NCBI RefSeq assembly: GCF_030814655.1
Contig: NZ_JAUSVK010000001.1
Span: forward strand, 5,587,001-5,651,000
Direction: 5' to 3'
Source of the DNA: Labrys monachus
GTDB taxonomy: Bacteria > Pseudomonadota > Alphaproteobacteria > Rhizobiales > Labraceae
DNA length: 64,000 nt
Part shown: positions 1-64,000 of the stretch, piece after piece
Layout of the letters: each line of letters begins with the position of its first letter
How positions within the stretch are numbered: the stretch's first letter is position 1
Translations under genes and position numbers: made by a program
Notes under the pieces: generated by a model
The model's input: only the letters and a program-made list of their open reading frames with translations
What the model was told of the DNA's origin: nothing
Database searches by the model: none

Positions 1-726
1 GTGGCCGTAGAAGCGGAAGCAGGACACCGCCATGAAGCCGGGCTGGCCGGCCCGCGCGGCATCCATCATGCCCTGGGCGGCCTGGAACACGCTCTCGACG
101 TCCTCGCCGTCCACCATCTCCGCTTTCAGGCCGAACGCTTCGGCGCGCTTGTCGAAGGCGGTCGAGCGGGTCGCCCGGTCGATGCGCGTGCCCATGCCGT
201 ATTGGTTGTTGATGCAGACGAACAGCACCGGCAGCTCCCACAGGGCCGCCATGTTCATGCTCTCATAGAGGATGCCTTGCTGCATGGCGCCGTCGCCGAA
301 GAAGGCGACGGAGACGGCATCCTTCTTCTGCCGCTTGTAGCTGAGGCCGGCGCCAACGACATGGGGAATGCCGCCGCCGACGATGGCGTTGGCGCCCAGA
401 TGCCCCAGCGCCATGTCCGCGATGTGCATCGAGCCGCCCTTGCCACGGCAATAGCCCGTCTCCTTGCCGCCGATCTCGGCCATCATGCGGTCCGGCTCGG
501 CGCCGCGGGCCAGGAAGATGCCGTGGCCGCGGTGATGGGTGGTGAAGCTGTCCTGCGGCTTCATCGCCGCGCAGACCCCGGCCGCGGCCCCCTCCTCGCC
601 GATGGACAGGTGCAGCATCGACCCGGCCGAAAGGCCCCGCACATAGAGTTCGCCCACATGCTCCTCGAAGGTGCGGATGCGACGCATCGTACGGTAGAGA
701 TCGAAAAGGGGCAGGTTGGACGACAT
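1..726 (-). CDS. Thiamine-diphosphate-dependent dehydrogenase E1 alpha subunit (3' end beyond window)
   Basis: The first 242 residues are present; the gene runs off the left edge. It resembles the alpha subunit of the heterotetrameric E1 component of pyruvate/acetoin-type 2-oxo acid dehydrogenase complexes. The thiamine-diphosphate motif is visible: GDG at residues 144-146 followed by INN near 172-174. The conserved HHRGHG (residues 64-69) and RGKGGSMH (94-101) stretches are also present. The ATG follows the upstream kinase stop by 38 bases, so the two are probably cotranscribed, with E1 beta and E2 expected to the left. Acetoin, pyruvate or another oxo-acid substrate cannot be told apart from this fragment. 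Confidence 0.88.
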   Translation of the reverse strand, partial: MSSNLPLFDLYRTMRRIRTFEEHVGELYVRGLSAGSMLHLSIGEEGAAAGVCAAMKPQDSFTTHHRGHGIFLARGAEPDRMMAEIGGKETGYCRGKGGSMHIADMALGHLGANAIVGGGIPHVVGAGLSYKRQKKDAVSVAFFGDGAMQQGILYESMNMAALWELPVLFVCINNQYGMGTRIDRATRSTAFDKRAEAFGLKAEMVDGEDVESVFQAAQGMMDAARAGQPGFMAVSCFRFYGH

Positions 727-764
727 GGGAACCACCGGAATCGGATCGGGAGACGGGCCTGGCC

Positions 765-2264
765 TCAGGCCCGTGCGGGATTGAAGGGCTTCAGCGCCGG
801 ATAGAGCTGCGCGTAGCGCCTGTAGAGATCGTCATAGAGCGCGCTTTCCCGCGGCCGCGGCTCGATGCGCCGGCCGGGACGGACCATCGCCGCCATGCCC
901 TCGTCGATGCTGGCGAAATGCCCGGCACCGACGCCGGCGAGGATCGCCGCGCCCAGCGAAGGCGCCTCGGTGGACGCCGGCACGCTGACCGGCAGGCCGG
1001 CGGTGTCGGCGTGGATCTGCAGCCAGAGGTCGGAGGAGGTCGCGCCGCCGCCGATGGTGATCTCGGTCGCGGTGAAGCCGGCGCCCCTCATGCCGTCGAG
1101 GATGGCCCGGGTGCCGAAGCAGATGCCCTCGATCGTCGCCCGGAACAGATGCGGCATGCCGTGGCCGAGCGTCAGGCCGACGAAGGCGCCGCGGGAGAGG
1201 GCATCGACATAGGGCGTCCGGTTGCCCTGGAAATGATCGAGCACCAGCAGGCCGTCGCAGCCGGGTTCCAGCGCCGCCGCCTCGGCGTTGAGCGCCGCCA
1301 GGTCCAGCGTGCCGCCGGCCAGGCGCCGCAGCCAGTTGATGATCGAGCCGGTCGAGGTCTGCCCGCCCTCGATGATGTGGAGACCGGGATAGACGGCGTC
1401 GGCATAGGTGCCCCACAGGCCGTCGACCGAGACGGGCGTCGCCGACACGCCGAACATCAGATGGGAGGAGCCGGTGATGAGCGCGAGCTGCCCGGGCTTC
1501 GACACGCCGAGGCCGATCATGCCGATGAAGGCGTCGGCCCCGCCCTGCGCGACCTTGACGGACAGGCCGAGGCCGAGATGGGCCGCCGCCTCCGCCGTCA
1601 GCGTGCCGATGACGTCGCCGGGCGCCACCACGTCCGCCGGCCATTTGTCGAGCAGGGCTTCCATGCCGAGCTTGGCGACGAGGCTGCGGGGATAGCCGCC
1701 GCGCAGCGTCGAGTAGTGCCAGCGCATGGAGACGTTGTCGAGGCTGGCGCAGCGTCTGCCCGTGAGGCGCAAGCTCATGAAATCCTGGTATTCGCAGATG
1801 GTGGCGGCCCGCTCGAAGATCCCGGGCTCGTGCCTGGCGATCCAGCGCGCCTTCGGGATCATCCATTCGGCGGAGACCGGGCCCCGGCCGTTGCAGTTCA
1901 CCACCAGAGCGGGATCGCCGGTGGCGAGCACTTCCGCGGCCTCGGCCTCGGCGCGCACATCCATCCAGATGATGGCCGGACGCAGCGCCTTGCCGGCGCG
2001 GTCCAGCGCCACCACCGTGCAGCTGGTGGTGGCCAGGCCGATCGCCTCGACCGCATCGGCCGGGATGCCGGCTTCGCCGACCGCCCGCCGGACGGCGATG
2101 CCGAGCGCCTTCCACCAATCCTCGGGATCCTGCTCGGCGCGGGCGCCGGGCGAAAAATGCGTGTCATAGGCATGGGAGGCCGAGCCGAGGCATGCGCCCG
2201 TCAGGTCGAACACGCGGGCCCGCAGGCTTTCCGTACCGCCGTCGATGCCGATCACGAAACCCAT
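765..2264 (-). CDS. FGGY-family carbohydrate kinase
   Basis: A 499-residue sugar or polyol kinase of normal family length. The N-terminal phosphate-binding motif GIDGGTES is at residues 6-13 and the catalytic aspartate lies in GGAD at about residue 244. A second ATPase-domain glycine cluster (IGGGATSSD) is in the C-terminal half. I chose the ATG at 2264 because GGGGAGG lies just upstream; a longer frame starting at 2309 would run over the operator-like repeats. It is transcribed away from the SorC-type regulator and upstream of the E1 alpha gene, so it probably phosphorylates an inducing sugar or polyol. The substrate is not readable from the sequence. Confidence 0.88.
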   Translation of the reverse strand: MGFVIGIDGGTESLRARVFDLTGACLGSASHAYDTHFSPGARAEQDPEDWWKALGIAVRRAVGEAGIPADAVEAIGLATTSCTVVALDRAGKALRPAIIWMDVRAEAEAAEVLATGDPALVVNCNGRGPVSAEWMIPKARWIARHEPGIFERAATICEYQDFMSLRLTGRRCASLDNVSMRWHYSTLRGGYPRSLVAKLGMEALLDKWPADVVAPGDVIGTLTAEAAAHLGLGLSVKVAQGGADAFIGMIGLGVSKPGQLALITGSSHLMFGVSATPVSVDGLWGTYADAVYPGLHIIEGGQTSTGSIINWLRRLAGGTLDLAALNAEAAALEPGCDGLLVLDHFQGNRTPYVDALSRGAFVGLTLGHGMPHLFRATIEGICFGTRAILDGMRGAGFTATEITIGGGATSSDLWLQIHADTAGLPVSVPASTEAPSLGAAILAGVGAGHFASIDEGMAAMVRPGRRIEPRPRESALYDDLYRRYAQLYPALKPFNPARA

Positions 2265-2305
2265 AGGCAGCCTCCCCGCACCGGTCTCCGCCGGATCGCG
2301 TCTGC

Positions 2306-2342
2306 ACATTTGTTTTTGCAGACGACATTTGATCTACATTTG
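2306..2342. promoter_or_regulatory. Three ACATTTG repeats in the kinase/SorC divergent promoter
   Basis: The heptamer ACATTTG occurs at 2306-2312, 2325-2331 and 2336-2342, between the divergent kinase (start 2264) and SorC-type regulator (start 2396). A TTGACA match for a leftward promoter lies at 2360-2365 (TGTCAA on the + strand). Repeated sites in a divergent promoter fit operator binding by the adjacent regulator. That assignment is inference. Confidence 0.5.
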
Positions 2343-2395
2343 ATTTGATTGCCGGCACTTGTCAATATGGTTCGTCGCCAACCCCCGCGGATGCC

Positions 2396-3433
2396 ATGCT
2401 GACTCTGAATCTGGCCCATGAGACCGATGACGCCCTGATCGTGCGGGTGGCGTGGCTCTATTACGTCGCCGGCCTCAACCAGGAGGAGACGGCCTCCCGC
2501 CTCGGCCTGCATCGCAGCCGCGTCAACCGCATGCTGTCGGAAGCGCGGGACCGCGGGCTCGTCAGCATCACCATCAACCATGAATCGGCGCGGGACATCG
2601 GCGTCGAGCACGCGATCGCCCGCGAGTTCGGGCTCGACTTCTGCATCGCCACGCCGACCATCGGCTTCTCGCGGCAGTCGGCCGATCCCGAATTGAAGCG
2701 GATCCAGAGCGTGGTGGCGCGGCGGGCCGTCGGCAATGCCGGCGCCAATTTCCTCAGGGGCAAGCTCGGGAGCGGCCCGATCACCGTCGGCGTGAGCTGG
2801 GGGCGGACGATCGAGCAGGTCGCGCTGCAGCTGGCCGGCGTGCGCAATCCGCAGGCGCGCTTCGTCTCGCTGATCGGCTCGCTGACGCGCAATTCAGCCT
2901 CGAATCCTTTCGAGGTGGTGCAGGCCTTCGCCGCCCGCACCGGCGGCGAGGTGCATTTCCTGCCCGTGCCGTTCATCGCCGATTCGGTCGCCGACCAGCA
3001 GGTGCTGATGTCGCAGCGCATGGTGATGGACGCGGTCGAGATGGCGCGGGCCGCCGATCTCTATCTGATCAGCCTCGGCGAATTGGAGGAGACGGCGGTC
3101 CTGCGGCTGCAGGACATGATCTCGGCCGACGAGATGCGCAGCGTGCGCGACAGCGGCGCGGTCTGCGACACGCTCGGCAAGCTGTTCGACATTCACGGCC
3201 GCGAAGTGCCCCACTCCCTGACCGAGCGGAGCCTGGCGGTCGACACCGCCTATCTGAGGGGTCGCAATGTCGTGCTGCTGGCCGCTGGGCTCGAAAAGAC
3301 CATCCCCGCCATATCGCTGCTGCGCAGCGGCATCGCCCGCGGACTGATCATCGACGGCGACACCGCGCTCGCCGTCGCCGAGCATATCGGCGCGGCATCG
3401 GGCGGCCGCAGCCTTCCCGGGGCCGGCCGCTGA
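2396..3433 (+). CDS. SorC-family sugar-binding transcriptional regulator
   Basis: A 345-residue regulator with an N-terminal helix-turn-helix (roughly residues 15-60; QEETASRLGLHRSRVNRMLS) followed by a sugar-phosphate-binding effector domain of the SorC/DeoR-like type, running to a GLIIDGDTALAV motif near the C terminus. The ATG at 2396 gives a normal family N terminus. It is divergent from an FGGY kinase, as in erythritol/ribitol-type loci such as eryA/eryD. It probably controls both genes from the shared intergenic region, responding to the phosphorylated substrate. The specific sugar is unknown. Confidence 0.88.
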   Translation: MLTLNLAHETDDALIVRVAWLYYVAGLNQEETASRLGLHRSRVNRMLSEARDRGLVSITINHESARDIGVEHAIAREFGLDFCIATPTIGFSRQSADPELKRIQSVVARRAVGNAGANFLRGKLGSGPITVGVSWGRTIEQVALQLAGVRNPQARFVSLIGSLTRNSASNPFEVVQAFAARTGGEVHFLPVPFIADSVADQQVLMSQRMVMDAVEMARAADLYLISLGELEETAVLRLQDMISADEMRSVRDSGAVCDTLGKLFDIHGREVPHSLTERSLAVDTAYLRGRNVVLLAAGLEKTIPAISLLRSGIARGLIIDGDTALAVAEHIGAASGGRSLPGAGR

Positions 3434-3537
3434 TCGCCGCCGGACGCAGCGGCCTCCCGACCGTGCCGATGGCGGATGGCGGATGGCGGCGCCCCCTCCG
3501 CATGCGCGTTCGAAGGCTGGGGATGCACGAGGGCCGT

Positions 3538-3819
3538 TCATTCCGTCCGGGGCGTGTCCCTCTCCGACAACAGGCGAACGCCTCGGGCGTCTCCACCGGA
3601 GGCGATCAGGCCGGCCAGGTCGCGCACCGTGCGCATGTCCAGCAAGGCTTCGACATCGGGTTCACGGCCGATGCGCTCCTCGATCTCCAGCACCAGGGTT
3701 TCGAACGTCACGCTGTCGATCGCCTTGAGTTCATAGATGCTCGCATCGTCCCCGATCTCGTGCTTCGGGACGGCCAGGCAGGAGGCGAGGATATCCTTTG
3801 CCGTTTCCAGAGCGTCCAT
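3538..3819 (-). CDS. Acyl carrier protein-like protein
   Basis: A 93-residue acidic, helical protein with the phosphopantetheine attachment context IDSVTFE (Ser at about residue 36), where most acyl carrier proteins have DSL. Its helices II-III (ETLVLEIEERIG) look typical. The start at 3819 gives the usual length; an upstream ATG at 3840 would add seven residues. It is the last gene of a leftward run with a GNAT acyltransferase and a fatty-acyl-AMP-ligase-like enzyme, so it is more likely a dedicated carrier than the housekeeping AcpP. Confidence 0.75.
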   Translation of the reverse strand: MDALETAKDILASCLAVPKHEIGDDASIYELKAIDSVTFETLVLEIEERIGREPDVEALLDMRTVRDLAGLIASGGDARGVRLLSERDTPRTE

Positions 3820-3870
3820 ATCGGTACAGCCGCCTCGCATCCGTTCAAAGCCGGATCACCGGCGGGACCG

Positions 3871-4524
3871 TCATTTGCACAAATCCGGGAAGCTGATGCT
3901 CTTCAGCACGGCGAAGGCCAGCAGATCCTCGCGCTTGCCGGAGGCCAGCAGGACGGCCTCGCGCAACCGGGCTTCGTAGTAGAAATCCGAACCGATCAGC
4001 TCGAACAGGACTTTCCGGTTGCTGGCCAGCACATGGGCGATCACCTTGTCGACGCCGCCATGTTCCATGAAATTGCGGATCAGGGGGCGCCCGATCTCCG
4101 CCAGCACGCGCTGGCCGCGCCAGGCCTTGTCGCCGATCGCCGCCGTCATTTCCGCCGTGCGCTGGCGCGGATTGATATCGAGGCTGCAATAGCCGATCAA
4201 CCCGGCGCCTGGCCGGGTGAAGATGCCGAAAAGATAATTGGGCGTCTCCGCCAGGGCCTGGATCCGCCTCTCGATCGCCTCCGCCGTCCATTCTTCCCGC
4301 ACGAGGTTGAGCCCGCGCAGCATGTCGGGATCGGCGAACCAGCTGCAGAATTGGGCGTCGACGTCGGCCACCGCAAGGCTGCGCAGCCGAAAGCGTTCGG
4401 TATCGATGAGGACCGGCCGCTTTGGCGCCGGCCGCACGAAGGACGGCGGCAGGATGGAGGGGCTCCAGCCGCCCGGCCTGGATTGACCGGTCTGCGGCCC
4501 GAACCGGGTTGGCATGCGAGCCAT
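3871..4524 (-). CDS. GNAT-family N-acyltransferase
   Basis: A 217-residue protein of the GNAT fold. The region from about residue 40 (LIDTERFRLRSLAVADVDAQ) resembles RimJ/RimL-type N-acetyltransferases, and a motif-A-like segment follows (GDKAWRGQRVLAEIGRPLI). The N-terminal 35 residues are proline-rich and look unstructured. GAGG just upstream supports the ATG at 4524. It lies 51 bases before the ACP gene and downstream of a fatty-acyl-AMP ligase homologue. Transfer of an acyl group from ACP to an amine acceptor is therefore attractive, but this is inference; an ordinary acetyl-CoA-dependent enzyme is possible. Confidence 0.75.
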   Translation of the reverse strand: MARMPTRFGPQTGQSRPGGWSPSILPPSFVRPAPKRPVLIDTERFRLRSLAVADVDAQFCSWFADPDMLRGLNLVREEWTAEAIERRIQALAETPNYLFGIFTRPGAGLIGYCSLDINPRQRTAEMTAAIGDKAWRGQRVLAEIGRPLIRNFMEHGGVDKVIAHVLASNRKVLFELIGSDFYYEARLREAVLLASGKREDLLAFAVLKSISFPDLCK

Positions 4525-4649
4525 GACGCCTCTTCAACAGTCGAATCGCCGCAAGACAAAGGCCATCGCGCCGGTGAAAGGCTGAACCCGCGGATGCTTC
4601 CGGCGGAAGCGCCCGTCCCGGGTCCGACAAGATCTCCGGCAGGCCGGGA

Positions 4650-5450
4650 TCAGAACCTGTAGTTCAGCCCGACGTCGAAGGTGAAGACCTGCGGGTTGGA
4701 ACTCGCCCTGATCGTGCTGGTTCCGCCATTGCCGTCACCGGCCACGAAGGTCGCACTGTGCTTGGGATATAGGGCATACAGCCCTTCCGCGCGTATCGAC
4801 CAGTGCTCGTCGAACGCATATTCGAGACCGAGGCCGCCGATAAAGCCCACTTGCGTCTCGGAACTCGTCCCGAATGGCGACGGGCTGCTGAAGAAGGTAT
4901 GCCATGCCGTGCCCGCGGACAGCTTGTCGTCGCGTATGGCCACGCCGGCGGCGACATAAGGCAGCCAATTGTCGAATGCATAGCCGAGACGGCCGCGCAG
5001 CGACCCGCCCCACTCGCTGCTGTCCTTCACCGTCGTCGCGGCATAATAGGGGCTGCCATACGAGGCAATGGCGGACTGCGAATTCTTCGACGAGCCGAAG
5101 TCGGCGTCGGCCTCGAAACCCAGCACGACCTGGTTGATCTGATAATTATATCCGCCCTGCACGCCGCCCTCGAAGCCGAGGCCGGAATGAAAGCCGGACC
5201 TGGAAACGTCCGCGGATTTGTTCTGCACGGACGTCGCCGCCGCCTTCAGCTTGCCGCCGGTGTCCGTACCGCCGACATGAGCGCCGACATAGAAGCCCGT
5301 CCACGAAAACGGTTCGGCGACGGGCGCCGAGGGCTCCACCGGATTCGGTGCGAGGTCGGTGGCGAAGACCGGCGTGGAGAAGGCCGTCGCAAGGATCAAG
5401 GCCAAACGCAGTTTCATTTTCAGCCCAATCAGCCTCGGAAAGGATAACAT
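4650..5450 (-). CDS. Outer-membrane beta-barrel protein, Omp25/Omp31-like
   Basis: About 266 residues with a signal peptide ending near STPVFA-TD, then FSWTGFYVGAHVGG, the hallmark N-terminal strand of Omp25/Omp31-type porin-like proteins of Hyphomicrobiales. Alternating hydrophobic strands follow, and the protein ends in YRF, the aromatic C-terminal signature used by the BAM machinery. Start choice is uncertain: ATGs at 5456 and 5450 share the Shine-Dalgarno GCGAGG, and 5417 would give a tighter signal peptide (MKLRLALILA). It sits inside an acyl-transfer gene run but is probably a separate transcription unit. Confidence 0.85.
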   Translation of the reverse strand: MLSFPRLIGLKMKLRLALILATAFSTPVFATDLAPNPVEPSAPVAEPFSWTGFYVGAHVGGTDTGGKLKAAATSVQNKSADVSRSGFHSGLGFEGGVQGGYNYQINQVVLGFEADADFGSSKNSQSAIASYGSPYYAATTVKDSSEWGGSLRGRLGYAFDNWLPYVAAGVAIRDDKLSAGTAWHTFFSSPSPFGTSSETQVGFIGGLGLEYAFDEHWSIRAEGLYALYPKHSATFVAGDGNGGTSTIRASSNPQVFTFDVGLNYRF

Positions 5451-5580
5451 GATCATGTTACCTCGCCTCGATATCGCCGCATATTGCGTTTGCGCAACAT
5501 CCGGGAAAAATTGCTTCGGCGAGCTCGGGCCGGCCTCGCTTCGGACGCAGGCGCGCAGCGTCTCGGCTGCCCCGCATTGA

Positions 5581-7287
5581 TCAATCCAGCCCGACGAGAT
5601 TGCCGGAGAGGTAGAGCGCCTTCGCACCGGCCCGCGACAGCTTGCCGGACGAGGTGAAGGGCAGGCTTCCGGGTCGGACCAGCACGACATGCGCCGCCAC
5701 GCCCTGGCTCGAGGCAATGGCGGTCGCCACATCCCGTCTGCGGCCGGAGCGTTCCAGGGCAGCGGCGAGGCTGCATTCCACCAGCACCGTCAATTCGTCG
5801 CGACCATCGGCCGTCTCCACGGCGAAGGCCGCCACGCTGCCCGGGCGCAGGCCCGGAAGCTGCTCGATCGCCCATTCGACGTCCTGCGGCCAGATATTGC
5901 GGCCATTGTGCAGGATGAGATCCTTCGCCCGCCCCGTCACGACGAGATCTCCGTCGAAGCGATAGCCGAGGTCACCGGTGTCGAAGAAGCCGTCGGGACC
6001 GATTGCGGGGGTGCCGGCCTGCGCATCGGCGACATACCCCGTCATCAGGCTCGGACCACGGACGAGGATGCGGCCGATCACCCGATCGGCGACAGGCGAA
6101 CCGGCGCGGTCGACGATGACGATGTCATGGCCGTCCAGGGGCTTGCCGCATATCGTGAACAGGCGCGCCTCCGGCCCCGATGCCGGAACGGCGCGATGGC
6201 TCCCCTCGAGCGCGGACCGATCGACCCGGTCGACGGGAATTTCCCCCTCCGAGCGGGCGAAGGAAATGGCGAGGGTCGCTTCCGCCATGCCGTAGCTAGG
6301 CAGGAAGGCCTTCTCGCTGAAGCCGCTCGTCGCGAGGGCGGCGGCAAAGGCCTTGAGGCTGTCTGCCCGGATCATGTCGCCCCCGACGCCGGCGATGCGC
6401 AGATGCGACAGATCGATGGCTGTTTCGTCGCTGCCCAGCCGCCTGACCGCAAGCTCGTAGCCGAAACCCGGTGCATAGGTGATCGTCGTGGCATTGTCGG
6501 ACATCAGCTTCAGCCACAAGGCAGGGCGGCGGGCGAAGGACGAGGTCGCGAGATAGTCGACCGGACACTGGCCGAGCATCGGTGCGATCGAAAACCCGAC
6601 CAGCCCCATGTCGTGGTAGAAGGGCAGCCAGGAAAAGCTCCTGTCCGCCGGCGTCAGCCGCATCGCCTCGGTGAGGATCGCGCGGGTGTTGGCGAGAATC
6701 GCCCGCTGTCCGATCCTCACCCCCTTGGGGCTGGCGGTCGAGCCGGACGAAAACTGGATGTAGGCGTCCTCGTCGGGCGCGAACGGCGCGAGGTCGCCGA
6801 TATCGGGACGCTCCGCCAGCGCGCCATAGGACAGGGCGTGCCCGGACCAGCCCAGCCTGCCCGCCTCCTGGACGAGGGAAAGCAGATCGCCCGTCGCGAG
6901 TGCCAGCGACGCATCGGCCGCGCGGAGCAGCGCGGCGATACGGGCCTTGTACGCCTCGCGCCCGCCCATATAGACGGTGTGCGGCAGCGGACACGGGACG
7001 AGGCCGGCATATTGGCAGCCATAGAACGCGGCCAGGAAGTCCGGCCCGGTCGCGGCGATCAGGCCGACGCGGCTGCCTCTCGGATATCCGAGCGACCCGA
7101 GGCGGCGGGCCGTCGCCGAGGCCCGGACGTGCAGGTCGCGATAGCTCAGCGCCTGCTCCATTTCGCCCCGCGAGGAATAGAAACGCAGGCCCGCCTCGCT
7201 CCGCGCCGCGTAGTCCAGGCCCTCCCACAGGGTTTGGAAGTCGGCAAGGCGCTCGGGAAGGCGGTCCTGCTCGCGCTCATCGATCAT
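5581..7287 (-). CDS. Fatty-acyl-AMP ligase-like adenylate-forming enzyme
   Basis: A 568-residue member of the AMP-binding superfamily. The phosphate loop SSGSTASPKG is at about residues 180-189. The hinge region contains DTGDLGYRFDGDLVVTGRAKD followed by GRNIWPQDVEW, close to the RN-x-x-PQD-I-E signature of fatty-acyl-AMP ligases, which load acyl chains on carrier proteins rather than CoA. A C-terminal SSGKLSR supplies the likely catalytic lysine. I chose the ATG at 7287 because the upstream extension is low-complexity. Nearby ACP and GNAT genes fit activation, loading and transfer of an acyl chain. Confidence 0.82.
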   Translation of the reverse strand: MIDEREQDRLPERLADFQTLWEGLDYAARSEAGLRFYSSRGEMEQALSYRDLHVRASATARRLGSLGYPRGSRVGLIAATGPDFLAAFYGCQYAGLVPCPLPHTVYMGGREAYKARIAALLRAADASLALATGDLLSLVQEAGRLGWSGHALSYGALAERPDIGDLAPFAPDEDAYIQFSSGSTASPKGVRIGQRAILANTRAILTEAMRLTPADRSFSWLPFYHDMGLVGFSIAPMLGQCPVDYLATSSFARRPALWLKLMSDNATTITYAPGFGYELAVRRLGSDETAIDLSHLRIAGVGGDMIRADSLKAFAAALATSGFSEKAFLPSYGMAEATLAISFARSEGEIPVDRVDRSALEGSHRAVPASGPEARLFTICGKPLDGHDIVIVDRAGSPVADRVIGRILVRGPSLMTGYVADAQAGTPAIGPDGFFDTGDLGYRFDGDLVVTGRAKDLILHNGRNIWPQDVEWAIEQLPGLRPGSVAAFAVETADGRDELTVLVECSLAAALERSGRRRDVATAIASSQGVAAHVVLVRPGSLPFTSSGKLSRAGAKALYLSGNLVGLD

Positions 7288-7419
7288 GCTCGGGCGGCCT
7301 CGGCGCGATTGGCCCGCCGCTCGCGCTGCGGCGGCGGAAGGCTGCTCCGTCGGACGCGCGCCTCCTCGATGGAACCAGATAGCGCCATGCGCCACCGTTC
7401 GTCCATCGACGCGGCGCGA

Positions 7420-8754
7420 TCACCGCGCCTGGATGTCGAGCCGCCGATTGACCAGGAACAGCGCCAGCAGGGTGCAGAGGGCGCCCGACAGCAGATAGCC
7501 GCCGGAGGAGATCAGCCCGAAGCGGCTCGACAGGAACAGCGCCACGAAGGGCGCGAAGCCCGCGCCGAACAGCCAGGCGAGATCCGAGGTCAGGGCGGAG
7601 CCCGTATAGCGGTAGGTATTGGAGAAGTTCGAGGCGACCGCGCCGGAAGACTGGCCGAAGGAGACCCCGAGCAGGATGAAGCCGACGACCATGAACACCG
7701 TCTCGCCGATCTCCCCGCCGTTGAGGAGCTGCGGTGCGAAGCCGCTGAAGGCGGCGATGGCGGCTGCGGAGACGCCGAGCAGGGTCCGGCGTCCGACGCG
7801 GTCGGCGATCGGCCCGGAGGCGATGATGGCAAGGAGACCGAAGACCGCCGAGATGATCTCGATGACGAGGAAGCGGGCGGGATCCTCCTGGGTGAACAGG
7901 AACACCCAGGACAGCGGGAAGACCGTCACCATGTGGAACAAGGCGAAGCTCGCGAGCGGGGCGAACGCCCCTACCACGATGGTCCGGCCCTCGGTCCGCA
8001 CGGTATCGATGACCGGCGACGGCTCAAGGTCCCGGCTTTCGTAAAGCCGGGTGAATTCGGGGGTCATCACGAGGCGCAGGCGCGCGAACAGCGCCACCAC
8101 ATTGATGGCGAAGGCGACGAAGAAGGGATAGCGCCAGCCCCATTCGAGGAAGTCGGCGGCGGACAGGCTGAGGATGAAATAGGCGAACAGCGCGCTCGCC
8201 ACGATCAGGCCGAGCGGAGCGCCGAGCTGCGGGATCATCGCATACCAGCCGCGCCGCTCCTCGGGAACGTTCAGCGCCAGCAGCGAGGCGAGGCCGTCCC
8301 AGGTGCCGCCGAGCGCGATGCCCTGGCCGATGCGGAACACCGCGAGCAGCAGGGCCGAGACGACGCCGATCTCCTCATAGCCCGGCAGGAAGGCGATGGC
8401 GACCGTCGTGGTGCCGAGCAGGAACAGGGCGATCGTCAGCTTGACGCCGCGGCCATGCGCCCGGTCGACCGCCATGAAGATGACGCTGCCGACCGGCCGC
8501 GCGATGAAGGCGAGAGCGAAGATCGCGAAGGAATAGAGCGTGCCGGTGAGCGCGTCGACATAGGGGAAGACGAGCTTGGGGAACACCACGACGGACGCGA
8601 TGGCGTAGACGAAGAAGTCGAAGAACTCGGACGTCCGCCCGATGATCACGCCGATGGCGATCTCCTGCGGACGGACGCTGCCGCCATGGGCGTTGAGCCG
8701 CTTGGCGTCCGCCTCGAGCGAATGTGACGTCGGGGTCGCGGTGGATGCGCTCAT
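7420..8754 (-). CDS. MFS transporter of the metabolite:H+ symporter type
   Basis: A 444-residue, 12-transmembrane permease. The first segments (IAIGVIIGRTSEFFDFFVYA) and the loop around FIARPVGSVIFMAVDRAHGRG match metabolite:H+ symporters of the ProP/ShiA/KgtP type. The second half begins near residue 240. Substrates of this group are small organic acids, betaines or sugars; none is indicated here. The start codon is not firm because GAGGAG lies about 13 bases upstream. It is divergent from cyoA, with a perfect palindrome in the shared intergenic region, and in line with the ligase gene 132 bases downstream. Confidence 0.85.
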   Translation of the reverse strand: MSASTATPTSHSLEADAKRLNAHGGSVRPQEIAIGVIIGRTSEFFDFFVYAIASVVVFPKLVFPYVDALTGTLYSFAIFALAFIARPVGSVIFMAVDRAHGRGVKLTIALFLLGTTTVAIAFLPGYEEIGVVSALLLAVFRIGQGIALGGTWDGLASLLALNVPEERRGWYAMIPQLGAPLGLIVASALFAYFILSLSAADFLEWGWRYPFFVAFAINVVALFARLRLVMTPEFTRLYESRDLEPSPVIDTVRTEGRTIVVGAFAPLASFALFHMVTVFPLSWVFLFTQEDPARFLVIEIISAVFGLLAIIASGPIADRVGRRTLLGVSAAAIAAFSGFAPQLLNGGEIGETVFMVVGFILLGVSFGQSSGAVASNFSNTYRYTGSALTSDLAWLFGAGFAPFVALFLSSRFGLISSGGYLLSGALCTLLALFLVNRRLDIQAR

Positions 8755-8848
8755 GCTTCGGACATGCTCCTCGGTCGCGCCATTTCAATTGGGCGCCGCT
8801 CGGCGCCGGTCCAGACCCGCCTGTTTCTCACGGATCGGGCAAGGCGGT

Positions 8849-8869
8849 GATTGGACAAACTGTCCAATC
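8849..8869. promoter_or_regulatory. Perfect palindrome upstream of cyoA
   Basis: GATTGGACA and TGTCCAATC (nine-base arms, three-base spacer) lie 67 bases before the cyoA start, in the divergent MFS/cyo promoter region. It may be an operator, but it has the same GGAC-N-NNN-N-GTCC layout as several intergenic palindromes elsewhere in this window, so it could instead belong to that dispersed family. Confidence 0.45.
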
Positions 8870-8935
8870 GCCCTCCCCCCGGCCAGGCGGTAGCGAGAGG
8901 CCCGAGAACATCGTCCGCAACCACAGGACCCCGTC

Positions 8936-10099
8936 GTGGCTCGTCTCCGCATCCTCGCCCTCCTGCCGATCCTCTTGCTGCTTGGCGCCTGCAACGCGAT
9001 CGTACTGTCGCCTCCCGGCGATATTGCGGCCCAGCAAGGCAGGCTCGTGATGATCTCGACCGGACTCATGCTGGTCATCATCCTGCCGGTGATGGCGCTG
9101 ACGGTGCTGTTCGCCTGGCGCTACCGCCAATCGAACAAGGCAGCGATCTACAAGCCCGACTGGGACCATTCCACCCAGCTGGAGCTGGTGATCTGGTCGG
9201 CGCCGCTGCTGATCATCATCTGCCTCGGCGCGATCACCTGGGCGAGCACGCATCTTCTCGATCCCTACCGGCCGCTCGGGAACGCTTCGGCCGGCAAGGC
9301 CGCGGGCGCCGCCGTGAAACCCCTGGCGGTCGAGGTCGTCGCCCTCGACTGGAAATGGCTCTTCATCTACCCCGAATACGGCATCGCCTCCGTCAACGAG
9401 CTGGCGGCGCCGGCCGGCCGGCCGATCGATTTCCGCATCACCTCGTCCTCGGTGATGAACTCCTTCTACATCCCGGCCCTCGCCGGCCAGATCTACGCCA
9501 TGCCCGGCATGCAGACGCGGCTGCACGCGGTGATGGGCACGGCCGGAACCTATGAGGGCTTCTCCGCCAATTACAGCGGCGCCGGCTTCTCGGGCATGCG
9601 GTTTGCGTTCCACAGCCAGGACGGCGCCGCCTTCGACAAATGGACGGCCGAGGTCAAGGCGGCCGGCGGCATGCTCGATCGCAGCGGCTACCTCGCTTTG
9701 GAGCGGCCGAGCGAGAACGAACCGGTGCGCCATTACGGCGCCGTCGATCCCGGGCTGTTCGCCGCCATCCTCAACATGTGCGTCGAGCCCGGCAAGATGT
9801 GCATGAGCGAGATGAGCGCGATCGACGCCAAAGGCGGCCTGGGCCTGGAGGCCGTCGGCAAGACCCTGCCCCTGACCTACGACAAATATGCCCGCCGCGG
9901 CGCAGTGTTCGGTCCGGCCCGGAGCTATGTCGCCTCGCTCTGCACCCCCGACGACATCCGCGGCGAAGCGCCGCGCCCGGTCGCCGACCCTGCCGCGCCC
10001 AACGCCTCGCCCCTGCGCGGCGCCGGGCTGCCCTGGCCCGGCCTGCTGCCCTCGCGCTTCCAGTTGCCGGCATCCGCCAGCCGTCCCTCGAATTCCTGA
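8936..10099 (+). CDS. cyoA: Cytochrome o ubiquinol oxidase subunit II
   Basis: A 387-residue lipoprotein subunit. The signal peptide ends in a lipobox (LLLLGAC, Cys at about residue 19). Two transmembrane helices follow, then a periplasmic cupredoxin domain lacking the copper-A ligands, as expected for a quinol oxidase. It is longer than E. coli CyoA (315 residues) because of a Pro/Ala-rich C-terminal tail after about residue 320. A GTG at 8936 with AGGA upstream is the start. It is the first gene of cyoABCD-surf1-regBA. Confidence 0.95.
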   Translation: MARLRILALLPILLLLGACNAIVLSPPGDIAAQQGRLVMISTGLMLVIILPVMALTVLFAWRYRQSNKAAIYKPDWDHSTQLELVIWSAPLLIIICLGAITWASTHLLDPYRPLGNASAGKAAGAAVKPLAVEVVALDWKWLFIYPEYGIASVNELAAPAGRPIDFRITSSSVMNSFYIPALAGQIYAMPGMQTRLHAVMGTAGTYEGFSANYSGAGFSGMRFAFHSQDGAAFDKWTAEVKAAGGMLDRSGYLALERPSENEPVRHYGAVDPGLFAAILNMCVEPGKMCMSEMSAIDAKGGLGLEAVGKTLPLTYDKYARRGAVFGPARSYVASLCTPDDIRGEAPRPVADPAAPNASPLRGAGLPWPGLLPSRFQLPASASRPSNS

Positions 10100-10117
10100 T
10101 CCCGCGGAGCCCTTCCG

Positions 10118-12121
10118 ATGTTCGCTGATTCCGCTTTCCTCAAGATGATCTTCGGCAGGCTGACGCTGGAGGCCTTGCCGATCCACGAGCCCATCCTGGT
10201 CGCCACCTTCGCCGCCGTCGCGCTCGGGGGCATCGCCGTGCTCGCCGCCCTCACCTATTTCAGGCTGTGGGGCTATCTGTGGACGGAATGGTTCACCAGC
10301 GTCGACCACAAGCGCATCGGCGTCATGTATATGGTGCTCGGCATCGTCATGCTGCTGCGCGGCTTTTCCGATGCGATCATGATGCGCCTGCAGCAGGCGA
10401 TGGCCTTCGGCGGCTCCGACGGATACCTGCCGGCGCATCATTACGACCAGGTGTTCACCGCCCATGGCGTCATCATGATCTTCTTCGTGGCGATGCCGCT
10501 CGTCACGGGGCTGATGAACTTCGTGGTCCCGCTCCAGATCGGCGCCCGCGACGTCTCTTTCCCCTTCCTCAACAATTTCAGCTTCTGGATGACGACCGCC
10601 GGCGCCATCCTCACCATGATGTCGCTGTTCGTCGGCGAGTTCGCGCGTACGGGCTGGCTCGCCTACCCGCCGCTGTCGGGCATCGGCTACAGTCCCGATG
10701 CGGGGATGGACTATTACATCTGGTCGCTGCAGATCGCTGGCGTCGGCACGCTGCTGTCGGGCGTGAACCTGATCGCCACCATCATCAAGATGCGCGCCCC
10801 CGGCATGACCATGATGAAGATGCCGGTCTTCACCTGGACGGCGCTGTGCACCAACGTGCTGATCGTCGCCGCCTTCCCGGTGCTGACGGCGGTGCTCGCT
10901 TTGCTGTCGCTCGACCGCTATGTCGGCACCAACTTCTTCACCAACGACTTCGGGGGCAACCCGATGATGTATGTGAACCTGATCTGGATCTGGGGCCATC
11001 CGGAGGTCTACATCCTCATCCTCCCCTGCTTCGGCATCTATTCGGAAGTCGTCTCGACCTTCGCCGGCAAGCGCCTGTTCGGCTATTCCTCGATGGTCTA
11101 TGCCTCCGTCGTCATCACCATCCTGTCCTATCTCGTCTGGCTGCATCACTTCTTCACGATGGGCTCGGGCGCGAGCGTGAACTCCTTCTTCGGCATCACG
11201 ACGATGATCATCTCGATCCCGACGGGTGCCAAGATCTTCAACTGGCTGTTCACGATGTATCGCGGCCGCATCCGCTTCGAACTGCCGATGATGTGGACCG
11301 TCGCCTTCATGCTCACCTTCGTGATCGGCGGCATGACGGGCGTGCTGCTGGCGGTGCCGCCGGCCGACTTCGTGCTGCACAACAGCCTGTTCCTGGTCGC
11401 GCATTTCCACAACGTCATCATCGGCGGCGTGGTGTTCGGCCTGTTCGCCGGCATCAGCTACTGGTTCCCCAAGGCCTTCGGCTTCAAGCTCGACCCGTTC
11501 TGGGGCAAGCTGTCGTTCTGGTTCTGGGTGGTCGGCTTCTACTTCGCCTTCATGCCGCTCTACGTCCTCGGGCTGATGGGCGTGACCCGCCGCCTGCGCG
11601 TGTTCGAGGATCCCTCGCTGCAGATCTGGTTCGTCATCGCCGCCTTCGGCGCCGCGCTGATCGCGCTCGGCATCCTCTGCTTCCTGATCCAGATCGTCGT
11701 CAGCATCCGCGACCGCGAGAGGCTGCGCGACCTGACGGGCGATCCCTGGAACGGGCGCACGCTCGAATGGTCGACCGCCTCGCCGCCGCCGGCCTACAAC
11801 TTCGCCTTCACCCCGGTCATCCACGACCTCGACGCCTGGTACGACATGAAGCAGCGCGGCTATGTCCGCCCGTTGGAAGGCTTCCGCGCCATCCACATGC
11901 CCCGGAACACCGGCGCCGGCCTCGTGCTCGCCGGCCTGAGCCTGGTCTTCGGCTTCGCCATGGTCTGGTACATGTGGTGGCTGGCGGCGGCGGCCTTCGT
12001 CGCCCTGCTCGCCGTCGCGATCGGCCACACCTTCAACTACAACCGAGACTTCCACATCCCCCTCGACGAGGTCGCCCGGACGGAGGGCGAACGGACCCGT
12101 CTCATCGCCGGACAAGCCTGA
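10118..12121 (+). CDS. cyoB: Cytochrome o ubiquinol oxidase subunit I
   Basis: A 667-residue haem-copper oxidase core subunit, the expected length for CyoB. The copper-B and cross-link motif is visible as [12 protein letters not shown], the second histidine pair as LHHFFTMG, and the haem ligands as VAHFHNV. These residues catalyse quinol-driven reduction of oxygen to water with proton pumping. It starts 18 bases after the cyoA stop and is followed closely by cyoC. Long open frames on the opposite strand here are compositional shadows. Confidence 0.97.
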
Positions 12122-12125
12122 CATC

Positions 12126-12761
12126 ATGAGTACGACGACGAGCCTCGCGCCGGACGGCGCCACCCTACCGGTCTTCTACGAAACCGAGGAGCATGCCCAC
12201 GCCGACGGCGCGAGCACCATGCTCGGCTTCTGGATCTACCTGATGAGCGACTGCCTCATCTTCGCGGTGCTGTTCGCCACCTATGGCGTTCTCGGCGGGA
12301 ACTATGCGGCGGGGCCCTCCCCCAAGGACCTGTTCGACCTGCCGCTGGTGGCGGTCAACACCTCGATGCTGCTGCTGTCCTCGATCACCTACGGCTTCGC
12401 CATGCTGGCGATGGAGAAGGGGCGGATCCGATCGCTCCAGATCTGGCTCGCGGTGACCGGCCTGTTCGGGCTCGCCTTCATCGGCATCGAGCTCAGCGAG
12501 TTCTCCCACATGATCGCCGAAGGCGCGACGCCGCAGCGCAGCGCCTTCCTGTCCTCCTTCTTCACCCTGGTCGGCACGCATGGCCTGCATGTGAGCTGCG
12601 GCCTCGTCTGGCTGGCGACCCTGATGATCCAGGTGTCGCGCAAGGGCCTCATCCCGGCGAACCGCCGCCGCCTGATGTGCCTGAGCATGTTCTGGCACTT
12701 CCTCGACATCATCTGGATCGGTGTCTTCACCTTCGTCTATCTGATGGGAATGTTGCGATGA
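12126..12761 (+). CDS. cyoC: Cytochrome o ubiquinol oxidase subunit III
   Basis: A 211-residue, five-helix membrane subunit of the bo3-type quinol oxidase. Typical segments include LGFWIYLMSDCLIFAVLFATY near the N terminus and VGTHGLHVSCGLVW in the second half. It begins four bases after cyoB and its stop overlaps the cyoD start (ATGA), indicating translational coupling. Confidence 0.96.
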   Translation: MSTTTSLAPDGATLPVFYETEEHAHADGASTMLGFWIYLMSDCLIFAVLFATYGVLGGNYAAGPSPKDLFDLPLVAVNTSMLLLSSITYGFAMLAMEKGRIRSLQIWLAVTGLFGLAFIGIELSEFSHMIAEGATPQRSAFLSSFFTLVGTHGLHVSCGLVWLATLMIQVSRKGLIPANRRRLMCLSMFWHFLDIIWIGVFTFVYLMGMLR

Positions 12762-13132
12762 CCGCTGACGCTGCCCCCCACGAGTCCGGCCATCACGGCC
12801 ATGGCGAGAGTCACGGCTCGCAGAAGAGCTACCTGATCGGCTTCGTCCTGTCGGTCGTGCTGACGGCGGTGCCGTTCTGGCTGGTGATGACCGGCACGCT
12901 CGACTCCAAGCTCGGGACGGCCCTCGCCATCATGGTCCTGGCCGCGGTGCAGATCGTGGTGCACATGATCTATTTCCTCCACATGAACGTCCGCTCGGAA
13001 GGGGGGTGGACGATGATGGCGCTGATCTTCACCCTCGTGATGGTCGTCATCACCCTCAGCGGCTCGATCTGGGTCATGTATCATCTCAACATCAACATGA
13101 TGCCCGGCCACGACATGAGCCAGATGCCATGA
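12758..13132 (+). CDS. cyoD: Cytochrome o ubiquinol oxidase subunit IV
   Basis: A 124-residue small subunit with a His-rich N terminus (HESGHHGHGESHGS) and three transmembrane helices, including the conserved VHMIYFLHMN segment. It assists assembly of the copper site of the oxidase. The start at 12758 overlaps the cyoC stop, and its own stop overlaps the next start. The C-terminal tail (MMPGHDMSQMP) is rich in Met and His. Confidence 0.94.
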   Translation: MTADAAPHESGHHGHGESHGSQKSYLIGFVLSVVLTAVPFWLVMTGTLDSKLGTALAIMVLAAVQIVVHMIYFLHMNVRSEGGWTMMALIFTLVMVVITLSGSIWVMYHLNINMMPGHDMSQMP

Positions 13133-13983
13133 TGACGGCGGCTCGCGCGGGTCGCCCGGCCGGGCGGCCGGCGCGGGCAGCCGGTCCCGCCGCGGAGGGC
13201 CTGGCGCGGCGGCCGCGATCCCTGCGCACCCTCCTCGCCCTCGCCCTCGTGGCGGCCTTCGCCGTGATCGGGCTGACGAGCCTGGGCGTATGGCAGATCG
13301 AACGCCGCGCCTGGAAGCTCGACCTGATCGCCCGCGTCGACCGGCGCGTCCATGCGGCGCCCGCACCGGCACCCGGCCCCGCGGCGTGGCCGGCGCTCAA
13401 TGCCGGCGACGACGCCTATCGGCGCGTCGCCGTGGGCGGCCGCTTCCTCGCCGGCCGCGACGCCCTCGTGCAGGCGGTGACCGAGCGGGGCGCCGGCTAT
13501 TGGGTGCTGACGCCGTTCCAGGCCGATGGCGGCTTCGTGGTGCTGATCGACCGCGGCTTCGTGCCGGCGGACGCGGCCAAGCACATCCCGGCCTCGCAGG
13601 CGACGACGGTCACCGGCCTGCTGCGCATGACCGAGCCCGGCGGGGCGTTCCTGCGCCACAACGATCCGGCGGGCGGCCGCTGGTATTCGCGCGACGTGGC
13701 CGCCATCGCCGGCGCGGCCGGCCTGCCGCAGGCGGCGCCCTATTTCATCGACGCCGACGCCACGGCCGCAGACCCGGGCGCCCCGATCGGCGGCCTGACG
13801 GTGATCGCCTTTCCCAACAACCACCTGGTCTACGCGCTGACCTGGTTCGGCCTCGCCCTCATGGCGGCGGGATGGAGCGTTTTCCTGGCCCGCGATGAAT
13901 GGCGTCTTCGCCGGAACGCCGTTTCGGAGCAGAATGCAGGCCCGAGGCGGCACGCATTCCAGGAGACTCATGTCGATTCGTGA
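13129..13983 (+). CDS. SURF1-family oxidase assembly protein
   Basis: About 284 residues with the two-helix SURF1 layout: an N-terminal helix (LRTLLALALVAAFAVIGLTSLGVWQIERR), a periplasmic domain with GYWVLTPF and VLIDRGFVP, and a C-terminal helix preceded by NNHLVYALTWFGLAL. SURF1 proteins assist haem insertion into terminal oxidases. The N terminus has an unusual Ala/Gly/Pro/Arg-rich extension. The start is ATG 13129 (overlapping the cyoD stop) or ATG 13132. No cyoE haem O synthase gene follows in this window. Confidence 0.9.
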   Translation: MMTAARAGRPAGRPARAAGPAAEGLARRPRSLRTLLALALVAAFAVIGLTSLGVWQIERRAWKLDLIARVDRRVHAAPAPAPGPAAWPALNAGDDAYRRVAVGGRFLAGRDALVQAVTERGAGYWVLTPFQADGGFVVLIDRGFVPADAAKHIPASQATTVTGLLRMTEPGGAFLRHNDPAGGRWYSRDVAAIAGAAGLPQAAPYFIDADATAADPGAPIGGLTVIAFPNNHLVYALTWFGLALMAAGWSVFLARDEWRLRRNAVSEQNAGPRRHAFQETHVDS

Positions 13984-15343
13984 GTGGCTGATCCCATACC
14001 CGCTCAAGCCCGCAACGGGTGCGACCGCGGGAAGCACCGCCTCCGGCGCCAATGCGCTGGCCGCGGCGGAAGACCTGACCGACCGCAAGAACATGGCGCT
14101 GATGATCCTGCTGCGCTGGATCGCCGTGATCGGGCAGGTCGTCACCATCGTGGTGGTGCACGCCGCCCTCGGCATCGCGCTGCCGCTCGCCCCGATGGCC
14201 GGGGTGCTCGGCGCCCTCGTCGGTCTCAACCTGATCAGCCTGGCCTGGCTGAGGCATCGCGGCGTCGTCGCCAATTTCGCGCTTTTCGGCGCCCTGGTAT
14301 GCGATGTCCTGGCGCTGACGGCGCAGCTCTATCTCAGCGGCGGGGCGACCAACCCGTTCATCTTCCTGTTCCTGCTGCAGGTCACCCTCGCCGCCGTGCT
14401 GCTCGACGCAAGGCTGACATCGGCCATCGTCGCCCTCACCGCCGTCAGCTTCGCCGGCCTCATCGTCTCCTATGAGCCGCTCGCACTGCCGGGCGGCGAT
14501 ACGAGGCGGCTGTTCGATCTCTATATCGCGGGGGCCCTCGTCTGCTTCGTGCTCGACGCCAGCCTGCTCGCCGTCTTCGTCTCGCGCATCAACCGCAACC
14601 TGCGCGAGCGCGATGCCGGGCTGGCGGCGATGCGGCAGCATGCCGCCGAGGAGGACCACATCGTGCGGATGGGCCTGCTCGCCTCCGGTGCCGCGCATGA
14701 GCTCGGCACCCCGCTATCCTCGCTCGCCGTCGTCCTCAACGACTGGCGGCACATGCCGATGCTGGCCTCCGACCCCGCCATGCTGCAGGAAATCGACGAG
14801 ATGCAGGCCGAGATCGGCCGCTGCAAGGCCATCGTCACCGGCATCCTGCTGGCGGCCGGCGAGGCGCGCGGCGAAGCGCCGACCGTCACGAGCCTGAACA
14901 GCTTCCTCGACGGCCTGGTGCGCGACTGGCGGACGGCGCGCGGCACGCCCATATTGTCCTATATCAACGCCGTCGGCAGCGACATTCAGATCGTCTCGGA
15001 TTCCGCCCTGAAGCAGGTCCTCTTCAATGTCCTCGACAACGCCCTGGACGTCTCGCCGTCCTTCGTCGGCCTCACGGTGCGCCGGGAGGACGGCATCCTC
15101 GTGCTCGAGGTCAGGGATGACGGTCCCGGCTTCGCCCCGGAGATGCTGGCGCAACTGGGCAAGCCCTACCACTCGACCAAGGGCAAGCTCGGCGGCGGGC
15201 TCGGCCTGTTCCTGGTCGTCAACGTGGTCCGCAAGCTCGGCGGCTCCGTCTCGGCGCACAACCATCCGGGCGGGGGTGCGGTCGTGAGCCTGAGACTGCC
15301 GATCGCCGCCATCGAGATCGGAGCGTCGCGCCATGCCGCCTGA
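13970..15343 (+). CDS. regB: Redox-sensing histidine kinase RegB/PrrB/ActS
   Basis: A 457-residue sensor kinase with about six transmembrane helices. The heptad GGATNPF (residues 124-130) matches the GGxxNPF ubiquinone-binding motif conserved in RegB/PrrB/ActS. The phosphorylated histidine lies in SGAAHELGTPLSS (about His243), and a cysteine in GRCKAI (about Cys285) corresponds to the redox-active cysteine of RegB. ATPase boxes NVLDNALD, DDGPGF and GGGLGLFL are intact. AGGAG at the right distance sets the start at 13970, inside the surf1 3' end. With RegA it should link quinone and oxygen status to respiratory gene expression. Confidence 0.93.
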   Translation: MSIREWLIPYPLKPATGATAGSTASGANALAAAEDLTDRKNMALMILLRWIAVIGQVVTIVVVHAALGIALPLAPMAGVLGALVGLNLISLAWLRHRGVVANFALFGALVCDVLALTAQLYLSGGATNPFIFLFLLQVTLAAVLLDARLTSAIVALTAVSFAGLIVSYEPLALPGGDTRRLFDLYIAGALVCFVLDASLLAVFVSRINRNLRERDAGLAAMRQHAAEEDHIVRMGLLASGAAHELGTPLSSLAVVLNDWRHMPMLASDPAMLQEIDEMQAEIGRCKAIVTGILLAAGEARGEAPTVTSLNSFLDGLVRDWRTARGTPILSYINAVGSDIQIVSDSALKQVLFNVLDNALDVSPSFVGLTVRREDGILVLEVRDDGPGFAPEMLAQLGKPYHSTKGKLGGGLGLFLVVNVVRKLGGSVSAHNHPGGGAVVSLRLPIAAIEIGASRHAA

Positions 15344-15866
15344 CCGCCAGCTGATCATCGTCGAGGACGACGCCTCCTTCGCGCGCACGCTCAAGCGCTC
15401 CTTCGAGCGGCGGGAATACGAGGTCCTCCTCGCAACCAGCCTGCAGGAGATGCAGGCGCTGCTGGAAAGCCATTCGCCCGGCTACGCCGTCGTCGACCTC
15501 AAGCTGAGCGGGGTGTCGGGCCTTGCCTGCGTGGAGGCCCTGCACCAGCACGACCCGGACATGCTGATCGTCGTGCTGACCGGATTTGCCAGCATCGCCA
15601 CCGCCGTGGAGGCGATCAAGCTCGGCGCCTGCCATTACCTCGCCAAGCCTGCGAACACCGACGACATCGAGGATGCCTTCGGCAAGGGCGCCGGCGACAG
15701 CCGCGTCGGCCTCACGCCCCGCCCGACCTCGATCAAGACGCTGGAATGGGAACGAATCCACGAGACCCTGGTCGACACCGACTTCAACATCTCGGAAACC
15801 GCACGCCGCCTCGGCATGCATCGCCGGACGCTGGCGCGCAAGCTCGAGAAGCGACGGGTGAACTGA
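15333..15866 (+). CDS. regA: Response regulator RegA/PrrA/ActR
   Basis: A 177-residue response regulator with receiver residues EDD (11-13), phospho-acceptor Asp55 (VVDLKLSG), a conserved threonine (LTGFAS) and lysine (LAKPA). The short linker contains prolines, and the C-terminal Fis-type helix-turn-helix (ISETARRLGMHRRTLARKL) is the near-invariant RegA recognition helix. Its start overlaps the regB stop. It is the last gene of the cyo-surf1-regBA run and probably regulates that run among other respiratory genes. Confidence 0.94.
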   Translation: MPPDRQLIIVEDDASFARTLKRSFERREYEVLLATSLQEMQALLESHSPGYAVVDLKLSGVSGLACVEALHQHDPDMLIVVLTGFASIATAVEAIKLGACHYLAKPANTDDIEDAFGKGAGDSRVGLTPRPTSIKTLEWERIHETLVDTDFNISETARRLGMHRRTLARKLEKRRVN

Positions 15867-15916
15867 CCGCGGGCGGCCTCCCCCGAGGATGGGCCGACGA
15901 CATGCCGGAGGGCAGG

Positions 15917-16435
15917 ATGAGGCGACGCGAAGCGGTACTGGCAGGGCTTGCCGTCCTGTGCCTGGCGGCGGCCCAGAACGCGGCGCCGGCAAAGGCCGAG
16001 ACGGTTCAGCAGAAGGCCAAGCGGCACGGCATGGCCAAGGCCCCGGCCGGCGATCCGGCCATGCTGGCCGCCTTCGCCCGCGCGCAGCGGACGCTGGACG
16101 GGTTCGTCGAGGCCCTCGACGGCGGTCTGCCGGGCGCCGGCGCCTTCTCGGTGAAGATCGCCGTCGCCGACCGCGGCAAGACCGAATATTTCTGGATCAA
16201 CGGCCTCTCGCATGTCGGCAGCCGCTTCAGCGGCACCGTCAACAACCGGCCCGAGATCGTGGAGAACGTCACCTTCGGCCAGAAGCTCACCTTCCCGAGG
16301 AGCCAGATCCGGGACTGGAGCTATGTGAAGGACGGCCGGATGCAGGGCAGCTTCACCACCTGTGTGCTGCTCGGCCGCGAAGACCCGGTTCAGGCGCGGG
16401 AACTGAAGGCCCAGATCGGGCTCATCTGCGAATAG
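15917..16435 (+). CDS. Exported DUF2314-family protein (copy 1)
   Basis: A 172-residue protein with a signal peptide (RRREAVLAGLAVLCLAAAQ, cleavage near AKA-ET) and a DUF2314 domain, recognisable from TEYFWINGLSH, GTVNNRP, GQKLTFPRSQIRDW and the following Tyr. GGAG six bases before 15917 picks this ATG over 15902. Function is unknown. A second copy with the same plan lies at 17745 on the same strand, about 1.3 kb downstream. It follows regA by 50 bases and could be read through from that operon. Confidence 0.8.
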   Translation: MRRREAVLAGLAVLCLAAAQNAAPAKAETVQQKAKRHGMAKAPAGDPAMLAAFARAQRTLDGFVEALDGGLPGAGAFSVKIAVADRGKTEYFWINGLSHVGSRFSGTVNNRPEIVENVTFGQKLTFPRSQIRDWSYVKDGRMQGSFTTCVLLGREDPVQARELKAQIGLICE

Positions 16436-16455
16436 CGGGCGGGAATGCCGGCCGC

Positions 16456-17334
16456 CTATTCCTTCAGCTCGGCCCGGATCCAGCTTTCGAAGGCCTTCAC
16501 CTTGGCTGAAGCCCGTTCCCTGTCCGACGTCACCAGCCAATAGGAACGGCCCGTCGGGACTGGCCGGGGAAAAGGCGAGACCAGCCGCCCGTCGCGGAGG
16601 GCATCCTGCGCCAGCACCCGCCACGCCATCATGACGCCCTGGCCGGCGACCGCCGCGTCGAGGCAGAGCGAGGCGTCGGAGAAGATCGGCCCCGGGCCGA
16701 GCGTCATGCCGGCACGGCCATGGCCGGCGAGCCAGGTCGGCCAGCCGGCCGGGGAATTGTGGTCCCGGATGATCGGCACGCGGGCGAGATCGTCGAGGCC
16801 GCCGATCCGCGCGGCCAGAGCCGGGCTGCAGGCCGGAAACAGGCCGTGGTCGAGCAGATGCGCGGCCCGCACATGCGGCCAGGGCCCGGTGCCGATGCGC
16901 ACGCCGACATCGACGTCGGAGGCGGCGAAATCCACCAGTTCGACCGAGGCGTCGATGCGGACCTGCAGGTCCGGCCGCAGATCGCGGAAGCGCGCGAGGC
17001 GCGGCACCAGCCATTTCGCCGCGAACACCGGCGCGACGGAGACCGTCAGCACATGTTCGGCCCGCCCTTCGGCGGCGGAGAGCGCCCGCGCGATCTCGCC
17101 GAACCCCCGCGAAAGCCCGGCCAGCAGCGGCGCACCGAACGCCGTCGGCACCAGTCCCTTGGGACCGCGCACGAAGAGGGGCTGGCGCAGCCGCCGCTCG
17201 GCCTTGTGGACCTGCTGGCTGACGGCGCCGACCGTCACGCCCAGCTCCTCGGCGGCCTTCGCCATGGAACCGAGCCGCCCGGCCGCCTCGACGGCCCTGA
17301 GCGCATTGAGCTGGTGGCGCAGCAGGATATCCAT
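16456..17334 (-). CDS. LysR-family regulator, GcvA-like
   Basis: A 292-residue LysR-type regulator. The N-terminal winged helix (LNALRAVEAAGRLGSMAKAA, then VTVGAVSQQVHKAERRL) is intact, and the effector domain carries VSVAPVFAAKWLVPRL, typical of the GcvA/AmpR-like group. It is divergent from a small DUF1127-like gene 87 bases away and convergent with the first DUF2314 gene. It probably regulates its divergent neighbour and itself. Confidence 0.9.
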   Translation of the reverse strand: MDILLRHQLNALRAVEAAGRLGSMAKAAEELGVTVGAVSQQVHKAERRLRQPLFVRGPKGLVPTAFGAPLLAGLSRGFGEIARALSAAEGRAEHVLTVSVAPVFAAKWLVPRLARFRDLRPDLQVRIDASVELVDFAASDVDVGVRIGTGPWPHVRAAHLLDHGLFPACSPALAARIGGLDDLARVPIIRDHNSPAGWPTWLAGHGRAGMTLGPGPIFSDASLCLDAAVAGQGVMMAWRVLAQDALRDGRLVSPFPRPVPTGRSYWLVTSDRERASAKVKAFESWIRAELKE

Positions 17335-17421
17335 GCAGTTTTTCTAAACCCAGGGGCGGCAAAACTCCATTTCTTTCGCGGGCGCGATGCTCCAGGTCGG
17401 CGGCAGCGAAGGAGACAGCCC

Positions 17422-17607
17422 ATGCCGATCCTGCGGATCCTCGATGCCCTTGGTCTGCGGCGAAAGCGCCGCCCTCCCGACCGGCCCGTCCCGCCGGAGC
17501 CGCTCGACCATCCGAGCCTGCGTGCGATGACCCCACGCCAATTGGCGGACCTGCCGATCGATCGTCCGCCGGCCGGAAACACGGCGGATTGCGAGACAAA
17601 TCGATAG
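17422..17607 (+). CDS. Small DUF1127-like protein
   Basis: A 61-residue, Arg/Pro-rich protein opposite the LysR gene. GGAGA with a six-base spacing before the ATG strongly supports it. The segment LRAMTPRQLADLPIDRPP resembles the C-terminal YjiS/DUF1127 signature, in which a short helix ends in a Leu-x-Asp-x-Gly/Pro-Ile-x-Arg turn. Alphaproteobacterial DUF1127 proteins are often small RNA-binding or stress-linked, but no role can be assigned here. The family match is weak because the sequence is short. Confidence 0.6.
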   Translation: MPILRILDALGLRRKRRPPDRPVPPEPLDHPSLRAMTPRQLADLPIDRPPAGNTADCETNR

Positions 17608-17744
17608 ATCGTCACGGACGAGTCATGCCATGTTTGGCGGCGGGGAACGGGCGGGACCGATAGAGGCAAGGCGGTCACCATGGTCGAACCTCGGCGTGAT
17701 CGGGCTCACGTCCGTTAATGAAGCGTCTATGTTTGGGGGCGGCA

Positions 17745-18272
17745 ATGAAGCGAGGTCACGCGATCCTGACGGGGCTCGCCGTCCTGTGGCTGGCGGCGGC
17801 GCAAGGTCCAGGCGCGGCAAACGCGCGGCACGTCCCGCGGAGCGCAGAAGAGGGCGGCATCGATGTCGTCGCCCCCGACGACCCGGAGATGCTGGCCGCC
17901 ATCAGCGAGGCGCGACACCGTCTGGCGGAGTTCGTTGCCGTCCTCGACGGCAGAACGGAGGATGTCTCTTCTCTCGCGGTCAAGATACCGATCGTCGACG
18001 GCGACAACACCGAATATTTGTGGGTCAACGAGCTCTCCCATGATGGCGACGTGTTCGTCGGCACCGTCGCCAATGACCCTGTGGTCGTCGGAAACGTCGT
18101 CCTCGGGCAGCGGATATCCTTCGGCAAGGAGCAGATCAGCGATTGGCATTATGTCAAGAATGGCAGGATGCGGGGCAGCTTCACGACCTGTGTCGAGCTC
18201 AGCCGGGAGAACCCGGACGAGGCGCGGGCCCTGAAGCTCGAGATAGGGCTGACCTGCGACGAGGGAACATGA
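17745..18272 (+). CDS. Exported DUF2314-family protein (copy 2)
   Basis: A 175-residue paralogue of the protein at 15917. Both have a Sec signal peptide (here RGHAILTGLAVLWLAAAQ), an acidic stretch with MLAAI/MLAAF, then TEYLWVNELSH, GTVANDP, GQRISFGKEQISDWHYVKNGRM and a final GSFTTCVEL. GGGGG five bases upstream selects ATG 17745 over 17718. The two copies flank the LysR/DUF1127-like pair, which suggests local duplication followed by insertion of the pair, or the reverse. Function is unknown. Confidence 0.8.
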   Translation: MKRGHAILTGLAVLWLAAAQGPGAANARHVPRSAEEGGIDVVAPDDPEMLAAISEARHRLAEFVAVLDGRTEDVSSLAVKIPIVDGDNTEYLWVNELSHDGDVFVGTVANDPVVVGNVVLGQRISFGKEQISDWHYVKNGRMRGSFTTCVELSRENPDEARALKLEIGLTCDEGT

Positions 18273-18281
18273 TCGGCAGGG

Positions 18282-19112
18282 TCACGATGCCTGCCGCTCG
18301 GCCGCCAGCCGGCGCAGGATCTCGGCCGTTTCCGCGTCGGCCGGAAAGAACGCCTCCAGCGCCAGTTCCGACAGGGTGATGTCGATCGGCGTGCCGAACA
18401 CGGTGACGGTCGAGAAGAAGGAGAGCAGCCCGGCCTCCGTCACCAGTTCGAGCGGAACCACCACGCCGGCATAGTCGCGCGGCTGCGGCGCCAGGCGGCG
18501 CACCGGTGTCGCCGCGCGGTCGGGATAGCCCGAGAGCTCAGCCATCAAGCCCGACAGGACTGGATCGCCGGTGATCCAGACCTGGTGGCGCAGGCGATCG
18601 AGGAGATGCGCGCGCCATTCCGGCAGGTTGGCGATGTGCGGCGCGAGGCCGCCCGGATGCAGCGCCAGCCGCAGCACGTTGACCGGCGGCTCCAGCAGGC
18701 GGGCCTCGGTGACGCCGGCAAGCAGCGGCGCGACCGCCGCATTGGACGCCACCAGCGTCCAATGCCGATCGACCGCCAGGGCCGGAAACGGCTCGTGGCC
18801 GCGAAGGACGAGGTCGATCGCCTCGCGGGCCGGCCGGAGAGCGGGATCGTCGAGCGGACGCTCCGGGAAGACCGGCGCATAGCCCGCCGCCAGGAACAGG
18901 ACGTTGCGTTCGCGCAGGGGGACATCCAGGCGTTCGGCGAGATGATGCACCATCTCCCGGCTCGGCACCGAACGCCCGCTCTCGATGAAGCTGAGATGGC
19001 GCTGCGAGATCTCGGCTTCCAGCGCGAAGTCGAGCTGGCTCATGCGGCGGCGCTGGCGCCATTCGCGCAGATAATGGCCGATGGACTGCGCCGGCCTGCC
19101 GATCATGCCCAT
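18282..19112 (-). CDS. XRE-family regulator with MmyB-like ligand domain
   Basis: A 276-residue regulator. The N-terminal Cro/C1-type helix-turn-helix (SQLDFALEAEISQRHLSFIESGR) is followed by an MmyB-type domain, recognisable from LPEWRAHLLDRLR and SGYP. Family members bind small lipophilic or redox ligands. GGAGG upstream fits ATG 19112, or 19106 two residues later. It is in line with the NTF2-like gene at 19197-19562, 84 bases upstream, a pairing common for this regulator class, so it probably controls that gene or shares its transcript. Confidence 0.87.
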   Translation of the reverse strand: MGMIGRPAQSIGHYLREWRQRRRMSQLDFALEAEISQRHLSFIESGRSVPSREMVHHLAERLDVPLRERNVLFLAAGYAPVFPERPLDDPALRPAREAIDLVLRGHEPFPALAVDRHWTLVASNAAVAPLLAGVTEARLLEPPVNVLRLALHPGGLAPHIANLPEWRAHLLDRLRHQVWITGDPVLSGLMAELSGYPDRAATPVRRLAPQPRDYAGVVVPLELVTEAGLLSFFSTVTVFGTPIDITLSELALEAFFPADAETAEILRRLAAERQAS

Positions 19113-19196
19113 TCTCCCTCCTCGCCGCCGGCGAAGGCGGCGCTATCGCGATTGAGCCGTTCCCTGCGGGTGACGTAAAGCCCGTGCGGGGCCCCC

Positions 19197-19562
19197 CTAC
19201 GCACCGGCCGGCACCTGGTCGAGAAAGCCGCTCACGGCCTTGAGGCGCTCGCCGTCGAGGACGGCGAAATCGGTTCCCTTGACGAGGCCCTCGCCGCCTT
19301 CGGGGCCGAGTTCCCAGGTGAACCGCACATGATCGCCATAGCCGTCGGGCCGACCGGTGAGCGCGAAGCGGAAATCGGGAAAGCGGGCCTGCACGGCGGC
19401 GATCAGCCCGTCGATCTGGTCATGGCCCGCGCCCTGCATCAGCGGGTCGACATAGGTGCCGTTCTCGGTCCAGGTGCCGGCCAGAAGGGCGCGGCGGCGA
19501 TCCGGATCCGTCTCGTTCCACAGCGCGATATAGCGCTCCGCGATCATGGCTGCCTTGGTCAT
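19197..19562 (-). CDS. NTF2/SnoaL-like small protein
   Basis: A 121-residue protein of the NTF2-like fold: an N-terminal helix (AAMIAERYIALWNETDPDRR), a WTENGTYVDPL segment typical of SnoaL-type proteins, and a C-terminal sheet ending in LDGERLKAVSGFLDQVP. Members include isomerases, hydrolases and binding proteins, so no reaction is assigned. AGGAGA supports the ATG at 19562. It is followed by the XRE/MmyB-type regulator on the same strand. Confidence 0.82.
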   Translation of the reverse strand: MTKAAMIAERYIALWNETDPDRRRALLAGTWTENGTYVDPLMQGAGHDQIDGLIAAVQARFPDFRFALTGRPDGYGDHVRFTWELGPEGGEGLVKGTDFAVLDGERLKAVSGFLDQVPAGA

Positions 19563-19631
19563 CGTCCGTCTCCTCTTCATCGCCCGCTTCGTCGGGCAGG
19601 CGGAGGATGGGCGAGGCCGGGGCGCGCGGCA

Positions 19632-19676
19632 ATTACGCGGGAGGTCATTACGTAGGAGGTCATTACGTAGGAGGTC
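19632..19676. repeat. Three tandem 15-bp repeats
   Basis: ATTACGCGGGAGGTC is followed by two identical copies of ATTACGTAGGAGGTC, immediately upstream of the NTF2-like gene (start 19562). The first unit differs from the others at two positions. The array could affect promoter activity by copy-number change, but nothing else supports that. Confidence 0.8.
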
Positions 19677-19731
19677 ATGGGCCGGGGGCGGTGCAGTTCG
19701 GTGCCCGGACTTCGGCAGAAAACAGCGCGAT

Positions 19732-19871
19732 CTTCTCCCGGGCGGGAGAAGGCGGCGCGAAGCGCCGGATGAGGGTCTGGCGTTCAACAACCAAAGCGCG
19801 ACCGTCAAGCCGACCTGGCCGAGGTTCAGGCCCTCATCCCCTGCCGGACCTTCTCCCCGACCGGGAGAAGG
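19732..19871. repeat. RIME-like composite palindrome, copy A
   Basis: Outer hairpins CTTCTCCC...GGGAGAAGG lie at both ends. The inner left arm carries GCGAAGCGCCGGATGAGGG and the inner right arm CCCTCATCCCCTGCCGGA. Three further copies are at 25289, 51367 and 55997. The plan resembles rhizobial intergenic mosaic elements. This copy has the same orientation as the one at 55997. Confidence 0.8.
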
Positions 19872-19936
19872 CGGCTGGCCCTCTTGGGCCGTGCCTGAGT
19901 CCATCGCGGGACCGCGGCGCTTGGCGGGAAGGAAGA

Positions 19937-19953
19937 GCGGACAGGATGTCCGC
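19937..19953. repeat. Short palindrome GCGGACA-GGA-TGTCCGC after hutU
   Basis: A perfect seven-base-arm palindrome 12 bases beyond the hutU stop. It is one of several intergenic palindromes in this window sharing the GGAC-N-NNN-N-GTCC core. Position after a gene could allow a weak transcription-end role, but no U-tract follows in the hutU direction. Confidence 0.65.
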
Positions 19954-19965
19954 GCTCCCGGGGAC

Positions 19966-21639
19966 CTACTTGTTCAGCATGGGCAGATTGAGCCCCTGCT
20001 CCCTAGCGCAGTCGATGGCGATCTGGTAGCCGGCGTCGGCATGGCGCATCACGCCGGTGGCCGGGTCGTTGGTGAGGACGCGTTCGAGCCGGCGGTCGGC
20101 GGCTTCCGAGCCGTCGCAGACGATGACCATGCCCGAATGCTGCGAGAAGCCCATGCCGACGCCGCCGCCATGGTGCAGCGACACCCAGGTCGCGCCCGAG
20201 GCGCAATTGAGCAGCGCGTTGAGCAGCGGCCAGTCCGACACCGCATCGGAGCCGTCGCGCATCGCCTCGGTCTCGCGGTTGGGCGAGGCGACCGAGCCCG
20301 AATCGAGATGGTCGCGGCCGATGACGATCGGCGCCGCCAGTTCGCCCGAGCGCACCATGGCGTTGAAGGCGAGGCCCAGCCTGGCGCGCTGGCCGAGGCC
20401 GACCCAGCAGATGCGCGCCGGCAGGCCCTGGAAGGCGATGCGCTCGCCGGCCATGTCGAGCCAGTTGTGCAGATGCGGATCGTCGGGGATCAGCTCCTTG
20501 ACCTTGGCGTCGGTCTTGCGGATGTCCTCGGGGTCGCCCGACAGGGCCGCCCAGCGGAACGGGCCGACGCCGCGGCAGAACAGCGGACGGATATAGGCCG
20601 GCACGAAGCCGGGAAAGGCGAAGGCATCGGCGACGCCGGCCTCGCTCGCCATCTGGCGGATGTTGTTGCCGTAGTCGAAGGTCGGCACGCCCATCTCGTT
20701 GAAGGCGAGCATGGCGCGCACGTGCACGGCCATCGACTTCTTGGCCTCGGCGACGACATGGGCCGGCTCGAGGCGGGCGCGTTCCTTGTACTCGCTCCAG
20801 GTCCAGCCGATCGGCAGATAGCCGTTGAGCGGATCATGCGCCGAAGTCTGGTCGGTGACCATGTCCGGCTTGACGCCGCGGCGCACCAGTTCGGGCAGCA
20901 CTTCGGCGGCATTGCCGAGCAGCGCCACGGAAACCGCCTTCTTCTCGGTGGTCGCCTTGTTGAGGATCGCCAGCGCGTCGTCGATATCCCGGGCCTGGAC
21001 GTCGACATAGCGGGTGCGCAGGCGGAAATCGATGCCCTCCTGGCGGCATTCGACGGCGAGCATCGAGGCGCCGGCCATGGTGGCGGCGAGCGTCTGCGCC
21101 CCGCCCATGCCGCCGAGCCCGGCGGTCAGGATCCAGCGGCCGGAAAGATCGCCGCCATAATGCTGGCGCCCGGCCTCGACGAAGGTCTCGTAGGTGCCCT
21201 GCACGATACCCTGCGAGCCGATATAGATCCAGGAGCCGGCCGTCATCTGGCCGTACATCATCAGGCCCTCGGCATCGAGCTGGTTGAACTTCTCCCAGGT
21301 CGCCCAATGCGGCACGAGGTTGGAATTGGCGATCAGCACGCGCGGCGCATCGGCATGGGTGCGGAACACGCCGACCGGCTTGCCGGACTGGACGAGCAGC
21401 GTCTCGTCGTCGCCGAGCGTCTTCAGCGTCCTCACGATGGCGTCGAAGCTCTCCCAGTCGCGGGCGGCGCGGCCGATGCCGCCATAGACGACGAGCTCCT
21501 TCGGATTCTCGGCGACGTCGGGATCGAGATTGTTCATGAGCATGCGCAAGGGTGCTTCCGTCAGCCAGCTCCTGGCGTTCAGCTCCTTGCCGCGCGGCGC
21601 GCGGATTTCGACATCGCGGAAACGGGCATTGCTCAGCAT
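19966..21639 (-). CDS. hutU: Urocanate hydratase
   Basis: A 557-residue urocanase, which converts urocanate to imidazolone propionate in histidine degradation. The NAD-binding region (GLGGMGGAQ) and the catalytic-loop cysteine in [10 protein letters not shown] are present, as is the C-terminal [18 protein letters not shown] signature. I took the ATG at 21639, preceded by AAAGG; an ATG at 21654 is too close to the operator and lacks a ribosome site. It is transcribed away from hutC. Neither hutI nor hutG is visible in this window. Confidence 0.96.
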
Positions 21640-21657
21640 GTCCTGGCCTTTCATGAT

Positions 21658-21697
21658 TTGTATATACAAGTTAGCGAAGAAATCGCGGAAATGTCAA
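21658..21697 (-). promoter_or_regulatory. hutU promoter with HutC-type operator
   Basis: On the minus strand TTGACA (21692-21697) and TAACTT (21668-21673) are separated by 18 bases. The perfect palindrome TTGTATATACAA (21658-21669) overlaps the -10 element. HutC, a GntR/HutC-type repressor, is known to bind TGTATA-type palindromes of this form. Position and sequence together make repression of hutU by the adjacent hutC product likely. Confidence 0.75.
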
Positions 21698-21807
21698 GGT
21701 GTGAGCGCGGACGTCGTACCCGCATTTTCTGGAATGCGCTGTTTCCAAGGGCGAGCAGGACGTGCATAGGCGCTGACTTTGCCGTGGAAGACCGGATTAA
21801 GGAGGGG

Positions 21808-21873
21808 CGATCACCGATCGCCCGTCTTGGAAACGCGGAGGTTGCGGCAAGGAAGAAGGTCGATCGGTGATCG
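21808..21873. repeat. Inverted pair of 13-bp CGATCACCGATCG motifs
   Basis: CGATCACCGATCG (21808-21820) and its exact reverse complement CGATCGGTGATCG (21861-21873) face each other in the hutU/hutC gap. A related ACCGATCACCGATCGCC occurs near 63299, so this is another short dispersed motif. Confidence 0.65.
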
Positions 21874-21900
21874 ACCCAATCGCCCCAATGTCCGCGCTCC

Positions 21901-22695
21901 CTACCCCGCCCGGTTGGCGCGGCGGCGGTTTTCGATGCGGTAGCGCCCGCCGGGGAGCAGCAGCCGCACCGAGGTCACCACCGGATCGGCGCCTTCGCCG
22001 CCCGGCGCCCCCTCGGGGCCCGTCCAGCCCGCCGCCCAGGTGCGGCGGCGGATCAGCAGGCAGGGATCGGCGCGGGCGATGGCGAGCAGCTTGCACTCCC
22101 AGGCCTGCGGCAGCACCGCTTCGATGCGATGCTCGGCCTCGCTCCACGGCACGGCCGCGCTCAGCACCTGGTTGGGCGTGACGCTCGAAAAATCGCTGTC
22201 GAGATAATCCGGCACGACGATGGGATTGACATAGCGGTCCTCCAGCTGCACCGGCACCTCATTCTCGCAATGCACGATGATCGAGTGGAAAACCGGGCTG
22301 CCGATCGACAGTTCCAGGCGGTCCGCCACGTCCGGCGTCGCCTTCAGCGTGTCGAGCAGCAGGATCTGCGCGCTGTAGTCATGGCCGCGGGACCGGATCT
22401 CCTCGGCGATGTTGGTGACCTCGAACACATCCGAGCGGCTGTTGCCGCCGGCCACGAAGGAGCCCCGCCCCTGCATGCGGATGAGCACGCCCTCGAGGCT
22501 CAGCTCCCGCAAGGCGCGGTTGACCGTCATGCGGCTGACGTCGAGCAGTTCCACCAACTCGCTTTCGGAGGGAATGCGGTGCCCCGGCGGCCATTCGCCG
22601 CTGAGGACGCGGGTCATGATATGGTGCTTCACCTCGGCATAGAGCGGGGTGACGGCATCGGCAACGTCCGCTTTCCTTCGCCCCGGCCCGCTCAT
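21901..22695 (-). CDS. hutC: Histidine utilisation repressor
   Basis: A 264-residue GntR/HutC-family repressor: an N-terminal winged helix (PLYAEVKHHIMTRVLSGEWP, then SESELVELLDVSRMTVNRAL) and a UTRA effector domain ending in RYRIENRRRANRAG. The start at 22695 has AAGGGG upstream. It lies between hutU and hutF, and matching palindromes occur at both flanking promoters. The family responds to urocanate. Autoregulation is likely because its own promoter shares the hutF intergenic region. Confidence 0.93.
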   Translation of the reverse strand: MSGPGRRKADVADAVTPLYAEVKHHIMTRVLSGEWPPGHRIPSESELVELLDVSRMTVNRALRELSLEGVLIRMQGRGSFVAGGNSRSDVFEVTNIAEEIRSRGHDYSAQILLLDTLKATPDVADRLELSIGSPVFHSIIVHCENEVPVQLEDRYVNPIVVPDYLDSDFSSVTPNQVLSAAVPWSEAEHRIEAVLPQAWECKLLAIARADPCLLIRRRTWAAGWTGPEGAPGGEGADPVVTSVRLLLPGGRYRIENRRRANRAG

Positions 22696-22741
22696 CTTCC
22701 GTGCCCCTTCCTGCCCGCGCCACTTTTCGCCGGCGGACGGC

Positions 22742-22785
22742 TTGCGACCCGCCAAAATTTGGCTATAAGACTTATACATACAAGT
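22742..22785 (+). promoter_or_regulatory. hutF promoter with HutC-type operator
   Basis: TTGCGA (22742-22747) and TATAAG (22764-22769) with a 16-base spacer form a plausible promoter toward hutF. Directly after it is ACTTATACATACAAGT (22770-22785), an imperfect palindrome matching the hutU operator core. It lies between divergent hutC and hutF and could serve both. Confidence 0.65.
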
Positions 22786-22792
22786 TGCGCAT

Positions 22793-24202
22793 ATGGGTAG
22801 ACCAATCATGCCCGATTCCCGCCGCCACATCCATGGATCCCACGCTCTGCTGGCAGCGCAGGCCCTGCTGCCCGGCGGCTGGGCGCACAATGTCAGGATC
22901 GAGATCGACGCGGCGGGAACGATCACCTCGGTGACGCCCGATGCCACCACCGAAAACGCCGAGATCGCGGCCGGGCCGGTGATCCCGGCACTGTCCAACC
23001 TGCACTCCCACGCCTTCCAGCGCGCCATGGCCGGCCTCGCCGAAGTGTCGGGCGCCGGCGACGACAGTTTCTGGACCTGGCGCGAGGAGATGTACCGCAC
23101 GGTCGGCGAGCTGGAGCCCGAGGATGCCGAGGCGATCGCCGCCAAGCTCTATGTCGACATGCTGAAGGCGGGCTTCGGCGCCGTCGCCGAATTCCATTAC
23201 CTGCATCACGACCGGTCCGGCGCCGCCTATGCCGATCCGGCGCAGATGTCGAAGCGCATCCTCGCCGCGGCCGGGACCGCCGGCATCGGCCTGACGCTGC
23301 TGCCGGTCTTCTATGCCCATGCCGGTTTCGGCGGCGCCGCCCCCCATGCGGGCCAGCGCCGCTTCATCCATGACGTCGACGGCTTCGAGCGGCTGATGGC
23401 CGCCCTGGCGCCCGCCTGCGATGCGGCCGGCGCCACGCTCGGCTACGCCTTCCATTCGCTGCGGGCGGCGACGCCCGACGAGATGGACGCGCTGACGGCG
23501 AGCCTGCCGGGGGCCTGCCCCGTGCATATCCATGTCGCCGAGCAGCAGAAGGAGGTCGACGACAGCCTGGCCTGGAGCGGCAAGCGCCCGATGCAATGGC
23601 TGTTCGACCACATGCCGGTCGGCGAGCGCTGGTGCCTGATCCACTGCACCCATGCCGACGAGGACGAGATCCGGCGCCTCGCCGCGAGCGGTGCCGTCGC
23701 CGGCCTCTGCCCGGTGACCGAAGCCAATCTCGGCGACGGCATCTTTCCGGGCGTGTCGTTTCGGGCCCAGGGCGGCCGCATCGGCATCGGCACCGACAGC
23801 CACGTCTCGCCCAGCGTCGTCGAGGAGCTGCGCTGGCTCGAATACGGCCAGCGCCTGCGCGACGAGCGCCGCAACCGCCTCGCCGACGGCCCGCACCGTT
23901 CTGTCGGGCGCGACCTCTACGCCGCCGCGCTCGCCGGCGGCGCGCAGGCGCTCGGCCAGCCCGTCGGCGCCATCGCGCCGGGGCACCATGCCAGCCTCGT
24001 CGTCCTCGACGGCCGCGACGCCTTCATCGACAGCGCCCGCGGCGACGCCATCCTCGACCGCTGGCTGTTCGCCCTCGGCGACCGCACGGTGCGCGACGTC
24101 ATGGTGGCTGGCGCCTGGCGCATCCGGGACGGGCGCCACCCGCAGGACGAAGCCGTCGACGCGGCTTTTCGCATCGTGATCAGAAAACTGGCTCGCAAAT
24201 AA
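22793..24202 (+). CDS. hutF: Formimidoylglutamate deiminase
   Basis: A 469-residue metal-dependent hydrolase of the amidohydrolase superfamily. It removes ammonia from N-formimidoyl-glutamate to give N-formylglutamate, the five-step branch of histidine degradation. Metal ligands are visible in LSNLHSHAFQRAM, HIHVAEQ, LIHCTHAD and the aspartate of GIGTDSHVSPS. The start is ATG 22793 or 22808; neither has a strong ribosome site and the HutC operator ends only seven bases before the first. A hutG product would be needed downstream but is not in the window. Confidence 0.94.
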   Translation: MGRPIMPDSRRHIHGSHALLAAQALLPGGWAHNVRIEIDAAGTITSVTPDATTENAEIAAGPVIPALSNLHSHAFQRAMAGLAEVSGAGDDSFWTWREEMYRTVGELEPEDAEAIAAKLYVDMLKAGFGAVAEFHYLHHDRSGAAYADPAQMSKRILAAAGTAGIGLTLLPVFYAHAGFGGAAPHAGQRRFIHDVDGFERLMAALAPACDAAGATLGYAFHSLRAATPDEMDALTASLPGACPVHIHVAEQQKEVDDSLAWSGKRPMQWLFDHMPVGERWCLIHCTHADEDEIRRLAASGAVAGLCPVTEANLGDGIFPGVSFRAQGGRIGIGTDSHVSPSVVEELRWLEYGQRLRDERRNRLADGPHRSVGRDLYAAALAGGAQALGQPVGAIAPGHHASLVVLDGRDAFIDSARGDAILDRWLFALGDRTVRDVMVAGAWRIRDGRHPQDEAVDAAFRIVIRKLARK

Positions 24203-24307
24203 AGCCTGCCGGATGCATGATCCGGGCAAGCAGGCACCGGTTTTGCGAAAGACCGCGCGGCGGGCACGAACGACAAGACGCTGAATGGAATCACAGGGGA
24301 ACCGACT

Positions 24308-25162
24308 ATGAAGAAAGCTCTCGCTTCCGCCGCTTTTCTGGCGCTGGCAGCCTTCGCCGCAGCGCCCGCGCAGGCGAAGGACTGGAAGACCGTCACCATC
24401 GCCCTCGAAGGCGCCTATGAGCCCTGGAACCTGACCAAGCCCGACGGCACGCTCGACGGCTTCGAGATCGATCTGGCCAAGGACCTGTGCGGCCGCATGA
24501 AGGTCGAGTGCAAGTTCATCGCGCAGGACTGGGACGGCATGATCCCCAGCCTCAACGCCGGCAAGTTCGACGTGATCATGGACGCCCTGTCGATCACCGA
24601 CGAGCGCAAGCAGGTCATCGCCTTCTCCAAGCCCTATGCCGCCACCCCGGCCAGCTTCGCCGGCCTCAAATCCGGCCCGCTCGCCACCCTCGCCGGCACC
24701 GGCACGACGGTGACGCTGACGGGCGACGCCGCCCATGACAAGCCGGTCGTCGACAAGCTGCGCGAGGCGCTGAAGGGCAAGACCATCGGCATCCAGTCGG
24801 CGACCGTCTACACCAAGTTCCTCAACGACAATTTCAAGGACATCGCCACCATCACCGAATACAAGACGTCGGCCGAGCACGACCTCGACGTGACCGCCGG
24901 CCGCATCGACGTCGCCTTCGACGACGACACCTATTTCACCTCGGCCTTCGCCAAGCCGGACAATGCCGAGATGATGGTGGTCGGCCCCGAAATCGTCGGC
25001 CCGATCTGGGGCGAGGGCGAAGGCGCCGGCTTCCGCAAGGCCGATACCGACCTGCGCGACATGTTCAGCAAGGCGATCACCGACGCCATCGCCGACGGCA
25101 CGGTCAAGAAGCTCAGCCTGAAATGGTTCAAGCTCGACGTGACCCCGGTCTCGGTGCCCTGA
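24308..25162 (+). CDS. Polar amino-acid ABC transporter, periplasmic binding protein
   Basis: A 284-residue family-3 solute-binding protein with a signal peptide (MKKALASAAFLALAAF, cleavage after AQA). The ligand-binding core shows YEPWNLTKPDGTLDGFEIDLA and IMDALSITDERK, as in Lys/Arg/ornithine and His binding proteins. AGGGGA lies before the ATG. It is the first gene of an importer whose other genes follow after a 441-base repeat-filled gap. The hut context makes histidine or a related compound the likely ligand, which is inference. Confidence 0.92.
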   Translation: MKKALASAAFLALAAFAAAPAQAKDWKTVTIALEGAYEPWNLTKPDGTLDGFEIDLAKDLCGRMKVECKFIAQDWDGMIPSLNAGKFDVIMDALSITDERKQVIAFSKPYAATPASFAGLKSGPLATLAGTGTTVTLTGDAAHDKPVVDKLREALKGKTIGIQSATVYTKFLNDNFKDIATITEYKTSAEHDLDVTAGRIDVAFDDDTYFTSAFAKPDNAEMMVVGPEIVGPIWGEGEGAGFRKADTDLRDMFSKAITDAIADGTVKKLSLKWFKLDVTPVSVP

Positions 25163-25177
25163 GCAACGCCGGCGAGC

Positions 25178-25480
25178 GCGGACGTCCCGTCCGCCTCTTT
25201 CGGGGCGCCTCGCAAGATGCCGATCGTTCGGCGCGGGTTTCTGGGACTTCCCGCACCGCGGCTTTGTGCGATTTTCCACACTTCGTTGCCTTCTCCCTTT
25301 CGGGAGAAGGTCCCGGCAGGGGGATGAGGGCCTAGTCTTCGACGCGGCGAGCTCAATATTCGCACTAGTATTGCGAACGTCCAGACCCTCATCCGGCGCT
25401 TCGCGCCACCTTCTCCCGCATGGGAGAAGGTAAAGTCGCGCCATTTCCTGCAAACGCAACGCCGATGGACGAGACGTCCG
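25178..25480. repeat. Repeat cluster between importer genes (RIME-like copy B and two palindromes)
   Basis: The gap 25163-25603 holds no gene. It contains GCGGACG-TCC-CGTCCGC (25178-25194), a RIME-like composite palindrome (25289-25430), and TGGACG-AGA-CGTCC (25466-25480). The composite has CCTTCTCCC...GGGAGAAGG hairpins at both ends, a left inner arm GGCAGGGGGATGAGGG and a right inner arm CCCTCATCCGGCGCTTCGCG, the reverse orientation of copy A. Such hairpins after the first gene may stabilise its mRNA and raise binding-protein output over the permeases. Confidence 0.75.
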
Positions 25481-25603
25481 CGCTCGGACGTCGGTCCCTG
25501 AAACGCCTTGTTTCTCGGACGATCCGGGCGCCCTGCCGTCCCCACCCGCATCCCGGTGTGGGTTTCCTGCAGCCGACAGGCTTGCGATCATGAGGACTGG
25601 AGC

Positions 25604-26335
25604 GTGCTGTACCTGATCAACCTGCTCGGCTTCAGCAAGGAAGGCTGGGGCCTCTATCTGCTCGGCGCCGCGCTGATGACGGTCGCCGTCACGCTCGCCG
25701 CCCTCGTCATCGGCGCTTTCGTCGGCTCGTTCGTCGCCTGGGCCAAGCTGTCGCGCAACCTCACGGCGCGCATCGCCGGCGATGCCTACACCACGATCTT
25801 CCGCGGCATGCCCGAGCTCCTCATCATCTATGTCGTCTTCTTCGGCGGCTCGGCGGCCGTGACGGCGGCGGCCGAGCAGTTCGGCATCGAGGGCTTTCTC
25901 GGCATGCCGTCCTTCCTTGCCGGCGCCATCGGCGTCGGCCTCATCTCGGCGTCCTACCAGGCGGAGGTCTTCCGCGGCTCCTTCACCGCCATCGTGCCCG
26001 GCGAGATCGAAGCCGCCCGCGCCATCGGCATGCCGCGCCTGATGCGCTTCCGCCGCATCATCGCGCCGCAGGTCATGCGCTTCGCCATTCCCGGCCTCGG
26101 CAATGTCTGGCAGCTCAGCCTGAAGGATTCGGCGCTGATCTCGGTGACGGGGCTGGTCGAGATCATGAATGCCAGCAACAAGGCGGCCGGATCGACCCAC
26201 CAGTTCTTCATCTTCTACATCGTCGGCGGCACGCTCTATCTCATCCTGACCAGCCTCTCCAACCGGGTCTTCAACGCCGGCGAGGCGCATGTCGCCAAGA
26301 GCTTCCGCCGCCCGGCAGGGATGCAGGGATCATGA
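25604..26335 (+). CDS. Polar amino-acid ABC transporter permease (HisQ-like)
   Basis: A 243-residue inner-membrane permease of the HisQ/ArtQ group. The EAA loop is visible as GEIEAARAIGMPRLMRFRRI. I chose GTG 25604 with GAGG eight bases upstream, since the upstream frame contains a poor N terminus. Its stop overlaps the start of the next permease (ATGA). Confidence 0.9.
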   Translation: MLYLINLLGFSKEGWGLYLLGAALMTVAVTLAALVIGAFVGSFVAWAKLSRNLTARIAGDAYTTIFRGMPELLIIYVVFFGGSAAVTAAAEQFGIEGFLGMPSFLAGAIGVGLISASYQAEVFRGSFTAIVPGEIEAARAIGMPRLMRFRRIIAPQVMRFAIPGLGNVWQLSLKDSALISVTGLVEIMNASNKAAGSTHQFFIFYIVGGTLYLILTSLSNRVFNAGEAHVAKSFRRPAGMQGS

Positions 26336-27057
26336 TCAGCAGCTTCTCCTGGACCGATACCTTCTTCCAGCTGCTCGCGGCCCTGCCGAACACGCTGCTG
26401 CTCTTCATCCTGTCGATCTCGATCGGCTGCATCATGGCGCTCGGCATTGTCTGGATGCGGATGAGCCGCAACCGCCTCCTCTCCGGCTTCGCGCGCGGCT
26501 ACATCTTCGTCTTTCGCGGCACACCGCTGCTGATCCAGATGTTCCTGCTGTTCTACGGCCTCGGCCAGTTCCGCTTCCTGCACGACACGCCGGCCTGGTG
26601 GGTGCTGAGCAGCCGCTTCGCCACCGCCGTGCTGGCGCTGGCGCTGTGCACCGCCGGCTATTCGGCCGAGATCTTCCGCGGCGGCCTCCTCGCCGTGCCC
26701 TCCCGCGAGATCGAGGCGGGCCGTGCCATCGGCATGTCCGGCTTCCTGCTGCTGCGCCGCATCGTCGCGCCGATCGCCCTGCGCCAGGCGCTGCCGGCCT
26801 ATTCGACCGAGATCGTATTGATGGTGAAGTCGACCTCCCTCGCCAGCCTCGTCGCGGTGGCCGAGATCACGGGCGTCGCCGCCAAGATCGCGCATACCTA
26901 TTACAGCTCCATCGGGGTCTTCCTCCTCGCCGGCGCCTTCTATCTCGTCATCAACTTCATCATCATCCGCATCGTCGGCCTGCTCGAATACAGGCTCTCG
27001 CCGCATCTGCGGCTCATGCCGGCGCGGGCGCAGACGCCGCGCACCATCGTCGGCTGA
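26332..27057 (+). CDS. Polar amino-acid ABC transporter permease (HisM-like)
   Basis: A 241-residue partner permease of the HisM/ArtM group with five to six transmembrane helices. The EAA loop is SREIEAGRAIGMSGFLLLRR. It overlaps the preceding permease by four bases, which indicates translational coupling and a heterodimeric membrane channel. Confidence 0.92.
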   Translation: MISSFSWTDTFFQLLAALPNTLLLFILSISIGCIMALGIVWMRMSRNRLLSGFARGYIFVFRGTPLLIQMFLLFYGLGQFRFLHDTPAWWVLSSRFATAVLALALCTAGYSAEIFRGGLLAVPSREIEAGRAIGMSGFLLLRRIVAPIALRQALPAYSTEIVLMVKSTSLASLVAVAEITGVAAKIAHTYYSSIGVFLLAGAFYLVINFIIIRIVGLLEYRLSPHLRLMPARAQTPRTIVG

Positions 27058-27070
27058 AAGGAAACCCTGG

Positions 27071-27850
27071 ATGGCTGCTTCCAGCGAAATCGCCCTCAGC
27101 GTCCGCAACATCCGCAAGCGCTTCGGCCAGCACGAGGTGCTGAAGGGCATCTCGGTCGATGCCCATCAGGGCGACGTGATCTCCATCCTCGGCTCGTCCG
27201 GGTCCGGCAAAAGCACGTTCCTGCGCTGCATCAACCTACTGGAGACGCCGGACGAGGGCGAGATCGTGGTGGCCGGCGAGAAGATCGCCATGCGCCGGCA
27301 CCGCAACGGCCAGCTCGAACCGGCGAACGGCCGCCAGGTCGACCGCATCCGGTCCGAGATCGGCATGGTGTTCCAGAGCTTCAATCTGTGGTCGCACATG
27401 ACGGTGCTGCAGAACCTGATCGAAGGCCCCGTCCATGTGCAGCGCCGCCCGCGCGCCGAATGCATCGCGGAAGCCGAGGCCCTGCTCGAGCGCGTCGGCC
27501 TCGCCGACCGCCGCCACTATTATCCCTCGCACATGTCCGGCGGCCAGCAGCAGCGGGCCGCCATCGCCCGCGCCCTGGCGATGCGGCCCAAGGTGATGCT
27601 GTTCGACGAGCCGACCTCGGCGCTCGACCCGGAACTGGTGGGCGAAGTGCTGCGCGTGATGCGCTCGCTCGCCGAGGAGGGCCGCACCATGCTGGTGGTC
27701 ACCCACGAGATGAGCTTCGCCCGCAATGTCTCCAACCGGGTGATGTTCCTGCACAAGGGCGAGGTCGAGGCCGACGGCTCGCCGGACGAATTGTTCAAGG
27801 ACATGAAGTCCGAGCGCTTCAAGAATTTCGTGTCGGGCCAGCAGCATTGA
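27071..27850 (+). CDS. Polar amino-acid ABC transporter ATPase (HisP-like)
   Basis: A 259-residue ATPase with Walker A GSSGSGKST, signature SGGQQQR, Walker B LFDEPTSALDPE and switch histidine in VTHEM. The insertion MRRHRNGQLEPANGRQVDRIRS after the first strand pair is typical of HisP/GlnQ-type subunits. It lies 13 bases after the permeases and energises the importer. The HutH-like gene follows about 170 bases later. Confidence 0.95.
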   Translation: MAASSEIALSVRNIRKRFGQHEVLKGISVDAHQGDVISILGSSGSGKSTFLRCINLLETPDEGEIVVAGEKIAMRRHRNGQLEPANGRQVDRIRSEIGMVFQSFNLWSHMTVLQNLIEGPVHVQRRPRAECIAEAEALLERVGLADRRHYYPSHMSGGQQQRAAIARALAMRPKVMLFDEPTSALDPELVGEVLRVMRSLAEEGRTMLVVTHEMSFARNVSNRVMFLHKGEVEADGSPDELFKDMKSERFKNFVSGQQH

Positions 27851-27874
27851 AGGCTTCGGCCTTTTCCCGGGGGC

Positions 27875-27969
27875 GCGGACGTCCCGCCCGCCTCTTGCCG
27901 CCCGGCAGGCACGACGCTGCCGGACCGGGCTCGCCAGGCCGAGAGCAAGGGCGGACGAGATCCGCGCCC
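27875..27969. repeat. Palindromic element between importer and HutH-like gene
   Basis: GCGGACG-TCC-CGCCCGC (27875-27891, one mismatch) and GCGGA-CGAGA-TCCGC near 27951-27965 bracket a GC-rich interval with further short inverted repeats. It is a longer member of the GGAC/GTCC palindrome family seen elsewhere in the window. Confidence 0.6.
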
Positions 27970-28019
27970 CTGCCGGCCGGGCTTCCGGACCATTCCCCTC
28001 GCATGTCCAGAGTTTGTCC

Positions 28020-29501
28020 ATGTCCATCACGCTTGATGCCCCCCTTTCCCGGCAGGATGCCGCTGCCGTCGCCGGGGGCGCCGAATTGCGGCTGTCCGAG
28101 GCGGCGTGGCAGCGCCTCGCCCGGGGCCGCGCCATCGTCGAGGCGATCGTCGACAGGGGCATGCTGGCCTATGGCGTGAACACCGGCGTCGGCGCCCTGT
28201 GCAATGTCGTCGTCGACCGCCCGCACCAGCGGCGCCTGTCGCGCAGCATCGTCATGAGCCACGCCGTCGGCGTGGGGGCGCCGCTCGGCGCGGCCGAGAC
28301 GCGGGCGATCATGGCGGCAGCCGTCAACAATTATGCGCATGGCCGGTCGGGCGTGCGCCCGGCGCTGGTCGAGCAGCTGCTCGCCCTGCTCGCGGAGGAC
28401 TGCATCCCCGAAGTGCCCTCGCTCGGCTCGGTCGGCTATCTCAGCCACATGGCCCATATCGCCCTGGTGCTGATCGGCGAGGGAACCGCCCTGCATCGCG
28501 GCGAAAGGCTGCCGGGCGGCGAGGCGCTGGCGCGGATCGGCCGCGCGCCGCTGGTGCTCGAAGCCAAGGAGGGGCTCAGCCTCGTCAACGGCTCGCCCTG
28601 CGTCACCGGCCTCTCCGCCCTCGCCCTGTCGCGGGCGGAGCGGCTCGCCGGCTGGGCCGACAATATCGCCGCCATGAGCTTCGAGGTGCTGCGCGGCCAG
28701 CCCGTCGCCTTCGACGAGGCTTCGCTGGCGCTGCGCGTCTCCCCGGGCATGCAGGCTTCCGGCCGGCGCCTGCGAGCCCTCCTGGCGGACAGCGCCATCC
28801 TCGCCGCCGCCACCGGGCGGCAGACGCAGGATCCCCTCAGCCTGCGGGCCGTGCCTCACGTCCACGGCGCGGTGCGCGACGCGCTGGACATGATCGGCAC
28901 GACCGTCGAGCGGGAGCTCGCCTCGGTGACCGACAACCCCGCGGTGATGGGCACGCCGGAGGCGCCGGAGGTCTATTCGGAAGCCCATGCCGTGGCGCCG
29001 GCGATCGGCCTCGCCATGGACCAGCTCGGCATCGCCGTCGCCGAGCTGGCGGCGATGGCCGAGCGGCGGATCGACCGGCTCGTCAACCCGCTGGTCAGCG
29101 GCCTGCCGCCCTTCCTGGCCGCCGACAGCGGCGTGGCGTCCGGCTTCATGATCGCCCAATACACGGCCGTGTCGCTGGCGGCCCGCAATCGCCGGCTGGC
29201 GAGCCCGGCCAGCCTCGACGGCGGCATCACCTCCGCCCTGCAGGAGGACCACCTCACCCATGCGACGCCCGCGGCGCTCAAGGCGCTCGACATCCTCGAC
29301 AATGCCGAGCACATCCTGGCGATCGAGCTGCTGGCGGCCACGCAGGCCTATGACCTCCTGGAAGGCGGCCTCGCTCGGGCCGCGGGCACGGACCTGCTCT
29401 ACCGGGACGTCCGCGCGGCGCTGCCGCCCTATCGCGACGACCGGCCCCTCGCCGGCGACATCGCCGTCGCGCGCGGCATCCTGCAGCGCGACCCGGGCTG
29501 A
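28020..29501 (+). CDS. HutH-like aromatic amino-acid lyase homologue lacking the MIO triad
   Basis: A 493-residue member of the histidine/phenylalanine ammonia-lyase family. Conserved family blocks are present: YGVNTGVG (51-58), QDPLSLR (270-276), SGFMIAQ, and QEDH. The cofactor loop is not: canonical enzymes read GSVGASGDLAPL, while here GSVG (136-139) runs directly into YLSHMAHIALVLIGEG. Alignment by eye places an exact deletion of Ala-Ser-Gly, the residues that cyclise into MIO. The usual SGGNFHG block is also replaced (YSEAHAV, 319-325). Flanking frame and codon use are normal, so it is not a sequencing slip. It sits beside hut genes but is unlikely to be an ordinary ammonia-lyase. Confidence 0.85.
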   Translation: MSITLDAPLSRQDAAAVAGGAELRLSEAAWQRLARGRAIVEAIVDRGMLAYGVNTGVGALCNVVVDRPHQRRLSRSIVMSHAVGVGAPLGAAETRAIMAAAVNNYAHGRSGVRPALVEQLLALLAEDCIPEVPSLGSVGYLSHMAHIALVLIGEGTALHRGERLPGGEALARIGRAPLVLEAKEGLSLVNGSPCVTGLSALALSRAERLAGWADNIAAMSFEVLRGQPVAFDEASLALRVSPGMQASGRRLRALLADSAILAAATGRQTQDPLSLRAVPHVHGAVRDALDMIGTTVERELASVTDNPAVMGTPEAPEVYSEAHAVAPAIGLAMDQLGIAVAELAAMAERRIDRLVNPLVSGLPPFLAADSGVASGFMIAQYTAVSLAARNRRLASPASLDGGITSALQEDHLTHATPAALKALDILDNAEHILAIELLAATQAYDLLEGGLARAAGTDLLYRDVRAALPPYRDDRPLAGDIAVARGILQRDPG

Positions 29502-29516
29502 GGCCCGGCTGCCGCA

Positions 29517-30545
29517 TCAGGCGATCGGGTCGTTCCAGCCCCATTGCCGCGCCAGATCGAGGCATTCGCGCCAGGTCGGCACGGCGTCCGTGGTGTTGAT
29601 CGACCGCAGCGACGCCGCCGCCGCGGCATGGGCGAGCGCCAGCGCCTCCTTGAGGGCCCAGCCCTGGTGGAAGGCATAGAGGAAGCCGGCCGCGAAGGCA
29701 TCGCCGGCACCGTTGGCCCCGGCCACTTCGGTCTTGGGCACCCGCACCGAGGGCTGGGTGACGACCTCGCCCGACCGCGTCACCGCGACGGCGCCGGTGG
29801 GGAAATGGGCGACCACCACGCCGCAGGCGCTGGCCGACAGCGTCGCCTTCGCCGCGCGGATGCAGGCCTCGACATCCGTGCGCCCCGCCGAGACCGTCGC
29901 CTCGCCGCCGATGGCGCCCATCTCGCTGTCATTGACGATGAAGAGGTCGAGATAGGGCAGAAGCGGCCGCACCAGCTCGGCGAGCCGCGCCGCCGTCACG
30001 CTGGCAAGCTCCAGATTGGTGACGAGGCCGGCCTGGCGCGCCTTGCGGAGCACGGTGATCCAGCCATTGGCGTCCGCCCCCCAGGGCGCGTCCATGCGGG
30101 GATGCACGCCCGGCAGGCCGAGATGGAGGATGCGCCCGCGCGTGGTGGTGAAATCGAAATGGTCCGGGGTCAGCAGCGCGCCGGCGCCTGTCCGGTAGAT
30201 ATGGGTGCGCCGGCCGGTGAGCTTGGAGCAGAAGGCGTCGCTATGGGCGGTCGGCGCCTGGGCGGTCGTCACCAGCTGCCGCCGCTCGATGCCGTAGCGG
30301 TCCGCCTCGGCCTGGAGCAGGCGGCCGTCCTCGTCGTCGCCGATCAGGCCGATGGTCTCGACCCAGAAGGCGGGATCGAGCCGCTTCACGTCGATGGCGA
30401 GGTTGCAGCCCGAGCCGCCGCCGCGCGATTCCTCGCTCAGGATCTCGGCGAGCCCGTCTTCCTGCGGCCAGAATTCGACCAGCTTGTTGCTGTCGACACA
30501 CCAGGTGCCGCCGGTGACGATGCCGTTGCGCTCAGGCGTCGACAT
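29517..30545 (-). CDS. PfkB-family carbohydrate/nucleoside kinase
   Basis: A 342-residue ribokinase-like kinase. The C-terminal PfkB signature GANGAGDAFAAGFLYA carries the catalytic aspartate, and an N-terminal RGGGSGCNLAIDVKRL segment matches the substrate-binding side. A GGAGG-like site supports ATG 30545. It converges with the HutH-like gene, separated by 15 bases. The substrate is unknown; it differs clearly from the other PfkB kinase at 40885. Confidence 0.88.
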   Translation of the reverse strand: MSTPERNGIVTGGTWCVDSNKLVEFWPQEDGLAEILSEESRGGGSGCNLAIDVKRLDPAFWVETIGLIGDDEDGRLLQAEADRYGIERRQLVTTAQAPTAHSDAFCSKLTGRRTHIYRTGAGALLTPDHFDFTTTRGRILHLGLPGVHPRMDAPWGADANGWITVLRKARQAGLVTNLELASVTAARLAELVRPLLPYLDLFIVNDSEMGAIGGEATVSAGRTDVEACIRAAKATLSASACGVVVAHFPTGAVAVTRSGEVVTQPSVRVPKTEVAGANGAGDAFAAGFLYAFHQGWALKEALALAHAAAAASLRSINTTDAVPTWRECLDLARQWGWNDPIA

Positions 30546-30945
30546 GCGCGCTCCTCCCTGCAGGCGATGCGCCCCGGACGGCGCCGGCGGATGGAAGCAT
30601 GATGGGGGTCTGGCGGCTCATGGAAATTGTCTCGTCCTTGGGCTGTGTCGTCGCGGGGAGGATGTCGGGAAGGCGCCGCATCCTTCTTGTCCCTCCTGCA
30701 TAGCCGCAACTGGAGCGGCCGGGCAACCGGGCAGGCGCCTCGGGCGAGGGTGTTTCGATCGGCCGCGGATTGAACTTTTTCCGCCGTCCGGCGTTGGGCA
30801 GGCGGCGTTCACCATTCTGAGCGGTTTGCACGCCATATCGTGGATCGATATCGGCCGTCGGCATGTCGGGGGATGGCCGGCGGGACGTTATCCTGTACGA
30901 TCTCCCGCCTGCCGGAGAGCCGGTGATTACTGGAGTGGACGTCCC
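30546..30945. other. Non-coding gap of 400 bases
   Basis: No convincing gene, RNA or strong repeat was seen here. It presumably contains the leftward PfkB promoter and the promoter of the GlsB-like gene. Confidence 0.5.
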
Positions 30946-31201
30946 ATGCATGGCGAATCTTTGATCATCTTTCTCGTTGTCGGCATCATCGCAGGATGGC
31001 TGGCCGGCGTGATCATGAACGGCGGAGGGTTCGGCCTGATCGGCGATCTCATCGTCGGCGTGGTCGGTGCCTTCATCGCCGGCCTGATCCTGCCGAGCTT
31101 CCATGTCGACCTCGGCTCCCCCCATCGTCAATTCGATCGTGTTCGCGCTGATCGGGGCCATCATCCTTCTCTTCGCCCTGCGCCTCGTCAGGCGCGTCTG
31201 A
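30946..31201 (+). pseudogene. GlsB/YeaQ-type small membrane protein with a frameshift
   Basis: The frame starts MHGESLIIFLVVGIIAGWLAG and continues to ILPSFHVDLGSP, matching the GlsB/YeaQ/YmgE stress-related membrane family. At a run of six C (31118-31123) the frame breaks. Removing one C restores IVNSIVFALIGAIILLFALR and a stop at 31201, giving a normal protein of about 84 residues. As written, the last third is scrambled and translation would end at 31224. It is either a recent inactivation, phase-variable slippage, or a homopolymer sequencing error. Confidence 0.75.
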
Positions 31202-31314
31202 GGGCCGGGATGAACGGCGGATGAACGGCCCGGAAGGCCGCGATTAAGCCGTCCGGGTCCAGACTGGTATTCGAGGCGGGGTTTGGGCGTACTTCTTGAT
31301 GAAAGGAGCGTTCG

Positions 31315-31716
31315 ATGTTTCGAAAACTTGCATTGGCCGCCGTCGCCGCGATCGGGCTGGCGGCGGTTTCGGTCGGTGCCTCAGTGCCGGCCCAGGCCGC
31401 ACCGCCCGACCGCGGCTATGGCGGGCAGCGCTTCATTCCCCATGGGCACGGAGGATGGGGGCACGGCGGCGGTGGCTGGCATGGCGGCGGCGGCGGATGG
31501 GGCCACGGCGGCGGCTGGCATGGCGGCGGCGGCGGATGGGGCCATCATCGCCGCTGGTATGGCGGTGGGGGTGGCGGCTGGGGCTACGGCGTGCCGTTCT
31601 ACGGCTTTTACGGCGACCCCTATTATGATGACGACTATACGGTCTGCCGCTATCGGACCGTGCGAGTCTGGACGCGCTACGGCGTGCGGTGGGTGCGCCG
31701 GCGCGTCTGCTGGTAG
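31315..31716 (+). CDS. Secreted Gly/His/Trp-rich repeat protein
   Basis: A 133-residue protein with a signal peptide (KLALAAVAAIGLAAVSVGA, cleavage after AQA). The middle is made of short repeats such as GGWGHGGGGWHGGGG, and the C-terminal part is Tyr/Arg-rich with two cysteines (VCRYRTV and RRRVCW). Such proteins occur widely in Hyphomicrobiales with no settled function; the His/Gly repeats could bind metal. Base composition follows the repeat, not foreign origin. Confidence 0.8.
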   Translation: MFRKLALAAVAAIGLAAVSVGASVPAQAAPPDRGYGGQRFIPHGHGGWGHGGGGWHGGGGGWGHGGGWHGGGGGWGHHRRWYGGGGGGWGYGVPFYGFYGDPYYDDDYTVCRYRTVRVWTRYGVRWVRRRVCW

Positions 31717-31802
31717 GCTCCCGAGCGATCTTCCAGCGTTGCAGCCGCACCGGTCATCCGGTGCGGTTCCCTTTTCGACGCAGGTTTGCCGCCAAGCGAC
31801 AT

Positions 31803-31819
31803 GATAGAGATTCTCTATC
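31803..31819. promoter_or_regulatory. Perfect 17-bp palindrome upstream of fdsG, LysR-type box
   Basis: GATAGAGATTCTCTATC is a perfect palindrome 83 bases before the fdsG start and contains T-N11-A, the LysR-type box. A second small palindrome, TTGAT-TGCC-ATCAA, is at 31839-31852. Known fds operons are controlled by a LysR-type FdsR, so this is a good operator candidate. No fdsR gene is present in this window. Confidence 0.6.
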
Positions 31820-31902
31820 GTGCGATGAGAATCGGTTCTTGATTGCCATCAAACGACGGCGCATTTTCCAGTCTGGAAATGGTCGAAAGTGAGTGGCATC
31901 GC

Positions 31903-32382
31903 ATGTCCGAGCCTGGGCACGAGGACTGGAATACGGCACGGGCTGCCGAAATCATCGCCGCCGGCCGGGGCCTGGAAGGGCCGTTGCTGCCGATCCTGCA
32001 CGGCTTCGTGCAGGCGTTCGGCTATGTTCCCGAGCCCGCCGTGCCGATGGTCGCCGAGGCGCTCAACCTGTCCCGCGCCGAGGTGCACGGCGTCGTCACC
32101 TTCTATCACGACTTCCGGCGCGAGCCTGCCGGCGACCATGTCGTCAAGCTCTGCCGCGCCGAGGCGTGCCAGGCGGCCGGCTGCGAGGCGCTCGCCGATC
32201 ACCTCACCGGCAGGCTCGGCATCGGCTTCGGCGAGACGACGCCGGACGGCCGCGTCACGCTGGAGCCCGTCTACTGCCTCGGCCTGTGCGCCGTCTCGCC
32301 CGCGGCGATGATCGACGGCCGCCTGGTGGCGCGGCTCGACGAGAAGCGGCTCGACCGGGCGCTCGACGAGGTGGCGCGATGA
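31903..32382 (+). CDS. fdsG: NAD-dependent formate dehydrogenase, gamma subunit
   Basis: A 159-residue NuoE-like thioredoxin-fold subunit. Two cysteine pairs that bind a [2Fe-2S] cluster are visible: CRAEACQ and VYCLGLC. The helical N-terminal part (LLPILHGFVQAFGYVP, HGVVTFYHDFR) is typical. It is the first gene of fdsGBACD and its stop overlaps the fdsB start. I selected the ATG at 31903 because an upstream frame adds no family sequence. Confidence 0.94.
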   Translation: MSEPGHEDWNTARAAEIIAAGRGLEGPLLPILHGFVQAFGYVPEPAVPMVAEALNLSRAEVHGVVTFYHDFRREPAGDHVVKLCRAEACQAAGCEALADHLTGRLGIGFGETTPDGRVTLEPVYCLGLCAVSPAAMIDGRLVARLDEKRLDRALDEVAR

Positions 32383-33932
32383 CCCTTCGCCTTTACATCC
32401 CCCGCGACGCCGCTGCCGTCGCCTGTGGTGCCGACGAGGTCGCTGCCGCCCTCCAGGTCGCCGCCATCGCCCGCAATCTCGACGTCGAGATCGTCCGCAA
32501 CGGCTCGCGCGGCCTCGCCTGGCTGGAGCCCCTGGTCGAGCTCGTCACGCCCGAAGGCCGGATCGGCTACGGGCCGGCGGAGCCGGAGGACGCGGAAAGC
32601 CTGATCGCCGCCTTTGCCGGCGACGGCGCGCACCGGCTGCGGGTCGGCAGGCCCGAGGAACTGCCCTTCCTCAAGCGCCAGACCCGGCTGACCTTCGCCC
32701 GCGTCGGCATCGTCGATCCGCGCGACCTCGACGACTATAGGGCGCATGGCGGCCTCAAGGGGCTCGAAAAGGCGATCGCGCTCGGTCCCGCCGGCATCAT
32801 CGAGGAAGTGACGAAATCCGGGCTGCGCGGGCGCGGCGGCGCCGGCTTTCCCACCGGCATCAAATGGAAGACGGTGGCCGACGCCAGGGGCGAGCGCAAA
32901 TACATCGTCTGCAACGCCGACGAGGGCGACAGCGGCACCTTCGCCGACCGCATGCTGATGGAGGGCGACCCGTTCTGCCTGATCGAGGGCATGGCGATCG
33001 CCGGCATCGCCACCGGCGCCGCCAAGGGCTTCGTCTATATCCGCTCCGAATACCCGCATGCCATCGCGGCGATGAACGCCGCCGTCGACAAGGCCCGGCG
33101 CGCGGGCGTCCTCGGCCCCGCCGTGCTCGGCTCGGCCCATGGCTTCGACATGGAGGTGCGCGTCGGCGCCGGCGCCTATGTCTGCGGCGAGGAGACTTCG
33201 CTGCTCGAAAGCCTGGAGGGCCGCCGCGGCACGGTGCGCGCCAAGCCGCCGCTGCCGGCCCATAAGGGCCTGTTCGGCATGCCGACGGTGATCAACAACG
33301 TGCTGTCGCTGGCGACGGTCCCGGTGATCCTCGCCGATGGTGCCGAAGCCTATCGCGATTTCGGCATGGGCCGCTCGCGCGGCACGATGCCGATCCAGCT
33401 CGCCGGCAACCTCAATTATGGCGGCCTGTTCGAGACCGCCTTCGGCATCACGCTGGGCCAGCTCGTGGACGAGATCGGCGGGGGCTGCTTCACCGGCCGC
33501 CCGATCCGCGCCGTGCAGGTCGGCGGCCCGCTCGGCGCCTATTTCCCGCGCGAACTGTTCGACACGCCTTTCGACTACGAGGCCTTCGCCGCCCGCGACG
33601 GGCTCATCGGCCATGGCGGCATCGTCGTGTTCGACGACAGCGTCGACATGCGCCACCAGGCCCGCTTCGCCATGGCATTCTGCGCCGTCGAAAGCTGCGG
33701 CAAATGCACGCCCTGCCGCATCGGCTCGACCCGCGGCGCCGAGACGATCGACAAGATCATCGCCGGCCGGGACGTGGCGCGCAACATCGCCATCGTCGAG
33801 GACCTCTGCCAGACGATGAAGTTCGGCTCCCTGTGCGCGCTCGGCGGCTTCACGCCCTATCCGGTGCTGTCGGCGATCCGCCATTTTCCCGAGGACTTCC
33901 ACCGCACGCCCCAGCGTGTCGCGGCGGAGTGA
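32379..33932 (+). CDS. fdsB: NAD-dependent formate dehydrogenase, beta subunit (FMN/NADH)
   Basis: A 517-residue NuoF-like subunit that passes electrons to NAD+. The N-terminal ~100 residues are thioredoxin-like. The core contains the FMN/NADH motifs GRGGAGFPTGIKWK and GAGAYVCGEETSLLESLEG, and the C-terminal [4Fe-4S] ligands ESCGKCTPCRIGSTRG plus a distal cysteine. Its start overlaps fdsG (ATGA). Confidence 0.95.
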   Translation: MTLRLYIPRDAAAVACGADEVAAALQVAAIARNLDVEIVRNGSRGLAWLEPLVELVTPEGRIGYGPAEPEDAESLIAAFAGDGAHRLRVGRPEELPFLKRQTRLTFARVGIVDPRDLDDYRAHGGLKGLEKAIALGPAGIIEEVTKSGLRGRGGAGFPTGIKWKTVADARGERKYIVCNADEGDSGTFADRMLMEGDPFCLIEGMAIAGIATGAAKGFVYIRSEYPHAIAAMNAAVDKARRAGVLGPAVLGSAHGFDMEVRVGAGAYVCGEETSLLESLEGRRGTVRAKPPLPAHKGLFGMPTVINNVLSLATVPVILADGAEAYRDFGMGRSRGTMPIQLAGNLNYGGLFETAFGITLGQLVDEIGGGCFTGRPIRAVQVGGPLGAYFPRELFDTPFDYEAFAARDGLIGHGGIVVFDDSVDMRHQARFAMAFCAVESCGKCTPCRIGSTRGAETIDKIIAGRDVARNIAIVEDLCQTMKFGSLCALGGFTPYPVLSAIRHFPEDFHRTPQRVAAE

Positions 33933-33956
33933 GGGTGATGATGGCCACAGTCCTCA

Positions 33957-34067
33957 TGTCATCCCGGAAGCGCGCAGCGCTATCCGGGACCGTCACCAGA
34001 ACCATTCTTGCCCGCGGTCCCGTGTCTGCACCGCACCACTTCGTGGTGCCGTGCGCACGGGATGACA
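33957..34067. repeat. Palindromic element between fdsB and fdsA
   Basis: TGTCATCCCG (33957-33966) and CGGGATGACA (34058-34067) form perfect outer arms. Inside are smaller hairpins, including CACCAC-TTC-GTGGTG near 34036-34050. This GTCATCCCGG type is familiar from alphaproteobacterial intergenic repeats. It lies within an operon, where it may affect mRNA processing between subunits. Confidence 0.7.
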
Positions 34068-34101
34068 GGCCCAGTGTCCCTCTTCTCGCCGAGGTGCGGT
34101 A

Positions 34102-36933
34102 ATGTCTCTCGTCCACGAAATCGACTACGGCACGCCGCTCTCCAAGTCCGAGAAGATGGTCACCCTGACCATCGACGGCAACGAGGTGACCGTGCCGGAA
34201 GGCACCTCGATCATGCGCGCGGCGATGGAGATGGGCACGCAGATCCCCAAGCTCTGCGCCACCGACATGGTCGACGCCTGGGGCTCCTGCCGGATGTGCC
34301 TGGTCGAGATCGAGGGCCGCAACGGCACGCCGGCGTCCTGCACCACGCCGGTCGCGCCGGGCATCCGGGTCAAGACGCAGACGCAGCGCCTGGCCGAGAT
34401 CCGCAAGGGCGTGATGGAGCTCTACATCTCCGACCATCCGCTCGACTGCCTCACCTGCGCCGCCAACGGCGATTGCGAATTGCAGGACATGGCGGGCGCG
34501 GTCGGCCTGCGCGAGGTGCGCTACGGCTATGAGGGCGACGATCACCTCGGCCTGGAGAAGGACACCTCCAACCCCTATTTCACCTTCGACACCTCCAAAT
34601 GCATCGTCTGCTCGCGCTGCGTGCGCGCCTGCGAGGAGGTCCAGGGCACCTTCGCGCTGACGATCTCCGGCCGCGGCTTCGACAGCCGCGTCTCCCCGGG
34701 CATGGACGAGAATTTCTTCGATTCCGAATGCGTCTCCTGCGGCGCCTGCGTGCAGGCCTGCCCGACCGCGACGCTCACCGAGAACAAGGTGATCGAGATC
34801 GGCCAGCCCGAGCATTCGGTGGTGACGACCTGCGCCTATTGCGGCGTCGGCTGCGCCTTCAAGGCCGAGATGCGCGGCGAGGAACTCGTGCGCATGGTGC
34901 CCTACAAGGACGGCAAGGCCAATCGCGGCCATTCCTGCATCAAGGGCCGCTTCGCCTGGGGCTACGCCACCCACAAGGAGCGCATCCTCAAGCCGATGGT
35001 GCGCGCCAAGATCACCGACCCGTGGCGCGAAGTGTCGTGGGAGGAGGCGATCGGCCATGCCGCCTCCGAGTTCCGCCGCATCCAGGCCAAGGCCGGCCGC
35101 ACCGCCATCGGCGGCATCACCTCCTCGCGCTGCACCAATGAGGAAACCTATCTGGTGCAGAAGCTGATCCGCGCCGGCTTCGGCAACAACAATGTCGATA
35201 CCTGCGCCCGCGTCTGCCATTCCCCCACCGGCTACGGCCTCGGCCAGGCCTTCGGCACCTCGGCCGGCACCCAGGATTTCGATTCGGTCGAAGAGAGCGA
35301 CGTCGTCATCATCATCGGCGCCAACCCGACCGACGGCCATCCGGTGTTCGGCTCGCGCCTGAAGAAGCGGCTGCGCGAAGGCGCACGCCTCATCGTCATC
35401 GATCCGCGCAAGACCGACATCGTGCGCACGCCGCATGTCGAGGCCGACTACCATCTGCCGCTGCTCCCCGGCACCAATGTCGCTGTTCTCACCGCCCTCG
35501 CCCATGTCATCGTCACCGAGGGCCTGGTGGACGAGGATTTCGTGCGCGAGCGCTGCGACTGGGACGATTTCCAGGAATGGGCGAGCTTCGTCGCCGAACC
35601 GCGCCATGCGCCGGAAGCGACGGCCGCGATGACCGGCGTGCCGGCCGAACTGGTGCGCGGCGCCGCCCGCCTCTACGCCACCGGCGGCAATGGCGCGATC
35701 TATTACGGCCTCGGCGTCACCGAGCACAGCCAGGGCTCGACCACGGTGATGGCGATCGCCAACCTGGCGATGGCGACCGGCAATATCGGCCGCCGCGGCG
35801 TCGGCGTGAACCCGCTGCGCGGCCAGAACAATGTGCAGGGCTCCTGCGACATGGGTTCGTTCCCGCATGAATTCACCGGCTACCGCCACGTCGCCACCGA
35901 TGCCGTGCGCTCGACCTTCGAATCGCTGTGGGGCGTGACGCTCGACAAGGAGCCGGGCCTGCGCATCCCCAACATGTTCGATGCGGCGATCGACGGCACC
36001 TTCCTCGGCCTCTATGTCCAGGGCGAGGACATCGTCCAGTCGGACCCCGATACCAAGCACGTCACCGCCGGCCTCTCGGCGATGGAATGCGTCGTCGTGC
36101 AGGATCTCTTCCTCAACGAGACCGCGAACTACGCCCATGTCTTCCTGCCGGGCTCGACCTTCCTGGAAAAGGACGGCACCTTCACCAATGCCGAACGCCG
36201 CATCCAGCGCGTGCGCAAGGTGATGGCGCCGAAATCGGGCTATGCCGACTGGGAGATCACCCTGCTCCTCGCCAAGGCGCTCGGCTACGAGATGGCCTAC
36301 AGTCATCCGTCCGAGATCATGGACGAGATCGCCAAGATGACGCCGACCTTCACCGGCGTCTCCTATGCCAAGCTCGAGGAAATGGGCTCGGTGCAGTGGC
36401 CCTGCAACGAGAAGGCGCCGGAGGGCACGCCGGTCATGCATATCGACCAGTTCGTGCGCGGCAAGGGCCGCTTCGTCGTCACCGAATACATCCCCACCGA
36501 CGAGCGCACCGGCCCGCGCTATCCGCTGCTCCTCACCACCGGCCGCATCCTGTCGCAATACAATGTCGGCGCGCAGACGCGGCGGACGGAGAATTCGATG
36601 TGGCACGAGGAGGACGTGCTCGAGATCCATCCGCACGACGCCGAGCAGCGCGGCATCCGCGACGGCGACTGGGTCCGCCTCGAAAGCCGCTCCGGCTCGA
36701 CCTCGCTGCGCGCGACGATCAGCGAGCGCGTGGCGCCCGGCGTGATCTACACCACCTTCCACCATCCGGCGACGCAGGCCAACGTCATCACCACGGACTA
36801 TTCGGACTGGGCGACCAACTGCCCCGAATACAAGGTCACGGCGGTGCAGGTGATGCCCTCCAACGGGCCGACCGAGTGGCAGGAAGAATATGAGGCGCTG
36901 GCCAGGAACGCCCGGCGCATCGCGGCGGAGTGA
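34102..36933 (+). CDS. fdsA: NAD-dependent formate dehydrogenase, alpha subunit (molybdenum/tungsten)
   Basis: A 943-residue catalytic subunit. In order: a NuoG-like [2Fe-2S] domain (SCRMCLVE, Cys in PASCTTP), a His-Cys cluster (HPLDCLTC), two ferredoxin-type clusters (CIVCSRCVRACEE, CVSCGACVQACPT), then the molybdopterin domain beginning CAYCGVGC. The active-site segment CARVCHSPTG has cysteine, not selenocysteine. It oxidises formate to CO2 with electrons passing to FdsB. Both flanks carry palindromic repeats. Confidence 0.96.
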   Translation: MSLVHEIDYGTPLSKSEKMVTLTIDGNEVTVPEGTSIMRAAMEMGTQIPKLCATDMVDAWGSCRMCLVEIEGRNGTPASCTTPVAPGIRVKTQTQRLAEIRKGVMELYISDHPLDCLTCAANGDCELQDMAGAVGLREVRYGYEGDDHLGLEKDTSNPYFTFDTSKCIVCSRCVRACEEVQGTFALTISGRGFDSRVSPGMDENFFDSECVSCGACVQACPTATLTENKVIEIGQPEHSVVTTCAYCGVGCAFKAEMRGEELVRMVPYKDGKANRGHSCIKGRFAWGYATHKERILKPMVRAKITDPWREVSWEEAIGHAASEFRRIQAKAGRTAIGGITSSRCTNEETYLVQKLIRAGFGNNNVDTCARVCHSPTGYGLGQAFGTSAGTQDFDSVEESDVVIIIGANPTDGHPVFGSRLKKRLREGARLIVIDPRKTDIVRTPHVEADYHLPLLPGTNVAVLTALAHVIVTEGLVDEDFVRERCDWDDFQEWASFVAEPRHAPEATAAMTGVPAELVRGAARLYATGGNGAIYYGLGVTEHSQGSTTVMAIANLAMATGNIGRRGVGVNPLRGQNNVQGSCDMGSFPHEFTGYRHVATDAVRSTFESLWGVTLDKEPGLRIPNMFDAAIDGTFLGLYVQGEDIVQSDPDTKHVTAGLSAMECVVVQDLFLNETANYAHVFLPGSTFLEKDGTFTNAERRIQRVRKVMAPKSGYADWEITLLLAKALGYEMAYSHPSEIMDEIAKMTPTFTGVSYAKLEEMGSVQWPCNEKAPEGTPVMHIDQFVRGKGRFVVTEYIPTDERTGPRYPLLLTTGRILSQYNVGAQTRRTENSMWHEEDVLEIHPHDAEQRGIRDGDWVRLESRSGSTSLRATISERVAPGVIYTTFHHPATQANVITTDYSDWATNCPEYKVTAVQVMPSNGPTEWQEEYEALARNARRIAAE

Positions 36934-36962
36934 GGGTTTGGGTAGTCGTGCCTGAGAAGGTC

Positions 36963-37145
36963 GCGCTGCCCCTCACCTCTATCCTCTCCCCGCAAGCGGG
37001 GAGAGGAGGCACGATCGCCGCGGCTTCCGTGTTGCGCGTCTCATCTCGCGCAACCGCCGGGCGAGACTCGGCGCTTCAAGCCGCCCTGAACGTCGAAGCC
37101 CCCTCGCCCCGCTTGCGGGGAGAGGATAGAGGTGAGGGGCAGCGC
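36963..37145. repeat. Perfect 39-bp inverted repeat between fdsA and fdhD
   Basis: The left arm (36963-37001) starts GCGCTGCCCCTCACC and ends CCCCGCAAGCGGGG; the right arm (37107-37145) is its exact reverse complement. The 105-base interior holds another hairpin, GTTGCGCG-N8-CGCGCAAC. Each arm is itself a hairpin end. No coding sequence is present in the gap. Confidence 0.85.
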
Positions 37146-37178
37146 AACTCTCTTTAAGGGCCATAGATCCGAGACCCC

Positions 37179-38060
37179 ATGACGAACGAGACGCCATCCC
37201 CCACCCGCTCCGTCACCCGCCTCGCCTGGCGCGAAGGCGTGTTCTCGCAAGGCGAGCGTGTCATCCCCGAGGAGACCGCCGTCTCGCTCGTCTATGACGG
37301 CGGCTCGCATGCGGTGATGATGGCGAGCCCTGCCGACCTCGGGGATTTCGCCGTCGGCTTCTCGCTCACCGAAGGCATCATCGCCTCGCCCGACGACATC
37401 GCCGAGTTCGAGCGCGTCGACCATGACGAGGGCATCGAGCTGCGCCTGTGGCTGAAGGGCGACCGCGGCGCGGCGCTCGGCGCCCGCCGGCGCATGCTGG
37501 CCGGCCCGACGGGCTGCGGCCTGTGCGGCATCGACAGCCTCGCCGAGGCCGTGCGCAAGCCGCGCGCGATCGAGAGCGCGGCGACCTTCTCGCCCGCCGA
37601 CGTCGAGGCGGCGCTGGCCTCTCTGCCGTCCGCGCAGGAACTCGGCCGCCTGACGAGGGCGGTGCATGCCGCCGGCTTCTGGACCAAGGCCGACGGGCTC
37701 CTCGCCCTGCGCGAGGATGTCGGCCGGCACAACGCGCTGGACAAGCTCGCCGGGGCCCTCGCCGCGAGCGATGCGGTTGCAGGAGCGGACGTCGCGACAA
37801 CCGGCAAGGCCGATGGTGCGGTGACGTCCGCGCTCCCGGGCATCCTCGTCCTCACCAGCCGCATCTCGGTCGAGATGGTGCAGAAGGCGGCGATGATCGG
37901 CGCGCCGGTGGTGGTGGCGGTGTCGGCGCCGACCGCGCTCGCCGTCCGCATCGCCGGCGAAGCCGGCATCACCCTGATCGGCGTCGCGCGGTCCGACGGC
38001 TTCGAGATCTTCACCCATCCGCACCGCATCGTCCCCGAAAGGCTCGCCCATGTCGCATGA
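37179..38060 (+). CDS. fdhD: Formate dehydrogenase sulfurtransferase/accessory protein
   Basis: A 293-residue FdhD (FdsC) protein. It delivers sulfur to the molybdenum cofactor, and the required cysteine pair is in GPTGCGLCGIDSL. The remaining core matches the family: LREDVGRHNALDKL, LTSRISVEMVQKA and VAVSAPTALAV. About 16-18 extra residues (roughly 202-219) interrupt the usual short loop between ALDKL and LVLTSR; they correspond to a palindromic DNA element. Its 3' end overlaps fdsD. Confidence 0.94.
   Translation: MTNETPSPTRSVTRLAWREGVFSQGERVIPEETAVSLVYDGGSHAVMMASPADLGDFAVGFSLTEGIIASPDDIAEFERVDHDEGIELRLWLKGDRGAALGARRRMLAGPTGCGLCGIDSLAEAVRKPRAIESAATFSPADVEAALASLPSAQELGRLTRAVHAAGFWTKADGLLALREDVGRHNALDKLAGALAASDAVAGADVATTGKADGAVTSALPGILVLTSRISVEMVQKAAMIGAPVVVAVSAPTALAVRIAGEAGITLIGVARSDGFEIFTHPHRIVPERLAHVA
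37782..37836. repeat. Palindromic element inside fdhD reading frame
   Basis: GGAGCGGACGTC (37782-37793) faces GACGTCCGCGCTCC (37823-37836), apart by 29 bases. The arms match the intergenic GCGGACG/CGTCCGC palindromes in this window. The segment is in frame and adds residues absent from usual FdhD proteins. Confidence 0.65.
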
Positions 38061-38277
38061 TGGATCGGAAAAGCTCGTAATGATGGCGAACCAGATCGGC
38101 AAGTTCTTCGCCTCGCAGCGCGAGGAGAGCCGGGTGCCGGGCATCGCCGAGCATATCCGCAAATTCTGGGATCCGCGCATGCGCGAGAAGATCTTCGCCC
38201 ATCTCGACGCCGGCGGCGCCGGCATCGATCCCACGGTGCGCGAGGCGCTGGAGAGCCTGCGACAGAAGGCGGACTGA
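38050..38277 (+). CDS. fdsD: NAD-dependent formate dehydrogenase, delta subunit
   Basis: A 75-residue protein matching FdsD: VMMANQIGKFFASQ, then IRKFWDPRMREKIFAHLDAGG. It is the small subunit of NAD-dependent formate dehydrogenases and associates with the FdsA assembly. The start at 38050 lies inside the fdhD 3' end. It closes the fdsGBACD run. Confidence 0.93.
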   Translation: MSHDGSEKLVMMANQIGKFFASQREESRVPGIAEHIRKFWDPRMREKIFAHLDAGGAGIDPTVREALESLRQKAD

Positions 38278-38695
38278 GTGCCGGCACGCCGGTGGGCGGG
38301 TCCCCCCGACCCGCCTTCTCTGCACCCGCGACGGTTCCATGCCGGTCGGGGACTGGCATACCGGGCTTGCTTTCCCGCACAGCCCTCCCACATAAATATC
38401 CGGGCAGGCGCTTTATCGCACCGATCTTCGGGCTTTCACCTTGCTCGTGGCGCGCCATCTTGATATGGAACTGCGCATCTGATGCTCGCCTGTCCTGGGA
38501 CGCGCGCGCCGGCACGACCATCATCGATTGCCGGCCCGTGTTCAGACAATAGATGGAACGACGTTCTCGCCTTGCGGGCCATGCGCCGGCCGGTCGTGCC
38601 TTCGATAAGGGCACGCCGTCTGAAGTTGCCCGATGCAGCTTCGCCGCGCGGCGGGAACGATGATCAACGCAAACCGCCGGCGCCAGGAAAACTAT
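38278..38695. other. 418-base gap with hairpin after fdsD
   Basis: No gene is visible. GGCGGGTC (38295-38302) and GACCCGCC (38308-38315) form a strong hairpin 18 bases after the fdsD stop; only a short T/C-rich tail follows, so terminator function is plausible but not certain. The rest must carry the rpsA promoter. The cmk gene that commonly precedes rpsA is not here. Confidence 0.55.
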
Positions 38696-40393
38696 ATGTC
38701 CTTACAGACAAACGTGATGCGCGACGACTTCGCTGCGATGCTCGACGAGACGTTCGGCACCAGCGACATGGCCGAAGGTTCGGTCGTCAAGGGAACCGTC
38801 GTCGCCATCGAGAAGGACCTTGCGGTTATCGATATCGGCCTGAAGACCGAAGGCCGCGTCGCCCTCAAGGAATTCAACGGACCGGGCCGCGAGAACGCGA
38901 TCAAGGTCGGCGATGTCGTCGAAGTCTATCTCGAGCGCATCGAAAATGCTTTGGGCGAAGCCGTCATCTCGCGTGACAAGGCTCGCCGCGAAGAGAGCTG
39001 GGTCAAGCTCGAAAAGTCGTTCGAGGCCAATGAAAAGGTCGACGGCGTCATCTTCAACCAGGTCAAGGGCGGCTTCACGGTCGATCTCGACGGCGCCGTG
39101 GCGTTCCTGCCGCGCAGCCAGGTCGACATCCGGCCGATCCGCGACGTGACCCCGCTGATGAACGTGCCGCAGCCCTTCCAGATCCTCAAGATGGATCGCC
39201 GCCGCGGCAACATCGTCGTTTCGCGCCGCACGGTCCTCGAAGAGAGCCGCGCCGAACAGCGCCACGAGATCGTCCAGAACCTCGAAGAGGGCCAGGTCGT
39301 CGACGGCGTCGTCAAGAACATCACCGATTACGGTGCGTTCGTCGACCTCGGCGGCATCGACGGCCTCCTGCATGTCACCGACATCGCATGGCGCCGCGTC
39401 AACCATCCGACCGAGCTCCTGACCATCGGCCAGCAGGTCAAGGTCAAGATCATCAAGATCAACCACGAGACGCACCGCATCTCGCTGGGCATGAAGCAGC
39501 TCCAGGCCGATCCGTGGCTCGGCATCGACGCCAAGTATCCGCTGCAGGCCAAGTTCACCGGCCGCGTCACCAACATCACGGACTACGGCGCGTTCGTGGA
39601 ACTGGAGCCGGGCATCGAAGGCCTGATCCACGTCTCCGAAATGTCGTGGACCAAGAAGAACGTCCATCCCGGCAAGATCGTCGCCACCTCGCAGGAAGTG
39701 GAAGTGCAGATCCTCGAGGTGGACCCGATCAAGCGCCGCATCTCGCTCGGCCTCAAGCAGACGCTTTCCAACCCCTGGGAAGATTTTGCCGACAAGCATC
39801 CGAACGGTTCGGTGGTCGAAGGCGAAGTCAAGAACAAGACCGAGTTCGGCCTGTTCATCGGCCTCGACGGCGATGTGGACGGCATGGTCCATCTCTCCGA
39901 CCTCGACTGGAACCGTCCGGGCGAGCAGGTCATCGACGATTTCCGCAAGGGCGACATGGTCAAGGCCGTGGTGCTCGACGTGGATGTCGAGAAGGAGCGC
40001 ATCTCGCTGGGCATCAAGCAGCTCGCGGGTGATCCCTTCGTCGATGCCGGCGAACTGAAGAAGAACCAGGTCGTCACCTGCGAAGTGACCGACGTGAAGG
40101 AAGGCGGCATCGACGTCAAGATCGCCGGCACCGACCTCACGGCGTTCATCCGCCGTGGCGACCTCGCCCGCGACCGCGCCGACCAGCGCCCCGAGCGTTT
40201 CGCCGCCGGCGAAAAGGTCGACGCCCGCGTCATCCAGTTCGATCGCAAGGCCCGCAAGGTGCAGGTCTCGATCAAGGCTCTGGAAATGGCCGAGGAGAAG
40301 GAAGCGATCGCGACCTACGGCTCGTCCGATGCCGGCGCCTCGCTCGGCGACATTCTCGGCGCAGCGCTGCGCGCCCGCACCGAGAAGCGCTGA
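38696..40393 (+). CDS. rpsA: 30S ribosomal protein S1
   Basis: A 565-residue protein built of six S1 RNA-binding repeats, recognisable by recurring DYGAFV-type cores (DYGAFVDLGGIDGLLH near residues 212-227; DYGAFVELEPGIEGLIH next) and paired ISLG(M/L)K motifs. It anchors mRNA to the small ribosomal subunit. AGGAAA five bases before 38696 selects this ATG; longer frames begin in non-conserved sequence. Codon use looks strongly biased to C/G-ending codons, as expected for a highly expressed gene. Confidence 0.96.
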   Translation: MSLQTNVMRDDFAAMLDETFGTSDMAEGSVVKGTVVAIEKDLAVIDIGLKTEGRVALKEFNGPGRENAIKVGDVVEVYLERIENALGEAVISRDKARREESWVKLEKSFEANEKVDGVIFNQVKGGFTVDLDGAVAFLPRSQVDIRPIRDVTPLMNVPQPFQILKMDRRRGNIVVSRRTVLEESRAEQRHEIVQNLEEGQVVDGVVKNITDYGAFVDLGGIDGLLHVTDIAWRRVNHPTELLTIGQQVKVKIIKINHETHRISLGMKQLQADPWLGIDAKYPLQAKFTGRVTNITDYGAFVELEPGIEGLIHVSEMSWTKKNVHPGKIVATSQEVEVQILEVDPIKRRISLGLKQTLSNPWEDFADKHPNGSVVEGEVKNKTEFGLFIGLDGDVDGMVHLSDLDWNRPGEQVIDDFRKGDMVKAVVLDVDVEKERISLGIKQLAGDPFVDAGELKKNQVVTCEVTDVKEGGIDVKIAGTDLTAFIRRGDLARDRADQRPERFAAGEKVDARVIQFDRKARKVQVSIKALEMAEEKEAIATYGSSDAGASLGDILGAALRARTEKR

Positions 40394-40420
40394 GACCCGA
40401 TCGAAGCTTCGGCTTCAGGA

Positions 40421-40451
40421 ACCCGCGCCGGGCAACCGGCGCGGGTTTTTT
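40421..40451 (+). terminator. Rho-independent terminator of rpsA
   Basis: An 11-base perfect stem ACCCGCGCCGG / CCGGCGCGGGT with a GCAA loop, followed by six T, starts 28 bases after the rpsA stop. Confidence 0.93.
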
Positions 40452-40522
40452 GTCGGGCGTCCGCAGTCGGGGTGGGGTGTCGCATGCCTTCGCGCCGCAA
40501 TCGGGTCGGCGGCGCATATTGT

Positions 40523-40825
40523 CTATGTCGCGCGGGGCTTCTTCTCCACCTCATAGGCATGCAGATCCCTGTCGCCGATGCCGAGTGCAGGCCAGCTTGC
40601 CCTCCAGACGGCGATATGGTCGGACGCAAAATGCCGATCCAGCGCGGCTTGATCCCGCCAGATCTCCTTGACGTGGATGAGACCCCGATCAAGGACGTCT
40701 TCGGCATAGGCATATTCCACGCAGCCATCCTCCGCCCTGCTTGCCGACACCATGGCCCGCATCGCGGGGCGTGCCTTCTCGAGGTTGGCGGGCGGCAAGC
40801 GAACTGTTCCGACAATGAGCAACAT
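40523..40825 (-). CDS. Antibiotic biosynthesis monooxygenase-type (ABM) protein
   Basis: A 100-residue dimeric alpha/beta-barrel protein. It begins LLIVGTVRLPPANLEKARPAM and contains EDGCVEYAYAED and FASDHIAVWRASW, typical of quinol-monooxygenase-like ABM proteins such as YgiN. The ATG at 40825 has GGAAA upstream. It lies 59 bases downstream of a PfkB kinase on the same strand. The substrate is unknown. Confidence 0.85.
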   Translation of the reverse strand: MLLIVGTVRLPPANLEKARPAMRAMVSASRAEDGCVEYAYAEDVLDRGLIHVKEIWRDQAALDRHFASDHIAVWRASWPALGIGDRDLHAYEVEKKPRAT

Positions 40826-40884
40826 TTGGTTTCCATCATGACGATGCCGGCCGGAAGCCGGCGGTCCCAGGGCGCTCGCGCCCT

Positions 40885-41814
40885 CTATCGGCCCGTGCGG
40901 GCGAGCAGGCTTTCGACCTCGGCCTGGGTCGGCAGGGCCGACTGCGCGCCGTAGCCGGTGGTGGACAGCGACGCGGCGCCGTTGGCGAAGCGCAGGGCCT
41001 CCGGCCAGTCGAGGCCCTGCACGATGCGAGCCTGGAGGCAGGCGGCGGCGAAGCAGTCGCCCGCGCCGGTGGTGTCCATCACCTCGGCCGGGAAGCCGGG
41101 AATCTGCACCGCGCCGCCCTCCCCGTCGACGCGGCTGCCTTCGGCGCCGAGCGTGGTCACCACCTGCGCCACCAGGCCGAACAGGTCGCGCCCGAGCGCC
41201 TCGTCCAGCGCCGCGCGCGATTCGGCGTTGCAGAAGAGGAGATCGAAGCCGCGGATGGCGCGCCGGATCTCGTCGCCGTCCTTCGGCAGGTCGGCGCGTT
41301 CCATGTCGAGCGAGCAGGTCGCCCCCGCCGCATGGGCCGCCTCGACCAGCCGCTCGCACAAAGCCGGATCGCCGCCGGAGGTCAGATGCGCATGGGCGAC
41401 GCCGGCGAGCACGCCGGGCACGATGTCGTCCGCCTCGGGTCGGTAGGCCGGCGTCATCAGCTTGACCAGCGACTTCTCGCCGTCGGGCGTGATCAGCCCG
41501 ATGCAGGAAAAGGTGTCGACACCCGCCATCCGCACCACGAAGCCGGTGTCGACGCCGGCGCCGGCCAGTCCTTGGAGCGCGAACACGCCGTCCTCGTCGT
41601 CGCCGACACGTCCAAGCAGGCGCACGCGCGCCCCGAGCCGCGCCAGGCCCATCGAGACGTTGCCGGCCATGCCGCCGGGCACGCGCTGCAGCCGGCGCCC
41701 GTTGACCTTGCTGTCGCGGACGGGCAGGCGGTCGACGCCGAAGAGGATATCGACGTCGATGTCGCCGATGCACAGGAAGAGGGGCAAGGCGTTCTTGCTC
41801 GTGGTGTCGTTCAT
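40885..41814 (-). CDS. PfkB-family sugar kinase
   Basis: A 309-residue ribokinase-type kinase. Motifs include GDIDVDILFGVDRLP at the N terminus, RVPGGMAGNVSMGLARLGA, and the catalytic DTTGAGDCFAAA with its aspartate. The start at 41814 was preferred because upstream residues are low-complexity. An ABM protein follows on the same strand. It is not clearly linked to the ABC operon at 44496-49975, although that operon lacks its own kinase. Confidence 0.88.
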   Translation of the reverse strand: MNDTTSKNALPLFLCIGDIDVDILFGVDRLPVRDSKVNGRRLQRVPGGMAGNVSMGLARLGARVRLLGRVGDDEDGVFALQGLAGAGVDTGFVVRMAGVDTFSCIGLITPDGEKSLVKLMTPAYRPEADDIVPGVLAGVAHAHLTSGGDPALCERLVEAAHAAGATCSLDMERADLPKDGDEIRRAIRGFDLLFCNAESRAALDEALGRDLFGLVAQVVTTLGAEGSRVDGEGGAVQIPGFPAEVMDTTGAGDCFAAACLQARIVQGLDWPEALRFANGAASLSTTGYGAQSALPTQAEVESLLARTGR

Positions 41815-41910
41815 GGCTTTTCCGTTCGAGGCGGCGTGCTGTCCAGCCCGCCCTTTCCGATTGATAGAACGAATTTGGCAATTTTTCTCTAACTCATTGT
41901 TTTGGTGCAT

Positions 41911-41926
41911 TTTCTCAATCGAGAAA
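41911..41926. promoter_or_regulatory. Inverted repeat in kinase/AraC divergent gap
   Basis: TTTCTC-AATC-GAGAAA lies in the 295-base gap (41815-42109) between the leftward PfkB kinase and the rightward AraC-type gene. It could be an operator for either promoter. Nothing else was recognised in the gap. Confidence 0.4.
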
Positions 41927-42109
41927 GTCGATCAGCCCGTCTGGAGGATGCTCCCGCCGCCGCCGGGCAGAGCCGTCCTCGCCGCAGGCGGCCCCCCGCA
42001 TGGGCCTCGGCGCCAGGGGGCAGCCGGTCTGTGCCGGGACGGCGATTTTCGCGCCTGTCGCATGGCGCGTGGATACGCCCGGGGAGCCTTCCCGTGATAA
42101 GGATCAGGC

Positions 42110-43189
42110 ATGCCCTCGATACCGCTGCCCTTCGTCATTTCCCTCGTTCTCTGCCTTGTCCTTTTGCGGATGATGCGGCAGGAAAAGCGAAAGCTCGGCC
42201 TGTTTCCCCTGCTCGTCGCGACCTTCGCCGTTCAAGCGGCGTTGTCGGGGTTGAACTGGAACGCCGGCTGGTATCCCGCCCGCTTTATCCAGCCGGTCGT
42301 CGCCGCGGTCCTGCCTGCGCTCTCCTTCGCGGCCTTCGATCAGCTTCGCCGCAACACCCCCGCAAAGCCCTCAAGCCTGTTGCCGCATCTGGCGCCGGCG
42401 ACCCTGGTCGCGGTTCTCGTCGCCTTCTGGCGCGCGCCGGTCGATATCGCCCTCTTCGCCATCTATCTCGGATACGGTCTTGCGCTCCTGCGGGTTGCGC
42501 GGCAGGGGCCGGTCGCGCTTTCCGCCGTCCGCATCACCGATGAGTGGACCGCCCACAAGGCGCTCGTCGCGATGGCGGTCCTGTTCGTGACGACGGCCTT
42601 CATCGATGCGGCGATATCGCTCGATTTCTTCCTCGGCGACGGCCGGCAGGCCCGGACGCTCCTGACCGTCGCGAGCGTCCTGTGGCTGGCGGTCGCCGGC
42701 TACGCCGCCACGGTCGCGGACGATGCGCGTCCGGGCAACGAGGCCGACACGCCCGAGGAGAATTTCGTGCCCTCCCCCTCCGGCCCTCCGCCTGCCCCTT
42801 CGAGCATCGAGGATGACGCGGCCATAGCGGACCGGATCGACATCCTGATGAGGGAACAGCACCTCTATCGCGATCCGGACCTGACCCTGGAGCGTCTCGC
42901 ACGGCGTGCTGGCATCCCGGGACGCCGGATTTCCGGCGCCCTGAACCGAATTCACGGTCGCAACATCTCTCAGATCGTCAATGAGTACCGGGTCGGCGAG
43001 GCCAAGCGCCGCCTGATCTCCACGCGCGATCCGGTGACGGCCATCATGCTGGAAGCGGGTTTCGGCACGAAATCGAATTTCAACCGGGAATTCCTGCGCG
43101 TCACCGGCATGACCCCGAGCAGCTATCGCCGTGCCGGCGGAGAAACAGCCGCGGCGCCCGATGCGCCAACCCAGGCGCCCGCCGCGTAG
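42110..43189 (+). CDS. AraC-type regulator with multi-spanning membrane N-terminus
   Basis: A 359-residue protein with two parts. Residues 1-205 are about seven hydrophobic helices (PFVISLVLCLVLLRMM, LLVATFAVQAALSGL, VLVAFWRAPVDIALFAIYL, and TLLTVASVLWLAVAGYAA among them). Residues 245-340 form an AraC/XylS double helix-turn-helix (LTLERLARRAGIPGRRIS; VTAIMLEAGFGTKSNFNREF). It is therefore a membrane-embedded one-component regulator. The alpha/beta hydrolase downstream on the same strand is a likely target. Confidence 0.85.
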   Translation: MPSIPLPFVISLVLCLVLLRMMRQEKRKLGLFPLLVATFAVQAALSGLNWNAGWYPARFIQPVVAAVLPALSFAAFDQLRRNTPAKPSSLLPHLAPATLVAVLVAFWRAPVDIALFAIYLGYGLALLRVARQGPVALSAVRITDEWTAHKALVAMAVLFVTTAFIDAAISLDFFLGDGRQARTLLTVASVLWLAVAGYAATVADDARPGNEADTPEENFVPSPSGPPPAPSSIEDDAAIADRIDILMREQHLYRDPDLTLERLARRAGIPGRRISGALNRIHGRNISQIVNEYRVGEAKRRLISTRDPVTAIMLEAGFGTKSNFNREFLRVTGMTPSSYRRAGGETAAAPDAPTQAPAA

Positions 43190-43209
43190 TCCTTTCCCAT
43201 CGCACCGGA

Positions 43210-43255
43210 CGCCCTCGAACGCGATCTCGTCCGTCCGGGATCGTGTTCGAGGGCG
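43210..43255. terminator. Long hairpin between AraC-type gene and hydrolase
   Basis: CGCCCTCGAACGCGATC (43210-43226) pairs with GATCGTGTTCGAGGGCG (43239-43255), with one mismatch in 17 bases. No U-tract follows, so it may be a transcript-end or RNA-stability element rather than a simple terminator. Confidence 0.5.
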
Positions 43256-43367
43256 AACCGTTGCGGCTTCCGGCCGATCCTGCGCCTGACACACGCTGCC
43301 CCGTGCCGCCCGCATGCGCGTCCGGCGATCGACGGCATGTCGCGGACAAAGGCCAAAGAGGAAACCA

Positions 43368-44429
43368 ATGAAGGTCGTGATTGAGATCGCGGCGGCGCTT
43401 TGCATCGCCGTCGCTGCGACGGCGATGGGGCAACAATCAGCCCTCGCCAGCGACAATGTCGGGGTGCGTCAGATTGCGGCTCCCTCCAAGGAACGCGGCG
43501 GCGATCTTGCCGTGACCGTGTGGTATCCGGCGGATGCAGGAGGCAGACCCGTCACGCTTGGCGAGAGCGTCTTCTTTATCGGGACGCCCGCCATGCTGGA
43601 CGCCCCTCTGTCGCAGGGAAAATATCCTGTGATCCTGCTATCCCATGGCGCAGGCCTGGGAGGAACCGCGCAAGCCATGAGCTGGATTGCGACGCCCCTG
43701 GCCAGGCGGGGCTTCATCGTGGCGGCTCCCACCCATCCGGGCAATACCGGTGCGAACCGATCCGCCGCGGAGACGATGAAGCTCTGGCTGAGACCCTCGG
43801 ATGTCAGCGCGGCCTTGGACGCGGTCGAGAAGGAGGCCGCCTTCAAGGACAGCCTCGATGCCGGGAAGGTCGGCGTCCTCGGGCTGTCCATGGGCGGCAA
43901 CACCGCCCTGGCGCTGGCCGGCGCCCGCATCGATCCACGACGCCTGGCGGGCTATTGCGACACCGGCGCACCCAACACCTCGCTGTGCGGATGGGTGAGG
44001 CAGAGCGGCGTCGATCTCCACGCCATGGACATGCGCCTCGCCGGCCGTGACAACGAAGACAAGCGGATTCGCTTCGCCATGGCGATCGATCCCGCCCCGG
44101 TCGACGTCTTTCAGGCCGATACGTTTTCCCGGATTTCGATCCCTGTCGGCATCGTGAATCTCGGCCAGCCGGGGAAGATCCCGCCGGCCACGCAAGCCGC
44201 GGGGATCGCGAAAGCCATTCCCCGCAACAGCTACGCCACGATCGCCGATGCGAGCCACTTCAGCATGTTCGCCGTGTGCAAGGCCGGCGCTGCCGATCTC
44301 GCCGACGCCGAAAAGATCGGCGATCCCATCTGTTCGGACGGCGGAGGCCGTTCGCGGCTCGAGATCCACGAACAGCTGATCGATAGGGTCACCGACGCTT
44401 TCAGCCGGGCGCTCGGGACGAACCGTTGA
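43368..44429 (+). CDS. Exported alpha/beta hydrolase
   Basis: A 353-residue secreted hydrolase. The signal peptide (MKVVIEIAAALCIAVAATAM, cleavage near ALA-SD) is followed by an alpha/beta-hydrolase domain of the dienelactone/PAF-acetylhydrolase-like type. The oxyanion region is ILLSHGAGLGG, the nucleophile elbow GLSMGG, and a likely catalytic histidine is in DASHFSMF. GAGG before 43368 fixes the start. The substrate is unknown; the membrane AraC-type regulator upstream may control it. Confidence 0.85.
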   Translation: MKVVIEIAAALCIAVAATAMGQQSALASDNVGVRQIAAPSKERGGDLAVTVWYPADAGGRPVTLGESVFFIGTPAMLDAPLSQGKYPVILLSHGAGLGGTAQAMSWIATPLARRGFIVAAPTHPGNTGANRSAAETMKLWLRPSDVSAALDAVEKEAAFKDSLDAGKVGVLGLSMGGNTALALAGARIDPRRLAGYCDTGAPNTSLCGWVRQSGVDLHAMDMRLAGRDNEDKRIRFAMAIDPAPVDVFQADTFSRISIPVGIVNLGQPGKIPPATQAAGIAKAIPRNSYATIADASHFSMFAVCKAGAADLADAEKIGDPICSDGGGRSRLEIHEQLIDRVTDAFSRALGTNR

Positions 44430-44461
44430 TCGCGTAGCGAGCCTTCGAGACAGTTCGGGAC

Positions 44462-44485
44462 GGCTCCGGCGCGAACGCCGGAGCC
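44462..44485. terminator. Bidirectional hairpin between convergent genes
   Basis: GGCTCCGGCG-CGAA-CGCCGGAGCC, a perfect ten-base stem, lies between the stops of the hydrolase and the leftward ABC binding-protein gene. It lacks a U-tract on either side. Confidence 0.6.
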
Positions 44486-44495
44486 GGGCGCCGCA

Positions 44496-45446
44496 TCACA
44501 TGCAGTCGCCCTTGTACTCGTATTTGTCGGCGGTCGCGGTGTCGCCGGCCTTGATGGTGACGATCTCGGTCAGCGTCGTCTTGTCGAGATGGCCGCCCTT
44601 GGTCAGCGTGAGCGCCGTCTGCATGGCGACCTCGCCTTCGACCTTGGGATTCTGGGCGATCAGCGCCTGGATGCTGCCGTTCTTGAAGGCGGCGACCTCC
44701 GCGCTCGCCGCGTCATAGGCGACGACCTTGACCTTGCCGAGCGCCCCCGCCTGCCGCAGGCCGGTCAGCGCGCCGATGGCGCCCTGGTCGTTGGTGGAGA
44801 AGATGCCGGCGAGGTCGGGATGAGCCGACAGCGTGGAGGTGACGATCTCCGCCGCCTTCTGCGGGTCGTCGCTCTGATATTGCGGCCCGAGATAATCGAG
44901 GCCGGCATATTTCTTCAGCTCCTCCTCGAAGCCGGTGGTGCGGGCGTCCTGCGCCGCCGATCCCGGCGGCTGGGTGATGACCAGCACCTTGCCCTTGCCG
45001 CCCAGCAGCGTGTTCATGGCGTCGGCGGCCTGCTTGCCGCCCTGCTCGTTGTCGGTGACGATCTGCGTCTCGACGAAGGAATTGTCGCGGACCGTCTGGT
45101 CGACGGTGACGATCCTGGTGCCGAGGCCGGCGAGCTGCTTCAGCGGGGCGACGAGCGCCTGCGCGTCCGTCGGCACCACCACGGCGACCGCCGGCTTGGT
45201 GGCGGCGACGGCGTTGACCACCGGGATCTGGCTGTCGGCGGCGAACTGGTCGGGCGCCGAGACGGTGAGGGCGAGGCCGAGCTCCTTGGCCTTGGCCTGG
45301 GCGCCGCAGGCGAGCGCCTGGTAGAACGGGCTGCCCTTGACGCCGAGCACGAGCGCGACCGAAGGCTCGGCGGCGAAGGCGGCGGTGGACAAAAGGAAGC
45401 CTGCGGCGGCAAGCCCGGCCGCGACGGGAAGATGTTTCGTCTTCAT
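44496..45446 (-). CDS. Sugar ABC transporter, periplasmic binding protein (RbsB-like)
   Basis: A 316-residue periplasmic-binding-protein type 1 with a signal peptide (AAGLAAAGFLLSTAAFA-AE). The ligand-binding strands LVLGVKGSPFYQALACGAQAKA, GIFSTNDQGAIGAL and VVAYDA are typical of RbsB-type sugar or autoinducer-2 binding proteins. It is the last gene of a seven-gene leftward operon. The ligand is unknown. Confidence 0.92.
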   Translation of the reverse strand: MKTKHLPVAAGLAAAGFLLSTAAFAAEPSVALVLGVKGSPFYQALACGAQAKAKELGLALTVSAPDQFAADSQIPVVNAVAATKPAVAVVVPTDAQALVAPLKQLAGLGTRIVTVDQTVRDNSFVETQIVTDNEQGGKQAADAMNTLLGGKGKVLVITQPPGSAAQDARTTGFEEELKKYAGLDYLGPQYQSDDPQKAAEIVTSTLSAHPDLAGIFSTNDQGAIGALTGLRQAGALGKVKVVAYDAASAEVAAFKNGSIQALIAQNPKVEGEVAMQTALTLTKGGHLDKTTLTEIVTIKAGDTATADKYEYKGDCM

Positions 45447-45474
45447 CTGCGTTCTCCTGTTGGATGGTTGAGTC

Positions 45475-46523
45475 TCAGCCGCGTTCTCTCGCGCGGCGCT
45501 TGAGCTGGTCGATCCAGACGGCGAGGACGAGCACGGCGCCCGTCGCCACCGTCTGCCAGAACGGCGGGATGCCGAGGATCACGAAGCCGTTCAGCAGGAC
45601 GATGGGGATGAACACGCCGACCACCGTGCCGGCGATGCTGCCGATGCCGCCGAACAGGCTGGTGCCGCCGAGCACCACCGCCGAGATGGTCGAGAGATTG
45701 TCCATCGCATGGCCGCCGATGGTCGTGGTGCCGAAGCGGGCCGTCGACATCATCGCCGCAAGGCCGGCGAGCATGCCCGACAGCACATAGATGCCGATGA
45801 GGCGCGCCCGCACATTGATGCCCGACCGCCGCGCCGCCTCGGCATCCGAGCCGACGGCGAAGACATGCAGGCCGAAGCGCGTGAGATGCAGCACGACGGC
45901 GCCGAGCAGGCTGACGAGGATGGCGATCACGACGAGCACCGGCACGCCGGCGACCGTGCCGGAGCCGATGACGTCGACGAGCAGTTCCGGCACGGCGCGG
46001 ACATCGACGCCGTTGGTGAGGATCTGCGCGAAGCCGAGCGCCATGCCGAAGGTGCCGAGCGTGACGATCAGCGCGGGAATGCGCGCCACGGCGACGAGGA
46101 AGCCGTTCACCGCGCCCCAGAAGGCGCCGCTGGCCAGGGCGACGGCGAGGCCGGCGAGGACGACGCCCCAGCCGCCGCCGGTCGTGCCGTAGGTGCCGCC
46201 GGGCGCGCCGGACAGATGCAGCATCGCCTGCGCCGAGGTGATGGAGGCGAAGACGAGGACGGCGCCGACCGACAGGTCGATGCCGGCGGCGATGATGACG
46301 AAGGTCTGCCCGACCGACAGCACCAGCAGGATCGCGGCATTCACCGCGAGCATCGACAGGTTGTAGGCGGAGCCGAACTGCGTCGGCCGCAGCGCCGAGA
46401 AGATCACGATCAGGGCGATCAGCAGCAGGAAGATCCAGCCGCCGCCGAGAAGGCGGCCCCAGACATCGCGGCTCGCGCCGGCCTCGGCCTCGGCGGCGGA
46501 AGTGGGATCGTTGGCGCTCGCCA

Positions 46524-46524
<1 letters not shown>
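45475..46524 (-). CDS. Sugar ABC transporter permease (RbsC-like)
   Basis: A 349-residue inner-membrane permease of the ribose/xylose type. VIIAAGIDLSVGAVLVFAS and IPALIVTLGTFGMALG match RbsC, and SGINVRARLIGIYVLSGMLAG follows. Its ATG overlaps the ATPase stop by one base, and it precedes the binding-protein gene by 28 bases. Confidence 0.93.
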
Positions 46525-47290
<766 letters not shown>

Positions 47291-47294
<4 letters not shown>

Positions 47295-47596
47295 GGCAGC
47301 ACCTCGGCGGAGAGGCCGACATTGTTGGCGAAGGCGAACCATTCGCCATAGGCCCTCGCCGTCAGGCCGGCCCAATGCTCGAACGCCGCCTCCGGGCTCG
47401 GGAAGCGCCAGACCTCCACCGTCTCGTAATCATGCTGGCCGCGCACGTGATAGGCACCGAGAGGCTCGGCGCCCTTCGCCGCGGACGCCTGCGCGACCTC
47501 GCGCCAGGCCGCTTTGTGCTCGGCCTGCTGCTCGGGGCCGAGCCCGTACCAATGCGGGCGGGGGCGGGCATAGTGGATCCAGATCGTTGCGTTCAT
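47291..47596 (-). CDS. Conserved protein of unknown function (101 residues)
   Basis: Not recognised at family level. It has an alpha/beta pattern resembling dimeric alpha/beta-barrel (ABM/EthD-like) proteins: ATIWIHYARP, then EQQAEHKAAWREVAQ, then DYETVEVWRFPSPEAAFEHW. GGAG before ATG 47596 and overlap of its stop with the ATPase start support it. The last segment resembles repeats in the next upstream gene's product, so the two may be distant relatives. Position between BtpA-like and ABC genes suggests an enzyme acting on the imported compound, as inference. Confidence 0.75.
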
Positions 47597-47606
47597 GATG
47601 CGCTCC

Positions 47607-48329
47607 TCAGGCGGCGGCCAGCAGGTCGGCCAGCGGCCTGCGACGGCCGATGAAATGGCGGGAGGTGGTGAACTTGAAGTCGGCCGCGTGCTCATGCCCG
47701 GTCATCGCCTCGTCCACCGTCGCCAGGTCCGGCACCTCCCAGATGCCGAGATGATGCCAGGAGCTCGCCCAGTCGAGGCGGTGGCGGCCGGCGATCGTCA
47801 CGTCGAGCGCGAGGTCGTTCCTGAAGGCGACGTCGCATTCGGCGTCGTATTCCCGGCGCTCGTCCGGGGTGGCCGCCGCCCAGGCATCGTTCCATTCCCA
47901 CAGAGCGAGGAAGCCCCAGTCGCGTTCCGTCGCCGCCCCCTGCCCGCGCACGGTGGCGAATTCGCGCGGGCCGAGCAGCCATTCGGTGGCGAAGCGCCGC
48001 GACCAGCCGGCCCGCTCGAGGCGGATGGTGCCCTCGACGGCGGCCGAGACCGTCGGCGCCTCGAAGGCGCCGGCGATGTCGACATTGTGGGCGAAGCCGC
48101 AATCGAACGCCGCGGGCTCCGCGCCGTCGCCGTCCCCGAACATCGCCCGCACCGACAGGTGCCAGCCCTCGGCCGCGAGGTCGCGCAGGACGGCGCCGAC
48201 CGCCTCGCGCTCGCGGGCGCCGAAGATGCCCCCGGCGGCGGGCAGGCGCCTGGCCAGGAAGGCGACGACGCAGCGCTGCCCGGTCGCGGCTGCGGAGAAG
48301 ACGTCCGTTTCGCCGGTGAGCAGGGTCAT
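47607..48329 (-). CDS. Conserved two-domain protein of unknown function (240 residues)
   Basis: Not recognised. The protein seems to have two related halves: FEAPTVSAAVEGTIRLERAG near residue 90 and WEVPDLATVDEAMTGHEHA near residue 205 share spacing and hydrophobic pattern. Both resemble the single domain in the 101-residue neighbour (WRFPSPEAAFEHWAGLTA). Acidic and His-rich segments (SRHFIGRRRP, WASSWHHLGIWE) could contribute to a catalytic or metal site. The start at 48329 overlaps the btpA-like stop (ATGA). No function is assigned. Confidence 0.75.
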   Translation of the reverse strand: MTLLTGETDVFSAAATGQRCVVAFLARRLPAAGGIFGAREREAVGAVLRDLAAEGWHLSVRAMFGDGDGAEPAAFDCGFAHNVDIAGAFEAPTVSAAVEGTIRLERAGWSRRFATEWLLGPREFATVRGQGAATERDWGFLALWEWNDAWAAATPDERREYDAECDVAFRNDLALDVTIAGRHRLDWASSWHHLGIWEVPDLATVDEAMTGHEHAADFKFTTSRHFIGRRRPLADLLAAA

Positions 48330-49174
48330 GCCGCGCTCCTCACGGCGGAGACGGCGTTCATCAGCGCCTCGACGCGGCGGGGATCGACGGCGTTCCACCA
48401 GCGCCCGTCATGCTTGAGCCACTGGCCGACGATGGCGCCGTCGGCGACGCCGAACAGCGACGGCACCTGCTCGGCGGTGAGGCCGGAGCCGACGATGACC
48501 GGCAGGTTGGTGCCGCCCCTCACCTCCTCGACCTCGCGCGGCTCGGTGGGCGAGCCCGTCCGCGTGCCGGAGGCGATCAGCACGTCGGCGTCGAACCATT
48601 CGGCATCCGTCGCCTGCTCGGCGATGCTGCGGTCGGCGGTGATGGCATGGGCGCCGAACTTGACGTGGACGTCGGCGAAGATGGCGACCTCGTCGGCGCG
48701 GATGCGGGAGCGGTAGCGCATCGCCTCCGGGGCGGGGCCGTTGAGGATGCCCTCATTGGCGACATAGGCGTTGACCCACTGGTTGGCCCGAACCCAGCGG
48801 GCGCCCACGGCCTTGGCGACGGCCAGGGCCGGAATGACGCCGTTGGCGACGCAGGTGATGCCGATCGGGGTGTCGACCGCCCCGCGCACCGCGAGGCAGG
48901 CCGCCGTCAGCGCCGCCACCGTCTCGGGGCCGATATGCTCTGGCCGGGCGAACGGCATGTCGCTGGCGTTTTCCAGGATGATGCCGTCGATGCCGCCCTG
49001 CGAGAGCGTCCGCGCATCGGCCACCGCCGCCGCATAGATGTCCCCGACCGGCTCGTTGGCATAGCGCGGCGCGCCCGGCAGGGGACGCAGATGGATGACG
49101 CCGATCACCGGCTTCTTCACCGGAAACAGCGTCTCCAGCATGTTGGGCTTGGCAGGCAGGACCTGGGGTTTCAC
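48326..49174 (-). CDS. BtpA/SgcQ-family TIM-barrel protein
   Basis: A 282-residue BtpA-family protein with VIGVIHLRPLPGAP, GIDGIILENASDMPF and VRANQWVNAYVANEG, then FADVHVKFGAHAI and VIVGSGLT. BtpA was first linked to photosystem I stability in cyanobacteria, but relatives such as SgcQ lie in bacterial sugar operons and are probable aldolase-like enzymes. Start is GTG 49174 or TTG 49180, with no ideal ribosome site. It precedes the two unknown genes and follows GntR by 48 bases. Confidence 0.85.
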   Translation of the reverse strand: MKPQVLPAKPNMLETLFPVKKPVIGVIHLRPLPGAPRYANEPVGDIYAAAVADARTLSQGGIDGIILENASDMPFARPEHIGPETVAALTAACLAVRGAVDTPIGITCVANGVIPALAVAKAVGARWVRANQWVNAYVANEGILNGPAPEAMRYRSRIRADEVAIFADVHVKFGAHAITADRSIAEQATDAEWFDADVLIASGTRTGSPTEPREVEEVRGGTNLPVIVGSGLTAEQVPSLFGVADGAIVGQWLKHDGRWWNAVDPRRVEALMNAVSAVRSAA

Positions 49175-49222
49175 GGGCAATCACTCTTTTCAATCAAGGG
49201 GAGGCGCGGACGGGACATGGCG

Positions 49223-49975
49223 TCATGCCCGCGCGAGGTCGACGCTGAAACGGTAGCGGTCGGCGCGATAGCGCATCACCGCATATTCGACGGGCCTGCC
49301 GTCCGGCCCCCATGAGCGGCGGCGCGCGACGAGGATCGGCGCGTTCCGCGCCACGCCGAGGCTTCGCGCCGTGGCGGCGTCGGCACCGGCCGCCTCGATA
49401 TATTCGTGCCCGCCGGTGATCCGCGCGCCGCAATGGCGCGCGAGCCAGGCATAGAGGGAGCCGGCGTCGAGGTCGGCGACGGTCGGCGGCGCCGAGGTGG
49501 CGAGGACCTCCGGCGCCAGCCAGGAGACGGATAGCCCCATCGGCTCGCCGTCCGCCTGGAGGAGCCGGTGGATGCAGAAGGCCTCGGCGCCCTGCGCCAA
49601 GCCCAGCGCCTCCGCCGCCTCGCTCGTCAGCGGCGCGGGCGCGGCGCTCGCCGTCGCATAGGAGGCCCGCAGGCCGCGCCGGCTCATATCCTCGGAAAAG
49701 CTGGCGAGCTGGTTGGCCGGCTGCTCGACCTTGGGCTTCAGCAGGATCGAGCCCCGTCCGGCATGGCGGCTGATCAGCCCTTCCTGCCGCAGCCGCTCCA
49801 GCGAGGCGCGGGCCGTCGTCCGGCTCACGCCGAAGGCGGCGTGCAGCTCGGCCTCGGACGGGAGCACGTCACCGGCCGAAAACGTGCCCGCGGCGATGGC
49901 GGCGCGCAGGCGCTCCGCGATCTGAAACCACAGGGGGACGGGGCCGTGCGACAGGGGTGTGGCGTTCCAGCTCAT
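49223..49975 (-). CDS. GntR-family regulator (HutC/UTRA type)
   Basis: A 250-residue regulator with an N-terminal winged helix (LWFQIAERLRAAIAAGTFSA, SEAELHAAFGVSRTTARASL) and a UTRA ligand domain (SVSWLAPEV, then GHEYIEAA). It is the first gene of the leftward BtpA/ABC operon, so it is probably its local repressor. Upstream TGTCATAATGTTCCTACA (49983-50000) has TGT/ACA ends and may contain the operator. Confidence 0.88.
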   Translation of the reverse strand: MSWNATPLSHGPVPLWFQIAERLRAAIAAGTFSAGDVLPSEAELHAAFGVSRTTARASLERLRQEGLISRHAGRGSILLKPKVEQPANQLASFSEDMSRRGLRASYATASAAPAPLTSEAAEALGLAQGAEAFCIHRLLQADGEPMGLSVSWLAPEVLATSAPPTVADLDAGSLYAWLARHCGARITGGHEYIEAAGADAATARSLGVARNAPILVARRRSWGPDGRPVEYAVMRYRADRYRFSVDLARA

Positions 49976-50246
49976 GGGCGAATGTAGGAACATTATGACA
50001 ATTGAGTCCAGCCCGGATTCCGGGCAGCGGCGCGAAATTTTCAGGCAGCCGAAAGGCGCGTCTCACCGAAAGCGCGGCCGGCCCGCGCGCGGTTTCGAGC
50101 GGGCATCGGCCCAAATTTTCCGGCTGCCGGCCCGAAGCCCTCTTGCATTGCGCGAAGGTTTCGTTGATCGCTTGGCGGGAGATTCAGGCCCGCATGCGCC
50201 GGGGAGGCGAAGCGTGCGGGCCTGCCGGCGAAGCAGGGAAAACACT

Positions 50247-51212
50247 ATGCGCATCGGACGATTGGCGCTCGCAGCGGGCGTGGCACTGGCATTTCTGCAT
50301 TCGGCGGCCTTCGCCGCCGACAAGGTGACGGTCGACGTCACCGCCATCGTCGAGCATCCGGCCCTCGACGCGGCGCGCGACGGCGTCAAGAAGGCGCTGG
50401 AGGAAGCCGGCTACAAGGACGGCGAGAACCTCGTCTTCCACTATGAATCCGCGCAGGGCAACCCGGCCACCGCCGCGCAGATCGCCCAGAAATATATCGG
50501 CGAGAACCCGACCGTCATCGTGCCGATCGCCACGCCCTCGGCGCAGGCCGTGGTCGCCGCGACGCAGGACATCCCGGTGGTGTTCACCGCCGTCACCGAT
50601 CCGGTCGGCGCCCAGCTCGTCAAAGATCGCGACCATCCCGGCGGCAACGTCACCGGCATCGCCGATTTCTCGCCGCTGGCCGACCACCTCGATCTCATCA
50701 AGGAGATCCTGCCCAACACCCGCAAGATCGGCGTGCCCTACAATCCGGGCGAAGCCAACGGCGCGGTGCTGGTCGCCGCGCTGCAGAAGATGGCGCCGAA
50801 GTGGAATGTCGAGATCGTGGTCGCGCCCGCCTCGAAATCGGCCGACGTGCAGGCGGCGGCCGAGAGCCTGGTCGGCAAGGTCGACGTGATCTACGTCCCC
50901 ACCGACAACACCATCGTCTCGGCGCTCGAGGCGGTGATCGGCGTCGGCACCGACAACAAGATCCCGGTGTTCTCCGGCGACACCGACAGCGTGGTGCGCG
51001 GCACCATCGCCTCGGTCGGCTTCAACTATTACGAGATCGGCCGCCAGACCGGCGCCGTCGTCGTGCGCGTGCTGAAGGGCGAGAAGCCCGGCGACATCCC
51101 CGTGCGCAACGCCAGCGGCACCGATCTGTTCATCAACACCAAGGCCGCCGCCGCCATGGGCGTCACCATCCCGCCGGCGGTGCTGAGCCGCGCCAAGAAG
51201 GTGATCGACTGA
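50247..51212 (+). CDS. ABC transporter substrate-binding protein, TrpX type
   Basis: A 321-residue binding protein of the ABC_sub_bind (DUF534) family. A signal peptide (RLALAAGVALAFLHSAAFA-AD) precedes VDVTAIVEHPALDAARDGVK and VFTAVTDPVGAQLV, hallmark segments of TrpX-like proteins that bind aromatic amino acids or related ligands. AGGGAA supports ATG 50247. Its permease and ATPase follow after a repeat-filled gap. Confidence 0.92.
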   Translation: MRIGRLALAAGVALAFLHSAAFAADKVTVDVTAIVEHPALDAARDGVKKALEEAGYKDGENLVFHYESAQGNPATAAQIAQKYIGENPTVIVPIATPSAQAVVAATQDIPVVFTAVTDPVGAQLVKDRDHPGGNVTGIADFSPLADHLDLIKEILPNTRKIGVPYNPGEANGAVLVAALQKMAPKWNVEIVVAPASKSADVQAAAESLVGKVDVIYVPTDNTIVSALEAVIGVGTDNKIPVFSGDTDSVVRGTIASVGFNYYEIGRQTGAVVVRVLKGEKPGDIPVRNASGTDLFINTKAAAAMGVTIPPAVLSRAKKVID

Positions 51213-51590
51213 GGATCGGCAGCGCGGGATCTTGCCCGTATGCTCTCGAGCAAAGCGCGTTTAGGCAGAAACGGCGCTTTGCTCTAACTCCTTGTTTTTC
51301 GACGCGTCTTTGCGCTTTGCTGATTCCGTCAAAACACAAGACGCTCTGGGATCCGAGAATTGGCCGCCTTCTCCCGGGCCGGGAGAAGGTCCCGGCAGGG
51401 GGATGAGGGTCTAAACCTCGACGAATAGCTCGATAAAGATGTTTGAATTGTCGAAGTTGAGTCCCTCATCCGGCGCTGCGCGCCACCTTCTCCCACACGG
51501 GAGAAGGCAAATCGTGCCTTCGCCGGCCAGGTCCGATGCCTGTGGACAGAATGTCCACGCACCCCGGCACACCTTCAGCAGGATAAGCCG
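51213..51590. repeat. Repeat-filled gap (RIME-like copy C and palindromes)
   Basis: No gene is present. About 51255-51345 resembles a common rhizobial intergenic sequence rich in CGCTTTGCTCTAACTCCTTG. A RIME-like composite occupies 51367-51507, with CCTTCTCCC...GGGAGAAGG ends and the same orientation as copy B. GTGGACA-GAA-TGTCCAC is at 51542-51558. As in the importer at 24308, the repeat sits between binding protein and permease. Confidence 0.75.
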
Positions 51591-52511
51591 ATGAGCCTGT
51601 TCGCCTTTCTGGGCGCCATCGAAATCGGCCTGGTCTATGCCCTGGTCGCGCTCGGGGTGTATCTGTCCTTCCGGGTCCTCAACTTTCCGGACCTCACGGT
51701 CGACGGCAGCTTCCCGCTCGGCGCCGCCACGGCGGCGACGCTGATCGTCGCCGGGGTCGATCCGGTGCTGGCGACGCTCGCCGCCATCGCCGCCGGCGCC
51801 GTCGCCGGGCTGGTGACGGCCTGGCTCAATGTCCGTTTCGGCATCCTGCATCTGCTCGCCAGCATCCTGACGATGATCGCGCTGTTCTCTGTCAATCTGC
51901 GCATCATGGGCAAGCCGAACGTCGCGCTGATCAACCAGGACACGGTAGTGAACCTGTTCACCTGGCTGTCGCCGGCGATCGCCGCCCTCGGCCTGCCGGT
52001 GCGGGCCATGCTGAAGGTGGTGACGCTCGCCGTCGTCGTCCTCGCCGTCGGGCTGGCGCTCGGCCGCTTCCTGACCTCGGAATTCGGCCTGGCGATGCGG
52101 GCCACCGGCGCCAATGCGCGCATGGCGCGGGCGCAGGGCATCTCGACCAGCCTGCACATCTATGTCGGCATGGCGCTGTCGAACGGCCTCGTCGCCCTCG
52201 CCGGCGCCCTGTTCGCGCAGACCGCGGGTTTCGCCGACGTCACCGTCGGCACCGGCACCATCGTCAGCGGCCTCGCCGCCGTCATCCTCGGCGAGACATT
52301 GTTCCGCACCCGCTCGATCGTCGTGATGCTGCTGGCCTGCGTGATCGGCGCGCTCGTCTACCGCATCGCCATCGCGCTGGCCCTCAACACCGGCGTGCTC
52401 GGCCTGCAGGCCTCCGACCTCAATCTGGTGACGGCGGTGCTCGTCGGCCTGGCGCTGATGCTGCCGAGCATGCGCAATCCGCTCAAATCCCTGTTCCGGC
52501 GGAGCGCCTGA
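51591..52511 (+). CDS. ABC transporter permease, TrpY type
   Basis: A 306-residue permease with eight to nine helices. It begins FAFLGAIEIGLVYALVALGV and contains LRVLNFPDLTVDGSFPLGAA-like segments and ARAQGISTSLHIYVGMALSNG, typical of permeases paired with ABC_sub_bind proteins. It is one base before the ATPase gene. Confidence 0.92.
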   Translation: MSLFAFLGAIEIGLVYALVALGVYLSFRVLNFPDLTVDGSFPLGAATAATLIVAGVDPVLATLAAIAAGAVAGLVTAWLNVRFGILHLLASILTMIALFSVNLRIMGKPNVALINQDTVVNLFTWLSPAIAALGLPVRAMLKVVTLAVVVLAVGLALGRFLTSEFGLAMRATGANARMARAQGISTSLHIYVGMALSNGLVALAGALFAQTAGFADVTVGTGTIVSGLAAVILGETLFRTRSIVVMLLACVIGALVYRIAIALALNTGVLGLQASDLNLVTAVLVGLALMLPSMRNPLKSLFRRSA

Positions 52512-52512
52512 G

Positions 52513-53307
52513 ATGATCGCGGTCCAGGGCGTCCATGTCACCTTCGGCCGGGGCACGCCGCTCGAGAACCGCGCCTTGCGCGGCCTCGACCTCGCCATTC
52601 CCGCCGGCGAATTCGTCACGGTGATCGGTTCGAACGGCGCCGGCAAGTCGACCCTGCTGAACGTGCTGAGCGGCGATGTCGCCGCCGAGCGCGGCCGGGT
52701 CGAGATCGGCGGCATCGACGTCACCCGCTGGTCGGCGCCGCGGCGCGCCGGCCTCGTCGCCCGCGTGTTCCAGGATCCGATGGCCGGCACCTGCGAGGCG
52801 CTGTCGATCGAGGAGAACATGGCGCTCGCCCATGCCCGCGGCCGTGCGCGCGGGCTCAGGGCCTCGCTCGACGCCGCCCGCCGCGCCGTCTTCCGCGACC
52901 GGCTGGCGGTGCTGGGCCTCGGCCTCGAAAACCGCCTCGGCGATTCCATGGGCCTGCTCTCCGGCGGCCAGCGCCAGGCCGTCAGCCTGCTGATGGCGAC
53001 GCTCGCCGGCATGAAGATCCTGCTGCTCGACGAACACACCGCCGCGCTCGATCCGCGCACCGCCGATTTCGTGCTGCAATTGACCCGCCGCATCGTGGAG
53101 GAGCAGAAGCTCACCGCTTTGATGGTGACCCATTCGATGCGCCACGCGCTCGACTACGGCACCCGCACGGTGATGCTGCACGAAGGCAAGGTCGCCTTCG
53201 ACCTCGCCGGCAACGAGCGCCAAGGCCTCGACGTGCCGGATCTCCTCAAGCTGTTCAGCAGGGTGCGCGGGGAAGAGCTGGACGACGATAGCTTGCTGCT
53301 GGGGTGA
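52513..53307 (+). CDS. ABC transporter ATPase, TrpZ type
   Basis: A 264-residue ATPase: Walker A GSNGAGKST, signature LLSGGQRQAV, Walker B LLLDEHTAALDP with His in place of the usual Pro, as in this subfamily, and switch histidine in VTHSM. It completes the TrpX-type importer. The accessory AT-rich segment begins just after its stop. Confidence 0.93.
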   Translation: MIAVQGVHVTFGRGTPLENRALRGLDLAIPAGEFVTVIGSNGAGKSTLLNVLSGDVAAERGRVEIGGIDVTRWSAPRRAGLVARVFQDPMAGTCEALSIEENMALAHARGRARGLRASLDAARRAVFRDRLAVLGLGLENRLGDSMGLLSGGQRQAVSLLMATLAGMKILLLDEHTAALDPRTADFVLQLTRRIVEEQKLTALMVTHSMRHALDYGTRTVMLHEGKVAFDLAGNERQGLDVPDLLKLFSRVRGEELDDDSLLLG

Positions 53308-53381
53308 GGCTCGCTTCCTTTGCACCGACGGGAGCGCTTATACAACAGTGCATGAAGCGATCCAAATCATTACGACGTCGG

Positions 53382-54125
53382 TCAAGATGGGCAATCATGC
53401 TCAGTTACGGCCAAACTGCCTATCAACCGATTATCGCTATCCAAGTAGTAATAACGAAACGTCGAGCCATTCCTCATGAGGTCTAATGTATTTGCATTCG
53501 ATTTACAAAGCGAATTTGAGACGCTTACCTTTAGGCGATTAAGAAAACCGTCTTTGTCAGTGACGGGAACTGTGATTGTCTCGTAATATTGGATTCCATC
53601 TCTGTCGATATTGATCTTGTTGAGCCGCGTAACCGCATCGATCATCTTTGGAAGATCTGAATTCAAGCCCGCCATCATCGCCTGATACTGCATCTTCTCG
53701 TCTGGCGAACTTGAACTTTCAGTTGTCAAAGCCTTTCGGCTATCTCTCGACATTTGAATCCCGACATTTGAAACGAACGAGACAAATCCCAGAAACACCA
53801 CAATTTGCGCTAAAATAGCCCGTCCTTTTTTGTCCGGTTTCAGCTTGGCGTATTTTGCCGCACTGCGCCATATAGCTACAAAAACGAATATGAAATATGC
53901 AGATACAACACCCCAGGCAAGGTACAGTATCGCGCTGACGTCGAAATTACTGAGGTTCTTAGCGTTTGCGAAAACGAGATAAGTGACCCCAGGAAGCGCC
54001 AATCGCAGTATCGCCCCGACCACAACGCCGAATACCCAGTAAGTCACCGCGAGCGGCACATCTCCGCGCCACAGCCGAACAATCAAAGAATCGGATTGCC
54101 GTCTCGTAATTTCAATTTCAGTCAT
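53382..54125 (-). CDS. Membrane protein of unknown function in AT-rich DNA
   Basis: A 247-residue protein not matched to a family. Four likely membrane segments are VTYWVFGVVVGAILRLALP, VSAILYLAWGVVSAYFIFVF, ILAQIVVFLGFVSFVSNVG, and a weaker region around residue 45. The C-terminal half is soluble, with YYETITVPVTDKDG and LDSDNRLIGSLAVTEHDC. Base and codon use are visibly richer in A/T than anything else in the window, indicating recent acquisition. No partner gene is adjacent. Confidence 0.75.
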   Translation of the reverse strand: MTEIEITRRQSDSLIVRLWRGDVPLAVTYWVFGVVVGAILRLALPGVTYLVFANAKNLSNFDVSAILYLAWGVVSAYFIFVFVAIWRSAAKYAKLKPDKKGRAILAQIVVFLGFVSFVSNVGIQMSRDSRKALTTESSSSPDEKMQYQAMMAGLNSDLPKMIDAVTRLNKINIDRDGIQYYETITVPVTDKDGFLNRLKVSVSNSLCKSNANTLDLMRNGSTFRYYYLDSDNRLIGSLAVTEHDCPS

Positions 54126-54489
54126 AACTCCCCCAGATTTTCAAAGCCCATGCACATAAACGTTTCTATTCAAGTCTATTCAACCCGTGTGCAGCATCTT
54201 TATACACTCGACACCAATCCGAAACAATCTATCATCGTAGGCGCTCACGATGAACGTGACAGTCAAGCTAGTGGATCGCATCCAAAGCTTGGCGCCCACG
54301 TTTGCGGCAACGCTGATATTGTTTGGATCGACGTAAGGACTTCAAGTCTTTGTCGACCTTGGAAGTACACCAGGGGCAAATTCATCTGGGCTGCCGAGAG
54401 GCAAATGGAGCACATCATGGAGATGCGTCGATTAAACGAACATAATCACACTATGCCGCGGCGATGCCAACAAAACAAGAACAAATCGT
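54126..54489. other. AT-rich non-coding stretch
   Basis: This continues the AT-rich segment. An open frame at 54096-54491 on the plus strand has no ribosome site and no family features. It may be part of the acquired DNA with the upstream membrane-protein gene. Confidence 0.4.
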
Positions 54490-54592
54490 GACATCCGCCC
54501 TTCCGCCTAGCATACTTTCCTTCGAAACGAAGCGCGGCAGGACCAAGGCTCGCGATACCAGCCCGCCCCTTCCACCCGCTCCGGCCGACTCC
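54490..54592. repeat. Direct repeat, copy 1
   Basis: Begins GACATCCGCCCTT and includes CGAAACGAAGCGCGG and CTCGCGATACC, ending near CTCCGGCCGACTCC. A similar sequence lies at 54927-55028, about 437 bases away in the same orientation. The two are roughly 80 percent alike by eye. Confidence 0.7.
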
Positions 54593-54670
54593 ATCCTCCG
54601 TTCACGCCGTCGGACGAAGACCCGGATCCGATCACTTCCGGCCTATTGTCGAGCCGCCAGACACGGGAAT

Positions 54671-54931
54671 CTATTGACGATAACCGCCGTCCGATAATTG
54701 AAATACAGTCGGCGGCGCGTAGCGGAAACGTCCGGTATGCAGGTCCGCCGCAGGCACTTTGGCGGTGCCGACCATGGGCCTGCCGTTCACGTCCAGCGGC
54801 CACACCTGAATAACGGTGACGCTGCACTTTATTCGTCCCCTGTCCTTGCCTTCATGGCCGCCCCACGCCTTGGTTTTCGGCCCATCGGCCGCCATGTCCT
54901 TATGGAACAAAACACGCACAGACCTTGACAT
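54671..54931 (-). CDS. Possible small protein, 86 residues
   Basis: An open frame with AAAGGG just before its ATG. Its product (SRSVRVLFHKDMAADGPKT near the start; VTVIQVWPLDVNGRPMVG in the middle) looks more protein-like than other frames here. No family was recognised. Its start falls in direct-repeat copy 2, so it could be a repeat-borne or decayed gene. Confidence 0.3.
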   Translation of the reverse strand: MSRSVRVLFHKDMAADGPKTKAWGGHEGKDRGRIKCSVTVIQVWPLDVNGRPMVGTAKVPAADLHTGRFRYAPPTVFQLSDGGYRQ

Positions 54932-55028
54932 TCGCCCTTTGCCATGGCCTACTTTTCCTCGGAACGAAGCGCGGCGGGGCCAAGGTTCGCGATACCGCTC
55001 CGTGCCTTCCACCCACCCCGGCCGATCC
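54927..55028. repeat. Direct repeat, copy 2
   Basis: Begins GACATTCGCCCTT and includes CGGAACGAAGCGCGG and TTCGCGATACC, ending near CCCGGCCGATCC. It is the partner of the copy at 54490-54592. Confidence 0.7.
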
Positions 55029-55996
55029 CGGTTTACGCCTGCGGCGTGCCAGCCGCATCGAGGCGCTTGTCCGTCTTGCCATGGTGTTGGAAGCCATGGC
55101 TGGGCCGGCGCCGAAAGGGATCGCTGCAGACCGCCCCATTGCGTCTTCTTCAGGCGCGATGCCGGGACCGCCGACATCCGGTAGCGCCGGGTGTGCGATC
55201 ACCCGGCCGTCAGGTCTGCACACGGGGCTCGATGAGGAACTTGCCGGGATCGGGCCGCCTTCGGGCCTGCCCTCGATCCCGCGCGAGACAGGAGAGGCGC
55301 CGGCCGCCGGCCGAACCGTCCGCGAGGATGGGACAGCGGGCATATCCAGGCCGGATCGCCTTGTCGGACGCCGGCGGCCGGCAAACCCGGCCCGCAGCGT
55401 CCGCGGCCGCGGCAGCACGGGGACCCGGCTGCCCGGCCGGCGGGGTGCGGCGAAGATATAAGCCGTCCGCCAAGGCCCCTGTCCCGCCGTTCCGTGGGTG
55501 AGGCTTGCACGTCCCGATCGGCTTCCCTGGCCCGGAAGCCGTGTCGGGATGCGTGGCCTGTCCGGCAGGACTGGCGATGGAGGGAACCGTGCCCTCCGGC
55601 GCCGGCGATGCCTCCCGTCCGGCACCCCGGTTCAGGCCGAAGGCTTGATCCGGATCGATGGGAGAGAGCCGAGCCTCGGCGCGTTGCCTGTTGGCGCGCC
55701 TCGGCTTGGCGGGAAAGGGGCGACGGCGGCCTTGCACAACATGCCAGGCCCCGATTCCTCACGTCCATAGCCAACCACCGCACCACGGCTGACACCACAC
55801 AGCCGTCGTCGCCCCGACTTCCCGTGCACAATCCGGCCCGGTCAGGGTGCGGCGAGGAAGACGCATGCCTGAAGCTCCTACGTGCTGGGAAGAAAATAGA
55901 TCGCAACACATTGATTCAATTGGAACGGGCATTTTCTCTCACGGGGGCGGCCAAGAGCCGGTGACGAACCAGCTTTGCCGAAAATAGCGCGATTTT
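55029..55996. other. Gene-poor GC-rich stretch
   Basis: Several overlapping open frames exist on both strands, but all have low-complexity Arg/Pro/Ala/Ser-rich products, no ribosome sites and no family features. I regard the stretch as non-coding or decayed. Confidence 0.5.
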
Positions 55997-56137
55997 CCTT
56001 CTCCCAAGCGGGAGAAGGTGGCGCGCAGCGCCGGATGAGGGTCTAGACTTCTGCAATTCCAGCGAAGCTATTGAGCTATCTACGTCGAAGTTTAGACCCT
56101 CATCCCCTACCGGACCTTCTCCCGACTCGGGAGAAGG
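55997..56137. repeat. RIME-like composite palindrome, copy D
   Basis: CCTTCTCCC-AAGC-GGGAGAAGG at the left and CCTTCTCCC-GACTC-GGGAGAAGG at the right, with inner arms GCGCAGCGCCGGATGAGGG and CCCTCATCCCCTACCGG. The same orientation as copy A (19732). Confidence 0.8.
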
Positions 56138-56372
56138 CAGGCAATTCCCTTATGCCAGCGCAATGTGCCTGAAGCCCGCGCATGGCCGGACAGGTCGACA
56201 GCCCCGTCCTCGATCGCATTCCTGTCATCGCCACCTTCCGCGCCGCCGCGGCAGGCCGCCATCCGCATCGCATCATCGGAGGCCTGCTCAGGCTTCACGC
56301 CTAGGGCGGCCCGTCGGCTCGCTCGCCCCGGATTGAACCAGGCCGGGTTTGCCGGAGGCGGTTTCGTTTGAG

Positions 56373-57278
56373 TCACGCCGCGATGGCGAACTCGGATTGT
56401 TGAGCCCAGTAGCGGGCCTCGGCTTCGGCCGGCGGCATGTTGCCGATCGGCTCGAGTAGTCTGCGATTGTTGAACCAGTCGACCCATTCGAGGGTGGCCA
56501 TCTCGACTTCGCTCATGGTGCGCCATGAGCTTCGGCGATGGATCACCTCGGCCTTGTAGAGGCCGTTGATGGTCTCGGCGAGGGCATTGTCGTAGCTGTC
56601 ACCGACACTGCCGACCGAGGGCTCGACGCCGGCGTCCTTCAATCGATCGGTATATTTGATCGAGACATATTGCACCCCTCGATCGGAATGATGGATCAGG
56701 CCTTCGCCTTTGATGGGCTGACGAGCATGCAAGGCCTGCTCCAGGGCATCCAGCACGAAGGCCGACTGCATGGAGGTCGAGGCCTTCCAGCCGACAATCC
56801 GGCGGGCAAAGGCATCGATCACGAACGCGACGTAGACGAAGCTCGACAAGGTCGAGACATAGGTGAAGTCCGACAGCCACAAGGCATTGGGACGGGCCGC
56901 CTTGAAGTTGCGGTTGACCTTGTCTGCCGGACAGGGCGTGGCCGGGGAACTCACGGTCGTCTTGACCGTCTTGCCCCGGATAACCCCGCGCAGGTCCAGG
57001 CGCTTCATCAGGCGGCGCACCGTGCAGCGCGCGACCCGATGACCCTCCCGGCCAAGCTGGAGCCAGACCTTGCGGGCGCCGTAGACCGAGAGATTCTCAG
57101 CGTGGACCCGCCGGATCTGAGGGCTCAGCGCCGCATCGCGCCGATCCCGCTCGGGTACCCGAGCGGGATCGGCCTGGCGGCCAGCATGCTCCCAGTAGGT
57201 GGAAGGGGCGATCGGCAATACCTTGCAGATCGGCTCGACCCCATAATCCGAGCGATGCTCGTCGATGAAGGCTTTCAT
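56373..57278 (-). CDS. IS3-family transposase, OrfB (catalytic)
   Basis: A 301-residue integrase-fold protein. The DDE residues are in [17 protein letters not shown] and [14 protein letters not shown]. An HTH_21-like domain ([17 protein letters not shown]) precedes it. Its start overlaps the OrfA stop (ATGA). Production as a separate protein or an OrfAB fusion by frameshift is possible. Confidence 0.95.
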
Positions 57279-57604
57279 GGCTTGCGTGGGCGGTCGAGCT
57301 CCGCCTGGGCAAAATAAGCTGATGCCTTGCGCAGGATCTCGTTCGCCTGGCGAAGCTCACGAACCTCGCGCTCGAGCTCCTTGATCCGCGCCTGCTCCGT
57401 CGTCGTCGGGCCCGGCCGCTGGCCTTCATCCCGCTCGGCCTGACGAACCCACAGCCGCAATGTCTCCGCCTTGCAGCCGATCTTCTCCGCTATCGAGACG
57501 ATCGCTGCCCATTCCGAATTGTACTCGCCCTTATGCTCGCGAACCATGCGGACCGCTCGTTCGTGCACTTCAGGCGAATGCTTGACCTGTCCTAATTTGC
57601 TCAT
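57275..57604 (-). CDS. IS3-family transposase, OrfA (DNA-binding)
   Basis: A 109-residue helix-turn-helix protein of the HTH_Tnp_1 type ([36 protein letters not shown]), followed by a leucine-zipper-like coiled coil ([20 protein letters not shown]). It binds the IS ends and partners OrfB. Confidence 0.95.
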
Positions 57605-57748
57605 AGCTCCACTTTCTCAAAGTTTGGAGCCTCCGGCAAACCCGGCCTGGTTCAGATACTTCTTTCGTATCGGCCGGGAATACCTCAAATTAAAAGATCG
57701 GCGCCATGCAGGTGACGCCGCCTCTCTCGCCGGCACGGGTGCTTCTCG

Positions 57749-59818
57749 ATGGCGAACACGACACCGCGCGATGTTGGCGAAGTCCGGCAGGAGGCCGGGC
57801 CGACGCAAAGCGGGAAACATCCGGAAGGCAGGGTACATCATCTCGCCTCGGCCGGTCTCCTGCACGCCGCCCTCGACCGCCTGCTGCCGCCCGATCCCGG
57901 CTCCCTCCGGCTGCTGGCGGCGCTGAGGGCCACGCTGGCGGGCACGCTGACCTTCTTTCTCGTGGTCCTGATCGGGACGGCGGTCGAACTCCCGATCCTC
58001 GACCGCGTCCTCGGCTTCGCCGTCGCGCTGTTCATCGCCGCGACGGTGCCGCCCTTGTCCACCGGCGAGAAACTGAAGACGATCCTGTTCGCCGGCCTCG
58101 GCGCCTGCGCGACGACCTTCGCGGCCTCCGTCCTCGGCGGCCAGTCCGTGGCCGGAAAGGTCGCCCTGCCGGTGCTGATGTTCGCCGTCACCTATTTCGC
58201 GGTCCGCGGCCCGCGCTATGTCTCGATCGGCATGGTGTCGCTCGTGGCCTATGTCTTCGCCCTCGTCGCCGGCCAGCCGGTCGAAACCGTGCCGATGCGG
58301 ATGCTGGTCCTCGCCTTGGCGGCGGCCGACGCGGCGCTGCTGCGCTGCGTGCTGATGCCGGAAAGGCCGGCCGCAGAGTTCGAACGGCTGCAAGGCGCGA
58401 TCCGCGGCCGCATCGACCGCATGCTCGCACTGATCGGGGCCGCCGCCGCTGCGGGCGCCTGGAAGCCTGGCGGAAAGGCGGCGCTCGGCCGCGAGGTCGA
58501 GCGGCTCGCCGAGGCGATCCTGCTGGCCCAGGCGCGCCTCAACGCCATCGCCGGAGCGGCCGGCGTCTATGGCAGAAGCTGGCTCCAGCTTCTGGAAATC
58601 GGGCTGGGCGCCGAACGGGTTGCCCGCATCGCCGGCGAGGACCTCGGCACGCCGGCAGAACGCGCCGCGATCGTCTCGGAACTGGCGGCGTCATACGCGA
58701 ACAACGGCGATCGTCCCGCCCGCTCGGAAGGCGGCCCGCTCGGCACGGCGATCGCGATGCTGAAGCATGTCCAGCGGAAGGCGCCGAGCGCCGGGCCGGA
58801 CAAGCCTGCGGTCGCCCCGCCTGTCCCGGCGATCGCCGGGTGGAAGCCGGCGCTCCAGACCGCGCTCGCGACCGCCCTCGCCATCATGCTGAGCGAAATC
58901 GTCCTGCCGAACCGCTGGTACTGGGCGGCCTTCGCCGCCTTCGTCATGTTCCAGGGAACGCGCTCGCGGGGCGAATCCATCGCCAAGGGGATGGCCTTCA
59001 TCCTCGGCACCACTGGCGGGCTGGTCGGCGGCGTGCTCCTCGCCACGCTGCTGGCGGGCCACGAACTGGCGAGCCTCGCCGTCATCATCGTCGCCGTCTT
59101 TCTCGCCTTCCAGGCCAATGTCGCGGCCTATGGCGTCATGGTGTTCTGGATCACCATCATCCTCGGACTGCTGTTCGGCATGCTCGGCTACTTCACCTTC
59201 GACGTCCTCCTGCTGCGCCTGGAGGAGGCGGCCGTCGGCGTGATCTCGGGCGGGCTCGTCGCCAGCCTGGTGCTGGTGCGGCGGGATCGCCACGTCGTCG
59301 ACCAGGCGACATCAGCCTTCGCGCAGGCGCTGGTGGATCTCGTCCGCGGCTCGGCCGCGGTGATGCTGGACGAGGCTTCTTCCGCGGACCTGCCCTCCCG
59401 CATCCTCACGGTGAGCCAGCGATTCGGCGAGTTGCGCACCGCCGCGGCCTCCCGGCTGTCCGGCTTCCAGCTATCGCGGGACGGCGAGTTGCAGCGGCGC
59501 ATGGTCCTGCTCGGCGGATGCGAGAGCTGGGCGCGCGAACTCGCGGACATCGCCCTCAGGGGCGCGCCGATCACTGATCCGGCCCTGGTCGGCCCGGCGC
59601 GCCGCGCCGTGGAAGGGATCGGGGCGTGGCTGGGGCGGCTCACCGCCGGCACGCCTCCGCCGCCGCAGGAGGCCGACACCGGCACCGAGGTCGTCCCGGC
59701 GCTCGACGACAGGGCGCATCACGCCGTCCGGCTGCTGCTGCGCATCGACGCGGCGCTGGCCGCCTGTTCCTTCCCCGGCGCGGCTCCTCATCCCCTCCCC
59801 GCGCAGCGTGCGGGCTGA
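57749..59818 (+). CDS. FUSC-family (aromatic acid exporter-like) membrane protein
   Basis: A 689-residue inner-membrane protein with the FUSC/YccS-AaeB layout: an N-terminal six-helix bundle (LRATLAGTLTFFLVVLIGTAVELP onwards), a soluble helical middle, a second six-helix bundle starting near ALQTALATALAIMLSEIVLPN, and a cytoplasmic tail. Family members export aromatic acids and other toxic hydrophobic compounds, often with a membrane-fusion partner; none is adjacent. The start lies 95 bases from the IS3 end, so its native promoter may be partly replaced. Confidence 0.85.
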   Translation: MANTTPRDVGEVRQEAGPTQSGKHPEGRVHHLASAGLLHAALDRLLPPDPGSLRLLAALRATLAGTLTFFLVVLIGTAVELPILDRVLGFAVALFIAATVPPLSTGEKLKTILFAGLGACATTFAASVLGGQSVAGKVALPVLMFAVTYFAVRGPRYVSIGMVSLVAYVFALVAGQPVETVPMRMLVLALAAADAALLRCVLMPERPAAEFERLQGAIRGRIDRMLALIGAAAAAGAWKPGGKAALGREVERLAEAILLAQARLNAIAGAAGVYGRSWLQLLEIGLGAERVARIAGEDLGTPAERAAIVSELAASYANNGDRPARSEGGPLGTAIAMLKHVQRKAPSAGPDKPAVAPPVPAIAGWKPALQTALATALAIMLSEIVLPNRWYWAAFAAFVMFQGTRSRGESIAKGMAFILGTTGGLVGGVLLATLLAGHELASLAVIIVAVFLAFQANVAAYGVMVFWITIILGLLFGMLGYFTFDVLLLRLEEAAVGVISGGLVASLVLVRRDRHVVDQATSAFAQALVDLVRGSAAVMLDEASSADLPSRILTVSQRFGELRTAAASRLSGFQLSRDGELQRRMVLLGGCESWARELADIALRGAPITDPALVGPARRAVEGIGAWLGRLTAGTPPPPQEADTGTEVVPALDDRAHHAVRLLLRIDAALAACSFPGAAPHPLPAQRAG

Positions 59819-59905
59819 ACGGAGATCAGAACCCGCCTCTTCGCGTTGCGGCGCCGAGAGGCACCGGCCTGAACGCCTGTTGCAATCGCTGGCGGCTCGA
59901 AAGGT

Positions 59906-59992
59906 CAGCCCTGCCACAGGAACTTGCCGCTGCCCTCCGCGCAATCGCATTCAAAAAGATACCCGTAACCACCCGCGAAGTTCACGCTTTCC
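59906..59992 (-). pseudogene. Decayed 3' fragment of a DUF1963-like gene
   Basis: The minus strand encodes [20 protein letters not shown] then SGKFLWQG and a stop, nearly identical to the C terminus of the gene at 63520 (SGMNFGGGCGYLFECDCAGG then SGKFLWQS). Nothing upstream matches the rest of that protein. It is a partial duplication or remnant within the gap 59819-60218, which has no other gene. Confidence 0.7.
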
Positions 59993-60218
59993 CCCGAACG
60001 GTTTCGCTCTCGGACGGCGCACGCGCCGCTCCCCGCTTCCATCGCAGGACGACATAAATTCCGGCCACAACCCAGGCGCGCAAAACCCTACGAAGGTTTA
60101 ATCCCGCGACAGTCGCCTTGCCGGATTCCCGTCAAAGTCGACGCCGATGTCTCTGCCCGTAACGAGCGGTGCGGGGCTGGGCCGCCGCCAATGAACCATC
60201 GACGGGAGAGACCTGACC

Positions 60219-61397
60219 ATGCGCCTTCACCCCCTTGCCTCGGCACTCCTTCTTTCCGGAGGATTGATGCTGGCCGCCGCCCCGGCCTTCGCCGCGGACC
60301 AGCCCGCCAAGCCCGCCGGCCTGTGGCTCGCCACCGACTTTCCCAGCCTGACCGAGCATATCGGCGACGCGACCTCCCTCCCCGTCACCCTCTCCAATGT
60401 CGGCAAGCCGCTGACCACCGTCTCCTTCTCCGTCGACGGCCTGCCGAAGGGCTGGAGCTGGCAGCTCACCGGCGACGGCAAGCCCGTCACCGCCGCCATG
60501 GTCTCGCCCGACGAGAACCAGCGCCTCAGCCTCAAGCTGACGATGCCGAAGGACGTGAAGCCGGGCGACTACGCCTTCACGGTGAAGGGCAAGACCGCCG
60601 ACGGCCAGGCGCTCGATCTGCCGATCGCGCTGACGCTGGCGGCGCAGGCCCCGGCCAAGACCGCACTGCAGCCGGAGCTGCCGGCCTTGCGCGGCACCGC
60701 CAATTCGAGCTTCGACTTCAACGTCACCCTCAAGAACGACAGCCCGGACGACGCCACCTACAATCTCGTCGCCGCCGCTCCGCCCGGCTTCGTCGCTACC
60801 TTCAAGGAGCAGTACGGCACCCAGGAGCTGACGAGCATCCCCGTCAAGGCCGGCGCTTCCAAGACGCTCAAGGTCTCCGTCGCCCCGCCCAAGACCATCG
60901 CGGCCGGGCAGTATGCGGTGGAGATCGCCGCGACGAGCGCCCGGACGAAGAGCGAGACCCGACTCGGGCTCGACATCACCGGCCAGCCGCGGATCAGCCT
61001 GTCCGGCCCCGACGGGCGGCTCTCCGGCCAGGCCGAGGCCGGCAAGGACCAGGACTTCACCTTCACCCTCGGCAATTCCGGCACCGCGCCGGCCAAGAAT
61101 GTCTCGCTGTCGGCCAGCGCGCCCTCGGGCTGGAAGACGGAATTCGAGCCGAAAAGCTTCGACGCCATCGCGCCCAACGGCCAGCAGCAGGTCGTCGTGC
61201 ACATGACGCCCTCCGACAAGGCGATCGCCGGCGACTACATGGTCAATGTCAGCGCCTCCGGCGACGGCGCCTCCGACAATGCCGATTTCCGCGTGACCGT
61301 GACGACCTCGACGATGTGGGGTGCGGCCGGCATCGGCATCATCGGCGCGGCGGTGGTCGTGCTCGGCTTCGCCGTCACCCGGTATGGCCGGCGATGA
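60219..61397 (+). CDS. Exported NEW3-domain membrane-anchored protein
   Basis: A 392-residue protein with a signal peptide ([20 protein letters not shown]) and about three Ig-like beta domains of the NEW3 type; the repeats include [40 protein letters not shown] and [21 protein letters not shown]-terminal helix ([18 protein letters not shown]) anchors it. It precedes an ABC ATPase and permease with overlapping stops, so it is probably an extracytoplasmic part of that exporter. Confidence 0.88.
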
Positions 61398-62332
61398 GCG
61401 GCCCCGTCATCGAGGCGAAAGGCCTCACCAAGCGCTACGGCCAGGCGATCGCGGTCGATGCGCTCGATCTCACCGTCGAACGGGGCGAGATCTTCGGCCT
61501 GCTCGGCCCCAACGGTGCCGGCAAGACGACGACGATCCTGCTGCTGCTCGGCCTCACCGAGCCGACGGCCGGGCAAGTGCGCGTCCTCGGCCTCGATCCG
61601 CTGCGCCAGCCGCTGCAGGTGAAGAAGCGGGTCGGCTACCTGCCTGACGCCGTCGGCTTCTATGACGGCATGACCGCGCGCGAGAACCTCGCCTATACGG
61701 CGCGGCTCGGCGGCGTCCCGATAGAGGAGGCGCGCAGCCGCATCGCGCAGGCGCTCGCCCGCGTCCGCCTGCAGGACGTGGCGGACCGGCGCGTCGCCAC
61801 CTTTTCGCGCGGCATGCGCCAGCGCCTTGGCATCGCCGACCTGCTGGTCAAGGCCTGCGAGGTCGCCATCCTGGACGAGCCGACCTCGGGCCTCGACCCG
61901 CAATCGACGCAGGAGCTGCTCGACCTCATCGCCCGGCTGGCGCGCGAGGGCATGACCATCGTGCTCTCCTCGCATCTGCTCGGCATGGTGCAGACGCTGT
62001 GCACCCGGGTGGCGCTGTTCCATCGCGGCAAGGTCGGCCTCATCGGCAAGGTCGGCGATCTCGCCAGCCGCGTGCTCGGCGGCTCCTACGTCGTCGAGAT
62101 CGAGGCCTCCGGCTGCGACGTCGCGGCGGCGGTGCAGGGCCTCGCCGGGATCACGCGCGTCGCGCCGGTCGGATCCGGCCTGGTGCGCATCGATGCCGAC
62201 CGCGACGTGCGCGGCGACGCCGCGCGGCGGATCGTCGAAGCGGGCGGCGCGCTGACGCGGCTCTCGATGGACCGTTCCAGCCTCGATGAGGTCTATGTCC
62301 GCTATTTCGAGCAGGTGTCCCATGCGGCGTGA
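61394..62332 (+). CDS. ABC exporter ATPase
   Basis: A 312-residue ATPase of the NatA/CcmA-like group: Walker [10 protein letters not shown], signature FSRGMRQRL, Walker [15 protein letters not shown] and switch histidine in LSSHL. The C-terminal 80 residues form the extra domain of this group. It overlaps the NEW3 gene by four bases and the permease gene by 11 bases. Confidence 0.93.
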
Positions 62333-63275
62333 AGGTTCCCCGTTTACCGGCGCTTCGACCGTCGCCCTCAAGGAGGCGGCCGACCACATGACCAGTGCGC
62401 GGCTTCACCTGGTCGTCCTCCTCGTCATCCTCACCGCCGCCGGCTCGATCTACGGCGCCATCGGCCAGATCAAGGCCAATGTCGGCGAGGATCCGTTCCT
62501 GTTCCTGCGCCTGCTGACGACGGCGCGCGCTCCGCTGCCCTCCTTCGTCGCCTTCCTCGGCTTCCTCCTGCCGCTGGTGGCGATCGCCCTCGGCTTCGAC
62601 GCGGTGAACGGCGAATACAGCCGGCGCACCATGAGCCGCATCCTGTCGCAGCCGATCTACCGGGACGCGCTGCTCGCCGGCAAGTTCCTGGGCGGGCTGA
62701 TCGTGATCGGCATCTGCCTCGTCACGCTCTGGCTGCTCGTCACCGGCATGGGCATCCTGACGCTCGGCCTGCCGCCCTCGGGCGAGGAGATCCTGCGCGG
62801 CATCGCCTTCCTGGTCGCCTCGCTCGCCTATGCCGGCGTGTGGCTGGCGGTGGCGGTGCTGTTCTCGACCTTGTTCCGTTCGCCGGCGACTTCAGCGCTG
62901 GCGGCGCTGACGCTCTGGCTCGTGCTCACCCTGTTCTGGGGCATGATCGGACCGCTGGCCGCCAGCATCCTCGCGCCGGTCAATCCCTTCGACCCCGCGA
63001 CGATGGTGCACCAGCTCGAAGTCAGCCAGGCGATCGGCCGGATCTCGCCCAACACGCTCTATGGCGAGGCGATGCAGGCACTGCTCGACCCGGCGACGCG
63101 CTCGCTCGGCCTCGTCTTCATGAGCCAGCTCGAAGGCGCGGTAATGGGGGCGCCTCTCCCCTTCGGCCAGAGCGCGCTGCTGATCTGGCCCCAGCTTTCC
63201 GGCCTGATCGCCGCCATGGTGCTGGTCTACACCATCGCCTATGTCGCGTTCCAACGCCAGGAGGTCAGGGCCTGA
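62322..63275 (+). CDS. ABC-2/NosY-type exporter permease
   Basis: A 317-residue permease with six helices. The segment [23 protein letters not shown] is the loop typical of NosY/GldF-type permeases. It completes a three-gene export cluster with the NEW3 protein and ATPase. The exported substrate is unknown; similar clusters occur in many bacteria without defined roles. Confidence 0.9.
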
Positions 63276-63519
63276 GCCCTCGCCGGGGCGGTTGGGGACC
63301 GATCACCGATCGCCCCCTCCCCTCCGACAGAGCGGGCCGTATGCTCCCGGGAGAAGCGCCACCTCCCGGGAGCGCGGACGTCCCGTCCGTCCGCCTCTCG
63401 GAAACGCCGAGCGCCGAGTGAAACGGAGCGCCGGCCGCTCCTCCACCCCCGGCGCCGGCGAGCGAAGGAGCGTGTCCTCACCGAATCCGCAGCCTTTTCG
63501 CCAGACAGCAGCCGCACGG
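63276..63519. repeat. Gap with short palindromes
   Basis: It contains ACCGATCACCGATCGCC near 63299 (related to 21808), a CTCCCGGGAG hexamer pair near 63344-63371, and GCGGACG-TCC-CGTCCGT at 63374-63390. No gene is visible in this 244-base stretch. Confidence 0.6.
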
Positions 63520-64000
63520 TCAGCTTTGCCACAGGAACTTGCCGCTGCCTCCCGCGCAGTCGCATTCGAAGAGATACCCACAGCCGCCGCCGAAGTTCAT
63601 TCCGCTCCCGTCGTCGGGGCCTTCTTCAAGCTGAACGACGAAGCGCATCGGCTCGCCGCAATGATCGCAGCTCGGCGTCTCATCGCCCTGCAGCCAGTCC
63701 GCCTCGCCGCCGATGAACCCGAGAACCTCCTGCTCGCGGCCGGGATGGCGCTCTTCCCAGAGCGTGCGGGCCTGCCCGTAATCGGCGGCCTGGACCTGCT
63801 CGATGCGGGCGCCATAGGGCTTGCCCCGCACGACCTCGCCCTCGGACGGCGCCTCCACGATCCCGAGGCCGTCGATGCCGGTGCCTATCACGGCATTGCA
63901 TCCGCCATCCGCTTCCCAATCCGAACACATGCCGGGATCGTTCGCGCACATGAAGATGAGGTGGAGCCGCCGCGCTCCGGCAAGCCGGACCTGACCGAGG
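63520..64000 (-). CDS. DUF1963/YwqG-like protein (5' end beyond window)
   Basis: About 160 C-terminal residues; the frame is open through the right edge, where GQVRLAGARRLHLIFMCANDP lies upstream of an internal ATG at 63951. The domain has cysteine-rich ends (CDHCGEP, ECDCAGG), YGQARTLWEERHPGRE and DETPSCDHCGEPMRFVVQ, typical of DUF1963. No enzymatic role is established. A degraded copy of its last 28 codons lies at 59906, on the other side of the exporter cluster. Confidence 0.8.
   Translation of the reverse strand, partial: LGQVRLAGARRLHLIFMCANDPGMCSDWEADGGCNAVIGTGIDGLGIVEAPSEGEVVRGKPYGARIEQVQAADYGQARTLWEERHPGREQEVLGFIGGEADWLQGDETPSCDHCGEPMRFVVQLEEGPDDGSGMNFGGGCGYLFECDCAGGSGKFLWQS

Follow-up and report, generated by a model that had tools for sequence, protein, structure and literature searches.

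An FdhD loop in Labrys monachus very probably lengthened in frame by a decayed REPIN

The window is the whole stretch of DNA analysed, 64,000 nucleotides (bases 5587001-5651000) of the 6.92 Mb single-contig genome of Labrys monachus (G000). It holds fdhD and copies of a small dispersed repeat (Table 1). A long inverted repeat of the CCCCTCACCTCTATCCTCTCCCCGC type lies at 36970-37140, between a formate dehydrogenase-like gene and fdhD. Another repeat family, with GGATGAGGG-type arms, forms inverted repeats at 25290-25440, 51401-51471 and 56033-56105. Within fdhD itself the sequence-only reading had marked an inverted repeat, and its arms are indeed there: the left one is GAGCGGACGTC, and the reverse complement of that sequence, with a 2-base indel, occurs at 37823-37835. 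Four of the relatives compared belong to the genus Labrys: G001 (matching Labrys sp. KNU-23), G002 (matching Labrys sp. WJW), G003 and the outgroup G004.

Table 1. Features of the fdhD region and related repeats (window coordinates unless a contig or locus is given)
Feature	Position	Strand	Evidence or remark
REP, same family as fdhD arm, outside called genes	19934..19962	-	32.4 bits
REP, same family as fdhD arm, outside called genes	25174..25195	+	22.2 bits
REP, same family as fdhD arm, outside called genes	25467..25485	-	17.2 bits
REPIN, same family as fdhD copy	27864..27976		gap between called genes (end 27847, start 28020); covariance model 31.3 bits; left REP 19.6 bits
fdhD, formate dehydrogenase accessory sulfurtransferase	37179..38060	+	293 aa, no internal stop; NCBIfam TIGR00129 190.4 bits; PDB 4pde_A E 7.6e-50
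Very probable decayed REPIN (inverted REP pair) within fdhD, ~17 added residues	37776..37842		covariance model R1 22.4 bits, E 0.019 in 112 kb; loop 36 aa vs 19
Left arm GAGCGGACGTC of fdhD hairpin	37783..37793	+	2 bases short of family consensus
Right arm of fdhD hairpin, REP half-element (GACGTCCGCGCTCCCGGG on + strand)	37823..37840	-	nhmmer 14.0 bits; top of 1902 gene interiors
REP, same family as fdhD arm, outside called genes	63365..63389	+	25.4 bits (L256 15365-15389)
cobN	G000:C1:2515159-2518674 (L212 16159-19674); L311-L315		two loops long in four Labrys, short in G004

The FdhD loop was measured between the motifs HNALDK and TSR in 110 loci, with two genomes counted twice; 97 could be read and 13 were missed by the search pattern. 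It has 19 residues in 88 loci. The other lengths are 17 (one locus), 20 (one), 23 (four, being two genomes twice each), 36 in G000, 44 in G003 and 55 in L068, a Rhodospirillales MAG in which a tandem TDALPRD-like repeat occupies the same place. The window copy thus exceeds the norm by 17 residues, within the 16-18 extra residues given by the sequence-only reading for a loop that is normally short. The loops of G001 and G002 are the 23-residue ones, and among the loci read this excess of four is confined to the G000-G003 clade. G004 has the usual 19 residues.

By its folding alone the hairpin in fdhD is within chance (z -1.77; 12 of 200 shuffles were equal or better), and an Rfam scan of 36500-39000 gave no match up to E 1. 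Its significance comes from its likeness to a repeat family, not from the fold. The sequence GCGGACGTC has nine copies in the window, two of them the fdhD arms, against 2.3 expected, a number reached in one of 100 shuffles. Across the genome GCGGACGTCCCGTCCGC occurs 147 times with up to two mismatches, compared with 27 times for the same pattern read backwards, and inverted pairs of it about 50 bases apart are present. An iterated profile of this REP was searched against 2.43 Mb, made up of 2.40 Mb of sampled blocks (8000 bases of which are N) and 29 kb of the window. It found 106 REPs at E<1 and none in the reversed-sequence control. The consensus, CCcGGGagCGCGGaCgTCccGtCCGC, has GGAG or GGTG ahead of the stem and lacks GTAG.

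The 106 REPs group into 77 clusters, 17 of which are plain inverted (+-) pairs. Most clusters (71 of 77) lie outside called genes, with a contact of at most 8 bases; four extend over gene ends and two are interior: fdhD holds one, and an HSP90-like gene the other, which is a lone and weak match. A further 60 loci, which partly overlap the 2.43 Mb sample, gave 115 REP matches; two of them contact a called gene, in each case close to a gene end. Genes were called with a purpose-built codon model, for which three genes of the window served as training set, not with a standard gene finder, giving 2017 genes that cover 79.5 percent of bases. An earlier gene scoring was dropped; it produced antisense shadow frames, and only one of 18 distinct proteins belonged to a Pfam or NCBIfam family.

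The right arm of the fdhD hairpin matches the REP profile with E 0.2 for 2.43 Mb. It falls below the inclusion limit and so is not part of the profile, and it is the top REP match among the interiors of 1902 of the called genes; the runner-up scores 12.1 bits. The left arm is undetected by the single-REP profile. The window copy is also found by a pair model, R1, built from 14 REP pairs of G000 with fdhD left out. Three other in-gene candidates were judged to be chance or simple repeats. They are the match in the HSP90-like gene (12.1 bits, G000 5689103), one in pgi of L236 (19.4 bits) and one in a YkuD gene of L250 (30.0 bits), where the sequence is a repetitive run of PGQxD.

A census that took no repeat as its starting point compared the gene interiors with 1394 intergenic stretches by blastn, after genes shorter than 300 bases were excluded and 60 bases were trimmed from each end. 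Near the top were fdhD (7 partners, 42.8 bits) and two loops of cobN, one with 11 partners and 43.7 bits, the other with 3 partners and 87.8 bits. The reversed control reached up to 7 partners and up to 49.1 bits; therefore the census by itself is clear for the 87.8-bit cobN loop only, and fdhD is not clearly above the control. Other gene interiors scored 44-62 bits with 3 partners, and L247_6797_7117 had 8 partners at 32.8 bits.

The strongest evidence for an intergenic palindrome that entered fdhD in frame, as the sequence-only reading had proposed, comes from G003. Its fdhD has a full REPIN at the same place, plain in the DNA, with a covariance model E of 3.5e-9. The R1 search of fdhD loci covered 112 kb: G003, the window copy and 11 others (L003-L008, L010, L013, L031, L068, L069). 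None of the 11 others, G001, G002 and G004 among them, was found up to E 5. Relatives with the same extra loop and no palindrome, which would have spoken against an insertion, did not turn up: G003 has both loop and palindrome, and G001 and G002 have just four extra residues. In 2000 shuffles the G001 loop resembled the G003 insert (P 0.0035), and the G002 loop showed no significant likeness to it (P 0.43).

A tree built from the FdhD core and a fragment of FdhF (named from its sequence, unscanned) groups G003 with G002 and G001 (support 100), joins G002 with G001 (99) and sets G000-G003 apart from G004 and the outgroups (95). With the G003 fdhD insert as query, matches at E<=0.001 numbered 50 in G000, at least 44 in G003 (including the query itself, both strands), 46 in G002, 37 in G001 and 0 in G004, the last among the best 40 of 48 candidates; the counts are rough, as palindromes may count on both strands and at most 40 candidates per genome were scored. 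Thus the fdhD repeat family is present in four Labrys and was not found in G004.

AlphaFold was run on FdhD with 34 relatives, and the model has a mean pLDDT of 85.7, with residues 201-215 and 110-116 below 50. The insert falls between a helix (183-196) and a strand (222-225). The extra residues thus probably form a disordered surface loop in this model. The top PDB match, 4pde (FdhD with GDP), is also short here, leaving a 17-residue gap in the alignment.

The REPINs are mostly free of stop codons: in the 33 strong ones, 5.1 of the six frames are open on average, compared with 3.4 in 660 random intergenic segments of similar length. The REPIN lengths are spread over the three classes modulo 3 (13, 10, 10); by chance, therefore, roughly one insertion in three would keep the frame, and the others would presumably be lost to selection. 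A preferred reading frame is typical of RPE-1 of Rickettsia. The two well preserved in-gene copies compared here are read in different frames, as ...SADILSA... in FdhD of G003 and ...GARTSCP... in CobN of G002.

Transposase genes of the PF01797 type are present in all five Labrys genomes (23 matches). REPs of the fdhD family stand on both sides of the RAYT loci L145, L150 and L154 (all G002) and L158 (G000) among the 20 searched, and weakly at L152 of G001 (E 0.19 and 0.46). RAYT-type genes flanked by this REP are thus found in three of the five genomes, in one of them weakly. The remaining 15 of the 20 loci, both G003 loci included, have no REP of the family. G004 has PF01797 genes though the REP family was not found there. 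A RAYT-like gene at G000:C1:2486470-2486700 contains a TAG in its reading frame and may be a pseudogene.

The palindrome was also looked for inside other genes, a check suggested by the sequence-only reading, and this led to cobN. Searched over 2.0 Mb, R1 gave 124 rows at 67 distinct places, 64 of which were checked (the weak ones at L218 7783, L207 17702 and L232 13992 were omitted): 54 lie outside called genes, 7 overlap them partly and 3 are inside. One of these three is backed by further evidence, a REPIN at genome positions 2516517-2516597 (35.2 bits, E 7e-4) in cobN (PF02514, 1010 bits). Palindromic repeat sequence is present in seven of the eight long CobN loops, and the repeats mostly differ between species. 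The first loop has a REPIN of the fdhD family in G000. In G001 it holds an inverted repeat that belongs to a second REP type, related to the first; G002 has a CCCTCCCC-type palindrome there, and G003 a short stretch of CCCTCCCC-type sequence. The second loop of G002 carries a REPIN of the fdhD family that is well preserved, and the G003 fdhD insert, used as query, finds it again (C54 6252-6321, E 1.4e-8). In G000 and G003 this second loop is occupied by CCCTCCCC-type palindromes, and G001 has a longer loop without family assignment.

Searched with the second-loop insert of G000, the second loop of G003 (C22 120475-120613) gives its better match, 79 percent with E 7.4e-25, on the opposite strand; on the same strand the match is 72 percent with E 1.2e-14. 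The opposite orientation, a weak sign in a palindrome, hints at separate insertions. The same insert matches the first-loop insert of G002 (E 2.6e-20). Both kinds of insert are dispersed: in rough counts from at most 40 candidates per genome, matches at E<=0.001 in G000, G003, G002, G001 and G004 number 15, 30, 43, 74 and 0 for the first-loop insert of G001 and 40, 97, 28, 35 and 0 for the second-loop insert of G000. The CobN loops are counted as holding at least two unrelated families, not three, because both REP subtypes find several of the same sites, G003 C5 near 68280 being one. In CobN of G009, a genome from a different family, an in-frame CCCTCCCC-type sequence lies at L317 ~2060-2130, within a few residues of where Labrys has the first CobN loop.

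Taken together, the fdhD insert is very probably an in-frame, decayed REPIN from a repeat family of Labrys. REPINs are non-autonomous mobile elements of two inverted REPs; one of them would have inserted into fdhD in an ancestor of the four Labrys, with a RAYT transposase of the genus as its presumed mover. As it is mostly stop-free in all frames and its length kept the frame, fdhD would have survived with a longer loop. Decay may then have been uneven: the element is well preserved in G003, reduced to its arms in G000 and perhaps to a four-residue scar in G001 and G002. The scar reading draws on one shuffle test, since G002 gave no significant likeness and the pair model lists neither genome. 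The insert would bring FdhD no benefit. A single ancestral insertion is somewhat favoured by these data. Two independent REPIN insertions, in G000 and in G003, into the same tolerant loop, with an unrelated short change in G001 and G002, would still be in-frame REPINs; this variant is rather unlikely. In its favour, an 11-nt difference separates the left flanks of the two inserts, the likeness of the G002 loop to the insert is not significant, and the CobN loops, filled by different repeats in sister species, demonstrate that a loop can be reused. Against it, repeat family and place are identical in G000 and G003, the G001 loop is remnant-like, and the four extra residues are seen only in the clade among the loci read.

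That a GC-rich, variable linker happens to hold a hairpin is very improbable. The poor fold score fits such a linker, as does the distant FdhD of L068 with its different tandem repeat, but the clear REPIN at the same place in G003 disfavours it, and the near-constancy of the loop length and the rank of fdhD as the top REP match of all gene interiors also stand against it. Retention of the hairpin for a function, as mRNA structure or as a useful peptide loop, is likewise very improbable. The frame has stayed open in all four species with extra loop residues, which speaks for it; yet loop sequence and length vary by species (36, 44, 23 and 23 residues), the left arm of G000 has lost two bases and the loop is predicted to be disordered. 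An in-frame, decayed REPIN is thus the reading kept here.

According to the sequence-only reading, fdhD would be a case of an in-frame palindrome in a free-living alphaproteobacterium. Other free-living alphaproteobacteria are S. alaskensis and E. litoralis. Genes of both are among the in-gene REP cases in the part of Di Nocera (2013, PMC3733652) used here, so fdhD is not the earliest example in such bacteria. That part reports in-gene REPs in several free-living species, more than half of the inserts being dimers or groups that code for 20-30 residues, and REPs at about the same site in recB of X. campestris and X. oryzae. Its GTAG- and CGTC-tagged REPs resemble the fdhD element as REPs and dimers inside ORFs; CGTC-tagged REPs, however, have no dedicated transposase, unlike the fdhD family with its RAYT loci and flanking REPs. 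The main text of that paper, as distinct from its supplementary gene list, does not name fdhD, formate dehydrogenase or Labrys. Literature searches returned nothing on the subject for Labrys with REP, and cobN is not named among the matches listed for cobN with intragenic palindromes.

REPINs and BIMEs with their RAYT, in the sections of Bertels and Rainey (2011, PMC3116915) drawn on, are likewise inverted REP pairs, dispersed and mostly extragenic, with the RAYT flanked by the same REP; there, of 1067 occurrences of the 16-mers from the three REP groups, just 14 overlap genes. The fdhD copy differs from them in lying within coding sequence, and the family consensus has GGAG or GGTG, not GTAG, before the stem. 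The parallel with Rickettsia palindromic elements drawn by the sequence-only reading is a fair analogy, as these too are palindromes within unrelated genes, and Di Nocera (in the part used) equates RPE-4 and RPE-6 of R. conorii with CGTC REPs. The Labrys element nevertheless fits best as a REPIN, from a REP family that has RAYT genes close by. It differs from the Rickettsia elements in that its copies are mostly extragenic and its REP stands at RAYT loci; the two copies compared share no common frame. Enterobacterial RU sequences (127, 168 and 103 bp), as described in parts of PMC2759123 and PMC2229807, are small intergenic repeats also found inside genes, and are set beside the fdhD element by that description.

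Intragenic REPs being already known (PMC3733652), fdhD adds a further case; of greater interest is that different palindromes have repeatedly come to fill the same loops. The evidence is evenly balanced on whether the two CobN loops and the one FdhD loop are recurrent in-frame landing places in one Labrys clade, where at least two unrelated palindrome families (REPINs of two related subtypes and the CCCTCCCC type) would have inserted, decayed and replaced each other between sister species, so that loop extension continues. fdhD offers a directional example of a presumably mobile palindrome joining a conserved enzyme: the outgroup has none, one species keeps it almost intact, another has a decayed copy and two more perhaps a scar. 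Together with CobN it suggests that loop tolerance may decide where in-frame palindromes survive.
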